From: Axinella damicornis
Taxonomy: Eukaryota; Porifera; Demospongiae; Axinellida; Axinellidae
Assembly (NCBI GenBank): GCA_963931865.1
Contig: OZ007505.1
Coordinates: 12,476,868 to 12,540,867, forward strand
DNA length: 64,000 bases
Reading direction: 5' to 3'
The position numbers and the translations under genes were made by a program. The notes below the pieces were generated by a model. The model searched no databases and was not told the DNA's origin. It saw nothing but the letters and a program-made list of their open reading frames with translations. Below, piece by piece: positions 1 to 64,000 of the stretch. Each line of letters opens with the position of its first letter. Position 1 is the first letter of the stretch.

Positions 1-3000
1 AGATGCCCTCCAACAACTCCTTCATGTAATTCCCGCAGGATGTCCTTGCGTTGGGACTTGGGTACCACCAGCTGATACACACCAACAGAACCACTGTCAC
101 TTTCCCACCTGCGGAAGAGTATTCCATTTCGAATGACAAGCTGTTCCCAGAGCTGCAGCAACCTGCGGGTTTCCAAACTTTGTGCCTTCTGCACCTCTGG
201 ATCTGGCATTCTGTTGGCTTCCTTGGCTTGGAGTGCAATAAGGAGATCAGGATCTCCTTCTTGAAGCTCTCGCATCTCCGGCATGGCTTCTTGCTCGGAA
301 GGACTGTCTGAGTCTTCTCTTGATGCAGTGGAGATTTGGATTGCATTCGGTTCTTCCTCTCTTCCACACTGCTTGCATGGCAGTCTGGAAAGTGCATCCG
401 CATTTTGGTGGTTTTTCCCCTTGCGATGCAGAATGGAAAAATTGAACTCTTGAAGTTTCTCCAGCCATCTGGCTAGCTGGCCCTCCGGCTCTTTGAATGA
501 CTGAAGCCACGTAAGAGAACCATGGTCAGTACGCAGGACGAATTCTCGGTCCAACAGGTAGGGACGGAAGTGCCGTGTGAACACCACAACTGCCAGCAAC
601 TCTCTTCTGGTGACACAATACCTTCGCTCTGCCTTGCTCAGTGTCCTGCTTGCAAATGCAACAACCCGTTCCTGGCCATCCTCATCACGTTGGGCCAAAA
701 CTGCCCCAATGCCAAAATCACTGGCGTCCGTGTCCAAGATAAACGGTTTTGTGTAGTCGGGATAGGCGAGCACTGGTGTGGTGGTGAGTCTGCCTCTCAG
801 GTCCTCAAAAGCACGTTGGCATTCCACAGTCCACTTAAAGTGAGCGTTCCGCTCCATTAGCCTGTGTAGTGGCTTGGCCATCGCTGCAAAGTCCCGGATG
901 AATCTCCGATAGTAACCAGCAAACCCCAGGAACTTCTGTACCTCCTTGGTTGTGGTTGGTGTTGGTCACTGTGCAACTTTGCTGGTCTTCGCGGGGTCTG
1001 TAGCAATCCCTTCATGGGACACAATGTGTCCCAAATACAATACCTCTCGCCTGAAGAATGCGCATTTCTTGGGCTTCAGTTTGAGGCCAGCTTTCCGTAG
1101 CCGCTGGAAAACGCTCTCCAGGTTCCGGAGGTGCTCTGTAAAAGTGCGTCCAACCACGATGACATCGTCCAGGTATACCAGGCAACTGGACCACTGGAGG
1201 TTGGTCAGCACCAGGTCCATGAGCCTTTGAAAGGTTGCTGGTCCATTGCATAGACCAAACGGGAGCACATTGAATTCAAACAAACCGTCTGGCGTACAAA
1301 ATGCAGTTTTCTCCTTGTCTTCGTCTGCTACCTCCACCTGCCAGTATCCGCTCACCATGTCGAGGGTACTGAACCACTTGGCACCTGCTAATGTGTCCAA
1401 CGTATCATCGATGCGTGGAAGTGGGTATGCATCTCGCCTCGTGGCAGCATTCACTTTCCTGTAGTCAATGCAGAACCTCACGCTCCCGTCCTTCTTGGGG
1501 ACGAGAACAATGGGCGAAGCCCATGGACTGCAGGACGGCTGTATCACACCCTTAGCCAGCATATCTTGAAGCAAGTGCCTTGCCTCCTCCCGTTTGTGTG
1601 CAGGAATCCGCCTGACTGGTTGCCGAATTGGTGGGGAGTTCCCAGTGTTCACTCGGTGCTTCACCATGTCGGTACGTCCTGGGTTGTCATCATCCGCAAA
1701 CACGTCAGCATTAGCCAATAACAACAGAAAAAACTGCTGTTTCTGCTCCTGTGTTAGCTCTCCACCACATTCCTCCACCATTTTCCATAGCATCTCCCTC
1801 TTGGAGGCAGACACCTCAGCAGCCACCCCTGTTGTGGGCTCCACTGCAGCAATGGTTTGTGGAATCTCACCAGTTCTTTCCACCACGCCCACTTTGGTAC
1901 CCTTAAAAACAACAACAGATTCAGATTGCATATTCAATACACGCATTGGCACACATGAAGTGGCTGGGTTCACTAGTGCATTTGCTACACTCACCGGTAG
2001 ACAGCCTGAATTGTCCCCTTCCAGGAACCAGGTACCTCCACTCACAGGTTTGTCTACCCTTGCTGTCACCTCCATCTCACTAAACGCCGGAATCTGCACA
2101 GTTTCCTCTAGGGTCACTCTGGCTTGCACAATGACTGGCTCAGGGGAGGAGCCACGTAACGCCATAGATACTCCACGGTCGACAAACCGCAGTACCCGAC
2201 TCCCCGTCTCCAGTGTGCAGTTATTTGATTCGAGGAAATCGAGCCCAAGAATTGCCTCAGCGGTAAGTGCTGATGCCACCACAACTCTGTTGCAAAATCG
2301 CTCACCAGCAATCATGATCTCCACCATTGTCGAACCACACTGAATGTCTAGGGAGGCCCCCGCTACTCCCACCAATGGGCGTCCGTCCCATGGTTCCAAC
2401 GGCTTCTTGGCTGATGGCAGCTTGTCCCAAAGGTCCTTACGCAACAGGGTGATGGCTGCTCCCGTGTCCAGGATAAAGATGGTAGGGGTGCCATTGGTAT
2501 ACCCAGACACCTTGTATGAGCGGCTGACTGGGACCACGGCGATGGCATCTTGGCTTGTAGACGCTGATTTCCGCTTGGGACGACTGGCACAACCCCGGGC
2601 AAAGTGTCCCTCTTGCCCACACTTATGACAAACAATGGGGCTACTTCGGCTTGGCGTCTCTGGGTACCCTGCCTTCGGAGGCCCTTGTTTCTCAAGCTTG
2701 TCCAGCCTCTCCATCACGTTTTGCAGCATAGCTGTAATCGAGTCCTGTTTGCTCTGGACCGCTGCCATAATAGCCTCTGGTTCAACACTTACTTGTGCCA
2801 CTTGGCCCGGCTGAGGCAGGAGATATGACTCCATCTCCAAGGTTGAACCCACAGCGTCAACAAGGGATGCTGGCCGTTTCTGTTTCACATTGAATGCCAC
2901 TTGTGGATTGTCAAGCTGGCCCAGATACTGATTCAGTGCTAAACGTTCTCTCGCTTTATCTTCCAGTTCGGGGAAAGCTTTATCAGCCAACACCCGCAAC

Positions 3001-3380
3001 TCATCAGCGTACTCTGCCCAGCCTTCACCTGGGCGTCTCTTCCTGGCACTGAACTCACTGAGGTATAACTCCTTTCGACTGTCAGGTTCGAACCTCTCTT
3101 TCAAAGCTCGTTTGAGCGCAGCGTAACTCGCTTTCGCGGTGTCTGGCAGGCGTCCATAGGCTGTCTGGGCTCTTCCCACCAACCGTACTCTCATCCACAA
3201 CAGTTTGGCGTCCTCGTTCCACTCATTAATGGCCGCCACGGCCTCAAAGTGGTCTACCCAGTCCTGGAAAGAACCGGTTCCGGCAAATGGTTCTGGAGTA
3301 ATCAGGGGTCGGGATTTGGCGCCACTTAGTGTCGCTTCAGTAGGGCCGTCCCGGCTGGCGCCCTCTCCCGAACTCGTCAT
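1..3380 (-). CDS. Gag-Pol polyprotein of Ty3/gypsy element (partial, one in-frame TGA)
   Basis: Makes the capsid and replication enzymes of the retrotransposon. The ATG at 3380-3378 opens an 804-residue frame. A retrotransposon gag domain covers about residues 25-190, a CCHC zinc knuckle (CHKCGQEGHFARGC) residues 251-264, a pepsin-type protease with DTGA near 305, and a reverse transcriptase from about 600 with YLDD at 736-739. A TGA at 968-966 follows K-V-A-Q, where relatives carry tryptophan. The same frame then stays open to position 1 through the RT-RNase H connection (GFAGYYRRFIRDF) and an RNase H with D (DTDASDFG), E (TRRELLAV) and D (RTDHGSL). It ends at the first histidine of the integrase HHCC domain. 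There is no shift between gag and pol. The TGA is probably a point mutation (TGG to TGA), although readthrough cannot be excluded. Confidence 0.93.
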
Positions 3381-3404
3381 CGTCCACCCGTACTAGCAAG
3401 CAAG

Positions 3405-3422
3405 ATCCTGCCGACTACGCCA
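3405..3422 (-). other. Primer-binding site complementary to the 3' end of tRNA-Ser
   Basis: On the minus strand the 18 bases TGGCGTAGTCGGCAGGAT begin with TGG, the complement of the tRNA CCA tail. They match the complement of the acceptor and T-arm end of animal tRNA-Ser of the UCN class (from memory of that tRNA's sequence). The site lies 1-2 bp inside the LTR boundary and 24 bp upstream of the gag start, as expected for minus-strand DNA priming. Confidence 0.8.
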
Positions 3423-3423
3423 G

Positions 3424-3730
3424 TGTAGTGTACGCTTGCAGCTAGGCACTACAACAGTTCAACAGGCTCTGACTTTAATACAACAGGTGAGAATCATAAG
3501 ACGGCTTCACACGTGTACAACTCAGCACTTCTCAACACGCATGCGTAGACATTACATCACATTACACAGAGCACATTTATCATGCGATAATAGCAGAGAC
3601 TGTTCCAAGTTCATGACTTACACTAGGAATGGGGTAGATCACTTGTGGACTGAACTAGAACCCCAGTAGTGCTGAGCATGACCCGGGAGGGAACAGACCG
3701 GGTGAAGAGAGAGGCACTCCTTCCGCCACA
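3424..3730 (-). repeat. Putative 5' LTR of the gypsy element (about 307 bp)
   Basis: On the minus strand the segment starts TGTGGCGGAAGG and ends CACTACA, giving TG...CA ends next to the primer-binding site. An ATTAAA polyadenylation-like hexamer lies about 50 bases before the 3' end. The inner boundary is fixed by the primer site. The outer boundary at 3730 is inferred from the TGTGG start, because the partner LTR is outside the window. Confidence 0.6.
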
Positions 3731-3999
3731 AATACCAGATGGGTCTCCTTAGTTGTTAACTGTTTGTATGCACGGCGAGCACATGAGTATCCCGTAACCT
3801 TAAAGGGCACTCCTGAAGTGGCCTGAATTAGTGCACCTTAATTGTTACTAAGGACCAGTGTTCTCATTAAAGCGCGGAACCTAGGCACCCTGCTGCGCTT
3901 AGTGCTCCTGTGCAGCCGGCCATTAATCATGCACATGCCACACGTAATATGAAATAGGGATTTACTCGAGGCGCCACGTGTTCCCGATTGAGATGGCAC

Positions 4000-4130
4000 A
4001 TTATTAAGCACATGCGCCTGTACCCCCACAGGAAGAAAATATTCAAATGTGAGTTGCACTTAATTATAATTGGAAGTGTGCTTCATTTGGAATTATAGCT
4101 TTCCACTCTGTAGTATCGGAAAATGGCAGT
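4000..4130. repeat. Partial copy of the TACCRTAGTC MITE family
   Basis: The stretch with AAGCACATGCGCCTGTA, the CCCCACAGGAAG block and GTGTGCTTCATTTGGAATTA matches the complement of 39190-39340, inside the better-preserved copy at 39096-39354. The ends are missing here. The remaining bases from 3731 to 4000 show nothing recognisable. Confidence 0.55.
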
Positions 4131-4190
4131 GTGTGCATGCAGGCTGGTGAGTATCAAGCTTTTTTGTTGACTCTTGCTCCCCACACCCAG

Positions 4191-4461
<271 letters not shown>

Positions 4462-4628
4462 CCCAGACACATATCCTCAAACAAACCACAAAATACATGA
4501 TGCCCCTAGACAAACTGAATGAGGAAGAAACAGGTCGTCTACCATTTCTCCTTACTCCGTGAATTGTAGGCATGTGACCTAATCAGATGTTCTTACCACC
4601 TGCACACACCAATGCCAGCTCCAGCAGA

Positions 4629-4833
4629 TGCGGGACAATTAATGAAAGTGGTTGCACCTCTCTCCTTGACACAGTTACTGCTGCCTCTCCTGGGAACTTG
4701 CAGCTGCTGATACACAATTGGTCCACAAAGCATGTACTTGTTGATCTTCTGGAATTTGGAGCGAATCCACTGATCGCTCGGAAGGCGCCCCATCACTATC
4801 CAGAGATGCGTGACAGACTTGAGGAAGAATCAG
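4629..4833 (+). CDS. Possible ankyrin-repeat exon, unrecognised gene
   Basis: This open frame ends in a good donor (CAG|GTAAGTA at 4834). It contains G-C-T-S-L-L-D-T-V, then V-L-V-D-L-L-E-F-G-A-N-P-L, which matches the second helix and turn of an ankyrin repeat (LLxxGAxP). The final part (PEMRDRLEEESG) is charged. The exon start is uncertain. No family beyond ankyrin-like can be claimed. Confidence 0.4.
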
Positions 4834-5585
4834 GTAAGTAGTTGCTAAAGGTGATTTGATGTGCTTGGTCACTATTGTCGTGGCAACAGTAAACTGGACC
4901 CCTGGTGGGGACAAGGCCCGGTATGATTATCATTCCTTAGGTATTATGCGGAAGTAGCAGACCCAACAGCTCTAGTGCTGCCAGGGTGCAGTGATTTAAT
5001 CAATCATATTGGCTTGCTAATGCTTGAGTGCGGTAGAGTAGACTAAAAGTCTGAATTCACTGATATTCTCGGCGAAGCTGCACATAATTGCTCATTACAT
5101 ACGTATACATAATTATAGTATAACAGCAGACACATTGGGACAATATATTATATTCAGGTGTACTGTCAGGTCTCGAAATGCGAAAAAGAGTATTGCCTTG
5201 TAGAGAGGTATCCTAGTAACAGCAATTGAATGCCTACATGACATGTGTAACTGAGTTAGTGACTGGTTCATTTAATTTGTACCTTGTAGCTAGTTCATCT
5301 GAGAAGTCTCTGAAGTAGCTATGCAAGTGTATGCTGAGAGCTAGAATCAATGATGTCAGGTGCATCAATACAGAAGACAGTAAAGTCCCTAAGCATCTGC
5401 AGACCTACCTGGAGACCAGGGGACACGTAAAAACCAAGACTTAAATTCACTGAAGAAAGGATTGGAACAGGCAGAAGAATTAAGGAAGAAGCATGCAGTG
5501 GTTAGCAGCAGTACTGACCTTGCATGACCTGTTATGTACACTGTAAGCCTGCACGTTATGCAATTTCTTCACACTAGATCTCCAC

Positions 5586-5703
5586 AGCCTTGTCCCCAGG
5601 TCCCGCCCAGTTTTTGGCGCTTGCCATACTGCAAGGGACGAACAGGCGCCTGGTACTGCAATGCAAGTGACATAAAAACTAGGCGGGGCTTGGGAATGAG
5701 GCT
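5586..5703. repeat. Foldback MITE of the TAGCCTCGTTCCCAGG family
   Basis: The left end AGCCTTGTCCCCAGG, followed by CCCGCCCAGTTTTTGGCGCTTG, is answered at the right by its complement ending GGGGCTTGGGAATGAGGCT. The whole folds into a long imperfect hairpin. No clear 9-bp target duplication is visible at this copy. Confidence 0.75.
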
Positions 5704-5887
5704 GCAGTTGTAGCCTCGTTCCCCCACAACCAGTATTTGATTGCTTCCTGTATGAAATACCCAACTGTCTTTCATACTGGAAGTGATGAAATGCTGGCGG
5801 TGGGAACGTCCTGGGAACTATTTTTGTTGTACGTAGCTGCAGCTGATGCACAATGAATTTGTCAATGTTTGCCCTGTTTTCGGCTAT

Positions 5888-5961
5888 ACCCTGGTCTCAT
5901 GCCCAGCCCACTGCACCCCGTCACAAGGGGGTGCAGTGATCTGGGCACGATTGAGACTATA
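5888..5961. repeat. Short imperfect hairpin, TGGTCTCATGCCCAG type
   Basis: GGTCTCATGCCCAG and CTGCACCCC on the left pair with GGGGTGCAG and CTGGGCACGATTGAGAC on the right. The ends resemble the TAGTCTC hairpin elements found at 44863, 46538 and 41452. Confidence 0.55.
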
Positions 5962-6808
5962 ATGCATGCACCCGGCCCGCGATCTCTTTGTCATAGCAAT
6001 ATTATCATAGAGCATGACAGAATGGCTACATACAGTGTACATGTGTATAATATGTACTGTACAGTCCCAATGAACTCGTACAAGATTAAGTTAAATTGAA
6101 TTATTATGCGCATAAAATTTAATGTTCCAGCTGAGTGCACAAGTGCATGCAGTCAGCACCCCAAGGCCCCAGGGGCCAGGCTTCTTGAGGACTCCTATCA
6201 GCTTCATTTTGGGGGTGGGTGTATTAGGATTTTCATCGAAATGGCAGGGACACTCAAGGATCGAGACTCAGAGCCGACACCTTCAGTTTCTCGTACTCCT
6301 CAACTGCACAGATGAGTTCCCGGTTGATGGAACCATGCTCCCGCTGTGTGTCCAGAACTTGTCTTTCTGGTACCACAGACTGTTATTAGTATCCTTCAGC
6401 TCTTTGGACAGCATGGAGTTCAGCTGATCGAGCTTGCTCATAGGATTCTACAAGAGCTCACTTCTGATCGTGGAGTTGCAGCTCCCTTATCCCATGCGCT
6501 GACTAGATAACTGTGTAGTCATTCAGTTTTAATATTTCTGCAGGTCACCACATGCATCTTGTAGCTCATGGCACTTGACTTCGAGCGCACTGACTTGTGT
6601 CTTCAGGGCATCTTCTGAGCTCTGTTGATGACATCATCCAGTACAGGCCTGAGAGCGGCAGATTTCAGTTTCATTTCTTGAAGGTTATTCGGGCGCATGT
6701 TGAATCAAGCACTTCATATTTTGCCATCTATCCCTTGATCTTCACCTGAAGGCCACAGTTGACTGTTTCTAGGCTGCAGTTGTATTCCATTGTCACAGCA
6801 CACACCTG

Positions 6809-6868
6809 TGTGTGTGTGTGTGTGTGCGCGCGTGTGCGTGCGTGTGTGTGTGTGTGCGTGTGCGTGTG
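6809..6868. repeat. GT/GC-rich microsatellite
   Basis: About 60 bp of TG repeat with CG substitutions (TGTGCGCGCGTGTGCGTG). No gene overlaps it. Confidence 0.9.
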
Positions 6869-7867
6869 GAGGCACGTATACCTGAGGAACTAGGTTGGGA
6901 TAGGCTTGCACCCAGGCTTTCTAACCCAACATTTGTCATTGCAGTACTAACGCAGGGGAATATCTTGTCATTGAATTAGAGATGGTTATGAATGCCAGGA
7001 GGGAGTGCTGTAAACCAATGTCAATAATCGGTTAATCGATTGGCTACATGTATAATTGTATATGCCTGAGCTATCAATTATTGCCCACCCTAGGTTAAAT
7101 TGTGACGTCATGTGATCGTTGTCGAGTAAAGCCACAGACTACGCTACAGCTAGCCAGCTAGCTGTTCTAGCTATTTGCTGTCAGCAAGTTGCCACGAACA
7201 CTGATCAGTGCAAGCTCCAAACACCTGTTGGCATTTTTTCTGCAGTTTGTAAGTAATTTGGCTACAAAAGGGATGCTGGAATGGGAAAGCTGATAACTCG
7301 GTAAACCTACATGTGGTTGTACTCCTGCAGTGGAACAATACAGTCATGTAGATCTTAAGAACCATTTGCAATCGTACTATCAGAAGGACTACAGCAAACT
7401 TGAGCAGCCAGACAGAGCAGTGGCAGTTTTTGTCATGCCATTTCCTACCAAGGTTAAAGTACAGCTTAAAGTACAATGAGGAATCCCAATAATCAATTAG
7501 GGCTGTACGGTCAGGTCACAGCTCTAATGGACCTACTCTTTGAATTTGGCTGAGAGTCTATCCGCTAGCCCCTCTCCACCTTGGCTCTATACGTGCACAT
7601 GTGGCAGGTCGGATGGAGAGGGCCAGTGGATAGACTGAGGCACTCCACACTTCCACACATACATGTACAAGATCTTTGTACCTGTTCAATCTGCCTGCTC
7701 TGGTTTGCCGCGACTGCAGCCACTCCCTCTCCACTTAGTTCTCGGCCTGCTGCCGACTCAGCCGGTCCTCAGCTGCTCAGCACTGCAGGACAACAAACAC
7801 AGTACACTGATGATAGTTAGTACCGATTGTCATGACAACCAGTCTCATACCCAGGCCTGTGGTGGCC

Positions 7868-8304
7868 TTGTACTCAGGCCCACAGTGGCCTCCTACCTAG
7901 GCACACAGTGGCCTCCTACCTAGGCACACAGTGGCCTCCTACCTAGGCCCACAGTGGCCTCCTACCTAGGCCCACAGTGGCCTCCTACCTAGGCCCACAG
8001 TGGCCTCCTACCTAGGCCCACAGTGGCCTCCTACCTAGGCACACAGTGGCCTCCTACCTAGGCACACAGTGGCCTCCTACCTAGGCACACAGTGGCCTCC
8101 TACCAAGGCCCACAGTGGCCTCCTACCTAGGCACACAGTGGCCTCCTACCTAGGCACACAGTGGCCTCCTACCTAGGCACACAGTGGCCTCCTACCTAGG
8201 CACACAGTGGCCTCCTACCTAGGCACACAGTGGCCTCCTACCTAGGCACACAGTGGCCTCCTACCTAGGCACGCAGTGGCCTCTTACCTAGGCCCTCTTA
8301 CCTA
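7868..8304. repeat. 23-bp minisatellite, left block
   Basis: About 19 head-to-tail copies of a 23-bp unit. Its core is CCTAGGCACACAGTGGCC followed by TCCTA, with a CCCACAGT variant in the first copies. Units are almost identical, so the array expanded recently. It is split by an inserted element at 8305. Confidence 0.97.
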
Positions 8305-8535
8305 GCAGGGTTTCATCTAGAAAAAAATGTTTGGGGGGGAAGTAGTGGCAAGTGCCGTGCAAAATGTTTTGAGGTTAATTAATTCCCCGGAAGAGGTGTG
8401 GCCTACAGCAGTATCTGAGTCCTAATAAGGTATTACCTATGTAATGATATAGTCAATCTCTTCTTTGGGGGGGAAGCTAGACTGTTTGGGGGGGGGGGGG
8501 GAAGCTTCCCCCCCCCCCAGTAGATGAAACCTTGC
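8305..8535. mobile_element. 231-bp MITE inserted inside the 23-bp minisatellite
   Basis: The ends are GCAGGGTTTCATCTA and TAGATGAAACCTTGC, 15-bp inverted repeats with one mismatch. A second internal pair is formed by G-run/AAG and its complement near 8480-8520. CTA occurs directly on both sides (8302-8304 and 8536-8538), and the minisatellite resumes after it, so both boundaries are well defined. There is no coding capacity. The transposon superfamily is unclear. Confidence 0.8.
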
Positions 8536-8870
8536 CTAGGCACACAGTGGCCTCCTACCTAGGCACGTTACGTGGCCTCTTACCTAGGCCCACAGTGGCC
8601 TAGCACCCAGGCTTACGGTGTCCTCACATCTACACCCACAATGGTCACCTACCCAGAACTATGGTGGCCTCACACCCAAGCCAATGGCAGCTTTTCCTAC
8701 CCAGACCCCAGACCCACAATGGCCTCCAGCCAGTCCCATGGCGGCCTCCTACACAGACCCACGGTAGCCTCACACTCAGGCCCATGGTGGCCATGTACCC
8801 AGGCCCACAGTCAGGCAGTCAGGCCACGGTGGCCATGTTCTCAGGCTCACGGTGGTCCTACATGGCTTGA
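8536..8870. repeat. Minisatellite, degenerate right block
   Basis: The 23-bp unit continues for two or three good copies. It then decays into a looser array of CCCAGGCCCA(C/T)GGTGGCC units out to about 8870, where copies are older and of irregular length. Confidence 0.85.
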
Positions 8871-9304
8871 GTGCATATGGCCACCATGTGACTGGGTAGC
8901 CGTGAGTCTGAGTGGACTATAGGTATGGGTAGGAAGCTACCGTATGCGGAGTCTCACTGCTATATGGTTCTAGCCTAAACTACACATTTACTTATGGACA
9001 CGAACCCCAATCTCACAGGTTGGCAGCTCTCATGGGTCTGCATGGTGTAGACAGTTATAGCTCCAAGCCTCCTCCGGAGCCTTTCAAGACCGAAGAATAC
9101 GTCAGTGACCTTAACAGCGCAGGGATGAAACAACGATTGGTGTTCTTTAATTAGAGAAGGGCGTAGTGCAAGCCAGTGCAAACTACGTCCTCGCAGAGGT
9201 TATCCTCCTTGCATGATGCGAGAAGAGGCCAGTAGGAGAGGACAGACGAGAACAGGTTTGTTGACTGCCACTAAAATAGGGTGGGTGGCCAGGATTAGTT
9301 TGCT

Positions 9305-9374
9305 GTCTCTGTGATTGAGTATCCTTGGAAGTTTACCCCCGGGGTAAACTCCAAGGATACTCAATCACCGAGAC
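9305..9374. repeat. 70-bp near-perfect palindrome
   Basis: The arm GTGATTGAGTATCCTTGG and the adjoining AGTTTACCCC are answered exactly on the right. The only mismatch lies in the outer TCTCTG/CCGAGA pair. The centre is CCCCGGGG. It would form an almost uninterrupted 35-bp stem. Confidence 0.95.
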
Positions 9375-9375
9375 A

Positions 9376-9651
9376 TTTGAGGGGGGTCTGCCCACGGCGT
9401 GACAGGACAAACTGTGCGGCATGCAAGGGGGGACCCAGATATGGGGCCCCAGTCCCCCCTTGCATGCTGCAACGTGACAGTACGTTAGCATCCGTATGCT
9501 ATACAGTATTTATACAGACCCTAACCACACCCTAACCCCACCCTAACCCATATAGAATAGTGTATAGCATATGGATGCTAACGTACTGTCGCTAAAGGAA
9601 AATATGCTGCACAGGTTGTCCTGTCGCGCTGTGGGCAGTCCCCCCTCAAAA
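9376..9651. repeat. 276-bp foldback element with telomere-like CCCTAA motifs in the loop
   Basis: Outer arms TTTGAGGGGGGTCTGCCC and its complement, middle arms CAGGACAAACTGTGC, and inner arms GACAGTACGTTAGCATCC pair along most of the length. The loop carries three CCCTAAC-like units within 30 bp. No open frame and no clear target duplication. Confidence 0.85.
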
Positions 9652-10410
9652 GTGGGCTGTCCACAGCAGAATAATCGGTCCCCCTGGACCAACTGTGTTG
9701 CACATACAGTAAGGTTGCCGAGGTTGGCTGTACATGTACGTACCAAGTTGAGAAGAAATCAGGCCCTCCTTCCTGTGAGTGGTACTCCAAGTGATCCATG
9801 TTGATCGGTTGTTTGGGTCTGGCAACGAGATCAAGTGATGAACCCGGATTGTGCTACCGGCCCAAGAAGGAACTGCGCCAAGTGGCCCCAAACGCTTCTC
9901 ACACTTTTGTACATGTATGTTCACAAACGTAATGAACTGAATGTGTAAAACCCTACAGGACTGTTAAGATTTGCAAGAGTACATGAAAAGTTAGCCGTGA
10001 CTATTGCAAGTGGGTGTGGTTAAAGTCACGAATTTGCGCAGGATGACTGCAATTATGCTTGTGTGAAGCTACGTAGGAGCTTCAAAACCCACATGAAGTG
10101 TAAATATAGGGATCCATACGTAGGCCCTCCACATTGATCAGTTTAGAGAGTACCTTTAGCTGTAAAGTCCAGATGTGCAGACTGTCGATTCTACTGTTTG
10201 GAGACACGCCATCAGAAGTACTAGGGCGTGATGGAAGCGTTTTTTGGCTAGGTTGAACAGTCCAGATAGGATGACCCTTGAGTGTGAATAACCACCATCT
10301 TGACTCCCCTCTTTGGAATACTGTAACAGCGCCGTATAACTTCGGAACGGCCATCAATATATTTACCAAAAAAACGCTTCGTCCGGCCTTTTCTACACTG
10401 TTTGTGCCTA

Positions 10411-10488
10411 TGTCGGAGTGAATGATGTCCCCCCGGACATTATTCACTAGTGAATAATGTCCCCTCCAGTGAATAATGTCCCCCCTTG
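10411..10488 (+). repeat. Left TIR and subterminal palindrome of the Ginger element
   Basis: TGTCGGAGTG is followed by TGTCCCCCC and then one full 28-bp palindrome (half-site GGACATTATTCACT, 10435-10462) plus half of another. The same modules occur inverted at the right end. Confidence 0.88.
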
Positions 10489-10567
10489 CGCATGCGTCGC
10501 CAAGGTGGCAAACTCGATTGCCGATCTGCGAAGGTGGTAAATTCGATCGAAGCAGCGCTGCATTATC

Positions 10568-13500
10568 ATGGACCCCAAGTATGATGAGATCTACGAGTTC
10601 CTCACCTTCCCACCGGTTTTTCTAAAAACCAGAAGAGAATCCTGAGAAAGAGCCAAGAACACTTTCGTGTGAAGCGGGGGCTGCTGTTTTACTCCAAGAG
10701 TCGAGCTGTTGATGGCAAGAGACGAGAATGGAGACAAGTCCCTCAGACTGCAGAAGAACAGGAGCGAATAGTTCTGGCCTGTCATTCGTCGGTTGAAGGT
10801 AAACAAAGATTTTGCTTTGCTAGAGCTTGCTGGAGTATATTAGCTACTATAGCTTGCTAGAGTATTAGCTATACTATAGCTTGCTAGAGTATTAGCTATA
10901 CTATAGCTTGCTAGAGTATTAGCTATACTATAGCTTGCTAGAGTATTAGCTATACTATAGCTTGCTAGAGTATTAGCTATACTATAGCTTGCTAGAGTAT
11001 TAGCTATACTATAGCTTGCTAGAGTATTAGCTATACTATAGCTTGCTAGAGTATTAGCTACTAGGCCTATAGCTAGCTAACTAGCTAAACGTGTCAATCA
11101 TCACCTTGTAGGTAGTCATCTGGGAAGAGATAAAACGTATCAGAAAATTGCACAGAGATATTACTGGAAGACGCTATGGACCGATGTGCAACAGCACGTT
11201 CAGGAGTGTGAAACTTGCCAAACAACCAACGATGCGAAATTCCAGAAGGAAGCAGCTCCACTGCATCCAATCCCTGTGAAATCCAAAGTGTGGAATCAGG
11301 TAATTGAAGCTCCTTGAACGAACACTTCAGTTTGAATATTGCTTATATCCACCAATACCTTTGTACTGATTTATACTGATTCTTTAATACCAGGTTGGAA
11401 TCAACCTTATTGGCCCATTGCCAAGGACAGACAGTGGCAACCGGTACATTGTCACTTTGGTCGACTTCTTTTCCAAATGGCCAGAAGCTGAGCCACTCCG
11501 AGACAAGACTGCGAAATCTGTATCACTCTTCTTGTACAAGATGATCTGCAGGTATGTGTCATTAGTCATGTGTCCTGCATAGTATACACTACCTATAAAC
11601 TACAGGCCTAGTATTATATGACGTTAGGTGGATGTGGGGGGCATCTGCAAATAATATGGTTGAACACTGGCCGACAAAGTTGTGTAGAGTGTCTGGTACC
11701 CTCTACTAGCCATGGTAGCCTCGTTCCCAGGCCCCGCCCAGCTTTTTGTCGCTTGAAGTTCTTTCGTGCAACCGAAAAGCGGCGTGCAGGCCTGCATGGG
11801 AACGAGGCTATAGCCATGGAGCGTTCGAACCTAGACGACTGGATGATGAACTGATCCAGGACTTGTTGAAATGACTAGCCCCCCCCCCCCCCCCCATGTC
11901 CACCTGACGTCACTCACATGTTGAATGATACCAGGCCTGAATTCCCTGTTTTCTTCACTCTTCCACATCTGTGCATTATTGTCATTGTGGTAGCGCATCT
12001 TGTAAAGCCCGATTTGAAGTATAGTGGAGTTTATTCTGGCTGAACAGTGTCATTTGATCATTAATTTCACATAACCCAAATGTATATATATACAGGTATG
12101 GTTGCACCAAGGTCATAATATCTGACCAAGGGAGGAGTTTGTTAACCAAGTCAGTCGCCATTTGTTCAAGATGACAAAGACCGAGCACAGGATCTCTGCT
12201 GCTTATCACCCTCAAACAAATTGGCTCGTCGAGAGATTCAACCAAACTGTGCAAAGATCACTAGTGAAACTTGTGAACAGCAACCAGACCAACTGGGATG
12301 AGAAACTGGATGGGGTTCTATTTGCTTATCGGACAGCACAACAGAAGTCGACACATGTATCTCCATTTGAACTGATGTACTGTCGGTAAGTGAACGTGGG
12401 TAATTAGCCTTGTACTCAGGCTCGGGGGGGGGGAGGCTAGTGGGTAATACAATCATTCACCAGTTGCCTTTCTGCGTGTATTGCATGGAGAAATTGCATT
12501 AGTTTTTGCTTGTTGAGCACTCCTCTCCATGCAATAACTCTACAGAAAAGCTGTTCTACCAATTGAAGCAGAGTTGGGCAACAGCTCTGACAGCTCTGAT
12601 GACGATGATGCCTGCATGGATCACTATGTCCAGAAGATGAATGAGCTCAGGGACAACCTCTTCAGGAAAGCCAAGAGTAACATCGATGATGCACAGCTGA
12701 GGCAGAAGCGTGACTATGACAAGAAACACGCCATCAGCAAGAGAAAGGTGATGACATGCATTAATCTTTCCTGGTCGGACATAGCTAGTATTTACTATAC
12801 ATGCATCCATGCAGGCTTCAGTATAATAATGACTGTTCTCTCACTCTTCAATTAAATGCAGGATCTAGAAGTGGGAGCATTAGTGCTGTTGCGCAACAGT
12901 GCCAGGGATAGCAGAAAGGGAGACAAGCTAAACAAAAGGTGGCTTGGGCCCTACAGAGTTGAAGAAGTCCTTGGAAAAGGGGTATATCTACTGGCCAATC
13001 AGGTCGTGTCCTCAAGAAGGCAGTCAATGGATGCAGGTATGCAGTGTGCTAAAATACGATTTCACATTGTACAAACGAGTGCTTCTTTGCTAGAGCAGTG
13101 TCATTCAACTCAGAACTCAGGCATCCTAAGCTTATGCAGTCAACCAGTCTGGGACAAGGACTTGACTTATACAGCATCGATATCCAGATACTAGCGCCCT
13201 GTCTACATGCATGCACTGGTGACACTAATACATTCTGCAGATATCTGCTATAACTATAGCTAGTGCCCCTTTTAAAATACGTAACTTATTGTGTGTTCCC
13301 AGCCCAAGTGTGTATATATAGTATACCTTGACTCTATAGGTTGAAACGCTTCTTCAAGAGGTCTGCCCCACGTGCTGTAAAGCCTCCACTGCTGGATGAC
13401 AATGACATCTTTCAGTTGCACTCTCCTGAAGCCAGCTTCAAATCAAGGGAGTCGATTCCTCCAATCTCACCCTTGGGGCGGAACTCTCGTGTCCCAGTCA

Positions 13501-13700
13501 TGAAGAAGTGGAGAATCAGTGATTTTGTTCTCCATCCACCACCACCCCACGAATCGACATCACAGGACTCAACAGCTCCCAGCCTGGAGGATGAATCCAT
13601 TCCACCTCTTACACCCCCAATGCCACCGCTTGACAAGCTTCTGAAGTCTCATGCTCAAGTTGTCCATTCAATGCCACAACAATTCACAAACCCAAGATGA
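10568..13700 (+). CDS. Ginger transposase, integrase part (exons 1-7 start), frame-broken
   Basis: A gypsy-like DDE integrase that would cut and join the transposon ends. Exons read from splice sites are 10568-10798, 11112-11299, 11394-11551, 12096-12385, 12546-12747, 12862-13036 and 13340 onward, all with GT-AG borders. Exons 1-2 carry the HHCC zinc domain (CHSS..GSHLG..CETCQ). Exon 3 holds the first Asp (VTLVDFFSKWPEA), exon 4 the second (IISDQG) and the Glu (LVERFNQT). Exon 6 has a GPY/F-like module (KRWLGPYRVEEVLG). One-base breaks are needed near 10620, 12135, 13003 and 13690. HPQTN is followed by Trp where relatives have Gly. Exact exon joins suggest a gene that worked until recently. 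The breaks may be mutations or sequencing errors. Confidence 0.85.
10823..11062. repeat. 27-bp minisatellite in transposase intron 1
   Basis: Roughly eight copies of a 27-bp unit (AGAGTATTAGCTATACTA followed by TAGCTTGCT) fill most of the 313-bp intron. Copies are nearly identical, so they arose after or shortly before insertion. Confidence 0.95.
11716..11810. repeat. 95-bp foldback MITE in transposase intron 3, 9-bp TSD
   Basis: The ends TAGCCTCGTTCCCAGGCC and GGGAACGAGGCTA form a hairpin. TAGCCATGG stands directly on both sides (11707-11715 and 11811-11819), a perfect 9-bp target duplication. It lies between exon 3 and exon 4 of the Ginger gene, so it jumped into an existing transposon. 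Confidence 0.9.
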
Positions 13701-13821
13701 TCCAACCTTTTTTCCAGACGAAATTGCCTTGTCACCCATCAAGCCGGCCCTGCAGTCACATTCCGAAGCAGCTACAGCTAGCAAGCTTCCTCAAGCCAAG
13801 CCAGCCCCGCAGCCTAACCCC

Positions 13822-13852
<31 letters not shown>

Positions 13853-15586
13853 ACACACATGCAGCTAGCAAGATTTCACATGCCAAGCCAGCCCTGCAAA
13901 CCAAACCCCCCACAGCTAGCAAGCTTCCTCAAGCCAAGCCAGCCCCGCAGCCTAACCCCCCCACACATGCAGCTAGCAAGATTCCACATGCCAAGCCAGC
14001 CCTGCAAACCAAACCCCCCACAGCTAGCAAGCTTCCTCAAGCCAAGCCAGCCCCGCAGCCTAACCCCCCCACACATGCAGCTAGCAAGATTCCACATGCC
14101 GAGCCAGCCCTGCAGACCAAACCCCCCACAGCTAGCAAGCTTCCACAAGCCAAGCCAGCCGTGCGTCCTAACCCCCCCCCCCCCCCCCCCCCCTCCCACA
14201 CACACACACACACATGCAGCTAGCAAGATTCCACATGCCAAGCCAGCCCTGCAAACCAAACCCCCCACAGCTAGCAAGCTTCCTCAAGCCAAGCCAGCCC
14301 CGCAGCCTAACCCCCCCACACATGCAGCTAGCAAGATTCCACATGCCAAGCCAGCCCTGCAAACCAAACCCCCCACAGCTAGCAAGCTTCCTCAAGCCAA
14401 GCCAGCCCCGCAGCCTAACCCCCCCACACATGCAGCTAGCAAGATTCCACATGCCGAGCCAGCCCTGCAGACCAAACCCCCCACAGCTAGCAAGCTTCCA
14501 CAAGCCAAGCCAGCCGTGCGTCCTAACCCCCCCCCCCCCCCCCCCCTCCTCCCACACACACACACACATGCAGCTAGCAAGATTCCACATGCCAAGCCAG
14601 CCCTGCAGACCAAACCCCCCACAGCTAGCAAGCTTCCACAAGCCATGCCAGCCCCGCGTCCTAACCCCCCCACACATGCAGCTAGCAAGATTCCACATGC
14701 CGAGCCAGCCCTGCAGACCAAACCCCCCACAGCTAGCAAGGCTCCGCAAGCTCCCAACCCCCCCCCCCCCACAGCTAGCAAGATTCCAAAAGCCAAGGCT
14801 GCAGCCCTGCAGTTGAAGCAGCACATAACCGACAATGACAAAAAACGCCTGCTCTCTGATGCCTGGCTCACAGATACCGACATTAATGCAGCACACAAGT
14901 TGTTGGCAAAACAATTTCCAGCACAACACGGACTGCAGAATACACTTATTCTGGATAAATTCGATTGCTACGCTTCATCAAGCGAGGACTTCGTGCAAGT
15001 GATCAACGTTTGTGGAAACCACTGGGTCTGTGCTTCAAACCGTCTCTCTCCACCAGGCATGATTTATGTCTATGACAGCCTACCTGTATGTAGTATGAAT
15101 TCCCACAGTCTACACAGGCAGATAGCAACGATCATGAAGAGCAAAGATGCCTTTTTTGTAGTGAAACACGTTGCTGTTCAGCACCAGATTGGACGAAGTG
15201 ATTGCGGGGTATTTGCAATAGCATTTGCAACATCCTTGTGTATGGGGATCGACCCACATACACTCAAGTACGAACAGACTCAGATGAGACCCCATCTCCT
15301 AAGGTGCATCGAGAGCGGCCATCTCTTGCCTTTTCACACTCCTGGGCAGATGAGACGAGTAGGAAGGGCATATTTCCTCAACACAAAAGAAGTGCCTGTA
15401 TTTTGCGTATGCCGACTACCATGGAGCAAAGACAACACAGCACACATCGCTAGGGGGGCACTAGTACAATGCTCTTTGTGCAAGGAGTGGTACCATCAAT
15501 CCTGTTGCAATATAGCTGATGTAGTCATTGACACCCCGAGGTACAAGTATCTTTGTAGCATCTGTACTGATAAAGTTGCACAATGA
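13651..15586 (+). CDS. Ginger transposase, C-terminal part: repeat linker, Ulp1 protease, PHD finger
   Basis: This is the large last exon of the same gene. First comes a 36-residue repeat linker rich in Ala, Lys and Pro (13800-14790). A Ulp1/SENP-type cysteine protease follows, with His in NHWVCASN (about 15017), Asp in YVYDSLP (about 15070) and the Gln-Cys pair in QIGRSDCGVFAIAFA (about 15187-15215). So the full His-Asp-Gln-Cys catalytic set is present. The end is a PHD finger (CVC..CSLCKEWYHQSCC..CSIC), a histone-tail reader. The frame shifts once in the second poly-C run near 14180. Ulp1 and PHD modules are known partners of Ginger integrases; their exact use in transposition is not established. 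Confidence 0.88.
13800..14790 (+). repeat. Coding tandem repeat (108 bp, 36 codons) with poly-C tracts
   Basis: The unit encodes ASKIPHAKPALQTKPP then TASKLPQAKPAPQPN. Units are 108 bp apart (for example 13913 to 14021). Blocks of three units repeat at about 355 bp, each block preceded by a C run of 16-20 and a short CA run. The mirror-image frames on the minus strand (Leu-Ala-Ser-Cys-Gly-Gly type) are shadows. Confidence 0.93.
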
Positions 15587-15689
15587 TTTTGTATATATAT
15601 ATATATAGCTAGCAACTCGTATATTTTAGTTGAACATTTTATGACATGTTGGCAACCCTGTTCTGTTAGTCTTAAAAGGCTTGGAGACA

Positions 15690-15967
15690 GAGGACAATTC
15701 ACCAGTGAATTGTGTCCTAGGGGGGACATTATTCACTAGTGAATAATGTCCTAGGGGGAGACACTATTCACTGAGGGGGGACATTATTCACTAGTGAATA
15801 ATGTCCTAGGGGGAGACACTATTCACTGAGGGGGGACATTATTCACTACTGAATAATGTCCTAGGGGGACATTATTCACTAGTGAATAATGTCCGGGGGG
15901 ACATTATTCACTAGTGAATAATGTCCGGGGGGGGACATTTTGTGGGGGGACACTCTACACTATGACA
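15690..15967 (+). repeat. Right TIR and palindrome array of the Ginger element
   Basis: Five or six copies of the ATTCACTAGTGAAT palindrome separated by CCTAGGGGG spacers lead to the terminal CACTATGACA. The left end has only one and a half, so the array expanded on this side. Confidence 0.88.
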
Positions 15968-16505
15968 CCTATTTCAATATTGTCTTCCAATCGAATCAGA
16001 CGGTTTTGTTTTTGGCGACTAAAAAAAATTAATTACGTATACGGTGACCATGTGCCTAATACAGGATGTCCTAAATAGGGGTGTATAATAATTATGGCCA
16101 CACACCAAACGACTTCACCATGCAACAGAAACGTCTCGATGTGACAAAAGTAGCCTTGATGCATACCTGACTGAGATGGCAAATAATAGCCACGTTTGTG
16201 TAATTTACATTACTAATTGGAACAGTGTTCATGCGAACTGGGACAATGAGGTGAAATTTTTTGGCCATTTGTCGATTATGTAATGCTTACGTGAGGAAAC
16301 ACACCAGGCTCTTCCCATACTGCAAGTGATGAAAAGCTGAGCGGGGCCTGGGAACAAGGATGATGATAATACAAGCCTCTTTATAGATCCTCTGCTGCAG
16401 CAAACTGATCCTCCATAGAATTCATTGGTTTCCAGATGAATTTAATTACAACCCACTTTCTCAGATTACCAAAGGTACAGGCTTCAGAGGTCACACAGTT
16501 GCAAT

Positions 16506-17070
16506 TACCGTACTCTCGCGAAAGTCCACCCACTCCGCAAAGAGCGCCCACCCCTCAACTTTTGGCTCAATTTTCTATATAGGGTCAAAGTTTACTCGAA
16601 TGAGCGCCCACCCTCGCGTTATAGCCTCGTGCCTCGTGTAACAGGTGATAGAGCGCATTAGTGAGATGTTCCAGCGTATCTAAGGTAAGAACCTCCTTGC
16701 AGCAAGTCTCTATTAGTCTGTGTATCCGTATCTATGGTGTCCATGTGTGTTGCCTGGCTTGCCTGTGCTGACGACGGCCCCGCGGCCTCCACGCTGGACG
16801 GTCCGGACCTCAGCCAGTGCTTGGCGGCAGCAAAGACGACGTGGTGAGCGGTGATGTTGCTAGTGACTCCAGCAATGTAGATGTGCTGGGAGGGCTTTGA
16901 CTCACGCGCGCTTGCTGCTCGATCGCTGCTATTGCGCTACTTGTGTACGTAAACAAAGGTGGGCGCTCTTTCAAGGTTGAATGCGGAAACACTCGAAATA
17001 GCGCCCACCCCCTGTTTGGAGAGAAAGTAAGGTGCAGCGCCCATGGGTGGACTTTCGCGAGAGTACGGTA
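16506..17070. mobile_element. 565-bp MITE with TACCGTACTCTCGCG ends
   Basis: Left end TACCGTACTCTCGCGAAAGT, then CCACCCA; the right end is the exact complement (TGGGTGGACTTTCGCGAGAG then TACGGTA). Further inside, GAGCGCCCACC modules recur in inverted order. The outer TA may be a target duplication, as in Tc1/mariner-type MITEs. The interior has no long coding frame. Confidence 0.85.
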
Positions 17071-18824
17071 GTCAGTAATTATGATTCACATTGTAACAAT
17101 GGACCTAATGGAATCTGTTGCTATGACAATGACAACCCATTGGCCACCATGCAGATGTATAACCTGCATCCCAGACTCTTGCGGTAATAGATATTTTATA
17201 TGGAAACTTGTTATCACTATACGAAAACAACTTTCTGGCTCATTCTCACAATGACTGGTACTTTGTTTGGAAGCCTAGCAACAGAATCATCGACTTCAGC
17301 AATACTAATTCAGGCAATACTTATACATACCGGTCTCATAGCTAATATAGTTACACATAGGCAAGGTATACAAGTTACACATGGCTACCTACATGAAGTC
17401 CATTGAGATACCAATGAAATTTCTATAATCAAGGCACTCTGTGTATGCTGCACCACACACAAATGTACAGAGAATGTTTTACGTATGCCTTCCGTTGAGT
17501 GTCGGAAAGACCCATGCTATCAGCCTATCAGTAAACATGGATGTGAACTTGAGTGATGGTAGTCATTAGCCTCGTTCCCAGGCCGTCTGCCAGTCGCACG
17601 CATTGCATACGTGACCTTTGAACCCTTGTCAGATAGCTGGGGCTAGGTAGTCATCACTGATACAACTACCAGCTGATTGGAATGTAATTATTGAGCTGTT
17701 CACTCTGTCTGTACACAGATAAATGACCAGGCACTGAGCAACTTCCTTTGCTATGGGAACTATGAGCTGAAAAAAAATTGGAGGTAAGTACAGTGTGTGT
17801 GTGTGTGTGTGTGTTGGGGGGGGGGCAAACAACACTTCTCAAAATTAATGTCCAGTAAGGTTTAGTATTCATACCTGAAAGTTTGTATGTATCGTCAGGA
17901 GCACCGTTATGGCTCCTGGTATGGTCTCCCACTAATACCCAATTTATATTGATTGTTGACTGCGTGGAGACGAAGGGAAGGACTGGGTAGTTCCGATGTG
18001 TCTACGTCTTCAGGGGGAAATGCAAACAACTATGACAGGCTTATAACTTTGTTCTCTAAGCTGCAAGCTTACTTGCAAGTTACTAAACTAACAATGACTC
18101 TACTGTGTGTATTATATGATACTGAGCACATGTAGTTGGGATAGTAGCGGGAGACTACGGTTGACCGTAGGCCCTGCACCCTGTGGCTTTGTTATACCGT
18201 TCATAAATACAGCTAAAGCTTTTACATTGCCATTATTAGCTCTGATTGATATTCATGGCCAGATCACTCAGATCACCAGTGATGATATGTGATGGGTTAA
18301 GGAGGGATGTTGGATGTGCATGTAAGTTACTATGTACTCTAGCGTTACTGTAGTTAAGTAGTAAGGTTGGAGGTATGTACTGTAGCGAGGAAGCCACACC
18401 CACTGCCATCTCTCACCGCTCTGTCACAACACCAAAAGATTGCTGTCTCTGCATGCATTCCTGTAGATGTAGTATCATGTCACACGCTGTTGCATGTATG
18501 CGGTATGCATCCTGCATACACACTTACAGTGCATGTACCTGTCTGATGAGGCCCACAATGCAGAAACCACCTAGTCGTGCATTATATACTCCTTTGGCAT
18601 ATTTTAGCTACTGCTACCTGCAGTACACACAGCCTCGTTCCCAGGCCCCATCCGATAATCGGAAATGTGCCTGGTTAGACCCTATGCACTTGTAGGGCTT
18701 CTCGTCAGTCCAAAAAGCGACCAAAAAAGCTTCAGAGGGCCCAGGGACGACTTTGAGGGCCGAACGAAAAAATTTGGTCAGATTTTGGCACGCATCCCCC
18801 ACTAAACGTACAAGCGGGGGTGTA

Positions 18825-18872
18825 TCGAAGGGGGGGGGGGGGGGGGCAGCAGCCCCCCCCCCCCCCCTTCGC
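18825..18872. repeat. G17/C15 snapback
   Basis: CGAA plus a run of 17 G, an 8-bp spacer based on CAGCAGC, then 15 C and TTCG. A perfect G:C hairpin, and a likely site of replication or sequencing trouble. Confidence 0.9.
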
Positions 18873-19586
18873 ATGTTGTGGGCGTTTTTTTGATTTTAAT
18901 GAGATTCATTGACCCGAGGATTTTTGATTCTAATGATATTCATAGACCCCACCCAGGGCCTCAAGAAAACATGCAAATTGGTGGTGTAAGGTGTGCCATC
19001 AGTCATATCTGGCCCAAGTTTAGGGAAATGCTGGGCGAAAATCCGGCTGACATCCACCTTTGACCTCCGATTGCTGGGTTTGTGGGGGGTCATGAATATC
19101 ATTGACTGTATTGCCAGAGGGGTCTCTCCATGTGTGCGGGCCCCACCAAGTTTGGTCACTGAGCAGCGAATGCTGTGGGAGAGGAGTACCTACGAAAGTG
19201 GTGTGCGCTGAATGCATGAAAATGTGTGGTCTTGGTGGGAAGAATCCGGTGGTTAAAGGGTTAACTTAAGGTATAACGATACATGATGTTGCATACTGCC
19301 AATGACAGTCAAACCAAGCAATGGCAGCCAACGAGAAGGCAAAACCAACAAGTTGAGTTTCATATTATACGTTGGAGCCAGTTCATGACGGAGATCACAA
19401 CAGTGTAGTCAGAATTTCCGACTCGGTACGCCTTTTCTGAGTGCTCTTAGTCTACATTCCATGGAAGGTTGTTTCCCCAATCAGGTGTGTAATAGCATAA
19501 TTATGTTCACATCAAATGTACATGTACAGTGTACATGCTATATCCAGCAAAAGTAGTTACTGCCTATCATTGCATTCCAATTTCAG

Positions 19587-19815
19587 TTCCTGTGTGAAGC
19601 TGTGAATTTGTGTTTGGGATCTTCTGGACTGAATATAGTGACAGTGAACTCTGTAGCTCTGAAGCAGCATACGTCAGGTGCTGTGCCGAATGTGGAGGTG
19701 TCAGAGCTCGGAGACCTCATCTTCCTCCTTGCTGAACTGGGAGCTGAACAGTGATAACATCAAGAGGCACTGGGGCTCAACCTCTTTGCTTCAGGACATG
19801 GGACCATGGGAGAGA
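19587..19815 (+). CDS. Candidate exon of an unrecognised host gene
   Basis: After a TTTCAG acceptor the frame reads FLCEAVNLCLGSSGLN and later SELGDLIFLLAELGAEQ, an amphipathic helical pattern. It meets TGA at 19753, and a one-base shift there would restore reading to a donor at about 19816 (GAGAG|GTATAC). It is not recognised. It could be an upstream exon of HAUS6 or of a separate gene. Confidence 0.35.
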
Positions 19816-19888
19816 GGTATACTGAACACACACATGTGCATACATGTACGCATGCACACATACACACACACACACATGCACACACACA

Positions 19889-19965
19889 TAGCCTTGTTCC
19901 CTGGCCTCCACCCAGATTTTATCTCGCAGCCGGGAGAATCTGGGCGGAGGCTGGAGACGAGGCTA
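19889..19965. repeat. 77-bp foldback MITE inside a CA microsatellite
   Basis: Ends TAGCCTTGTTCCCTGGCC and GACGAGGCTA, with an interior inverted repeat around CAGATTTTATCTCGCAGCC. CA repeats flank it on both sides (about 19848-19888 and 19966-19980). It therefore split the microsatellite, and the target duplication is hidden in the repeat. Confidence 0.85.
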
Positions 19966-20103
19966 CACACACACATACATCTACACACTCTTAAATTGAC
20001 CTCTAAATTGACATCTACACGCATAATTGATTGACCTCGACAGCATAGAGGTTAATCCGTTAAGAAAGCCATTTTATTAACTCACAGTTCCATGTGTACA
20101 CAG

Positions 20104-20265
20104 GTGTCCCTAGGTATCAGTGACAAGAGCAAAGTCAGCCAGGAGCTCCTCTCCCTGGCTGGGTGCATCACTGATCACCTCATACGCAAAATTGACACCA
20201 AGCCCGAGAAATTAGCACTTTTGGCCCAAATTCCTCCCAGCCTTCTGGAATGGCTCCGGAATCAG
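20104..20265 (+). CDS. Candidate exon of an unrecognised host gene (54 codons)
   Basis: Bordered by a good acceptor (TACACAG) and donor (AATCAG|GTATGC) and open throughout. It is helical, with VSLGISDKSKVSQELLSL near the start and PPSLLEWLRNQ at the end. Likely the same gene as 19587-19815. The family was not recognised. Confidence 0.45.
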
Positions 20266-20474
20266 GTATGCTGGTGTACCAGGTACCTGTAATGCCTGCC
20301 CGGTGAAGGGAGTACGTATAGGCTATATCCCTGGCAAGCGGGATATAACAGGTCTTACATCCTGCTGGACAGGGATACAACTAACCTGATTGGTTAGAAT
20401 AGCCTAAGTATAGTATAAAGACCATTCACCTCTTCTGCGGGCAATACATGCATGTATACGTATCAGCTGGAATC

Positions 20475-20985
20475 TGTCGACGTGTGGGTGTGACCTGTGG
20501 GTCCAGCAATGCATGTGGTAAGTGTGACATGTGGGTGTGACCTTTGGGTCCAGCAATGCATGTGACGAGTGTGACGTGTGGGTATGACCTGTGGATCCAG
20601 CAAGGCATGTGACGAGTATGACGTGTGGGTGTGACCTGTGGGTCCAGCAATGCATGCGGTAAGTGTGACATGTGGGTGTGACCTGTGGGTCCAGCAATGC
20701 ATGTGACGAGTGTGACGTGTGGGTATGACCTGTGGATCCAGCAATGCATGTGACGAGTGTGACGTGTGGGTGTGACCTGTGGGTCCAGCAATGCATGTGA
20801 CGAGTGTGACGTGTGGATGTGACCTGTGGGTCCAGCAATGCATGTGACGAGTGTGATATGTGGGTGTGACCTGTGGGTCCAGCAATGCATGTGACGAGTG
20901 TGATGTGTGGGTGTCACCTGTGGGTCAGCAATGCATGTGACGAGTGTGACGTGGGTGTGACCTGTGGGTCCAGCAATGCAGCCTT
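20475..20985. repeat. 47-bp minisatellite, about 11 copies
   Basis: Unit core TGTGACCTGTGGGTCCAGCA then ATGCATGTGACGAG, with a 47-bp period (for example GTCCAGC at 20501 and 20548). Because 47 is not divisible by 3 and no unit contains a minus-strand stop, all three minus frames stay open. They look like genes but are repeat products. Confidence 0.96.
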
Positions 20986-21080
20986 GTGTGTACATTGTAC
21001 TGTAATCCTGTGGCAGGGATATACAGAATGTAGGGAGAATGTCTAGGGATGCCTTGTGCGTATCTTGCAATTTGCTGCAG

Positions 21081-23067
21081 GGACTTGTTTGTGCTCATCA
21101 ATATGAAGGGTATGGTCGTACACTTTCTGTTCTCAAGATCTGAACTCCCATATGGCCTACGAGGAATTCAGGTGACTGACTAAATTCAGTGTTAGTCCTT
21201 CCTTGAGGACAATGAAATCTGCCTCAGTATAAATCTGCTTCAATTGTTTACACATGAAGATCAACCAGTGATGTCACTTGTAGCCAGCCTTGTTAATATG
21301 TAAACTAAACTGTGCCCATTGTTGCATGTGTTGTGTCACTTGTGTGTGTTTGATTGTCCAAAGGGACTGTTGGCTGGTGTACGACAAGAAACAGGAACAG
21401 CAGTTCAGGAAGGCGTGCTCCAACTGGATAGCTAGGATCGCCGAGGTAACGTTGCTCAGCATGTACAGGATCATATTTTCCACTGGTCTCTCTATGCATC
21501 TTAAACTACACATTTTTGCCCACATATTGTAATAATGTGCCCACTTTTTGATTTGATAATCGAGGAATGCTGCATCTCCAGGCAACAGGTTTTCATGCAG
21601 GTCCTTTGGCCCCATTATTGGGGGATGGGGATGACATCATCACTGAAGTTGCTTGAGTTATGTACATTGCTCAAACTTGTTTTTCTGAAGGGCAAAGGGC
21701 AAAATCCTTTTAAGGTTCACCACCCTTCAAAAACCAAGGGCTGTAGTGGGATTCGAACCCAGGAATGAACCTGAGCTGAGCTGAGCACTAAAGACTCTCA
21801 CTCTACCAGCACACCACTAGCCTCGTTCCCAGGCCTCCACGCCCAGCTTTTGTCACTTGCAGTACAAAAGTGGGGGAAGGCCTCCACGCTTCTTGTACTA
21901 CAAGCAGCAAAAGCTGGATGTTGAGGCCTGGGAATGAGGCTGTGCACCACTACAAGCACACCCTTAGTTAGTACTAACAGGAGAGGTAGAAGGGAGTCCT
22001 GTGTAAAATCTAGTTGGATCAGCTCCCCCCTCCATTTTCACCTTGTGAACTTCCCCATGACTTGGAAGAGCCACAGTCTCGGCTTCCCCGTCTGTCTGCC
22101 TCCCTCCTCCTCTCCTCAGGAGGTAAGGTGATCAAATATACTGTGTTCTCAATAGGACAGAGAGTCATAAATGTGCATGTGAGCTGGTACCAAAGCTGTA
22201 TCTTTCCGGGTCCCAAGACCTGCATTGAGAAGAACTCGTACTTTACGTTGAATACACACATGGCATTCATGTGTGTATGTACAACTGAGTTACCGTATAC
22301 TAATCTCCCAATAAACATACCCCTGGGTGAGGAGGTAAAGTGGCTGCTCAAAAGGGGTGGGCCTACTCTTGAAATGATGCCTACCATGTGTAATGGTGGC
22401 AGACGAAATCCAAACATGAATTTCAGCATTACTGACCGTGCAGTATTGCTGTCTGAAAGAATGGCCTGTCAAAAGTGTCCTAGCACTGTCAAGTTGCCGT
22501 TTCAACATTCCAGAAATGGTAGCAGAAGTTTAATTGGGAACTCTAGACGTACGTTGATGTGTGCCTGACGGAGAAACCGGACAGGGGCCTCGTTGCTCTT
22601 CTGTGGTGTTTGGTGTGCGCCACAATTCAGTGTATCTACTGAACATGTTTGTAATACCAAGGACATTGTGGGGCGAGCGTGAGCAAGCTGCATGCATCTT
22701 AGCCACTGAGGAGTAAACATTGCTGAGTGTATTACTGGACCCTACATTCTATGTACCACACACGCAGGGGACAAGTTCTACCACTTCCTGCTGTGGTTCT
22801 CCTCGTATGTCCTGAAGACAGTCTGCTTAAGAGAGGCAGAATCTGAAGGTGAGTCAATGGCACATTTGCATAAGTCTAAATAGAGAACCCACTATAACAT
22901 TTCTGAGGGAGTTGGTAATCTGATTTTTTGGTGCATGTAGGCCTTAGGGTATACGTAGTTAGTAAGCCTCCAAGATTGAAACCTCAACAATGTTCATCTT
23001 GGCATTTAGAGGGCACTAAAATTGCAATTTTCCTATATATACATTACATATGGTTGGGGGCAACCTA

Positions 23068-23098
<31 letters not shown>

Positions 23099-24810
23099 AA
23101 CCATGCATAACATTAGCCTCGTTGTAATTACTAAATAGTGGAACTATTGTGGGGCGAGCGTGAGCGAGTGCATGTGCGAAATTAGCATGTGGAACAGTTG
23201 TACGTACAAGACTGTCATCAGAATGTGACTACGTACAATCATGAGAACAGCTCAGGTCACAGAATATCACCACACCAAAGGTACACTGTCACATATGCAC
23301 AACACAGAGTGAGGCTAGCTGAAACAGTCTAGCGGTGATACTGTGTCAGGTATTAAACACAAAACCTATAGCTATGCATGCTGCACACTGGTGCAGCACA
23401 CCATGTGCTCTGCAGGACACGTACACGTAGCTACAGCTCTGAGGTCAATGAATAGGTAGGACCACCAGCGGTGTTCGTCTTTGCTGTCGCCATTGGGGAA
23501 GTACAGAGGTAGGTAGGTCACGATCGATCTGTTGTCGCCATAGTCTCGGTGCCAGACTCTAGCTCTCGCGCACGGTGGAGATTTACGGTACGACGTCCGG
23601 AAATGAATGCAATGTTTCGTATGTTGTATTGCACGCGCTGGATTTACGGTATGGGAGACAGATCGACATACATATACGTTGTACAGTGCTATATAGCACC
23701 GCATGCGAGACTACAACTAGTGTGGGGCTCGCTCACGCCCGCCCAACTACCCTAAGGCCTACATGCACCAGAAAATCAGATTGCCAACCCCCTCAGAAAT
23801 GTTTTGGTGCATGGGCTCTATTTAGACTTATGCAAATGTGCCATTCTTCAGTGGCAACGACGGCTCTCCTCACAGCAAAATATCTGCACGTATCACAAGC
23901 TCTAGGTTAGGAAATCCCCGTCTGCAGAATTAAGTCTGTGGGATGGAGTGAACTTTGAACCTGCATGACTCCACTTTCAGCCTTGGGCTTGGAATGTGCC
24001 ATTGAAACTTGTACCCTTTGCAACCACTCAAGTACTTGTACAGCTAGGCTTCACACAGGGCTTCCCATCAGCTGATCCTTATGTAGAAGAACAGAGTTAT
24101 GAATTTTGATATATACTCCACCAGCTTCCTTTATGGCAGTGAAACTTGTTCTCAACGTGTTTCTCCCCAGCTTCCTAACCAGCTTCCTAACGTCACCAGA
24201 GTGCATGCAACCAGCCCTGAGGGGAGTTGCTCTGTCTGCAATCAAGTCACATATAGTGCGTCACACAGAGAATGTCATTCAAAGGCTATATACAGCTGTC
24301 AGCCTCATTGCACGAGGAGTGGAAGGCATATGCCAGGTAGGAATCCAACTAGCCTTGTCCCTACCTCCATTTTATGCAGTGCAATATGCAATTACGGAGG
24401 ATGAAGACCTGGGAAATATAGTCGTGTGCGCCACATCCGGAAGTAGACACACAGGGGTGGTGCCTGACCACAAATTTGAATGCCCTTCTGAGTACAGGTG
24501 ATCAGGAATGGACATGTAGTTACACGGTCTTGCTACAGTTGTGATCACAGCTCAGGAAGCATGCTTTGGTCGGGAACTGCCCCCTGGAATGAGCCGAAAC
24601 TACTGCTGTCTGAACCACTGATCAATGCATGTGTACATATGTGCATCGTACTACCGGTAGTCTCATTCCTTGACTTGTATGCGTATGATTGTACTTGCCA
24701 TCCCACAGTAAGCTCATATCGGACTACCGAGCTTGTTCAAAGGAGCACAGAGAGCTCGCCAACAGACTCACTGCTTTGAAGGAGCAGCAGAAACAGAAAG
24801 CCATGTCTCA
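21081..24810 (+). CDS. HAUS6: HAUS augmin-like complex subunit 6, partial, spliced
   Basis: HAUS6 is part of augmin, which recruits gamma-tubulin to spindle microtubules for branching nucleation. Exons seen are 21081-21171, 21364-21445, 22014-22122, 22768-22848, probably 24170-24336 and 24719-24810. They read in family order: DLFVLINMKGMVVHFLFS, then DCWLVYDKKQEQQFRKACSN (the FCWPxxD..EFRK block), then LPRLSASLLLSSGG joined across the intron to DKFYHFLLWFSSYVL (the FPxVVGSLFLSPGGxKFxHLxYHFxRFV block). A helical exon and a coiled-coil start (EHRELANRLTALKEQQKQK) follow. All phases match except a one-base break near 21133. The N-terminal exons and the long C-terminal tail are not identified. 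Confidence 0.8.
21740..21817 (-). repeat. tRNA-like sequence, probably a SINE head
   Basis: On the minus strand a B box GGTTCGAATCC (21759-21749) sits in a pairable T-arm. About 50 nt upstream lies an A-box-like TGGTGTGCTGGTAGAG. The acceptor and anticodon arms do not pair, so a functional tRNA is unlikely. A Pol III-derived SINE or tRNA relic fits better. Confidence 0.5.
21818..21942. repeat. 125-bp foldback MITE next to the tRNA-like repeat
   Basis: Left end TAGCCTCGTTCCCAGGCC, right end GGCCTGGGAATGAGGCT, with long pairing interior arms around AGCTTTTGTCACTTGCAGTAC. Flanks GCACACCAC and GTGCACCAC agree at 7 of 9 bases, a weak target duplication. It lies in the HAUS6 intron. Confidence 0.8.
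22855..23852. repeat. Inverted duplication enclosing a GGGCGAGCGTGAGCGAG element
   Basis: About 95 bp at 22855-22950 (GGCACATTTGCATAAGTC ...) return as the complement at 23757-23852 with few differences. Between them lie a 30-bp C run (about 23070-23099) and the element at 23147-23756. All of this sits inside a HAUS6 intron. Confidence 0.8.
23147..23756 (-). mobile_element. GGGCGAGCGTGAGCGAG-ended element, 610 bp
   Basis: Both ends carry GGGGCGAGCGTGAGCGAG in inverted order. The interior read on the minus strand is about 85-90% like 60931-61400 (by eye), including CCATACCGTAAATC and GAACACCGCTGGTGG. Related copies lie near 34340-34720 and 37195-37560. There is no open frame of useful length. 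The superfamily is unknown. Confidence 0.75.
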
Positions 24811-25204
24811 GTATGCGTTATGTAGTATATACATGTATGTCTGTCATATAGTTTCTGTCCCAGACTGGGAATGAGACCACACTTCTAGCTGTGCAGGTCT
24901 TCTAAATGTACATGTTTAACAAAACATCAGAGACATTTTATAAACATTGGACTACGTGGAGTGGATTAGGTATAAATGATGGTTGTTTCTGCAGCCTCTC
25001 AATGACATAGCACACCAGACAACTTCAGGATGTGTCAGGGCACATCTCAGAATGTCCGAACATTAGGTCCATCGAAGGGTCTACGGGATTTGGAGCCTCA
25101 CTGGGACTATATAGACACCTGCGCGTGAGCGTAAGGGTTTCCAAGGGGACCTAAATCCTGTAAACCCTGAGTGTTTCATCATTTAAACCACTATACAGCC
25201 GGCA

Positions 25205-25396
25205 GCCAATCACTTGCTGTCTGTATTAGCAACCAAAACAGCATTCAGTCAGAAAGACTTCCCACAGAGCGTTATAGCAGATGTTCTCACCATCCACTAT
25301 CCAACAACTGACTTGCTCGTGCCTCATGTTTGGGACTGTGATTCTGTAATGGAACCTGACTCTGAGATTGCACCAAATATGCCCACCCTATGTTGA
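25205..25396 (+). CDS. Candidate terminal exon, unrecognised
   Basis: After an acceptor-like CCGGCAG the frame is open for 63 codons to TGA (NHLLSVLATKTAFSQKDFPQ ... SEIAPNMPTLC). The composition looks protein-like. It could be an end exon of HAUS6 or of another gene; no domain is seen. Confidence 0.35.
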   Translation, partial: ANHLLSVLATKTAFSQKDFPQSVIADVLTIHYPTTDLLVPHVWDCDSVMEPDSEIAPNMPTLC

Positions 25397-26096
25397 TATA
25401 CTTACGAATGTGATTTTTTTTGTTTGGGATGCAAGTCCAGCTCCACGCTACTTGTCTGGCTCCAGACACTCGTGCTCTATACAAAGTACTGCGCACTGTC
25501 TATGTATATTATGATTGCTGTACAACTACAGGTGTAATAAGTGACTTACAGGAGTAATAAGTGATTTAAACCCCTTCGATTGACCAATAAGATTGCAGTA
25601 TTTCATTGAAGTATAGTGTAAGGTATGGTTACCGTCTCATTGTCATGTTTCCCACAATAGTCTGATACGGCTATTCTCTTACAAAAGGTTGGAAATGTTA
25701 GCTAGAGCAACTAGTCATAGGGTGATATTGATAGTGAGGTTATGGCTGTATTGCTAGATGTATGTAAAACACTAGCATTTCAGGATGAAGGATGTTATGT
25801 ATAATCCATAGGGTCCAGAAACATGATAAATGTTTCATACTGGAAGCGTCACTTGCCTGTGATCCATAGGGTCCTGAAACATGATCATACTTGAAGCATT
25901 TAGCTGTTAGCTGTACTGTCACTCATGCCTGTGGCACTTTTCCCAGTACACGCTGTGTAATAGGCAGTCCTGTATTGGCATCACACATGCATGGATCCCA
26001 GTGTGTGTACATGCATCTGCATGTTGCAGTATAGTTTTTGGACGTTTTGTGTGAAGCATCCATTATGGGCTAGATGCTTGCAAGTCACAATAATGT

Positions 26097-26136
26097 TAGC
26101 CTCGTTCCCAGGCCGAGTGGTCTGGGAACGAGGCTA
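26097..26136. repeat. 40-bp minimal foldback MITE with 9-bp TSD
   Basis: TAGCCTCGTTCCCAGGCC and its complement GGGAACGAGGCTA are separated by only a few bases. Flanks CAATAATGT and CAATGATGT match at 8 of 9. Confidence 0.88.
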
Positions 26137-26204
26137 CAATGATGTATCCTCTTCCTCCTGTTGTACATCTCCGATACTCCTTGCACATAATTATTGTGCA
26201 TTAC

Positions 26205-26669
26205 TAGTGCTGCCACGATATGAGATATTGTATATCACATATCATAGTGTTTAATATCACGATATCACGATATATCGCATATCGTGATATATCGCATATC
26301 ACTAAATACTGGCAATTGAATTTCACTAAGTGGTCCAGTCATTAGCTATGTGGATAATTATAATGCTATGGCTCCTGTTGACACTATTTGGAGTTCAAAG
26401 TGAAATGCAATTGGCGGTACAAGTGTACACACGCTACACATCACAGAAACACAATATCATGCACGCAATACTGATGATTCTCAAAGAGAAATATTAGCTG
26501 ATCAGCATGCTCGGAGGTAAAGCCAGATGTACTGAAAATGTGCTCGGATGGAACACTTGTTGCCACAAAAGAGAAGATTTTCTGGCTATACGTAGCTAAG
26601 TATGCTCATGACGTTGTGTATTGTATCGTATCGCAAAATTAGGTATCGTGATATATCGTGGCAGCACTA
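26205..26669. mobile_element. 465-bp MITE with TAGTGCTGCCACGATAT ends
   Basis: Perfect 17-bp terminal inverted repeats; the left interior also contains nested ATATCGTGATATATCG palindromes. CATTA lies beside both ends, shifted by one base on the left. The ends resemble hAT-type MITEs, but no 8-bp duplication is clear. Confidence 0.82.
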
Positions 26670-26778
26670 CATTATATATTGGGGCCCTCTATTCTCTATT
26701 GGGGCCTCTATTCTGTGGAAACTCTCTGATCAGGACACACTTTTTCTGATCCTGGAATAGAGATAGAGGGGTTCCACC

Positions 26779-26815
26779 TAGCCTCGTTCCCAGGCCACAC
26801 CTGGGAACGAGGTTA
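26779..26815. repeat. 37-bp minimal foldback MITE with 9-bp TSD
   Basis: TAGCCTCGTTCCCAGG and CCTGGGAACGAGGTTA are joined by CCACA. Flanks GGTTCCACC (26770-26778) and CGTTCCACC (26816-26824) match at 8 of 9. One of the smallest plausible mobile units in the window. Confidence 0.88.
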
Positions 26816-27504
26816 CGTTCCACCATATAGAACTATAGTCTCGTTCCCAGACCCTCCCCGAAATGTGGAAAGAGGGTCTGTTGTTCTGAGCGATATTTCT
26901 TGGAGCATGGGGTGTGGTCACTCTGGGATTTTAAACCTCGAATCAGATGGCAGAACGCAAATGACGTAGTCAATCAGCGTAAGTCATAGGTGCGGTACAT
27001 GTAACAGTACATGTAACAGTGCAGTGTAGCTAGTACGGACGGTATGTCAGTGAAATGGATACGACAGGCCTACCGAAGAGCAAGCTGAGGCAGTAAGCCA
27101 AATCGATTATCTTGCCGACTGGTGTGACTGTGTTTCGTGACCCTTCCACTCATCTTTGACAACCTCAGAAAGAATTCTGTACAAGCGCAGGGCAACTGTA
27201 CGTTGTTGTTAGCCCTTTGGTGTCCCTCGTGAAGGACCAAATGCGTTGCTACAGTAAGCTTATAAGAAGAGTGTTAGGTGCGCTTTCATTGGAGAGGTGT
27301 TGTTTCTGTCGGTTGACTGGCGCAAAGCGCAGGGAATTAGACAGAAACGTAGCTCTCATATTAGTGAGGCATCCCCATGAGGTTGGTACGCATGCGTGGA
27401 TGGAGTATATAAGGGCGTGAGCAGAAAGAGTAAAGCAGTTTTTTAGCTCTCCTGTTTGGCAGGCAAGGAATATACTTTTTTAGCTCTCAATTGTTGTTTG
27501 TAAT

Positions 27505-28765
27505 TGAAAAACGTGAGAATGTGATTGCCTGCCACAAGGGCGGAACTTCAGTGGGTTGAATGTTATGAGAGGATCCCTTTCCAGTAGTAGCACTGCTTCT
27601 GTGACACAAGTAGCCTCCAACCTCCTCAATCATGATGGAGGCACTAAGACATTCACCATCACACCAGTAATATGTTTGGTCTGCATTCACATTGACGCCT
27701 GTACCGCTTCCACTATGAATAAGTTTTATGTAAACAACCTGGCAGCTGTCTCTAACTTGCAGTGGTGCTATAACAGCACCAAGTGTGTCACTTTTGGAAC
27801 AATTTTCCACTGAAATTTTTCCAACAGTGACACACTTGGTGCTGATGTAGCACTTCAGTGTGAGGGTTCCCCTAGCAACAGTCAACAGATTAGTGTCAGG
27901 GGACACAATAAACTTGACCTCACACTTCCAGTGAACATTTCGTGTGCTGCTTTTGTGGCTATGATTTGGAGTTGTAGCTATAGCTTAGCTGTGGGTGTGT
28001 CAGGGGTAGCGTCATTACCAGATCAGCATGCAGCTTTTGTCAGGTCTGGTAATGAGGCTAGAGTGGTGTTACTAGCCTGCTACAGTAGTACAGTAGACAT
28101 GTGCTGATCACGTTTAGTTAAGTCAGTCACCCCTTTAAGAACCCTTTCCCACCCAATGATGTCATATGGCATCATGCAATAGCTAAACTTGCATGATGAT
28201 GCATGCCCTTCCCCCCTCCTCCTCCAGCTACTTTGAGAACGAATGGAGCATCACTGCCTTCATGGATTTTCCACCCTCCTGATGAATCACCAGACATTAT
28301 TTTTCATTGTGAACAAAAGCTAGCTACCGATTCAATTTGCATGTGGTGTACTATAATTATATGCACAAGCATAGTTATGGTTATACCATCATTTAATACG
28401 GCCCTCCTCTCAACCTTAGTGACTAGCTATTCAGTTAGTGAACAGACTGTTATTAGGAGTCAGTTTATACTCTACACTTTGGTTCAGTGTAGCTATAGCA
28501 TGAAGAACTTGCATGCATGTGCAGCCTGTAGTTAGTGTAGCAGCTTCATTCACAGGCCTACTGCATTTGATCAAAAGCTGGAGCATGTACACTAGTTAAG
28601 GTTTAGAATGTATACTGTATCTAATCAATGCAAAGTTAAATTCAGGTATAACTTTGGAACACTTCATCATGCAGTGCATATGATCACTCTCATAACATTC
28701 AACCCGGTGAGGTTCCACCCTTGGTGGCAGGCAATCACAATCTCACGTTTTTCAATTACAAACAG
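27505..28765. repeat. Inverted repeat pair (about 85 bp arms, 1.1 kb apart)
   Basis: The segment GTTTGTAATTGAAAAACGTG ... GTTGAATGTTATGAGAG at 27505-27575 returns in reverse complement at 28683-28763 with about 90% identity (by eye). The enclosed sequence holds a hairpin at 27786-27837 (CACCAAGTGTGTCAC and complement) and a minus-strand open frame of 139 codons (27906-27487) with regularly spaced cysteines, of unknown nature. Confidence 0.75.
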
Positions 28766-28945
28766 CAACTTGGTTACCATTATAATTATCACAGTGTAGC
28801 TATAGCATGAATTAACTTGTATGTGCAGTAGTGTATATAGCAGCTTCAATCCCAGGCCTACTGCATTTTGATCAAATGCTGGAGCATGTACACTAGAAAA
28901 AAGTTACCGTATCTAATCAAATGCAAAGTTTAATTCAGGTGTTGT
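28535..28945. repeat. Local tandem duplication, about 290-bp offset
   Basis: The stretch CCTACTGCATTTGATCAAAA through AGCATGTACACTAG and ATCTAATCAATGCAAAGTT at 28557-28642 recurs at 28855-28940 in the same order and direction with small indels. Confidence 0.7.
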
Positions 28946-29127
28946 TGCATTCTAAGTCAAGCATGGAACACCAGGTTTTGTATACATCAATGATCAAACC
29001 TTCACAAACCTTCAATGCACAGTATAACCCGGCCTGGAGGAGGGAGGTTCTATGGTGACCAAAATTCTAGACTTTATGCATAATTTTGTAGAGTACTAGT
29101 TTGACAAGCCCATCCCTAGTCCATGAT

Positions 29128-29168
29128 TAGCCTCATTCCCAGGCTGGTGAAGCATGGGAATGAGGCTA
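29128..29168. repeat. 41-bp minimal foldback MITE with probable 9-bp TSD
   Basis: TAGCCTCATTCCCAGG and complement, nine-base loop. Flanks GTCCATGAT and CACCATGAT agree at 7 of 9. Confidence 0.8.
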
Positions 29169-29397
29169 CACCATGATAAGGTTCCACACATGATTATCCT
29201 TCTCAAGAAACACCTCCGTCAACATTAAATATTTTAAATTCAGCAATTAACAGCAACTCACTCTTAACCATGTCTCTAGTCCATGGCCACCTACATAATA
29301 TGCATGACTGTACAATTTGACAGCAAGTTTAGATGTGACTACGACTTGGGGTTGTTGCAGATGGACTTTGAACTGGATGATGTGCCCTGCTGAAAGC

Positions 29398-29670
29398 TCA
29401 GAGAAGTGACTTGCCATATTTTATGATGGGGCAATTGAGGACGATCTGATTGCTCCCCAGGTTTGCCTTCCGCTTCGCATCTTTCGGGACTGACTGGAAC
29501 GATGGGTTTTGGAAGTTGTGTCCAGTCTTCCCATTCACCTTGAATGACCTCCAAGGCAAGGGACGCATGACAAATGTATCATCTTCTTCGCAAGACTCTT
29601 CACTCGATATGAAGTCGTTCACCATCACGTTCATCCACTTTTTGAGACGTTCATCGTCTGTTTGTAGCAC
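29398..29670 (-). CDS. Hypothetical 90-codon ORF with acidic-Ser patch and LPWRS motif
   Basis: The minus-strand frame contains SSEESCEEDDTFVMRPLPWR, followed by a basic tail. A similar acidic patch and LPWRS block seem to recur in transposon-borne proteins of marine invertebrates, but that is memory and not a match made here. It may be a transposon relic. Function unknown. Confidence 0.3.
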   Translation of the reverse strand: MLQTDDERLKKWMNVMVNDFISSEESCEEDDTFVMRPLPWRSFKVNGKTGHNFQNPSFQSVPKDAKRKANLGSNQIVLNCPIIKYGKSLL

Positions 29671-29837
29671 TCACTTGAGTGCCTTCACTCTTTCCTTGTA
29701 TTTCTGGTGAGATAAAACAGAGATACTATGACAGCAATAATTAACAATGATGATGTATAGCATGAAGAAGGGAGGTGGATGCTGTTTAGGAGAAATGACA
29801 ACCATTCTAATATTCAGGGTTAAAGGCTGTACACAAT

Positions 29838-30062
29838 TGACATACACGTTATTAGGCGCATGAACCTATATCTCCACAGGAAGGAAATATAAGCGAACGA
29901 CATTCCTTGAAACACTGGGAATTATAGCTTTTTCCACTCTACACTGGTCTTCTTCAGGAAACTGATCCTACTTAGCTGAGATGAGAGTCAAACTTGCACT
30001 GAGATGAGAGTCAAACTTGCACCTAACAGCTTATGCCTATAGGTAATGCATGACTACGGTAT
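29838..30062. repeat. MITE, TACCRTAGTC/TTATTAGGCGCA family, decayed copy
   Basis: The left end with GTTATTAGGCGCATGAACC and the right end GCATGACTACGGTA enclose the CCACAGGAAGGAAAT and TTCTTCAGGAAACTGATCC blocks shared with 39096-39354 and 45393-45628. Confidence 0.7.
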
Positions 30063-30870
30063 GCGAACTGAACATTGTTGTGTGTACATAGCTATGTGAA
30101 CCCTTCATGATTATGCTGTACGTGCTGTATAATAGTGGAGGTTCTGCTCAGTTAGGCATTGAACAGTTGCCAATACAGTAACCACAGGAGAAACCATGCA
30201 CCTGAAGATACGGACTGGACGGGCACCATAACCATCAGAGCTTCCCCATATCCACACTGTCTGCACACTGTTCGAGTTCATTTGAAGCTTTAAAGCTTCA
30301 TACAAATTTGTATTTGGCTTTTCCAGCGATTCTCTTGCGTAGAGGGTGCCCGTAGGTGCAGGAATTACTCAAAAGTTGAAGTGGTCACATGACAGACTCA
30401 AATGGCGTGTGGACGGTGCGATCACAGAGCAACTTTGTCGATGATGGTGCCCCATCCAGTTTAGTTTCTTCTCCTGTTAACCTATTATGGTGCACAGCTA
30501 CTTACGCGAGAACTTTGCTGTCGTTTCTTTTGCTTGTGAAGGTCTGCAACATAGCTCACCTTCCTTTTCTCATTCTGGCAAAAGGTTCAAAAGTACCTTT
30601 TACAAGAAACTGTAGAATGAAGGGAGCAGGTACATATGCTAAGGTAAAGCAGATGATGATCATAGTTTCTTGAACTTACACTTCACTTCTACTTCAGCGA
30701 AATGAGGAAACTCCAGGAACTTCCTGATTCCACCACAACCAGGATCAGTAAACCTCTGCCTGCATGATCATAAAACGGTATAACAGCCTTCTCCCAAAGT
30801 TTCAAATAACAATGCACAAAATGGGCTATTCCATTAATTAAACACCCCCTTACGTTGTTGCAAGGTTCAG
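30063..30870. other. Non-coding stretch
   Basis: No exon, RNA gene or clear repeat was recognised. Only a small TGAAGCTTTAAAGCTTCA palindrome at about 30283-30301 stands out. Confidence 0.5.
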
Positions 30871-31021
30871 TACAACAGTGCATCAGAGTGTGTGCCAGAG
30901 CTTTTCAAGCTTCTACAAGTAGTGGCAGTGACATCATCAGAGATCAAGCAGCCCTGGAAACCCAATTCGGGTTACATCTGGACTCAGATGGATGTGCCCG
31001 GTGAGGAGTCCCGTGATGATG
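30871..31021 (+). CDS. Candidate exon, unrecognised gene
   Basis: Acceptor GGTTCAG, donor GATG|GTAGC, fully open: YNSASECVPELFKLLQVV, then KPNSGYIWTQMDVPGEES. Codon use looks real. Short possible exons follow at 31084 and 31212 with good splice borders, but their phases do not join cleanly. No family recognised. Confidence 0.4.
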
Positions 31022-31460
31022 GTAGCAATGCACTAAGAGAAAATGAACATAACACAACCTGATGCCCTGACACTTTTACACAGGCAATTAGCTACAGAGA
31101 TACGGATGAGGATGGTACCATTGTTGCGACCCATGCAGACAACCACGGCAGTAAGATAGCTAGATGGTGCTCAGACCTTCACACTGACCTGCATGCATTT
31201 CTTCACAATAGATGGTGCACACATGCCCCCTCCTGGTTCACCGATCACAACAGATGTCCCCGGTGACAAGGGGTCAGGGATGACGGTAAACACTAAAGAT
31301 ATGAAGACAGTGCTATTGCTCATGCAGATGATTGTGACAGCAGGTCACTAACCATCAGTAGAATTGGGACAAGCGGTAGAGAGGCACATGCAACAATTAC
31401 AAGCACAAATTATACTATAGCTTCGTTCCCAGGCTCCTCCCCAGCTTTTTGTTGCAACCT

Positions 31461-31487
31461 CCCCCCCCCCCCCCCCCCCCCCCCCAC
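31461..31487. repeat. C27 homopolymer beside a solitary TAGCTTCGTTCCCAGG end
   Basis: About 27 consecutive C follow a left end of the TAGCCTCG hairpin family at 31419. No right end is seen, so the element is truncated or the right arm is lost in the homopolymer. Confidence 0.85.
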
Positions 31488-31770
31488 TCCCGAGTCTATG
31501 GCTGCGATCATTGTGGTGTCCACCAGTGTCGGAGTGGTTGCTTCCTGCAGTATATACCACAAAGAAAACTCCTCTGTATAAACCTTCTCTCTTATGTGAT
31601 TATTAGCCCAATGATTATTACACAACAATATCCCAGCTTAGTGCTACTCACGTGACCCTCAACGAATCAGACGCCTCAGAATCGATCACATGATGGAGCA
31701 TTAAATCACTTATTGCACACTTTAGTGTAGATAATGCAAAGATTAACGACTGTTTTGGGTCAGTGAGTAG

Positions 31771-31944
31771 TTTAGATACCAGTTTGCAGTGCACTACGGG
31801 CTTTAGTGCACTCGGGCAATCTAGTTAACGGTCTCGGGCGGATAATGCACTCGCCATCGGCTCGTGCATTATCTCACCCTCGACCATTAACTAGATTACC
31901 CTCATGCACTAAAACTCGTAATGCACTGCAAACTGGTATTTAAA
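31771..31944. mobile_element. 174-bp MITE with TTTAGATACCAGTTTGCAGT ends
   Basis: Left TTTAGATACCAGTTTGCAGT then GCACTAC; the right end is the complement. Inner arms GGGCAATCTAGTTAACGG and complement also pair. The centre carries GATAATGCACTCG and its inversion. Flanking A/T bases hide any target duplication. Confidence 0.85.
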
Positions 31945-33729
31945 TATTACTTACACTATGACTATAGAACATTGAACACTGGGGCACTTACTCCCGACTT
32001 AAAAGAGGTAAGTCTTGCCACTCCAGCACCATTAAGTTAAATGACTTCTTTTGCATCTGTAGATGTCCTGCTGCCCACAGGATGTTGGCAAAAGCTCGCT
32101 ATAAAGGTAGGGCTACTATATCCGATTCCACCATCGTATGCGCTAGGCTAGTCAAATTATGTAACCAACTAGCAAGAACCAATAATTGCACCTCTATGAC
32201 CCAACCGGGATATAAATCATACCAACCCTCATTAACAGGTGCTACTCATGCATGGTGAACTTCCAAATCCAAACTACATTTAGTGAACTTACCAAGGCTG
32301 CTAATGCATCTGTTCTGGTTGATCTCCTTGCCACTACAAGTCCGTCTTTTGTCTGGCAATCCCGATGGTGTTCCTTGTACCGACAAGCTCCCAAAGACAA
32401 TAGCTAAATTGTTCGCTCACCATCAAAATAACTCATTCTGTAAGTTGCCTCAATCTTGAGATCCAAGTCGTTTCTTCACCTACTTCAATCTCTACGGTCT
32501 CTCTACTGTCAGTGCTGTCTACCCAATGACAGTTGATTGTGGTTGAGGCTATGTGGTCTTGGTTCGGTGAAATCTTACTTGTCTACTCAGTGACAAGACC
32601 GCCCTTCCCTTGTACTGTCATTTCTTTGTGATGGTGCTCGGGTTGGGTCATCCATCTCCCATTGTGCGAATATCCCAGTGGTCTACTCAGTGATCACAAT
32701 TTTTCGCACTGTCAACCCCCTACAGAGATCTTTTTCCATAATACGTGTATAATGAAAAAAGATATGTAGGGGGATTCTCCCAGGTCTTTCAAACATTATC
32801 TCCGCGATTTTCGTACTGCAAGCGGCAAAAGCTCAGTGAGGACTCCTAAACAGTTTTGGTCCCTGTATCATTCCTTAACGCATACCTGCCTTACTCTTGG
32901 ATGGTGTAACCACTGCTCAATCAAACTATTGAACCATGAATGACAGAGCTTGGGGAAGAAGGTGGACGATAGAAATGTCCGAGTAGCAAGTTTCCCTGAC
33001 ATAAACAGATCTCTGTAAACAATTGTTCGAAGGAGGGATGCAACGAGGTGGATGTGATAGGTAGACAATTTTGATATACAAAAGGGTGTCGCCACCATGA
33101 CGGTTTCTCTCCCTGTGGACGAGGGAATAGCCTGGGATACACAGTTCATTGTTGGAGATACTTATATCCAGCCAAGGGCCTTCTTTCTGTTACTTGCTTG
33201 TTTTTAACTATGAGGAAGAACAGCTTTTGATAAAAATTGAAATCTCGTGACAGTCTTTGTAAGGGAATTGAAATCTCGCGACATAGTCCTTGTAAGGGGT
33301 ATAACCTGCTCTACTATGTGTACCTTTCAAGCACTTATTTTGGTGTTATAGTTATATCTTACCACTGATTATGGAAATGTGAGGTGACTGTGACCATATT
33401 TTTCTTGTTCTTGTTGAGGTGGATTTACTTTCAATGTTGTGATTGTCTCCTGATCACTGGGGGCTTCAATGTGATGTTGACATTTGCAACTTTAAAATAA
33501 AAAGATTAAACCAAGGGCTATTAATGCTGGGTGCCATGAAATTTGCTGTCGGACTCTGTCTGTAAAATGGATAGGCAGTGTTAGCAGCCAGAAAGAAAAA
33601 AGGGCTGAACAAAGCACTGAGAAGCTAAGAGTGCTCCCTATCCACAGCAGCAGGGACGGCACGCGGTGCAACAGCGGAACAATGAAACTTGACTTGGCAT
33701 TTATTTATTTCATAGTTTAGCTTGATGCT
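31945..33729. other. Non-coding stretch
   Basis: No exon is recognised. It contains a solitary copy of the CCCCCTACA hairpin (32716-32773). Two overlapping minus-strand ORFs at about 32870-33149 show no domain. Confidence 0.55.
32716..32773. repeat. 58-bp CCCCCTACA hairpin, solitary copy
   Basis: CCCCCTACAGAGATCTTTTT and its near-complement AAAAAAGATATGTAGGGGG enclose AATACGTGTATAA. The same unit recurs at 33762-33819 and 35332-35386 inside larger palindromes, so it is an independent unit. Confidence 0.88.
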
Positions 33730-33852
33730 GGGATGATCACACAAAACAGTGAAGTATACAACCCCCTACAGAGATCTTTTTCCATAATACGTGTATAATG
33801 AAAAAAGATATGTAGGGGGATTGTATACTTCACTGTTTTGTGTGATCATCCC
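33730..33852. repeat. 123-bp palindrome with the CCCCCTACA hairpin at its centre
   Basis: Outer arms GGGATGATCACACAAAACAG, then TGAAGTATACAA, and their complement bracket the 58-bp hairpin. Confidence 0.92.
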
Positions 33853-34254
33853 TACCTTGTTTCCTTACTTTTTGCGGTTCTGGTATCCCTACATCCTGCT
33901 ACATTTTAAATGTTTTTTATTACTTGTTTATGTCATTTTTTTTAGCAGCAGGCGCATGATTACTTGACTCTGGCATTTACACTGCCAGCAATGGCTGAAG
34001 AATCAGACCCAAGCATCTCAAAAGCCAACCCTTTTCTGGATGGATACTAAGCCAGTGCTCCCTGAGCTGAAGTAGTGTAGGTAAAATAGCTATACCAGAT
34101 AGTAGTAGCGACACATTGTTGAGTCTTTAGATAGGCATTCACCCCTCTCACAGAACACAGTCTAGTAACATATATACATGTAGCACAGAGAATTTACCTC
34201 AGTCTAGTTACGGTAACTCAACAGCGCAAGGCCCTTCTAATTCAGCGATCTTGA

Positions 34255-35217
34255 ATAATTGGGGCGAGCCTGAGCGAGCCCCACATAGACGAGTTTGCTG
34301 TGAATTTTCTTTCTATATATATATATAACTAGGGGAATGCAGGACATTGTGGGGCGAGCGTGAGCGAGTACATGCAGGTGCTGAATTTGCATGGAACAGT
34401 TGCATGACATTGTGCTGAATGTGCATGGAGCAGTTGCATGTGCATGTCATCAGAATGTGAGTCTGACGGGGAGCACAACACAACTTAACGACACAGATCA
34501 CACCAGAAGTTATGACACTCGTGCATGCACTTCACAGCGTTGAAGCAGTCTGGCAGGTAGGTCCAGGAGCGGTCTCTGTCTCTGTTGTTGCCACCGAGGA
34601 TGACTTCCTCGTTCTCTGCTGATGCCAGATCTGTCATGACTGGTCACAGTGAGTTTAGTGTTACCGTGTGCAGGGCAGTCAACTTCCCATCCTCTGAGCA
34701 GTTGCATGGCTTAGCATTTGAAAGGGACTCCGGCGAGTTATAGGGGATTGTGAGTTCAAGGAGGATCACCTCCCTTGGTCTCACTGAAGCGCTCTCCCCG
34801 TCTTCATGAAATGCTTTAGCCACTCACCGCCCCACTATAGTCTCCATCCTTGCAAGGCCTTGTTGAGGTAGACTGTTCATAGTTCGCGTCTCAGTTGGAC
34901 GATATCATGTCAACGCACGAGCAGGAAGTGAACTCAGTTTGGAAATAACGCATGACGCAAGAACACGCAAAATACGAGCAGGAAGTGATTTACGGCACGA
35001 CGTACGATATATATATATATATCACAGAGTCGGTAGACTCTGTATGTAGGGATACGACGTACACGCAATATATGCTAATACAAAAGAATCTCTCCAAATC
35101 TCAGAAACGGCACACTTATAAGCCTTTATAATTATATATATATATAGAAATATAGAAATAAAGAAAATTCACATTGAACTCGTCTATGTGGGGCTCGCTC
35201 ACGCTCGCCCCAATAAT
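34255..35217. mobile_element. About 960-bp element with GGGGCGAGCSTGAGCGAG inverted ends, nested copies inside
   Basis: Ends AATTGGGGCGAGCCTGAGCG ... GACGAGTT ... TGTGAATTTTCTTT on the left and complement on the right. A second GGGGCGAGCGTGAGCGAG end at 34352 starts a decayed internal copy whose interior (to about 34720) matches 37195-37560 inverted. Its right portion (34880-35130) matches 36210-36460 inverted. Confidence 0.7.
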
Positions 35218-35221
35218 ATAT

Positions 35222-35498
35222 ACAAGTAATCAAAAACATTTCATAAATGTAACAGGATGTAGGGATACTGGAACGGCAAAAAGTAAGGAAACAAGGTAGG
35301 GATGATCGCACAAAACAGTGAAGTATACAATCCCCCTACAGAGATCTTTTTCCATATATGTGCAATGAAAAAAGATATGTAGGGGGATTGTATACTTCAC
35401 TGTTTTGTGCGATCATCCCTACCTTGTTTCCTTACTTTTTGCCGTTCCAGTATCCCTACATCCTGTTACATTTATGAAATGTTTTTGATTACTTGTTT
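35222..35498. repeat. 277-bp near-perfect foldback
   Basis: Arms of about 135 bp run from ACAAGTAATCAAAAACATTT through GGATGTAGGGATACTGG to the central 55-bp CCCCCTACA hairpin, with very few mismatches. This is the fullest version of the palindrome seen at 33730. Confidence 0.93.
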
Positions 35499-35515
35499 AT
35501 GTCATTTTTTTTTAG

Positions 35516-35636
35516 CAGCAGGCGCATGTTTGAGCTGAAATTTGCCATCACAGAGCAGAAGTCAGTGTCCTCACAGCGTTGGCTGAAGAATCAGACCCAA
35601 GCATCTCAAGTCATCCCTTTTCTGGATGGATACTAA
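35516..35636 (+). CDS. Candidate terminal exon, unrecognised gene
   Basis: After a strong pyrimidine tract and TTTAG the frame reads SRRMFELKFAITEQKSVSSQ, then ends VIPFLDGY and TAA. The same exon is present but disrupted in the duplicate at about 33955-34050. No family recognised; upstream exons not identified. Confidence 0.42.
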
Positions 35637-36598
35637 ACCAGTGCTCCCTGTCTGAAGACCATAATATTAGCTATACCAGATAGTAGCGACATTATTGAGT
35701 CTTTAGATAGGCATTCACCCCTCTCACAGAACACAGTAGGTAGTAACATAATATTATACGCACAGAGTTTAGAACTTACCTCAGTTCATTGTCAGTTTTA
35801 TGAAGTTACCTCGAGTGCAGTGACAGCAGCAAGGCACTTCTAATTCAGCGATCTTGAGTAATAATTACGTATCGTTGCTAAGTGATCGCGCATGCGTACA
35901 AACGAGAAAATGGCGTGACAAAAGAAGCCATAGTTATTGAGTGGGCAGCTGCAGCCGCCTAGTGAAGACTTGGAAGTTGCGAAAAAGCGATGGGCTGGTG
36001 CACTGCTCGGTGTGAAATGCTGCTGTTTCGTGCGAAAACCATCATGAGAGATTGAGTCGACGTTGAGCTAGCCCGTCTGAAAGAAGAAAGAAGAAGAAGA
36101 AGAAGAAGAAGAAGAAGAAAGAAAAACAATTTGCCCGTTTTGCGAGTACCTGGTGTGGTACTTTCGCGCCGGTTTTTCGCGACGCGAGGAGTCTTGTTGG
36201 TCATGAAAACACTTGAAGATGAACGGTATGTGGTTATAAAGGCTTATAAGTGTACCGTTTCTGAGATTTGGAGAGATTTTTTTGTATTGGCATGTATTGC
36301 GTGTACGTCGTATCCCTACATACAGAGTCTACCGACTCTGTGATATCGTACGTCGTGCCGTAAATCACTTCCTGCTCGTATTTTGCGTGTCATTGCGTCA
36401 TGCGTTAATTCAAACCACAAACATTGCAACGTCAACGACTTAGACACGAACCATGAACGGTCTACCTCAACAAGGATGGAGACTATAGCGCACGGTGAGG
36501 GGCTATAGCATTTCATGAAGACGGGGAGAGTGCTTCAAGCGATCTCATGTCCTGCATGCAGAGCACATCATGGTGTGCATTAGCTAGCTAGCTAGCAT

Positions 36599-37171
36599 CA
36601 AGAGCGCATGATGACATCATTGTTTTTTCACGGCGGAGGAGGAAGAGCGTGTGACTGGCAAAAATTTGAAACAGGCGGAATCTCTGGCGTGTACTAAAAA
36701 TAGAACACGTGAGCTCAACACGTTGGCTTTATCACGGATATCACGCCACTGTACACGTAGTAACGTTGCTAGCTAGCTGTAAATGGAGCGCTCAGAGCTC
36801 ACCTTGCGAAGTCTGCGTTCTCACAGCCGTTATCGACACAAAGCGATTCGTTCTGCGTTCTACCCGAGCCTGAAAGTCGGGCGGGGAGAAACGGTGGATG
36901 ATTGTTTGCTCCACGAAGTACTTCGAAGTTGAAGGGGGTGGTATTGGCCCAGTTCTGTCTCTGACTGATAGTCCTCTGGCTCGAGATCGACTATTTCGCA
37001 GCTGTATCGTTTCTCACGCTCTGTTCTGACCCGCAATCTATAGATACAACGTGACCGGATGTGCTATTTTTAGTACACGCGAAAGATTCTGCTTTCACCA
37101 CGGGAGAATACGAAGTCACACGCTCTTCCTCCTCCGCCGTGAAAAAACAATGATGTCATCATGCGCTCTTG
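36599..37171. mobile_element. 573-bp MITE with CAAGAGCGCATGATGACATC ends
   Basis: Terminal inverted repeats of about 60 bp (CAAGAGCGCATGATGACATC, then TTTTTTCACGGCGGAGGAGG, then AAGAGCGTGTGAC) with complement on the right. CTAGCAT directly flanks both sides (36592-36598 and 37172-37178), a 7-bp or slightly longer target duplication. No coding frame. Confidence 0.87.
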
Positions 37172-37194
37172 CTAGCATGCATGCAGGCTTTAAG

Positions 37195-37560
37195 CTATAA
37201 ACCATCGCGGTGTGTTGGACTGCTGCTTCAGCTATTGCCAGAGGATGGGAACTTGACTGGCCTGCGCTTGGTAACACTTAACTCACTGTGACATGCAGTC
37301 AAGACACAGATCTGGCATCAGCAGACAATGAGAAAGTCGCCCTCCGGTGGCGACAACAAAGACAGAGAGCTCTCCTGGACCTACCTACCAGACTGCTTCG
37401 GCTAACCTGATTTGCAGTTGCTGTGAAGTGCATGGGTGTACTTTTAGTGTCATAACTTCTGTGTCCTTAAGTCGTGCTATGCTCTCCGTCACATTCGGAT
37501 GACATGCACTGACAGTCATGCACATGCATCTGCTCCATGTAGGAACACATGCTCATGCAA
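37195..37560 (+). repeat. Degenerate interior of the GGGCGAGCGTGAG family
   Basis: Shares GATCTGGCATCAGCAGA, TCCTGGACCTACCT and CCAGACTGCTTCGGC with the inverted copy at 34510-34640 and with 61170-61350. The ends are lost. Confidence 0.6.
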
Positions 37561-38114
37561 CAGTGCTGAAAAGATGAATCAGCTGAAAGCAAATAACATT
37601 GTGTCTTGTACTTTGATACCTGAGCTAGGTGATATATCTGTATGAGGGTGCACTACTATTAAACATGGCTCACATGCATCATCTTGCTGAGCTGTGGGCC
37701 GAATACCTCAGAGGGCCTGTGCTTGCATTAATCCAGGTATTGCTGGTGTACGTCAACTATGGTGCTATTGATGACTTCCTCTACCTGACGGAAAGCCTTA
37801 GCTTGAGTCTGGATGGACACATCCAGATATGGCAACATCTACCGAAGGGGATAAGGTGAACAGATACAGTTATTACTGTGGAATGGAACACAGATGTAGG
37901 CTGAATGGAACCGAGACATTCTAAACTGCAGTGTATATAATGTTCTTACTCAGGGTCATTGCCTTTCTTTTGTACCCTCCTAGGATGTGAGAGGGGATTT
38001 GTGTTGAAGGAGGGGAGGCCAGATTGTGTGTCATGCATGAAATGTGGTGTGCTAGCAAATGACCAGCTGCAGCTGTCTTGTTGCAGCGACCTGCTCACTC
38101 ACGCACAAACGTAC

Positions 38115-38126
38115 ACTCACACACAT

Positions 38127-38169
<43 letters not shown>

Positions 38170-38170
38170 A

Positions 38171-38219
<49 letters not shown>

Positions 38220-38220
38220 A

Positions 38221-38279
<59 letters not shown>
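38115..38279. repeat. (AC)n microsatellite, about 165 bp
   Basis: Long AC repeat with two ATAATC interruptions (38166 and 38216). Confidence 0.97.
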
Positions 38280-38280
<1 letters not shown>

Positions 38281-38569
38281 CAGCTGGAGTGTACCGTCAC
38301 AACTTCAGTGAAGTGATTGCACAGAAAGTAGCACCTGCCATCCCTGTCCAGCCAATCGACCTCCTGTGGTGATGCCATTCACTTCTCAATTGAGGTGTGT
38401 AAAGTATAGCCACTAGTCAGGGTGGTCTAGAACTGCCAATACAAGGACGTTTTGGGTTTGTAATGTGCAGTTTTTCCTGCACAACATTATTACGTGTGAC
38501 AAAGGCTGTGTGGGTAGGCCTGTGGTCAAGACAGTTATTCATCATTACATGTAGACAAACTTAATTATC

Positions 38570-38865
38570 TCCTGCTCCTTCTCCTTCCTCTCCCCTCTCC
38601 CTCTGTTCTCCTTGCCCTCTCTCCCTTTCTGCTCCCTCCCTCCGTCCTTCTCTCCCTCCCTCCCTCCCTCCCCCCTCCCTCCCTCCCTCTCTCCCTCCCT
38701 CCCCTCCCTCCTCCCTCACTCCCCCCTCCCTCTCCTCCCTTCCCTCTCTCCCCTCCACTTGTTCTCCCTTCCCATCTCCTACTTCCCTTCCCCTAGCTCC
38801 CTCCATTTTCCTCATTCCTTCTCCTCCCCTCCCTCCCTCCCTCTTCTCCCTCCTCTGTGTCATGA
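38570..38865. repeat. Polypyrimidine (CCCT)n tract
   Basis: Nearly 300 bp of C/T on the plus strand, dominated by CTCCCTCC. Such mirror-repeat pyrimidine tracts can form triplex DNA. Open frames on both strands here are low-complexity artefacts. Confidence 0.95.
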
Positions 38866-39095
38866 TAAGGTGTTCAATTAATTTGCAGGTGTGTTGTTGC
38901 GGGTGTCCCCACAAGGTGTATGAGCAACATCATCACGGGAAAAACACTTCAGGTTGAGCACATGTATATACCATACCCATGATGACAAACCGTACCGTAG
39001 CTGGTCTGAAAGTAACATTTGAGTATTTTCCACAGAACATCTCATTGTCCGGTAGGAGCATAGGAGGTAAGTGGGAGAACAATGCCATTACAGAG

Positions 39096-39354
39096 TACCA
39101 TAGTCTCGCACTGTTAGGCGCAGCTCACTTATAGGCGCATGTTCGACTCTCGTCTCAGCTACATATTGTAAGTAGGTTCGAAAATGGCGGAAGAAGACTT
39201 CAGTGCAGATCAGTGGCAAAAGCCGTAATTCCAAATGAAGCACACTTCCTATTTGAGGAATGTCATTTTCAATTATGTGCATCTTGTTATTTGGCACACA
39301 TTTCCTTCCTGTGGAGATATAGGTGCATGTGCCTAATAATGCATGACTATGGTA
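39096..39354. mobile_element. 259-bp MITE, TACCATAGTC family (reference copy)
   Basis: Ends TACCATAGTC and GACTATGGTA, with GTTAGGCGCAGC and GGTGCATGTGCCTAATAATG subterminal blocks in inverted order. Further copies lie at 45393-45628, 29838-30062 and, in part, at 4000-4130. Confidence 0.82.
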
Positions 39355-39493
39355 TGTAGGTTTGACAATGATCAATCTGCTTATCGGATCGCTCTTTGGG
39401 ATATAATCACCTGTATAATGTTGATCTGATGGGCTAATTCAAATCCCATGTGTCACTGCAACCCCATGATACCAATTTCTTTCCTCTCTCTAG

Positions 39494-41870
39494 AGTGTAT
39501 GCCTATGCGGCCACTGCATGGGTGACCTGCTCAACGAGCTCTTTAAGCAGGAGGTGGCACAAGAGGGAGACAGGCTGTCACTGGGTTTGTCTACACACAT
39601 GATGAAATTCTTCTCCATGCCTGGGCCCTTCATTGGTATGTCAGTGTGTGTGGGTGGGGGGGGGGGGGGGGGGGGGGGGGGACAGACCATCGGGCCACTG
39701 GGCATATCCACACACACATGATGAGGACGGCCTTTAAGTTCCCAAGGTGCTCTTTTGGACCAACTTGGCTGCTCTCTGGCAGGACTACTCCATTTCAGCC
39801 TAGCCTTGTTCCCAGACCCCTTCCAGCTTTCCATCGCTTGCAGTACTGCAAGCGATGGAAAGCTGGGGACGAGGCTACCAATCCATAGCTGCTGTCCTAT
39901 TGTGGTGGGACAAGATGATTCTGTAACTGTGCCCAGCTTTCACCACCATCTCCTATGTACTACAGTGGTGAAAGTTTGGAAGAGGTTCCTCTGTGTGAGA
40001 TTATATGATGTTTCCCTAACATAGAGCCGACTACCTTGAGAAGCATTCTGAACCGATTAAGTTGGAACTGAAGAAGAGTGTCTTCAATGAAAAGGCGAAG
40101 GCCATGGCGCAAGAGATCGAGTCCAGAGAGGGAAGGAAGGTGGAGCTCATCAAAAGGAAGATCCTGAAGCCTTCACCGCAAGGTATCAATGTTTCTTTGC
40201 AGTAACAGTACCCACCCACCGACTCTTGGCTACAATCTATAGCCTTGTTCCCACACCCCACGCGGCCTGGAATCGGGGCTATAGCTGACTACTGCCACAT
40301 ACATGTATAATCACACTAAGTATGTCATTTGGGCATGTTCAGCAACTGGACTGCATTTCTCTTCGCTGTTTCCATGAGCCTCCATCTGTGCTGCATTACT
40401 AGAATCAGATAATGCGGTAAATTCATGGGTAATAGCTTTGCTTGAGATGTAGTCAACTGAGCATGCATACATACATGTAGCTCTCTGAAGTTGGCATCAT
40501 AGCCAGAGCTTGAACATCTTGTATCACTCTCTCTCAAGGGAAGTTTCAGGTGGCCAAGGGAGGTTCTCAAGTGGGGTTCTTCAAAAGGCCGAGGACACCA
40601 TTCATCACCTGGTGCAAGTTCCTCGCGAAGGAGGGGAGCTGGATTTACAAGTCCCGTGCGAGGGAGGGGAACTGGATTTGCAAGCCCTTTGCGACGGACA
40701 GGGGCTGGTTTTGTGCGTGGTCGTAGTATAGGAAAGGGCCTAGGACAGCTGCAACCTTAAGGAAGTAATTTCTCTCAGCGTCCACCTGATGTCCCCAACC
40801 AGAGCAGAGGGTTTACGAGGGGTAGAGGGACCGACGAAAGAAGTGCTAGGGGGAGGGGAGGACGAGGAAGTGGGTATTTCAATCCAGACACTACTGCTAA
40901 ATCGTCGGAAGGCTTCACAAATTAATCTCCTGGCCAGAAATGGAGCCAGAGTCAGACACAAATGGATATTTCTGCAGTTGTACGGAGGAGGTATGGCCCT
41001 GGCCCTGGTACCCAGCAGGCCCCAACAGTGGCACCACCCCTCCAGGCACAGCAAACACTTCCCCACTGGATTAATGTTTAGTCACCGCAAGTACCTCCTA
41101 ACTGGATCCAGCAACAGCAGGCACCACCATCGTGGCCCCAGTAACTGCCAGCACAATCGCCTGTGGTTCAGCAGCTGCAGCAAGCACCACCACCATCTTG
41201 GCCCCAACCCGCACAAGTGCCTTTTGTTCCGCAGCAGCAAACTCCCCCATCATGTTGGCCCCAACCACAGCCATCATTGTGACCCCAAACGCAACTGGTA
41301 CAACTGCAGCAACAGCAAGCACTGCCATACTTGCTGTATTTGAATCAGGGCAATGAAGACGCTCAGCTGGAGGTCCTGCTGAAGTCCATCCATGAACAGG
41401 GGGCCAGCCAGGCTGTAGTACAGCAAGTGGTAGGGGATGCTACTATGTTACTAGTTTCGGTACCAGACCCTCGCACGCAGAGCGAGGGTCTGGTACTGAG
41501 ACTACTCTGTTGCCAGTTCATTGTAAAGGCACGGAGTTGTGTGGGCACACTCTTGAGTGACGATTAGACTCGTGCTGTTATCTCTTTCTCAGGCCAAGAT
41601 CAACAGTGAAGAAGATGCTGATGCTACCCTGAAACTCTCAAGTGCTCTCACACAGGCGCTGCTGGCATACCATCTCCACTGTAAGGCTACTACCAGCCAG
41701 TATTGTTAATACAAAATAATTTCATGTTATGATTGTGTGTGTGGTCATCCTCAGTATTCTGTCCCATTCCATTTTGCACAGAGCATCCCAGAAAACCCAC
41801 TGGCTGCAGTGATTGGCAGCTTGCAGGGCCTCAGCCATGCAGTTAGACTTGCAGAATCCTACGTCTTCTA
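39494..41870 (+). CDS. Unrecognised spliced gene with charged helix, RGG/FG-like and Gln/Pro-rich parts
   Basis: Exons with matching phases are 39494-39635 (SVCLCGHCMGDLLNELFKQE ... MKFFSMPGPFI), 40027-40182 (ADYLEKHSEPIKLELKK ..., charged helix) and about 40552-40735 (GKFQVAKGGSQVGFFKR). A shift near 40580 gives RRRGAGF / RGRGTGF / RRTGAGF repeats. About 40769-41430 carries RGRGGRGSGYFNP and a Gln/Pro-rich stretch with in-frame stops needing shifts. About 41594-41682 (AKINSEEDADATLKLSSAL) and 41782-41870 (SIPENPLAAVIGSLQGL, ends TAG) complete it. It has the look of an RNA-associated protein, but the family is not recognised. Possible earlier exons: 37673-37735 and 37984-38090 (Cys-rich). Confidence 0.5.
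39655..39681. repeat. G homopolymer (about 26 bp)
   Basis: A G run in the intron after the exon ending at 39635. Confidence 0.95.
39801..39876. repeat. 76-bp foldback MITE, TAGCCTTG end
   Basis: TAGCCTTGTTCCCAGACC, then AGCTTTCCATCGCTTGCAGT and the complement give an almost perfect stem. Flanks do not match. Intronic in the unrecognised gene. Confidence 0.85.
40240..40281. repeat. 42-bp hairpin, TAGCCTTGTTCCCA end
   Basis: TAGCCTTGTTCCCA ... TGGAATCGGGGCTA with partial pairing. A decayed minimal member of the same family, again intronic. Confidence 0.6.
41452..41504. repeat. 53-bp foldback MITE, TAGTTTCGGTACCAGACC end, probable 9-bp TSD
   Basis: TAGTTTCGGTACCAGACCCT pairs with AGGGTCTGGTACTGAGACTA. 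Flanks CTATGTTAC and CTCTGTTGC agree at 7 of 9. It lies just after the donor of the exon ending near 41430. Confidence 0.82.
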
Positions 41871-42039
41871 GCAACCAGTAGCCGCTAGTGTCAAGGCAGT
41901 GGACTAGTTTTATAGTATGGCGTTGATTGACACTTGTATGCTATTCACACAATCATGCAATCCCCTAAATTTATACTACCTATGAAAATGATTGTTCTTG
42001 ATATTATGATGACAGTGTGATCAAGCCTAAAGTGGGGAT

Positions 42040-43341
42040 GCTCCATTTTTAGTGGATCTCGAGGTGGCACACCGAACTGACCAGGAGGCCAACCTGGGGC
42101 CAGTTTAGTTGTGGGTTGTGTACTCCTTGACTTGGTTCCATGTGCCCAACCAAAGTTACTACCATCTGATGTACAATTTGACTTCATCCTCCCAGCTGGA
42201 ACAAACCCTGCATGGGGCGCACACTTGGAGAATCACCACCCAGTGTGCTTTGGTATGCTTCAATGGAGCCATTCTGAGGAGCGGTGGGCATCCCACAGTT
42301 GACTGTAAGAAAGGAAGCGATGTCAGCATCAAATAAAAAGTGGGAGGATAAGACATCAGCTATTCATATCAAAAGCAATCTTGATGGAGTATATGCCAGT
42401 GGGAGATACAGGTCCACGCCGGAATTGAATTAGCCCCCTAAACTTGAAGTTTAGGGGGGCTAATTCAATTTTTGTGGGTTAGGCCACTGGTTCTCAGCCC
42501 TTCAAATTTATTATTATTATTAAGTTCATTTAATTTATTATCCTTTGATGTAGTTTTTAATAGTTGAATTATTTCGCTCTTTCATCAGTTCAAGTTACAC
42601 ATTTTGACACATTACCAACATATAACCATGCATGTACCTGATTAAGTAACCACTTAAAGCACCAGGGTTTGGACTCCACCCACTGCTAGTGCACATGAAC
42701 ATCATCCTCTCAGGAACCAGACCTTGGTCACAGCTGTAGAACACCACTGAACCCTCTGTTGTGTTAGTGTAGCTCTCCAGAGATCCATTCTGTGCATGGG
42801 GCAGGAGGTGGGCCACAGTCAACTAGAGTTGTAATATACAATCCGGTGAATCCATGGTGCCTCCTGCTGCTTGGAATTCACTCTGATTACCAAATTCCCA
42901 CACATGCAGAACAAACACCCCAGTGGTAGCTACAGCATTGTGTATAGGCTTGGTATATAGCTAACATGCTAGAGCATTGATCTACAGAATTGATGGAGCA
43001 TAATCACGTAATTCAGCATTAATATCAAGGGTGTCTTCATTATCAGATTTCAGAGCGTCAAGTGCAAAATCGACCTACCATTATTATATGGTAGTTTGTA
43101 CTAGCGTAGGTACCTGTACCCTGTTGATGATTCCATTAATATTCGTACAATTCCTCTACTAATTCGTACACCGTTTCCAGCAATATTTTGCGTACTCTAA
43201 TCACATACAGCCATCATTGTTGTACTTGGAAATAAAATGTGAGTTACATCTGAAGGATATCTCAGCACCCTCAGTTGTGTTTTGATAAGGCTCAATGAAG
43301 CCATTCCCAGGAGTAGCCGGGTCACTGCAGTTGCATGACTG
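42040..43341 (-). CDS. Sushi (CCP) domain gene fragment, three exons
   Basis: Sushi/complement-control modules are extracellular protein-binding domains of about 60 residues with four cysteines. On the minus strand, 43341-43197 follows a TCCATACAG acceptor (CSDPATPGNGFIEPYQNT ... ISFRCN). 42826-42655 reads VDCGPPPAP, NGSLESYTNTTEGSVVFYSC and MFMCTSSGWSPNPG. 42312-42040 reads VNCGMPTAPQNGSIEAYQST, CAPHAGFVP and NCTSDG. The NGS(I/L)E-Y and Cys-Gly/Trp spacing is typical. Each exon needs or may need a one-base shift. Signal peptide, further modules and anchor are not seen, so this is part of a larger secreted or membrane protein, or a decayed one. Confidence 0.68.
42423..42471. repeat. 49-bp palindrome
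   Basis: AATTGAATTAGCCCCCTAAA, CTT/G/AAG centre, then the complement to AATT. Lies between CCP-coding exons of the minus-strand gene. Confidence 0.93.
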
Positions 43342-44060
43342 TATGGAGAGTGGGAGGAGGGAGAATACATTACTAACATAGTTACAGCAATGAATCTGGG
43401 ACTCAGGGTGCATCTAATAAGTTGCTCACTCTCCCAGCAATCAGTTTTTCCCTCATTAATCACATGTTGAGATATTCTTGGCAGGGTACGTCTCCAACGG
43501 TCCAACCGTTCAAACATTCAACTCCTTCAGAGTCATGATGCTGTACAATATATTATGCTGCCAGCTAGCTGTCAGATCATGCATTGAATGGGTATAATAT
43601 TGTCACAGTGGTCATGCAAAATGCCTGTCCTCTCTGAGGCGGCCACTGAGAGCCCTTCAAACCCTCAGTTCTTACTTAGAGCACAGAACTGTAGCGCCTC
43701 GGTTCTCCTGTGCGGCCTAATCTCGCAGGCCAGCCTCTCGCCACACCCACTGGCTGACTATGTGTGGCCCGGCGAGTGGTGCTTTCAGCCTTGCTCATAC
43801 TCCCCGCTTGCACTCCCACTCGTACTCTGTACTCACGATGCTCTCACTTGCGCAATTGCAGCTGTGCTCTTGTTTAACCTTTGACCCCCCAGTTGCTCTT
43901 TGCTGGCTCACAGTGGCCGGCCATCTATCACGCGCGCGCAGCACGAATATATAATAAATGAACAGGGATTTACTCTAGCCACATGGTGTCACCGCACGTC
44001 TCCCTCTTTGGTGCCGTTCTTCAGCTCTTGTAAGCACCAGCAATGTTGAACTACTCCACC
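43342..44060. other. Non-coding stretch between sushi exons and LINE relic
   Basis: Nothing recognisable. The 43588-43884 plus-strand ORF has no domain and may be further LINE-derived sequence. Confidence 0.45.
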
Positions 44061-44068
44061 AGTGCAAG

Positions 44069-44690
44069 TTGAATTTTGTCAACTCTATCATTAATCTTGA
44101 TGAAGACTCGCTAGCAAGGAAGCTCCTCCTAGCCAGAGCCAGTGCCCCCAAGCCTTCTGGGGCGACCTTGTCACTACTGAACACCCTGGAAAAGTATCAG
44201 CTCCCTGATCTTCCGAATCTCCTAACTAAACCACCTTCCCGGAAATTTTCAATCCGGGACTTAACTGAATATCCATAATGCATTTGATGAATACCATATC
44301 TGTGAATTGTGACAGTCTCAAGATTGGTCACCTCTATAACTCATTGGTACATCAATGTTGGTGATACTAAACGAACTCGTGCAACTTTCGAATCCGACTC
44401 TTGGTTGGCTGTGATGGCCTGGAAAAAGATGCAGCCAGATTCCGGTGTAGGAGCATGCATGGACCTCCCTATGATCCCAGCTGTAAACTCTGTGGTGCTC
44501 CTATGGAGGATGCTGAGCACTTCATCTCCCATTGCCCCTCCCTTGAAGAAGGTGCCGTCTGCTCAGCTCCGCCCCTCCCTCTGTGAGTGCGCTCCTCCCT
44601 GACCACCATGTGAGGCCACGTGAATTTTCTGACGTCATCCTAGGAAAGAACCATGCTATCCAAGCGTTCTGCATCGACTAAAGGTATTGA
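44069..44690 (+). pseudogene. LINE reverse transcriptase ORF2, C-terminal relic
   Basis: Decayed frames read in order: SLLNTLEKYQLPDL, then (about 44385) F-R-I-R-L-L-V-G-C-D-G-L, then the cysteine-histidine end motif CKLCGAPMEDAEHFISHCP (about 44491-44545), then REFSDVILG-like and QAFCID remnants. The C-x2-C ... H-x4-C motif after an RT domain is typical of non-LTR retrotransposons. Stops and shifts mark it as dead. Confidence 0.78.
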
Positions 44691-44862
44691 GATCACTAAG
44701 CAAAGGCATCACTCGCTCTCTCATGAGTGGAGGCTAAAAAGAAGAAGGTGTTGAGATGACTAAGCAAAGGCATCGCTCACTCTCTCAGAGTCTTCGCAAG
44801 ATTGGCGTCTTGGAAGACGGATTATGATCTGTGGTACATTCCAGTGTACAACAGTTCTAGAC

Positions 44863-44924
44863 TAGTCTCACGGGCCAGACTTTACATTCCGCCGCATGCG
44901 AAAAATCGTCTGGGAATGAGACTA
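44863..44924. repeat. 62-bp hairpin, TAGTCTCACGGGCCAGA end
   Basis: TAGTCTCACGGGCCAGAC is opposed by GTCTGGGAATGAGACTA. The right arm resembles the TAGCCTCGTTCCCAGG family more than the left one, so the two end types are related. Flanks do not match. Confidence 0.65.
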
Positions 44925-45392
44925 TGACACTCGACAGTTCTGCATCTACCATTGTCGGTCTTGGGGTCTGGGAACGAGACTATAGGTCTGTTTGCAAGCG
45001 ACACGGCACAAAACAGGGAAACAGCGCAGGGAGTTAAACCGTGCACTGTTCTTCCCCCGCCCTATGTATAAATCCTGGTGACAACACTGTTAAGTCCAGA
45101 CCATGGGTGATTGACAGCTCTGCATCTGTGACTCCCGAGTCAAAGCCATGCCAGATACCATGCATGAGGAAAGAAGACTGCAAGTATCTCTGGAGAAAGC
45201 GATGGATGACCATTCTACAGGAATCACTGTTGTTGTTTGTGAGCCGTCTATCAGCAACTTTCCTTCGTGGGAAAAAAAGTTACCAGTAGGCTGCTAGCTA
45301 TCTGGATAAGTATACTTGGTGGAGTATCCCCCATTTAGGGATGCAAATGTTTAACCACAAGTGCCCTATAACCTGTATGTAATGAATAGAAT

Positions 45393-45628
45393 GTGTAGTC
45401 GCACATTATTAGGCGCAGCTCACCTATGGGTGCATATTTGCTGTTAGGCGCAGGTTCAACTCTCATCAGCTAAGTAGGATCGGAAATGGCAGAGTTTCTG
45501 GAAGAAGACCAGTGCAGAGTGGAAAAGCCAAATGAGCGCACTTCCTGTTCGAGGAATGCTAATGGCATCTTGCTTATAAGCACATATTTTGGATAGGCAC
45601 ATTCGCCTAATAAGGTGCGACTACGGTA
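45393..45628. mobile_element. MITE, TACCGTAGTCGCAC/TTATTAGGCGCA family
   Basis: TAGTCGCACATTATTAGGCG on the left; CCTAATAAGGTGCGACTACG then GTA on the right. Shares internal blocks with 39096-39354. Confidence 0.82.
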
Positions 45629-45785
45629 TTGTCCCAGACATGAGTTTTTTTAGTGATCTGAAAACCTACCGTTGGTGCATGTCTCAGTGAATGTGATCAG
45701 TAGTTTCCTGTTCCAGCGAGGCTACTGTAACACTGTTCAGCTGCTGGTGGGGCTTGCTAATTGGCTGCTGATAATTGGTTGTCCC

Positions 45786-45839
45786 TAGCCTCGTTCCCAG
45801 TCCCACGCCCAGCATTGCGTCACTTGCAGTACGGTAAAG

Positions 45840-45873
<34 letters not shown>

Positions 45874-46205
45874 TGGTACATGTACATTTCCTCACGTGAG
45901 CATGACGTGATCGAAAAATGGCAAAATTTTCAGAACGAGGGCGCTATGTTTTGAGTGGTAATTACTCAACCATCTACGTTCGGTGAGTATGACAGTCGCC
46001 CCCCACTAGTAGATGCGTGTGGTATCTTACCCGGTAACTTCACTCTTCTTGCTGTTCTGAGACCCACGTACGCCCACGTTCATTTAGATCCTTCTACCGT
46101 CTTTCTACCCTTGATGTCAATCACGTGAGGAAATGTACCAGGCCCTCCCCGCTTTACCGTACTGCAAACGACAAAAAGCTGGGCGTGGGACTGGGAACGA
46201 GGCTA
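45786..46205. mobile_element. 420-bp TAGCCTCG element, longest family member, 9-bp TSD
   Basis: TIRs of about 110 bp, from TAGCCTCGTTCCCAGTCC through CACTTGCAGTACGGTAAAGC and CATTTCCTCACGTGA, and their complement. A G33 run (45840-45872) interrupts the left arm. Flanks GGTTGTCCC (45777-45785) and GATTGTCCC (46206-46214) match at 8 of 9. The unique interior of about 200 bp has no coding frame. A likely parent type of the tiny hairpins. Confidence 0.88.
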
Positions 46206-46284
46206 GATTGTCCCCACAAGTACTCAAGTAGGTGGCCTTTAAGTCAGTCTGTTATGAGTGGCCCTAGTCTCATGCCCAGACGTC

Positions 46285-46338
46285 CAAGAGTGCACAATGA
46301 CATCATCGTCATCGCGATGATGTCATCATGCGCTCTTG
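46285..46338. repeat. 54-bp minimal hairpin of the CAAGAGCGCATGATG family
   Basis: CAAGAGTGCACAATGACATC and GATGTCATCATGCGCTCTTG meet at a GTCATCGC centre. The same ends flank the 573-bp MITE at 36599-37171. Confidence 0.85.
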
Positions 46339-46537
46339 GTGGAGGGTATAGTAGTCCAGAGGAGGTTGGCCGCCGCATACGTCATGTTAACTTTCTGTCA
46401 TGTGACAAGTGGACAGTTATTAAGTTAGTGCAAATATCCCTACGAATAGAAGACCGCTTCTGGGGCTGCTGTTCCTAGTTGACAATAATTGTTGAACGCA
46501 CTTTGCAAATCAATGAGACGGCACCGAACCTCCACTC

Positions 46538-46594
46538 GAGTCTCACGGGCCAGATGTTTGCAGCACGTGTGGGGCCATCTGGCCCGGGAGACTA
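46538..46594. repeat. 57-bp foldback MITE, GAGTCTCACGGGCCAGATG end, 9-bp TSD
   Basis: GAGTCTCACGGGCCAGATG pairs with CATCTGGCCCGGGAGACTA. Flanks CCTCCACTC (46529-46537) and CTTCCACTC (46595-46603) match at 8 of 9. Confidence 0.86.
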
Positions 46595-47051
46595 CTTCCA
46601 CTCGTTTCTGCCATGCCACAGCTGAATCCAGCCTTTTATAAGACAACAGATACCTACACCTTCTGTGAGTCGATGTTCCAGGTGATTGCGTCGGGGCTCG
46701 ATGGTGGAAACTGTCGAAATATTATCTATGGAAGTACTGTACTTAAGTTACGTAATCCATATTATTGAATTGCACATGACTTTAATGAGCAAAGGTCAAC
46801 CTTGGCCGTCCTCCTCTGATAGTAGTCGTCCCATGTGTGTGTTTGTAGTCTGTTACCACTATACCATATGGTTGCAACTATAGTACCAATACAAGTAAGT
46901 TACCCCTCTGAACACGACGACTGAATCGTAATTCTACATGTAGGAACACGCAATAATAACCCCCCAAAATCTCTAATCGCTAACATAACGGCATACCATT
47001 CATCTTCAAGTATTTCCGTGACCAACAAGACTCCCAGGGTCATACATGTAT

Positions 47052-47617
47052 TACCGTATGGCCGGAAAATTTGGTAGGGAATTTAAATTGCCGGTTTGGC
47101 GGATTATGAACGCACCGCCAAATTAAATTCCGCCAATGTTTTGTCATGACATGTTGTGGGCGGGGTCTCGTAGCGACGCTCGAGCTAGCTCTCGCCGCAA
47201 GCACTCATAATACTATTGTACCTCTGTCACTGATCTGCCAGAAATAGCGAGCAAGCAGTTGATATCTTCCTGGGTTCATGGCCGATGACGATGGCGCTCC
47301 TTCGCATCACTGCTACTGCGTACCACTCCCACGGTAGTTCCTCTCCTACACTCGCATCCCAGAGGTTTTTGTAGACGTGGTACCTCGAACACAGTACCGC
47401 AAACTTCGACTCCATCGCAGCCTACCGACACAAGATCTCGATCTCACCGAGCGCTCCGCGGCCAACGGCCGGCCAGCGGCCGTGCGGTTAGTATGACGTC
47501 ATTCTCGCTCTGCAAATTTCCAAATCCGCCAAATTTTAATCCACCAAATGCAATTCACAGCCTTTTAGAGCCAATCCGCCAAATTTAATTCCTGCCAAAT
47601 TTTCCGGCCATACGGTA
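47052..47617. mobile_element. 566-bp MITE with TACCGTATGGCCGGAAAATT ends
   Basis: Left TACCGTATGGCCGGAAAATT then TGG; the right end is the complement ending CATACGGTA. AAATTTGGCGGATT-like modules recur several times near both ends, in opposite directions. Outer TACCGTA matches the MITE at 16506, suggesting a shared mobiliser. Confidence 0.87.
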
Positions 47618-48221
47618 TGCTGCTCTAATTATGCTTCCAAGAGATGCTCACATTCTTGGCTTTGATTGCCATGATAGAACAGCTAGAACTAGGCTGACAG
47701 GTTGAAGGCTAATTTCATGACTCTGCAAGCATAATTTGATTATGGCCTAGCAACACACAATGCACACATACACACAATGCACACATATTCTCGACAAGAA
47801 ATAAGCTTCAGGACATACTCATAACATTCATTCACAACATGCACACCTTCACAGCTGTTTGGTGCTATGATTCTTCCTTCCCTCCCTCCTTTCCTCCCTC
47901 CCTCCCCTTCATTTCCTCCCTCCCTGCCCTCCCTCCCCTCCCTCCCCTCCTCCCCTCTCCTTCCACAGTGGACATTTCGGGTTATGTGAACGAGTACTTC
48001 TACCATGGCAGCAGTTTAAGGTAGGAAACATGAATAATTAATGAGATGACATCACTCGCATACAGTTATTTAGAGTTATTGATCTGTTTACGTTTTCCCA
48101 TGGCGGCAACCGGAATAAACAAGGGGGGCTTCTCTCTTTGATGCGGCTAGCGGCCCTTTCGAGTTTCAAATCGGTACTCTGATGTGGCCGTGCGGTACTT
48201 TGAAGATTTGTTTGAACACTC

Positions 48222-49002
48222 TTTTTTTTTTTTTTTTTTTTAAATAAGAAGCTATTCTGGCTTATTGAATGTAACGATGGGCTATCTGAGGGTGAATAGC
48301 TAGGTGGAGTGAGCAGGAATGTTTGTGGGTCTGCTGAAGTGGCCGAAGAACAGCCTGGAAAGTGAACAGCCTCCGACAGCTCCCTGGCCAAGGTACTCTA
48401 GAGAGTTGACCTTTCGGCATTACAGGCCCCGCCCATTTTCGTGTTAGGGCGAATTTGGCTGGTTTGGTAGCTGGACTGGGCTGGTGAGAGGGAGTAGATG
48501 TGTGGCCAAAACTCGGTAACCGAGAGGTGAACGTGGAAAAGCATCCCTATTTTTGCAGGGGGTAGGTTGACCTTTTGGAAACTGGCCTTGGCTTGAGTCG
48601 GTTTTAGTTGGTGTGCGTGGAATTTTTTTGAAAGCCTAGGGTAGCCAAACCTCTGTTTTTGAGGGTGGCAGTGAGTTTTGGGCTGTAGCCTGCAAGTGAG
48701 GAGAGCAGGTGGTAAATCCATCCATAGTTTTGGGGCCTGTTTTGTGTGTGTATTGATGATGGGGTCAGAGTGTGGGTGGGGCCTTGGAGAGGGTCCAAAT
48801 TTTCAGTTTCGTAGAGGGCCTTAAAATTGAGTTTTAGGGCATTTTCAAGCAGAGGGAGCAGTTTGATGCAAAGTATTGCTGAAACTTGCGTACGCTTTGA
48901 TGCTGCCCATTTATCCATCAACTTGGTTTCGGAGATCGCGGTACCCATGTTTACTACCTTAATATAGCAAGCCACAAAGTCTTTGTTGTGGAAATGAAGC
49001 AT
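48222..49002 (-). pseudogene. Possible retrocopy ending in a poly(A) run
   Basis: On the minus strand a frame of 132 codons starts at 49002 (ISETKLMDKWAASKRTQ ... LLPLLENALKLNFKAL). It is followed by shifted frames and ends in about 20 A at 48241-48222, preceded by AATAAG. A gene or LINE transcript copied back would look like this. The protein is not recognised and no target duplication was found. Confidence 0.3.
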
Positions 49003-49423
49003 GGGATTTAGCGACAGTCACTAAATCCATATTACCAATGCATAATTACTGCCAAGCATTGAGCAAACCATTATTCTGGTCTGGATTTGTTTCACTTTGT
49101 GTGTTGACAAAATTTAATGTTGTTCCGTTTACCAAATGAGCTGCTCCAGCCTTTGTTACGCATTAGGTAGCTACAGGCATACACAATCAACAGCCAGTAC
49201 ATTGACTTCTGCAATACCTTCTGATATTCCTTAAAAGGTTGATATCTAGTTACGCGCAGATTTCCCGCACAAGCCCGCGGAGTGCTACATTCTCATTGGT
49301 CAACGTTAACTTTTGGCGGGAGTTTTGAAATTCTTTTGATGGACCGCACGGCACCACCTGTTTTTTTCATTTGGTAAGTTTAGTAAACTGCTGAATAGGG
49401 AATGAACGCTTAACCGCGTTGTG

Positions 49424-49580
49424 TCCCGATGTCCTGATGGCCTTGCTGCCAGGTTGTGCGCTCTACGGAGGGTGGAGAACCAGCGTGGAGATTTGTGTCC
49501 AGATGCCCTGATGGCTTTGCCGCGGCGGCGGGCTGTGCGCTCTACAGACGGTTAGAGAACCAGCGTGGATATTTGTTCTA
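49424..49580. repeat. Dispersed 75-bp repeat (GATGTCCTGATGGC type), first block
   Basis: GTGTCCCGATGTCCTGATGG ... GCTCTACGGAGGG ... GAGAACCAGCGTGGAGATT occurs twice here. It recurs at 53160, 53313, 53446, 55971, 56098 and 56217, marking the borders of the duplicated PDZ units. Confidence 0.85.
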
Positions 49581-50480
49581 TAGCTAGGTGAGTGAACAGT
49601 ACTGCCCAAGGTTATGCAGTGTTGTGTTCTACTCTGCTGATGGTTGCTGAGGCCCAAACAGTACTGAAAGTATTCATATAGGTGAGTATAGTTGATATTG
49701 CTATACATTAACCAAGCACAATTACTCAAGAGAAGTGTATGTTGTGACAATAATAATCAAGTCCAAGTAGACTGCAAGTATATGTAATTAAGTGAAGTGT
49801 ATGTTGTGACAACTAATCAAGTGCTTCTTGTTCTGTTGATAATGTCTTACAAAGATACATAATACCATTGAGGCATTTACACTGCATAGTCTTTGACTCT
49901 AACCTTACTGGAAACTCAACTTTACATCCATTACCTAACTGGTCATACACCAGGGGCGTAGGTAGGGGGGGTTTCAGGGGTTTTTGGAAACCTCCCTTGG
50001 GACCGGACCGAGATTTCAAACAGAGGCCCACATACTTTTGGAAAGAATTCATGCAGTAGCTTTTGTGTGCAGTCAAAATGTCCCTATATACTTCTATAGT
50101 GCCCGAACTGATGTTAGGTACCACTCAGATGCACACGTACAAAGGTATTTCTTTTCAGAGACTTTCAGACTCACTCACCCATAATAGCTATGTACAGCAG
50201 ATTGCTGTCATTGGCACAACTGGATAAGTAAATGGCTTTCTGCTTAAAATGATTAGATTCATGGGGGTAATTGGTTTGTTGACTGTTGCAAGACAATTGC
50301 AATCTGTCATGCATATTCATGTATCCTCTAAACTTGTTAGGAGTAACGGGTGACTTGGGAAAAGGCTATGTTGGCTGGTGTATTCTCTTGTAGTTTGGGT
50401 ACTTGAAACGCTAGTTAACCTTGTGTTTCAAGGGTTGCAAGCAACAGTTAGCTTAAATTTATTTTTGATTTGCCCAACAG

Positions 50481-51590
50481 AAGTGCAAGTGGGCTGGGCC
50501 TGCGGATCGTCAACAAGAACAACTGTATCATCATCCGCAACGTCATCAAGGGGGAACAGGCACACAGGTATGTGAGATCACCATAGCTTCATCCCTGTCC
50601 AGTGCCCTCTATATTTCGTTGGTTTGGAGGCCTGGAGACAAGGCTAGTGTGTGTACGGAAGCTTGGAGTATACTTGCGGAGCTTGACTGTCATTTCAAGT
50701 CATCTCAACTCTGTTGATAGAACAGAAGGTAGTACAACTTAATCTCTGTCCAATGATGTCATCATGACATCATATCATGACGTAGCTATTGAGGGGCACA
50801 ATATTCCCCACTGCAGTGATGGCTGACTCAAGGCAGGCAATGTTCTTCTGATGATGGGAAGATTGTGGTGAATCTGAACCACAGGGCGGGAGAAGCTGTT
50901 CTGGAGTCGGCCCAGCAGGTTGTCCAGCTGGTGGTCACTGAAGGGGTGAGAGCTCTGCAGTATGGCTGATGTTTCAAATACATGCTCTGAACAATTGTGT
51001 TGGTGAACATATCTGGAGCATCTAGCTAGTCATGCAAGCAGAATTTTCCATGCTTGAGTTAGAGTTAAATTCAGACTGGAGCACTGGCATCTTGAACGCC
51101 TTGAGATTTGTCTATTGGAAAAAAAAGAGTAATTTGGCTAAGGGGTTACAAGCTGCTGCATCTGATTGGTGGCTTTATGGATGGTTTGTGAAGTGGAAGA
51201 CTATCAGAGCAGCCCTTACTAAAGTCATGTATTAGTAATGGCATAAATACCTGCAGCAGAGGAAACATGCAACTGAAACTATTTTGTATTTTACTCAACA
51301 GATACGGTCCATCTCGGAGAGCCTGGCTGATGAAATTGGAGTACTTGGCACTTCTGAACTTGTTTGTGGAAAGGGTTGACTGAGGGGTCCATCTCGGAGA
51401 GCCTGGCTGATGAAATTGGAGTACTTGGCACTTCTGAAGTTGTTTGTGGAAAGGGTCGACTGAGGAAGTGGGACACTCTATACAATCTGGTGATGGCTGA
51501 GTTGAAAACGCCAAGGGACGTGGACATTGTCCAGGGTGTGCTCCAAATCCTTGAAGATCATGACAAAAGGACACACCCTGCTGGCACCAG
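50481..51590 (+). pseudogene. PDZ unit 1: PDZ exons a, b and helical exon c
   Basis: Exon a (50481-50567) reads SASGLGLRIVNKNNC ... VIKGEQAHR, the PDZ carboxylate loop and strand. Exon b (50817-50945) should give DGRLKAGDVLLMIDGK but has TGA for Arg and a short deletion. Exon c (51302-51590) carries an 85-bp internal duplication with a stop, then KWDTLYNLVMAELKTPRD and VLQILEDHDKR. Splice sites are kept. PDZ domains bind protein C-termini; a helical segment plus Pro-rich region plus second PDZ recalls whirlin/harmonin scaffolds (inference). Confidence 0.72.
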
Positions 51591-52107
51591 GTTCGTGACA
51601 CATGACACATTGTGCATGTGTGTGTGTCTTACATGTTCTGCAGTCTCTGCTAGTCTCCAACAGACTCTGCTAGTCTCCAGCAGTCTCTGATGGTCCTTCG
51701 TCACTTTTAGCACACAAGCAACTCATGAGGTTTTCGTTCCAAAATTCTAGATTATACCATAAGCTTGCTCACATGTTTTTTTTTCTGGATGTGCTAAAAG
51801 TGATATGGCTGCGTGGGTGGGGTCCTCGCAACAATACACCTGACTTAATTAATCTGTGACCTTGGCAATTGCATTGTTTCAAATCTCTCTAATGATTCAA
51901 GCAAATGTGTACAACAGGCGGTCGCAAGAACTGCATGATGTGCAAGCTCTAGAATAAATAAATGGCAAAAAATGCACACATGTACACCTATATGGTATAA
52001 AACTGAACTGGTGAAATATATTCTGTCAGTCAGCAGCATTACAAACAATCTGTAAAACGTACAAACTTATTACATGACACTCCTGGTACATACCTTCTGC
52101 CCTCTCC

Positions 52108-52310
52108 CATGCAGGAGCCGCCTCCCTGCACCTCTGCCCTCCCCCAGGAGCCGCCTCCTACCACCTCTTCCCTTCTTCAGGAGCCTCCTCCCCCCACCTC
52201 TGCCTTACCCCAGGATCGGCCCCCCACCTCGATCTGTCCTTCCCCCAGGAGCCACCTCCCCAACTCACCCCTCTCCCATCTCCAACATCACCTAACCCTC
52301 TCGGAGTAGT
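52108..52310 (+). CDS. Pro-rich exon, unit 1
   Basis: Codes for near-repeats of about 13 residues, QEPPPTTSSLLQEPPPPT SALPQD, in two open plus frames. Follows exon c after about 500 bp and precedes a GT microsatellite (52322-52340). Similar blocks lie at 52694-52890, 55130-55250, 55480-55690 and 58268-58460. A flexible linker is likely. Confidence 0.5.
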
Positions 52311-52628
52311 GAAAGTGCAGGTGTGTGTGTGTGTGTGTGTGCAAGTGTGCTGTGATTGTTTGTTTTGTGTACATGTTCTGTATGTGTATGTGCAATATTG
52401 TGTGCACATGCATGTGTGCATGATGTAACAACCCTAATTCATTCTTTATTGTCAGCAGCACCGCCTTGAGGGTGCTCCACTGGGGGAGTAGCGAAAGTGC
52501 AGGTGTGTGTGTGTGTGTGTGTGCGAGTGTGCTGTGATTGTTTGCTTTGTGTATGTGTGTGTGTGCAATATTGTGTGCACATGCATGGGTGCATGATGTA
52601 ATAACCCTAATTCATTCTTTATTGTCAG

Positions 52629-52886
52629 CTACACCACCTTGAGGGTGCTCCACTGGGGATCGTGATTGAGGGTGGGAGTGATATGTCACCATCAAGTCCC
52701 CTCACCTCTACCCTCCCTCAGGAGCCACCTCCTACCACCTCTTCCCTTCTTCAGGAGCCGCCTCCCCCTACCTCTGCCCTCCCCCAGGATCGGCCTCCCC
52801 CCACCTCGATCTGTCCTCCCCCAGGGAGCCACCTCACCAACTCACCCATCTTCTATCTCCAACATCACCCAACCCTCACAGAGTAG
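52629..52886 (+). CDS. Second PDZ start fused to Pro-rich segment
   Basis: After TTGTCAG the frame reads LHHLEGAPLGIVIEGGSD, whose PLGIVIEGG fits a PDZ carboxylate-binding loop. It runs without a break into MSPSSPLTSTLPQEPPPTTS. Other copies of the first half at 53035, 55430, 55820 and 58561 differ: the one at 58561 continues as a normal PDZ strand (TEIKYVTIKFLDPALK). The fusion here probably arose by recombination between the GGGAGTGATA stretches. Confidence 0.55.
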   Translation, partial: LHHLEGAPLGIVIEGGSDMSPSSPLTSTLPQEPPPTTSSLLQEPPPPTSALPQDRPPPTSICPPPGSHLTNSPIFYLQHHPTLTE

Positions 52887-53034
52887 TGAAAGTGCAGGTG
52901 CGTGTTTGTGTGTGTGTGTGTGTGTCCTGTGTTTGTGCATGTTGTGTACATGTTGTGAATGTGTGTGTGTGTGCGTGTGCAATTTATTGTATGGCGTAAA
53001 TCAGTACTTGTCCTACTCATTCTTTACTTGTCAG

Positions 53035-53130
53035 CTGCACTGCCTTGAGGGTTGGAACGTGACTGAGGGTGGGAGTGATACAGAAATTAAGTATATGTCA
53101 CCATCAAGTCCATGATACTTGGCTCCCTTG
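53035..53130 (+). pseudogene. Second PDZ start exon, degenerate copy
   Basis: LHCLEGWNVTEGGSDTEIKY... has lost the APLGI loop by a short deletion and meets TGA at 53114. Related to 52629 and 58561. Confidence 0.5.
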
Positions 53131-53466
53131 CCGGCCGGCTGAAGAAAGGAGAGCAGCATTGTGCCCAGATGTCCTGATGGCTTTGCTGCCGGGCTATGCG
53201 CTCTGTGGAGGGGTGGAGAACCAGTGTAGAGATTAAATTTGTTTTATGTGAGTGAACATGCAAATCAATTCCTCTTTTCTTTACTCTGTTCCTCTTGCAT
53301 TACTGTAGCTATTGTGTCCCGATATCCTGATGGCTTTGCTGCCGGGTTGTGCACGGTGCTCTACGGAGGGGTGGAGAACCGTCGTGGAGATTAAATTTGT
53401 TGTAGGTTAGTGAATCTATTCCTGTTTTCATTGCTGTAGCTACTGTGTCCCGATGTCCTGACGACT

Positions 53467-53490
53467 TCCCCCCCCCCCCCCCCCCCCCCC
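53467..53490. repeat. C homopolymer (about 24 bp)
   Basis: Follows a GATGTCCTGACGAC repeat end. Similar C runs lie at 55604-55623 and 56324-56339 in the other units. Confidence 0.9.
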
Positions 53491-54552
53491 CACTCTGCTG
53501 TGTTTCAGTCGCATAAAAATTGAAGGCCAAACAAAATTCACAAAAGTTTCACCAAACTGCACAGCTGCCAAAGAAAACTAAATTGATTATAACTAAAGTT
53601 ACAACAAGTACTTCACTGAATAATTTAACTGCTTCAAATTTAACACCCTCCACACACACACACACTCACACAAACACTCACTGTGTCTGTTACATGGTTG
53701 CCCAAGGAGACAGTACTGCCCAGGATTATGCAGTGTCGTGTTCTACTCTGCTGATGGTTCCTGGGCTGAAAGTATTCATATAGGTGAGTATAGTTGATAT
53801 TGCTATACAATAAACAAGCACAATTATTACTCAAGAGAAGTGTATGTTGTGACAATAATAATCAAGTCCAAGTAGACTGCAAGTATATGTACTCAAGCGT
53901 TGTGACAACTAATCAAGTGCTTCTTGATAATGTCTTACCTAAAGATACATAATACCATTTACACTGCACAGTCTTTGACTCTAACCTTACTGGAAGCACT
54001 ACTTTACACCCATTACCTAACTGGTCATACACCAGGGGCGCAGGTAAGGGGGTTTCAGGGGTTTCTGGAAACCCCCCTTGGGACCCGACCGAGATTTCAA
54101 ACAGAGACCGGCATACTATGGAAGGAATTCATGCAGTAGCTTTTTGTGTGCAGTCAAAATGTCCCTCTTCTATAGTGCCCAAACTGATGTTAGGTAATTA
54201 CCACTCAGATGCACACTTATAAAGTTATTTCTTTTCAGAGACTTTCAGACTCGCTCACCCATAATAGATATATGTACAGCAGATTACATTGGATAAGTAA
54301 ATGGCTTTCTGCTTAGATTCATGGGGGTAATTACGTACATTTGTGGTTTGTTGGCTGTTACAAGACAATTGCAATCTGTCATGCATGTTCACGTATCCTC
54401 TAAAACTTGCTAGGAGTAAAGGTGACTTGGGAACAAGGCTATGTTGGCTGGTGTTTTTCTTCTAGTTTGGGTACTTGAAACGCTAGTTAACCTTGTGTTT
54501 CAAGGGTTGCAAGCAACAGTTACCTTAAAATTATTTTTGATTTTCCCAACAG

Positions 54553-55001
54553 AAGTGCAAATTTGCATTATACTGGAGCTTGTGGGCTGGGCCTGTGGAT
54601 CGTCATCAAAAACAACTGTATCATTATCCACACTGTCATCAAGGGGGAACAAGCACACAGGTATGTGAGATCACCATATAGCTTCATCCCTGTCCAATGC
54701 CCTAGTTGTATAGTTCGTTGATTTGGAGGTGTGGAGACAGAGACCTTGTGTCATTTCAAGTCATCTCAACTCTGTTGATAGAACAGAAGGTAGTACTCTG
54801 TCCAATGATGTCATCATGACATCATTGTCATCATATCATGACATAGCTATTGAGGTGCACTATATTTCCCTCTGCAGTGATGGCCGACTCAAGGCAGGAG
54901 ATGTTGTCATGATGATAGATGGGAAGATTGCGGTGGACCTGAACCAGAGGGCGGTAGAAGCAGTTCTGGAGTTGTCCCAGCAGCTAGTGGTCACTAAAGG
55001 G
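54553..55001 (+). pseudogene. PDZ unit 2: exons a and b
   Basis: Exon b (54878-55001) is the only intact copy in the cluster: DGRLKAGDVVMMIDGKIAVD then AVEAVLELSQQLVVTKG, a full PDZ second half with helix. Exon a (54553-54660) reads GLGLWIVIKNNCIIIHTVIK with a changed first part. Exon c is missing; after 55125 the sequence jumps into the Pro-rich block. The unit is truncated. Confidence 0.7.
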
Positions 55002-55263
55002 GTGAGAGCTCTGCACTATGGCTGATGTTTCAAATAGCTACATGCTCTGAACAAATGTGTTGGAGAACATATTTGGAGCATCTAGCTAGTCATGCAAGCA
55101 GAATTTTCCATGCTTGAGTTTCCATGCTTGAGCTGCCTCCTCCCACCTCTGCCCTCCCCCCGGATCGGCTTCCATCCACCTCGATCTGCCCTCCCCCCAG
55201 GAGCAACTCACCCCTCTCCCATCTCCAACGTCATCTAACCCTCACAGAGTAGTGAAATTGCAG

Positions 55264-55275
55264 GTGTGTGTGAGT

Positions 55276-55318
<43 letters not shown>
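55264..55318. repeat. GT microsatellite, unit 2
   Basis: About 50 bp of TG/GAGTG repeat after the Pro-rich block. Counterparts at 52322, 52504, 52900 and 55697. Confidence 0.92.
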
Positions 55319-55322
<4 letters not shown>

Positions 55323-55429
55323 CTGTGATTGTTTTGTGTTGTGTACATGTTCTGTATGTGTGTGTGCAATATTATATGCACATGCATGGGTGCATGATGT
55401 AATAACCCTAATTCATTCTTTATTGTCAG

Positions 55430-55690
55430 CTGCACCGCCTTGAGGGTGCTCCACTGGGGGTGTGGGAGTGATATGTCACCATCAAGTCCCCTCACCTGTA
55501 CCCTCCCCAGGAGCCGCCTCCTACCACCTCTTCCCTTCTTCAGGAGTCACCTCCCCCCACCTCTGCCCTCCCCCAGGATCCGCCTCCCCCCACCTCGATC
55601 TGTCCCCCCCCCCCCCCCCCCCCGAGCCACCTCACCAACTCACCCGTCTTCCATCTCCAACATCACCCAACCCTCACAGAGTAGTGGAAG
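55430..55690 (+). pseudogene. Second PDZ start and Pro-rich block, unit 2
   Basis: LHRLEGAPLGVWE shows a deletion in the binding loop. It continues as SDMSPSSPLTCTLP and Pro-rich codons through a C run at 55604-55623. Same fused layout as 52629-52886. Confidence 0.5.
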
Positions 55691-56381
55691 TGCAGGTGCG
55701 TGTGTGTGTGTGTGTGTGTCCTGTGTTTGTGTGTGTTGTGTGTTGTGTACATGTTGTGAATGTGTGTGTGTGTGCAATATATTGTGTGGTGTAAATCAGT
55801 ATTTCATTCTTTAATAGTCAGCTACACTGCCTAGAGGGTGCTCCACTGGGGAACGTGATTGAGCTCGGGGTGGGAGTGATACAGAAATTAAGTATATGTC
55901 ACCATCAAGTCCATGATACGTACATGGCTCCCCTGCCGGCCGGCTGAAGAAAGGAGAGCAGCAATGTGCCCCGATATCCTGATGGCTTTGATGCCGGGCT
56001 ATGCGCTCTGTGGATAGGTGGAGAACCAGTGTAGAGATTAAATTTGTTCTAGGTTAGTGAACATGCAATCAATTCCTCTTTCATTACTGTAGCTATTGTG
56101 TCCTGATGGCTTCGCTGCCTGGTTGTGCACTCTGCGGAGGGGTGGAGAAGCATCGTGGAGATTAGATTTGTTGTAGGTTAGTGAATCTATTCCTGTTTTC
56201 ATTACTGTAGCTAATGTGTCCAGATGTCCTGACGGCTTTGCTGCCTGGGTGTGCACTGAGCAATGGAGAACCAATGTGGAGATTTAATTTGTTCAAAGTG
56301 AGTGAACATGCAAATTGATTCTGCCCCCCCCCCCCCCCCACACACACACACACACACACACTCTGCTGTGTTTCATTATCT

Positions 56382-57480
56382 GTATCATTATCCACAATGT
56401 CATCCAGGGGGAAAAGACAGGCATACAGGTATGTGAAATCACCATAGCTTCATCCCTGTCTATAGTTTGTTGATTTGGAGACAAGGCTACTGTGTGTAAG
56501 GAAGCTTGGAGTATACTTGAGAACTTGACTGTCATTTCAAGTCATCTCAACTCTGTTGATAGAACAGAAGGTAGTACAATTTAATCTCTGTCCAATGATG
56601 TCTCATTGTCATCATATCATGATATAGCTATTGAGGGGCACTGTATTCCCCTCTGCAGTGATGGCCGACTCAAGGCAGGAGATGTTCTTCTGATGATAGA
56701 TGGGAAGATTGTGGTGGACCTGAACCACAGGGCGGTAGAAGCACTTCTGGAGTCGGCCTAACAGGTTGTCCAGCTGCTGGTCACTAGAGGGGTGAGAGCT
56801 CTGCAGATATTTCACTGCATGATCTGAACAAATGTGTTGGAGAACATATCTGGCCGGAGCATTTCCATGCTTGAGTTTAGAGTTAAATTCGGACTGGAGC
56901 ACTGGCAACTTGAACACCTTGAGATATGTCTATTGGGGGAAAAAAGAGTAATTTGGCTAAGGGGTTACAAGCTGCATCTGATTGGTGGCTTTATAGATGG
57001 TTTGTGAAGTGGAAGACTGTCAGAACAGCCCTTATTGCAAAATCATGTATTAGTAATGGCATAAATACCTGCAGCAGAGGAAACATGCAACTGAGCTACT
57101 TTGTCTTTTACTCAACAGATACGGTCCATCCCGGAGAGCCTGGCTGCTGAGATTGGGGTGCTTGGCACTTGTGAGGTTGTTTGTGGAAAGGGTCGACTGA
57201 GGAAGTGAGGCACTCTATACAATCTGGCAGTGGCTGAGTTGAGAACGCCGAGGGATGTGGACATTGTCCAGAGTGTGCTCCGAATCTTTGAAGATCATGG
57301 CAAAAGGACATGCCGCGCTGGCACCAGGTTTGTGACACATGACACATTGTGCATGTGTGTCTTCTTCTGCAGCTATCACCATGGTAACATTAATTGTTGT
57401 CACTCACTCCTTCAGTTCTCCACAAAAGAGGCGGGCCAGTTGGTTGCTGAGGCACTTCTGCTTTGTCATGCCGGAGGGCA
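56382..57480 (+). pseudogene. PDZ unit 3: exon a remnant, exons b, c and d
   Basis: Only the end of exon a survives (56382-56430, CIIIHNVIQGEK). Exon b (56659-56791) reads DGRLKAGDVLLMIDGKIVVD but has TAA in the helix. Exon c (57119-57327) reads IRSIPESLAAEIGVLGTC, then has TGA for Trp, then DVDIVQSVLRIFEDHGKR. Exon d (about 57415-57480), seen only here, reads FSTKEAGQLVAEALLLCHAG. Dead copy, but the fullest exon order. Confidence 0.7.
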
Positions 57481-57532
57481 GGTGAATGTTTGACGCATAT
57501 CACTGTAATATGTCGATCCATTTCTTTACACA

Positions 57533-57580
57533 CTGGTCTGCATGTCTGTCTGTCTATCTGTCTGTCTGTCTGTCTAGTAG
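57533..57580. repeat. (CTGT)n tetranucleotide repeat
   Basis: About nine TGTC units with one TATC change after the exon d donor. Confidence 0.9.
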
Positions 57581-58267
57581 TTGTCTGCCTATATTTTTGG
57601 TCGGTTTCTCTTACACATCCATGCACCTTAATTTACACATGCACATCTCTGCTTTTGAGGCCTCCACAAGAGCAGCAGACACCTCCCCTCCCTCAACCCT
57701 CTGTCATGAGCTGCCAACCCTCACCTCTACCGTCCTTCATGAGCCACCTACCCTAGCCTCGTTCCCAGGCCCGAGACTGCAGCTGCCCTCCGTCAGGAGC
57801 CGCCTCCCCACTCCTCCTTCAGGAGCAGCAGTCTCTGCTAGTCTCCAACAGACTCTGCTAGTCTCCAGTAGTCTCTGCTGGTCCTTTATTACTTTAGCAC
57901 ACCGGCAACACATGCTTAGGCTATCGTCCCAAAATGCCACGTTTTTTCTGCATGTGCTAAAAGTGATAAGGCTGCATGGGTGGGGTCCTCGCAACATTAC
58001 ACCTGACTTAAGTATTCTGTGTTCTTGGCAATTGCATTGTGTTTCAAATCTTTCTAATGATTCAAGCAAACATGTACAACAGGCGGTAGCAAATGCTGCA
58101 TGATGTGCAAGCTCTAGAATAAAGTAGTGCCAAAAACATAATGAACATGTATGGTATAAAACTGAACTGGTGAAAAATACTCGAGCAGCAGCATTACAAA
58201 CAATCTGTAAAATGTACAAACTTATTACACTCGTGGTACATACCTTCCCCCAGCTCTGCCCTCTCCC

Positions 58268-58680
58268 ATGCAGGAGCCGCCTCCCTGCACCTCTGCCCTC
58301 CCTCAGGAGCCACCTCCTACCACCTCTTCCCTTCTTCAGGAGCTGTCTCCCCCCACCTCTGCCCTCCCCCAGGATTGGCCTCCCCCCACCTCGATCTGCC
58401 CTCCCCCAGGAGCTGCCTCCCCAACTCACCACTCTCCCATCTCCAACCCTCATGGAGTAGTGCAGGTGCGTGTTTGTGTGAGTGTCCTGTGTTTGTGTGT
58501 TGTGTACATGTTGTGTATGTGTGTGTGTATGTGCAATATTGTGTGGCGTAATTCAGTCAGCTGCACGGCCTTGAGCTAGGTGCTCCACTGGGGAACGTGA
58601 TTGAGGGTGGGAGTGATACCGAAATTAAATATGTCACCATAAAGTTCCTGGATCCAGCATTAAAAGTGAGCACTACTCTG
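58268..58680 (+). pseudogene. Pro-rich block and second PDZ start, unit 3
   Basis: Pro-rich codons at 58268-58460, a short GT region, then at 58561 LHGLELGAPLGNVIEGG followed by SDTEIKYVTIKFLDPALK, the most PDZ-like version of this exon. The loop I-to-N change would weaken ligand binding. Open to the donor-like AAAG|TGAGC at about 58664. Confidence 0.55.
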
Positions 58681-59300
58681 AGATCCAGGTCCCTGGCCCA
58701 TGAAATACAGTTAGTGGTATTATTTCCTTCTTGACTCGATTACCATCAGTTTGATCGATCTGCTTCTTGGCTGTGCAACCACCAATGTAGATGGTAGAGG
58801 CCACAACGAATGCCACCCAAGAAGCTACAATAAAAGGACTGATGCATACTTTTGGAAAGAATTCATGCAGTAGCTTTTTGTGTGCAGTCAAAATGTCCCT
58901 ACATATACTTCTATAGTGCCCAAACTGATGTTAGGTACCACTCAGATGCACACATTACATACATTTCAGAGACTTTAAGACTCACTCAACCATAATAGCT
59001 ATGTACAGCAGATTGAAAACATTGGCACAATAATTATTGGGTAAGTGAATGGCTTTCTGCTTAAAATGATTAGATTCATGGGGGTAATTACATATTGTGG
59101 TTTGTTGGCTGTTGCAAGACAATTGCAATCTGTCATCATGTTCATGTATCCTTGCTAGGAGTAAAGGTGACTTGGGAAAAGGCTATGTTGGCTGGTGTAT
59201 GCTCTTCTAGTTTGGGTACTTGAAACGCTAGTTAACCATTATGTTTCAGGGGTTGCAAGCAACAGTAACCTTAAAATTATTTTATTGATTTGCCCAACAG

Positions 59301-60311
59301 AAGTGCAAGTTCACATGATAAATGGAGCTAATGGGCTGGGCCTGCGGATTGTCAACAAAAACATCTGTATCATCATCCGCAACGTCATCAAGGGGGAACA
59401 GGCACACAGGTATGTGATAGATTCATCCCTCTATAGCTCGTTGATTTGGAGGCAAGGCTAGTGTGTGGATGGAAGCTTGGAGTATACTTGGGAGCTTTGA
59501 CTGTAATTTCAAGTAATCTCAACTCTGATGATCGAACAGAAGGTAGTAAAACTTAATCTCTGTCCAGTAATGTCATCATGACATCATTGTCATCGTACCA
59601 TGACATAGCTATTCAGGGGCACTATATTCCCCCCTGCAGGGATGGCCGACTCAAGGCAGGCAATGTTCTTCTGTTGATGGGAAGATTGTGGTGGACCTGA
59701 ACCACAGGGCGGTAGAAGCAGTTCTGGAGTCGGCCCAGCAGGTTGTCCAGCTGGAGGTTGCACTAAAGGGGTGAGAGTTCTGAGTTCTGCAGTATGGCTG
59801 ATGTTTCAACTATATACATGCTCTGAACTACCGGTAATGTGTTGGAGAACATATCTGGAGCATCTAGCTAGCTAGTCATGCAAGCAGAATTTTCCGCGCT
59901 GGCAACTCGAACACTTTAAATTATTGGGGATAAGTAATTTGGGTAAGGGGTTACAAGCTGCTGCATCTGATTGGTGGCTTTATAGATGGTTTGTGAAGTG
60001 GAAGACTATCAGAAAAGCTCTTACTGCATGCAAAAGTCATGTATTAGTAATGGCATAAATACCTGCAGCGGAGGAAACATGCAACTGAGACTATTTTGTC
60101 TTTTACTCAACAGATACGGTCCATCCTGGAGAGCCTGGCTGCTGAAATTTGAGTGCTTGGATTGTTTGTGGAAAGGATGGACTGAGGAAGTGGGGCACTC
60201 TATACAATCTGACAATGGCTGAGTTGAGAACGGCGAGGACGTGGACTTTGTCCAGAATGTGCTCCAATACCTGGAAGAGCACGAGCAAAGGACACGCCCT
60301 GCTGGCACCAG
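59301..60311 (+). pseudogene. PDZ unit 4: exons a, b and c
   Basis: Exon a (59301-59409) is the best copy: EVQVHMINGANGLGLRIVNK, ending VIKGEQAHR. Exon b (59640-59770) has lost a few bases (NVLLLMGRL). Exon c (60114-60311) has TGA early and a deletion, with VLQYLEEHEQRTRPAGTR at the end. With intact exon b of unit 2 it shows what the ancestral PDZ looked like. Confidence 0.7.
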
Positions 60312-60610
60312 GTTCGTGACACATGACACGTTGTGCAGAGAAATTTTTTTTGCCTCTAGTAACTATACTAACTGTATAGCTGAAAATATTTTGCCTTTCT
60401 AACAAAATTATTACGACTTAAGGTTACGGGATACTCGTCGCGCTGTGCGAAATGTATTGGGAAATGTATACTTAACCGAAAATCTCTGGTACGAAGTGCG
60501 TGACCAACTTGATTCTGGGGGTGGAGGTGCGCTGTCACAAGGTGCAGGCCGGGCATGACAGAACCCAACCCTCCACATCCCCGCATCCCCTCCCCTCCCT
60601 CCACATGCAG

Positions 60611-61870
<1,260 letters not shown>

Positions 61871-62440
61871 ATGGTGAACTGGGTTTCAATGAGTGTGACA
61901 CCATTGTCCTCACCCATGAGATCAATTGACTGGAAGGGGAGGTGAATGGACAACCAGGATACTTATTTGATTGCTTGTGCCCTTTAATTCTATTTAATGG
62001 TAGTAGGCAACCAGTTTTGTGTTCTTTTTTAATGTTGTTGCACTTTTCTGCTCAGCACGACTATAATTCACTGTTTTGATGAGATGGAGGAGATAATGAT
62101 TTTGAGCTCCTAAGTATTTAAAACTCCACAGTTTGCTGATGCTCTGCATGACTGTGCTGCTCAAAAAAGTGGTAACCTTGTCTGCATGCTTGGATGCAGC
62201 AATCTGGTAAAGCTAAATTGATAGCAAAGATGTTTGACAACGCTGGTATGTCATTTACATTTACACGTGCCACAAGGATGTGAGCGAGAAACAGTAATGG
62301 AATGCCAATTCATTGAACAGTGGGACAATGAACTTTGAGGGCATGCAGTCTATAGTAAGAGAGGTGAAGCAGGTAACAATTAAACTGAGCCTATAGGCTG
62401 TTCAAGTCCCAATTTCAACTGGAAGGATACCGCACTCAAG
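61871..62440. other. Non-coding stretch
   Basis: Nothing recognised; probably 3' UTR, intron or old repeat. Confidence 0.5.
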
Positions 62441-62690
62441 TTAAAGTGGGCGAAGTATCGAATAGCTCACACAAAACTAAAGGTGAACTGTCACCGACTA
62501 CAAATAGAACTCGGAATTAAGATACCACAAGCCATAATCCATTCCCCCAGACCAGAGGCTTTGCAAGCGATGTCAATGTGTTGAGGATGAGATACACTTC
62601 CTGTGTGTTTGTCCATGCCTATTCAAGCAGGATCCTAGGAGGGAAGAACTCATCCAGGTTTCAGATACCTCTCAACTATAGACAAATTTA
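62441..62690 (+). pseudogene. Second LINE reverse transcriptase C-terminal relic
   Basis: Shifted frames give KLKWAKYRIAHTKLKVNC, then RLCKRCQCVEDEIHFLCVCP, then LFKQDPRREELI. The C-x2-C ... H-x4-C tail motif equals that at 44491-44545 but in a different LINE lineage. Stops and shifts show it is dead. Confidence 0.68.
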
Positions 62691-64000
62691 TTAGCTTCCA
62701 CAAACACAAACATTGTAATTAAATGCCCTTGCTAGACTTGTTCATGCCGCATTTAAAATACATGTGCACAGTAGAATACACAGACTTGCTCATGCTGCAT
62801 TTAAAATACGTACACAGTATTGACTCATGATCATAAGCCAGCCCAGCTTTTACGTGTCATTAGTATAAAATTTAATCATGTAATAGCATGGCTTGCAGTG
62901 CAAGTTGGGATAAATTGCACGAGTAATGCATTCAGGAGGTGATAAATATTGCACGAGTGCTGAGACTCCATAGAAGTTAGGAATAGGGTGGCGCGGGTGT
63001 TTCCAATCCATGATAAAATTGAAGGAATCTACAACAATAACAATATAGTATACAACAACTAAACAGATGCTTTGTTTCAATGTTGATGTGAGCATGCAGG
63101 TCCCTCAGGTACTAGTAGAGCATCCTTGACTTTGTCTGCCAGGGTAGGGTCAGTGAAGTACTCTAGACCAAGATGAACATCTTGTTAATACAATGCACTT
63201 AGTCTATTAAGCTTGAAGTCCGTATAATAGCCAGTGTGGTACAGTACCATTATGTGTGGATCCACCCTTAATTGGCTTAATATTCATCGTCAGATATATG
63301 TTCCTATTACAAGTACATGTACAATATATTATGCTCAATGCATCTAATTACACAAGGGCTATACGCAAGTCAAATATTGGCATCAAGCCACATTCCCAGG
63401 CCACCCAGCTTTCCAGTACACATGTGCATGCTGCAAGTGACTATATAAAAGCTTGGTGGTGGGGGGGGGGGGGGGGGAATGAGGCAATATATAACCTCTG
63501 GAGGACTTTGAACTTTCATCTCTTATTCTAGGTGCAGTACCCTTGTTCCCAGGCCTGCTACACAGTGCACCACATACTTCACATCACAGTACTGCAAACC
63601 CTATGCACTGAGACATGCTACAAAAGCTGCATGGATCATGAACTGGACAATCAATTACGTCTGAACCCTTCAAGTGCACCCACCCACCTCCCCCTGTCCC
63701 ACCCTTTCTTCTCATGCCACTTCTCCAAAGTACATCACTGGATGTAACATCACAAGATGAAAGTTTCATGCCATCTATATTATGGCTTTATTGGTTGAAG
63801 TGTTAACCCTTGGAAGTTGACATTAAAGTCCAGCATGGGCTTGTCAGAGCTTGGCCTTGAAAAGCCCTTCATTGGAGCCGGGTGGGTCCATTTCTCTCCT
63901 AATTTGCATGAATGGGCTGAGATAACTGTCCTCCCACCTGGTAGGGCCTCCATTTCTGGCAGTTAAGTGCTTTTCCCGGCCTAGATGGGTCGTGGTTAGC
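62691..64000. other. Non-coding stretch with a decayed hairpin element
   Basis: A degenerate TAGCCTCG-type element lies at about 63383-63488 (CACATTCCCAGGCC ... GGGGGAATGAGGC, with a 16-bp G run). The rest shows no exon, RNA gene or repeat that can be named. Confidence 0.5.

Follow-up and report, generated by a model that had tools for sequence, protein, structure and literature searches.

How small can a DNA transposon become and still be mobile? The question is raised by a 64-kb stretch (hereafter the window) within a 22.6-Mb contig of the sponge Axinella damicornis, for which the original prediction had described seven hairpins of 37-57 bp, those of 37-41 bp being little more than two ends, as Mutator-like elements bordered by 9-bp duplications. 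All seven are present and start where predicted (Table 1), and their flanking 9-mers match at 7-9 positions as claimed (9, 8, 8, 7, 7, 8 and 8 for the elements starting at 11716, 26097, 26779, 29128, 41452, 45786 and 46538), one of them, at 11716, perfectly. The size range holds for five (40, 37, 41, 53 and 57 bp), those at 11716 and 45786 being 95 and 420 bp long, and the ends TAG(C/T)CTC...GAG(G/A)CTA are found in four of the seven, with departures at 26779 (GAGGTTA), 41452 (TAGTTTC) and 46538 (GAGTCTC).

Table 1. Hairpin-family elements and flanking duplications in the window; positions are those of the window, and fractions give matching positions between the two flanks.
Feature	Position	Strand	Remarks
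Left 9-bp target site duplication GGTTCCACC of the anchor element	26770..26778	.	8/9 against right copy
Anchor hairpin element, 37 bp	26779..26815	+	folds to -17.1 kcal/mol, z -8.8; ends GAGGTTA
Right 9-bp target site duplication CGTTCCACC of the anchor element	26816..26824	.	
Hairpin element, 40 bp, duplication CAATAATGT / CAATGATGT	26097..26136	+	8/9; fold z -9.0
Hairpin element, 41 bp, duplication GTCCATGAT / CACCATGAT	29128..29168	+	7/9; fold z -8.4
Hairpin element, 53 bp, diverged ends TAGTTTC...GAGACTA	41452..41504	+	flanks 7/9
Hairpin element, 57 bp, left end GAGTCTC	46538..46594	+	flanks 8/9
95-bp element, perfect duplication TAGCCATGG	11716..11810	+	flanks 9/9
79-bp element, degenerate right end, perfect duplication GGTAGTCAT	17567..17645	+	9/9; absent from the original prediction
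420-bp element, on visual comparison of one type with the 397-bp element of L014	45786..46205	+	flanks 8/9

The seven hairpins were positives only. A mechanical scan of the window (ends with at most 4 mismatches in 15, 24-700 bp apart, the element at 46538 falling outside these settings) gave 17 adjacent left-right end pairs, 6 of them with at least 7/9 flank matches and 11, lacking a duplication, with at most 3/9. The family ends are TAGYCTCGTTCCCAGR, and the end motif TAGYCTCGTTCCCAGG has 39 matches in the window with up to 3 mismatches, compared with 0.60 expected from shuffled sequence. In the genome, searched as a 226-Mb assembly of 120 contigs, exact 16-base ends occur 23,032 times, a figure that overstates the number of elements because it is inflated by tandem arrays. 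The strict hairpin pattern had no match in viral contigs or in bacterial and archaeal genome contigs. The window also carries other features. At 966-3380 (-) lies an 804-aa reading frame whose matches to reverse transcriptase and zinc-knuckle families exceed the family cut-offs, while those to gag and aspartyl protease families narrowly miss theirs, so that judged by its domain matches it is a Gypsy-like retroelement. A 629-aa frame at 13697-15586 (+) contains a PHD finger, and one relative of this protein (402 aa, 55 % identity over 54 % of the query) was found among 7,990 candidates scored.

The length of the duplication was determined on 52 non-redundant end pairs from the window and loci L001-L060. 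At k=9 the flank identity was 0.553 versus 0.253 when the right flanks were randomly reassigned (z 14.1), with 8 of the 52 pairs exact, and the z values for all other k from 3 to 14 ranged from -1.6 to 3.9, the next highest being k=10 with 3.9. By eye, L005 carries a perfect 10-bp duplication and L004 a perfect 8-bp one. The flanking 9-mers of the 52 pairs thus match far more often than in the shuffled control and no rival length appears, so that neither outcome named in the original prediction as refuting it has been obtained; the hairpins are real, and so are the 9-bp duplications beside them. The target duplication is of fixed length, as in non-autonomous DNA transposons of the MITE type, with k=9 dominant and 10 bp in the minority. 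Duplications made by Mutator-like elements (MULEs) measure 8-11 bp, mostly 9, and nine dominates here in the mixed pairs as well as in the copies of the 44-bp unit described below.

This unit, an 18-bp stem with an 8-base loop, was found at 72 genomic places when up to 2 mismatches were allowed (7 exact, 34 with one and 31 with two), and the backward-read pattern, used as a genome-wide control, at none. Five of the 72 places lie within two small arrays and three at one triplicated site. Flanks were read in 38 stretches, which comprise the 41 places with 0-1 mismatch and leave out the 31 with two; 36 stretches hold single copies and the other two the small arrays, of 2 and 3 units. For the 36 single copies the flank identity at k=9 was 0.833 versus 0.279 after shuffling, with 15 exact, and there was no clear excess at any other length from 4 to 14. 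One insertion site appears three times at 39-40 kb spacing with a common flank (L093-L095, C8:12.82-12.90 Mb), that is, as a segmental triplication. Counting it once, we obtained 34 independent sites: 21 have a 9-bp duplication with 0-1 mismatch, 2 have a 10-bp one and 11 are without a clean duplication, 7 of these showing 2 mismatches at k=9 and 4 showing 3 to 8. When the flanks of the 34 sites were deranged in 1,000 reassignments, 0.06 duplications were called per set, all of 7 bp and none of 9 or 10 bp. A weak target preference is visible in the 30 copies with at least 7 matches, where 60 half-site readings show A 28 times and G 4 times at position 4 of the duplication; in this sample the triplicated site is counted three times, and positions 4 and 6 mirror each other by construction. 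As to the arms of the hairpin, both changes fall within the stem in 11 of the 31 copies with two mismatches, and in none of the 11 do they stand at mirror positions (about 0.3 expected by chance), so that on this weak test there is no sign that one arm corrects the other.

Single-stranded DNA folds of five units of 44, 40, 37, 40 and 41 bases gave -24.2, -21.4, -17.1, -20.7 and -18.8 kcal/mol, with z between -8.2 and -9.5 and no shuffle as good. Like MITEs, these five units have terminal inverted repeats and no coding sequence, being near-complete hairpins too short to code, and, as in foldback elements, inverted repeats make up most of the element: the micro-units are almost all stem, and a 397-bp member of the family (L014) is so by roughly half. 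The inverted ends of this member are about 92 bp long; a first look gave 2,618 candidate relatives, and among the 40 of these that were scored most are full length, with 92-96 % identity. Members of 566 bp (L019) and 605 bp (L015) have the same ends, and we infer that the larger members (397, 566 and 605 bp) are likely the parents of the micro-units. An unrelated repeat of about 625 bp, with inverted ends of roughly 65 bp, was seen at 1979-2603 of L044; most of the 40 scored among its 190 first-look candidates match this part alone.

The larger members of the hairpin family permit another account of the small hairpins, namely that a larger hairpin was inserted with its 9-bp duplication and the centre of the palindrome was lost later in place, by replication slippage, so that the micro-hairpins would be relics. 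The abundance of full-length larger relatives fits this account, as do the one-off elements. Nothing else in the genome comes within 2 mismatches of the 37-bp anchor (at exactly 3 there are 10 places), and the anchor is therefore no proof by itself that a 37-bp unit moves; the 30-bp element of L001, with an 8/9 duplication, has one exact copy and six others within 2 mismatches; and for the 40-bp element of L009 there is no other copy in the genome within 1 mismatch. Because these elements stand alone or almost alone in the genome, many micro-units may have failed to spread further or may have arisen by deletion in place, and singletons such as the anchor may have moved at a larger size and have shrunk afterwards. 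The 44-bp unit argues against extending this to the whole family, since its 72 places share one loop sequence and the 34 independent sites read have different flanks, so that the same deletion would have been needed many times. The same deletion would also have had to recur in a 40-bp unit that surfaced as two-mismatch relatives of another query: its identical copies lie at four places at least, and at the four the flanks match at 9/9, 8/9 and 9/9, with different sequences, and in one case at 2/9. Dispersal in multiple copies, as expected of a MITE, is thus found for the 44-bp (72 places) and 40-bp (at least 4) units and not for the 37-bp anchor. In sum, units of 40-44 bp behave as transposable elements and can be mobile, and collapse in place is a possible but not the favoured explanation of the family, which may hold for the singletons alongside transposition of a MITE.

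Many copies stand in arrays of the form (element + one duplication)n, with 2, 3 and 21 units seen. In L107 a 49-bp element alternates with the 9-mer AGCCTGGAC, 21 exact ends being listed over 1.2 kb, and in L075 (C12) the 44-bp element alternates three times with ACCCCCCAC, which stands at both outer sides too. Two 44-bp units with a 10-base spacer make up L073, and in L131 two copies of a 35-bp element have CACATGTAC between them and on both outer sides. The elements of the L132 array measure 33 bp; L133 and L134 hold 3 and more than 2 units, respectively, and L128 is a more complex array. A genome-wide search for junctions, covering 8- and 9-base spacing with a palindromic pattern that reports each place on both strands, found a right end, nine bases and a left end at 83 places and the eight-base form at 12, 6 of them within a single array where nine-base junctions occur too; the backward control of the pattern gave none. 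The 50 junctions listed of the 83 fall into 13 groups with different 9-mers, which together with L075 makes at least 14 loci. With 83 junctions at 9-bp spacing, and with 42 of the first 100 end matches listed sitting in three arrays (6 + 21 + 15), one could suppose satellite-like tandem repeats that spread by recombination without any transposition. We consider this highly improbable: the groups of junctions carry different 9-mers, isolated copies have site-specific duplications, and neither a single ancestral 9-mer nor shared flanks accompany the dispersed copies.

The arrays show steps along which a single insertion could become a minisatellite. In L130 and L129 two neighbours have different interiors, and L129 is without an outer copy of the 9-mer; such unequal neighbours would fit two separate insertions at one site, a route proposed for other transposons (PMC9659126, PMC12628747), and diverged duplicates would fit as well. 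Some clusters are built otherwise. In L108 (C1:1376200-1376900) the 16-base left end and the 9-mer GCTAGCACG are repeated about 18 times with some changes (25-bp period) and are followed by one longer element, and L023 is a similar left-end array with an 11-base flank and a 27-bp period, likewise closing in one longer element. At C6:3215479-3215813, 8-mer junctions occur in opposite orientations (CTGCATGC / GCATGCAG) within one cluster.

Units that are too short to code would need a transposase from elsewhere, and the superfamily searches by domain covered MULE and Merlin. The MULE transposase domain was listed at 51 places in the genome. Thirty loci were read with 1.5-kb flanks, a few of them with more, and the other 21 places are without a read locus; seven of the 30 contain a hairpin-family end (up to 3 mismatches), and in none do such ends frame the gene. 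Three resident families make 9-bp duplications: a 967-aa family with ends GCGTTTTTTTTTTTTGG and duplications CCGGNNCGG in the three copies with both flanks read (L062, L066, L068), an 890-aa family with ends GGGCGTATGGAAAAG and the duplication CATTTCATC in one copy, and a 632-aa family with ACTATTTCACGGAACGG near its ends and, by eye, the duplication CTACCTAAC in one copy. For a 926-aa family copy comparison placed the inverted ends roughly, near 293-389 and 6722-6830 of the joined stretch; two 470-aa subfamilies showed one end and a 1285-aa family one similarity break. None of the ends or boundaries resolved in these families (967, 890, 632, 926, 470 and 1285 aa) matches the hairpin ends. No ends were found for the 852-, 738- and 964-aa families, and the 1003-aa and other families were viewed with 1.5-kb flanks at most.

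Two loci looked like the partner and were rejected. The first was a 5.5-kb stretch with a 967-aa MULE gene, seemingly framed by TAGCCTCGTACCC ends and a perfect 9-bp duplication; comparison of copies revealed its own ends, GCGTTTTTTTTTTTTGGAACC, with duplications CCGGNNCGG, and the L062 copy lies inside one hairpin. In the second, a 926-aa MULE gene ends 490 bases from a TAGTCTCGTCCCC end, and six further copies of this end region exist; the DNA beyond the end is common to 6/6 copies, so the hairpin is nested and the ends of the element itself are further out.

Consequently, among the MULE families with resolved ends we found no transposase gene bounded by hairpin-family ends. Of the original prediction, the 9-bp duplication, its consistency over many copies and the mobility of units as small as 40-44 bp are supported, and the Mutator-like identity is a plausible proposal. 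That no MULE with hairpin-family ends was found among the resolved families would suit a different superfamily of DNA transposons whose duplications also happen to be 9 bp long, and Merlin, with duplications of 8-9 bp, would be a candidate. However, a six-frame search of the genome for the Merlin transposase domain (IS1595-type, PF12762), a search that could miss intron-split genes, gave no match, and the dominance of 9 bp contrasts with the 7-8 bp of hAT and of the P element, the latter being kb-sized like hobo. We therefore regard another superfamily as unlikely. Since 9-bp duplications are a feature of three resident MULE families and the Merlin search was empty, assignment of the hairpins to the Mutator-like group is plausible, and the 9-bp duplications of the resident MULEs support, short of proof, the idea that the hairpins are moved by one of these MULEs or by a relative since lost.

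Taking as observed how long the duplications are, that identical units of 40 and 44 bp are dispersed, and that the units of an array share one duplication, we consider it probable that the hairpins are non-autonomous DNA transposons (MITEs) belonging to one very large family. Its members would have TAGYCTCGTTCCCAGR ends and 9-bp, sometimes 8- or 10-bp, duplications, would range in size between about 600 bp and, for the smallest hairpins, about 40 bp, and would be moved by a transposase acting in trans, most likely a Mutator-like one. In such a scheme this transposase would cut and paste the hairpins, internal deletion in larger relatives would produce new micro-units, some of which would then amplify, and repeated insertion into the 9-bp duplications, or unequal exchange between them, would build the tandem arrays. 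A more specific proposal concerns the substrate. A duplex of 40-44 bp, about four helical turns, is stiff, and pairing of its two ends by bending is hard to picture, while extrusion of a near-perfect palindrome would bring two entire copies of the end next to each other at the base of a cruciform. That the folded hairpin or cruciform, and not the linear duplex, is the substrate of transposition seems to us quite unlikely as matters stand. If true, it would explain the mobility of palindromic micro-units at sizes at which one would expect ordinary elements to fail, and would link them to the model of hairpin-based amplification described for the zebrafish Angel MITE (PMC12628747).

What is surprising in the micro-units is that identical copies of 40 and 44 bp are dispersed with clean duplications. 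With a length close to that of two bare ends, they would mark the natural lower size limit of DNA transposons in eukaryotes, and as minimal substrates that are ready to use they lend themselves to tests of end pairing by a transposase. Similar families elsewhere may be overlooked, as the MITE finder described in PMC6245586 keeps candidates of 50-800 bp only. We found no paper on the hairpin end motif in the open literature (subscription literature and repeat databases being outside the scope of the search), and judged by literature listings there was nothing relevant under the name of very small MITEs.

Among known systems the hairpins are an extremely small variant of MITEs, probably of Mutator type. 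They share with MITEs the absence of coding sequence, terminal inverted repeats, a target duplication and a high copy number, and the larger members (53-605 bp) fall inside the 50-800 bp given as the usual definition and software limit (PMC6245586), whereas the 40- and 44-bp units are multi-copy yet below its 50-bp floor. This floor is a convention of annotation and not of mechanism; our claim is therefore that the 40- and 44-bp units work like MITEs. Another close parallel is Tm1, a Mutator/Foldback family of root-knot nematodes with foldback-like ends, in which 45 of 53 complete elements are described with duplications of 8-10 bp, mostly 9 (PMC3169594). According to the same account, Tm1 has MITE-like and transposase-coding forms with common ends, one transposase-coding copy having been found; unlike the hairpins, it has composite ends with tandem repeats of 13-15 bp and sizes of about 900 bp and 2.6 kb, with a MITE-like class typically below 0.5 kb, compared with 40 bp here (PMC3169594). 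The Tetris and DAIBAM foldback elements of Drosophila virilis are similar in that they make 8-10 bp duplications, are non-autonomous with no autonomous partner found and give rise to tandem arrays, which consist of a 220-bp repeat inside the long ends (PMC4079207), whereas the unit of the hairpin arrays is the whole element with one duplication, or the 16-base left end with a 9- to 11-base flank. Finally, tandem transposons formed by double insertion at one target site have been described for the P element and hobo (McGurk and Barbash 2018, as reviewed in PMC9659126 and PMC12628747), and there, as in our arrays, the size of the junction equals that of the target duplication. Unlike those tandems, the arrays reported here consist of units of 33-59 bp, with junctions at no fewer than 14 separate loci.
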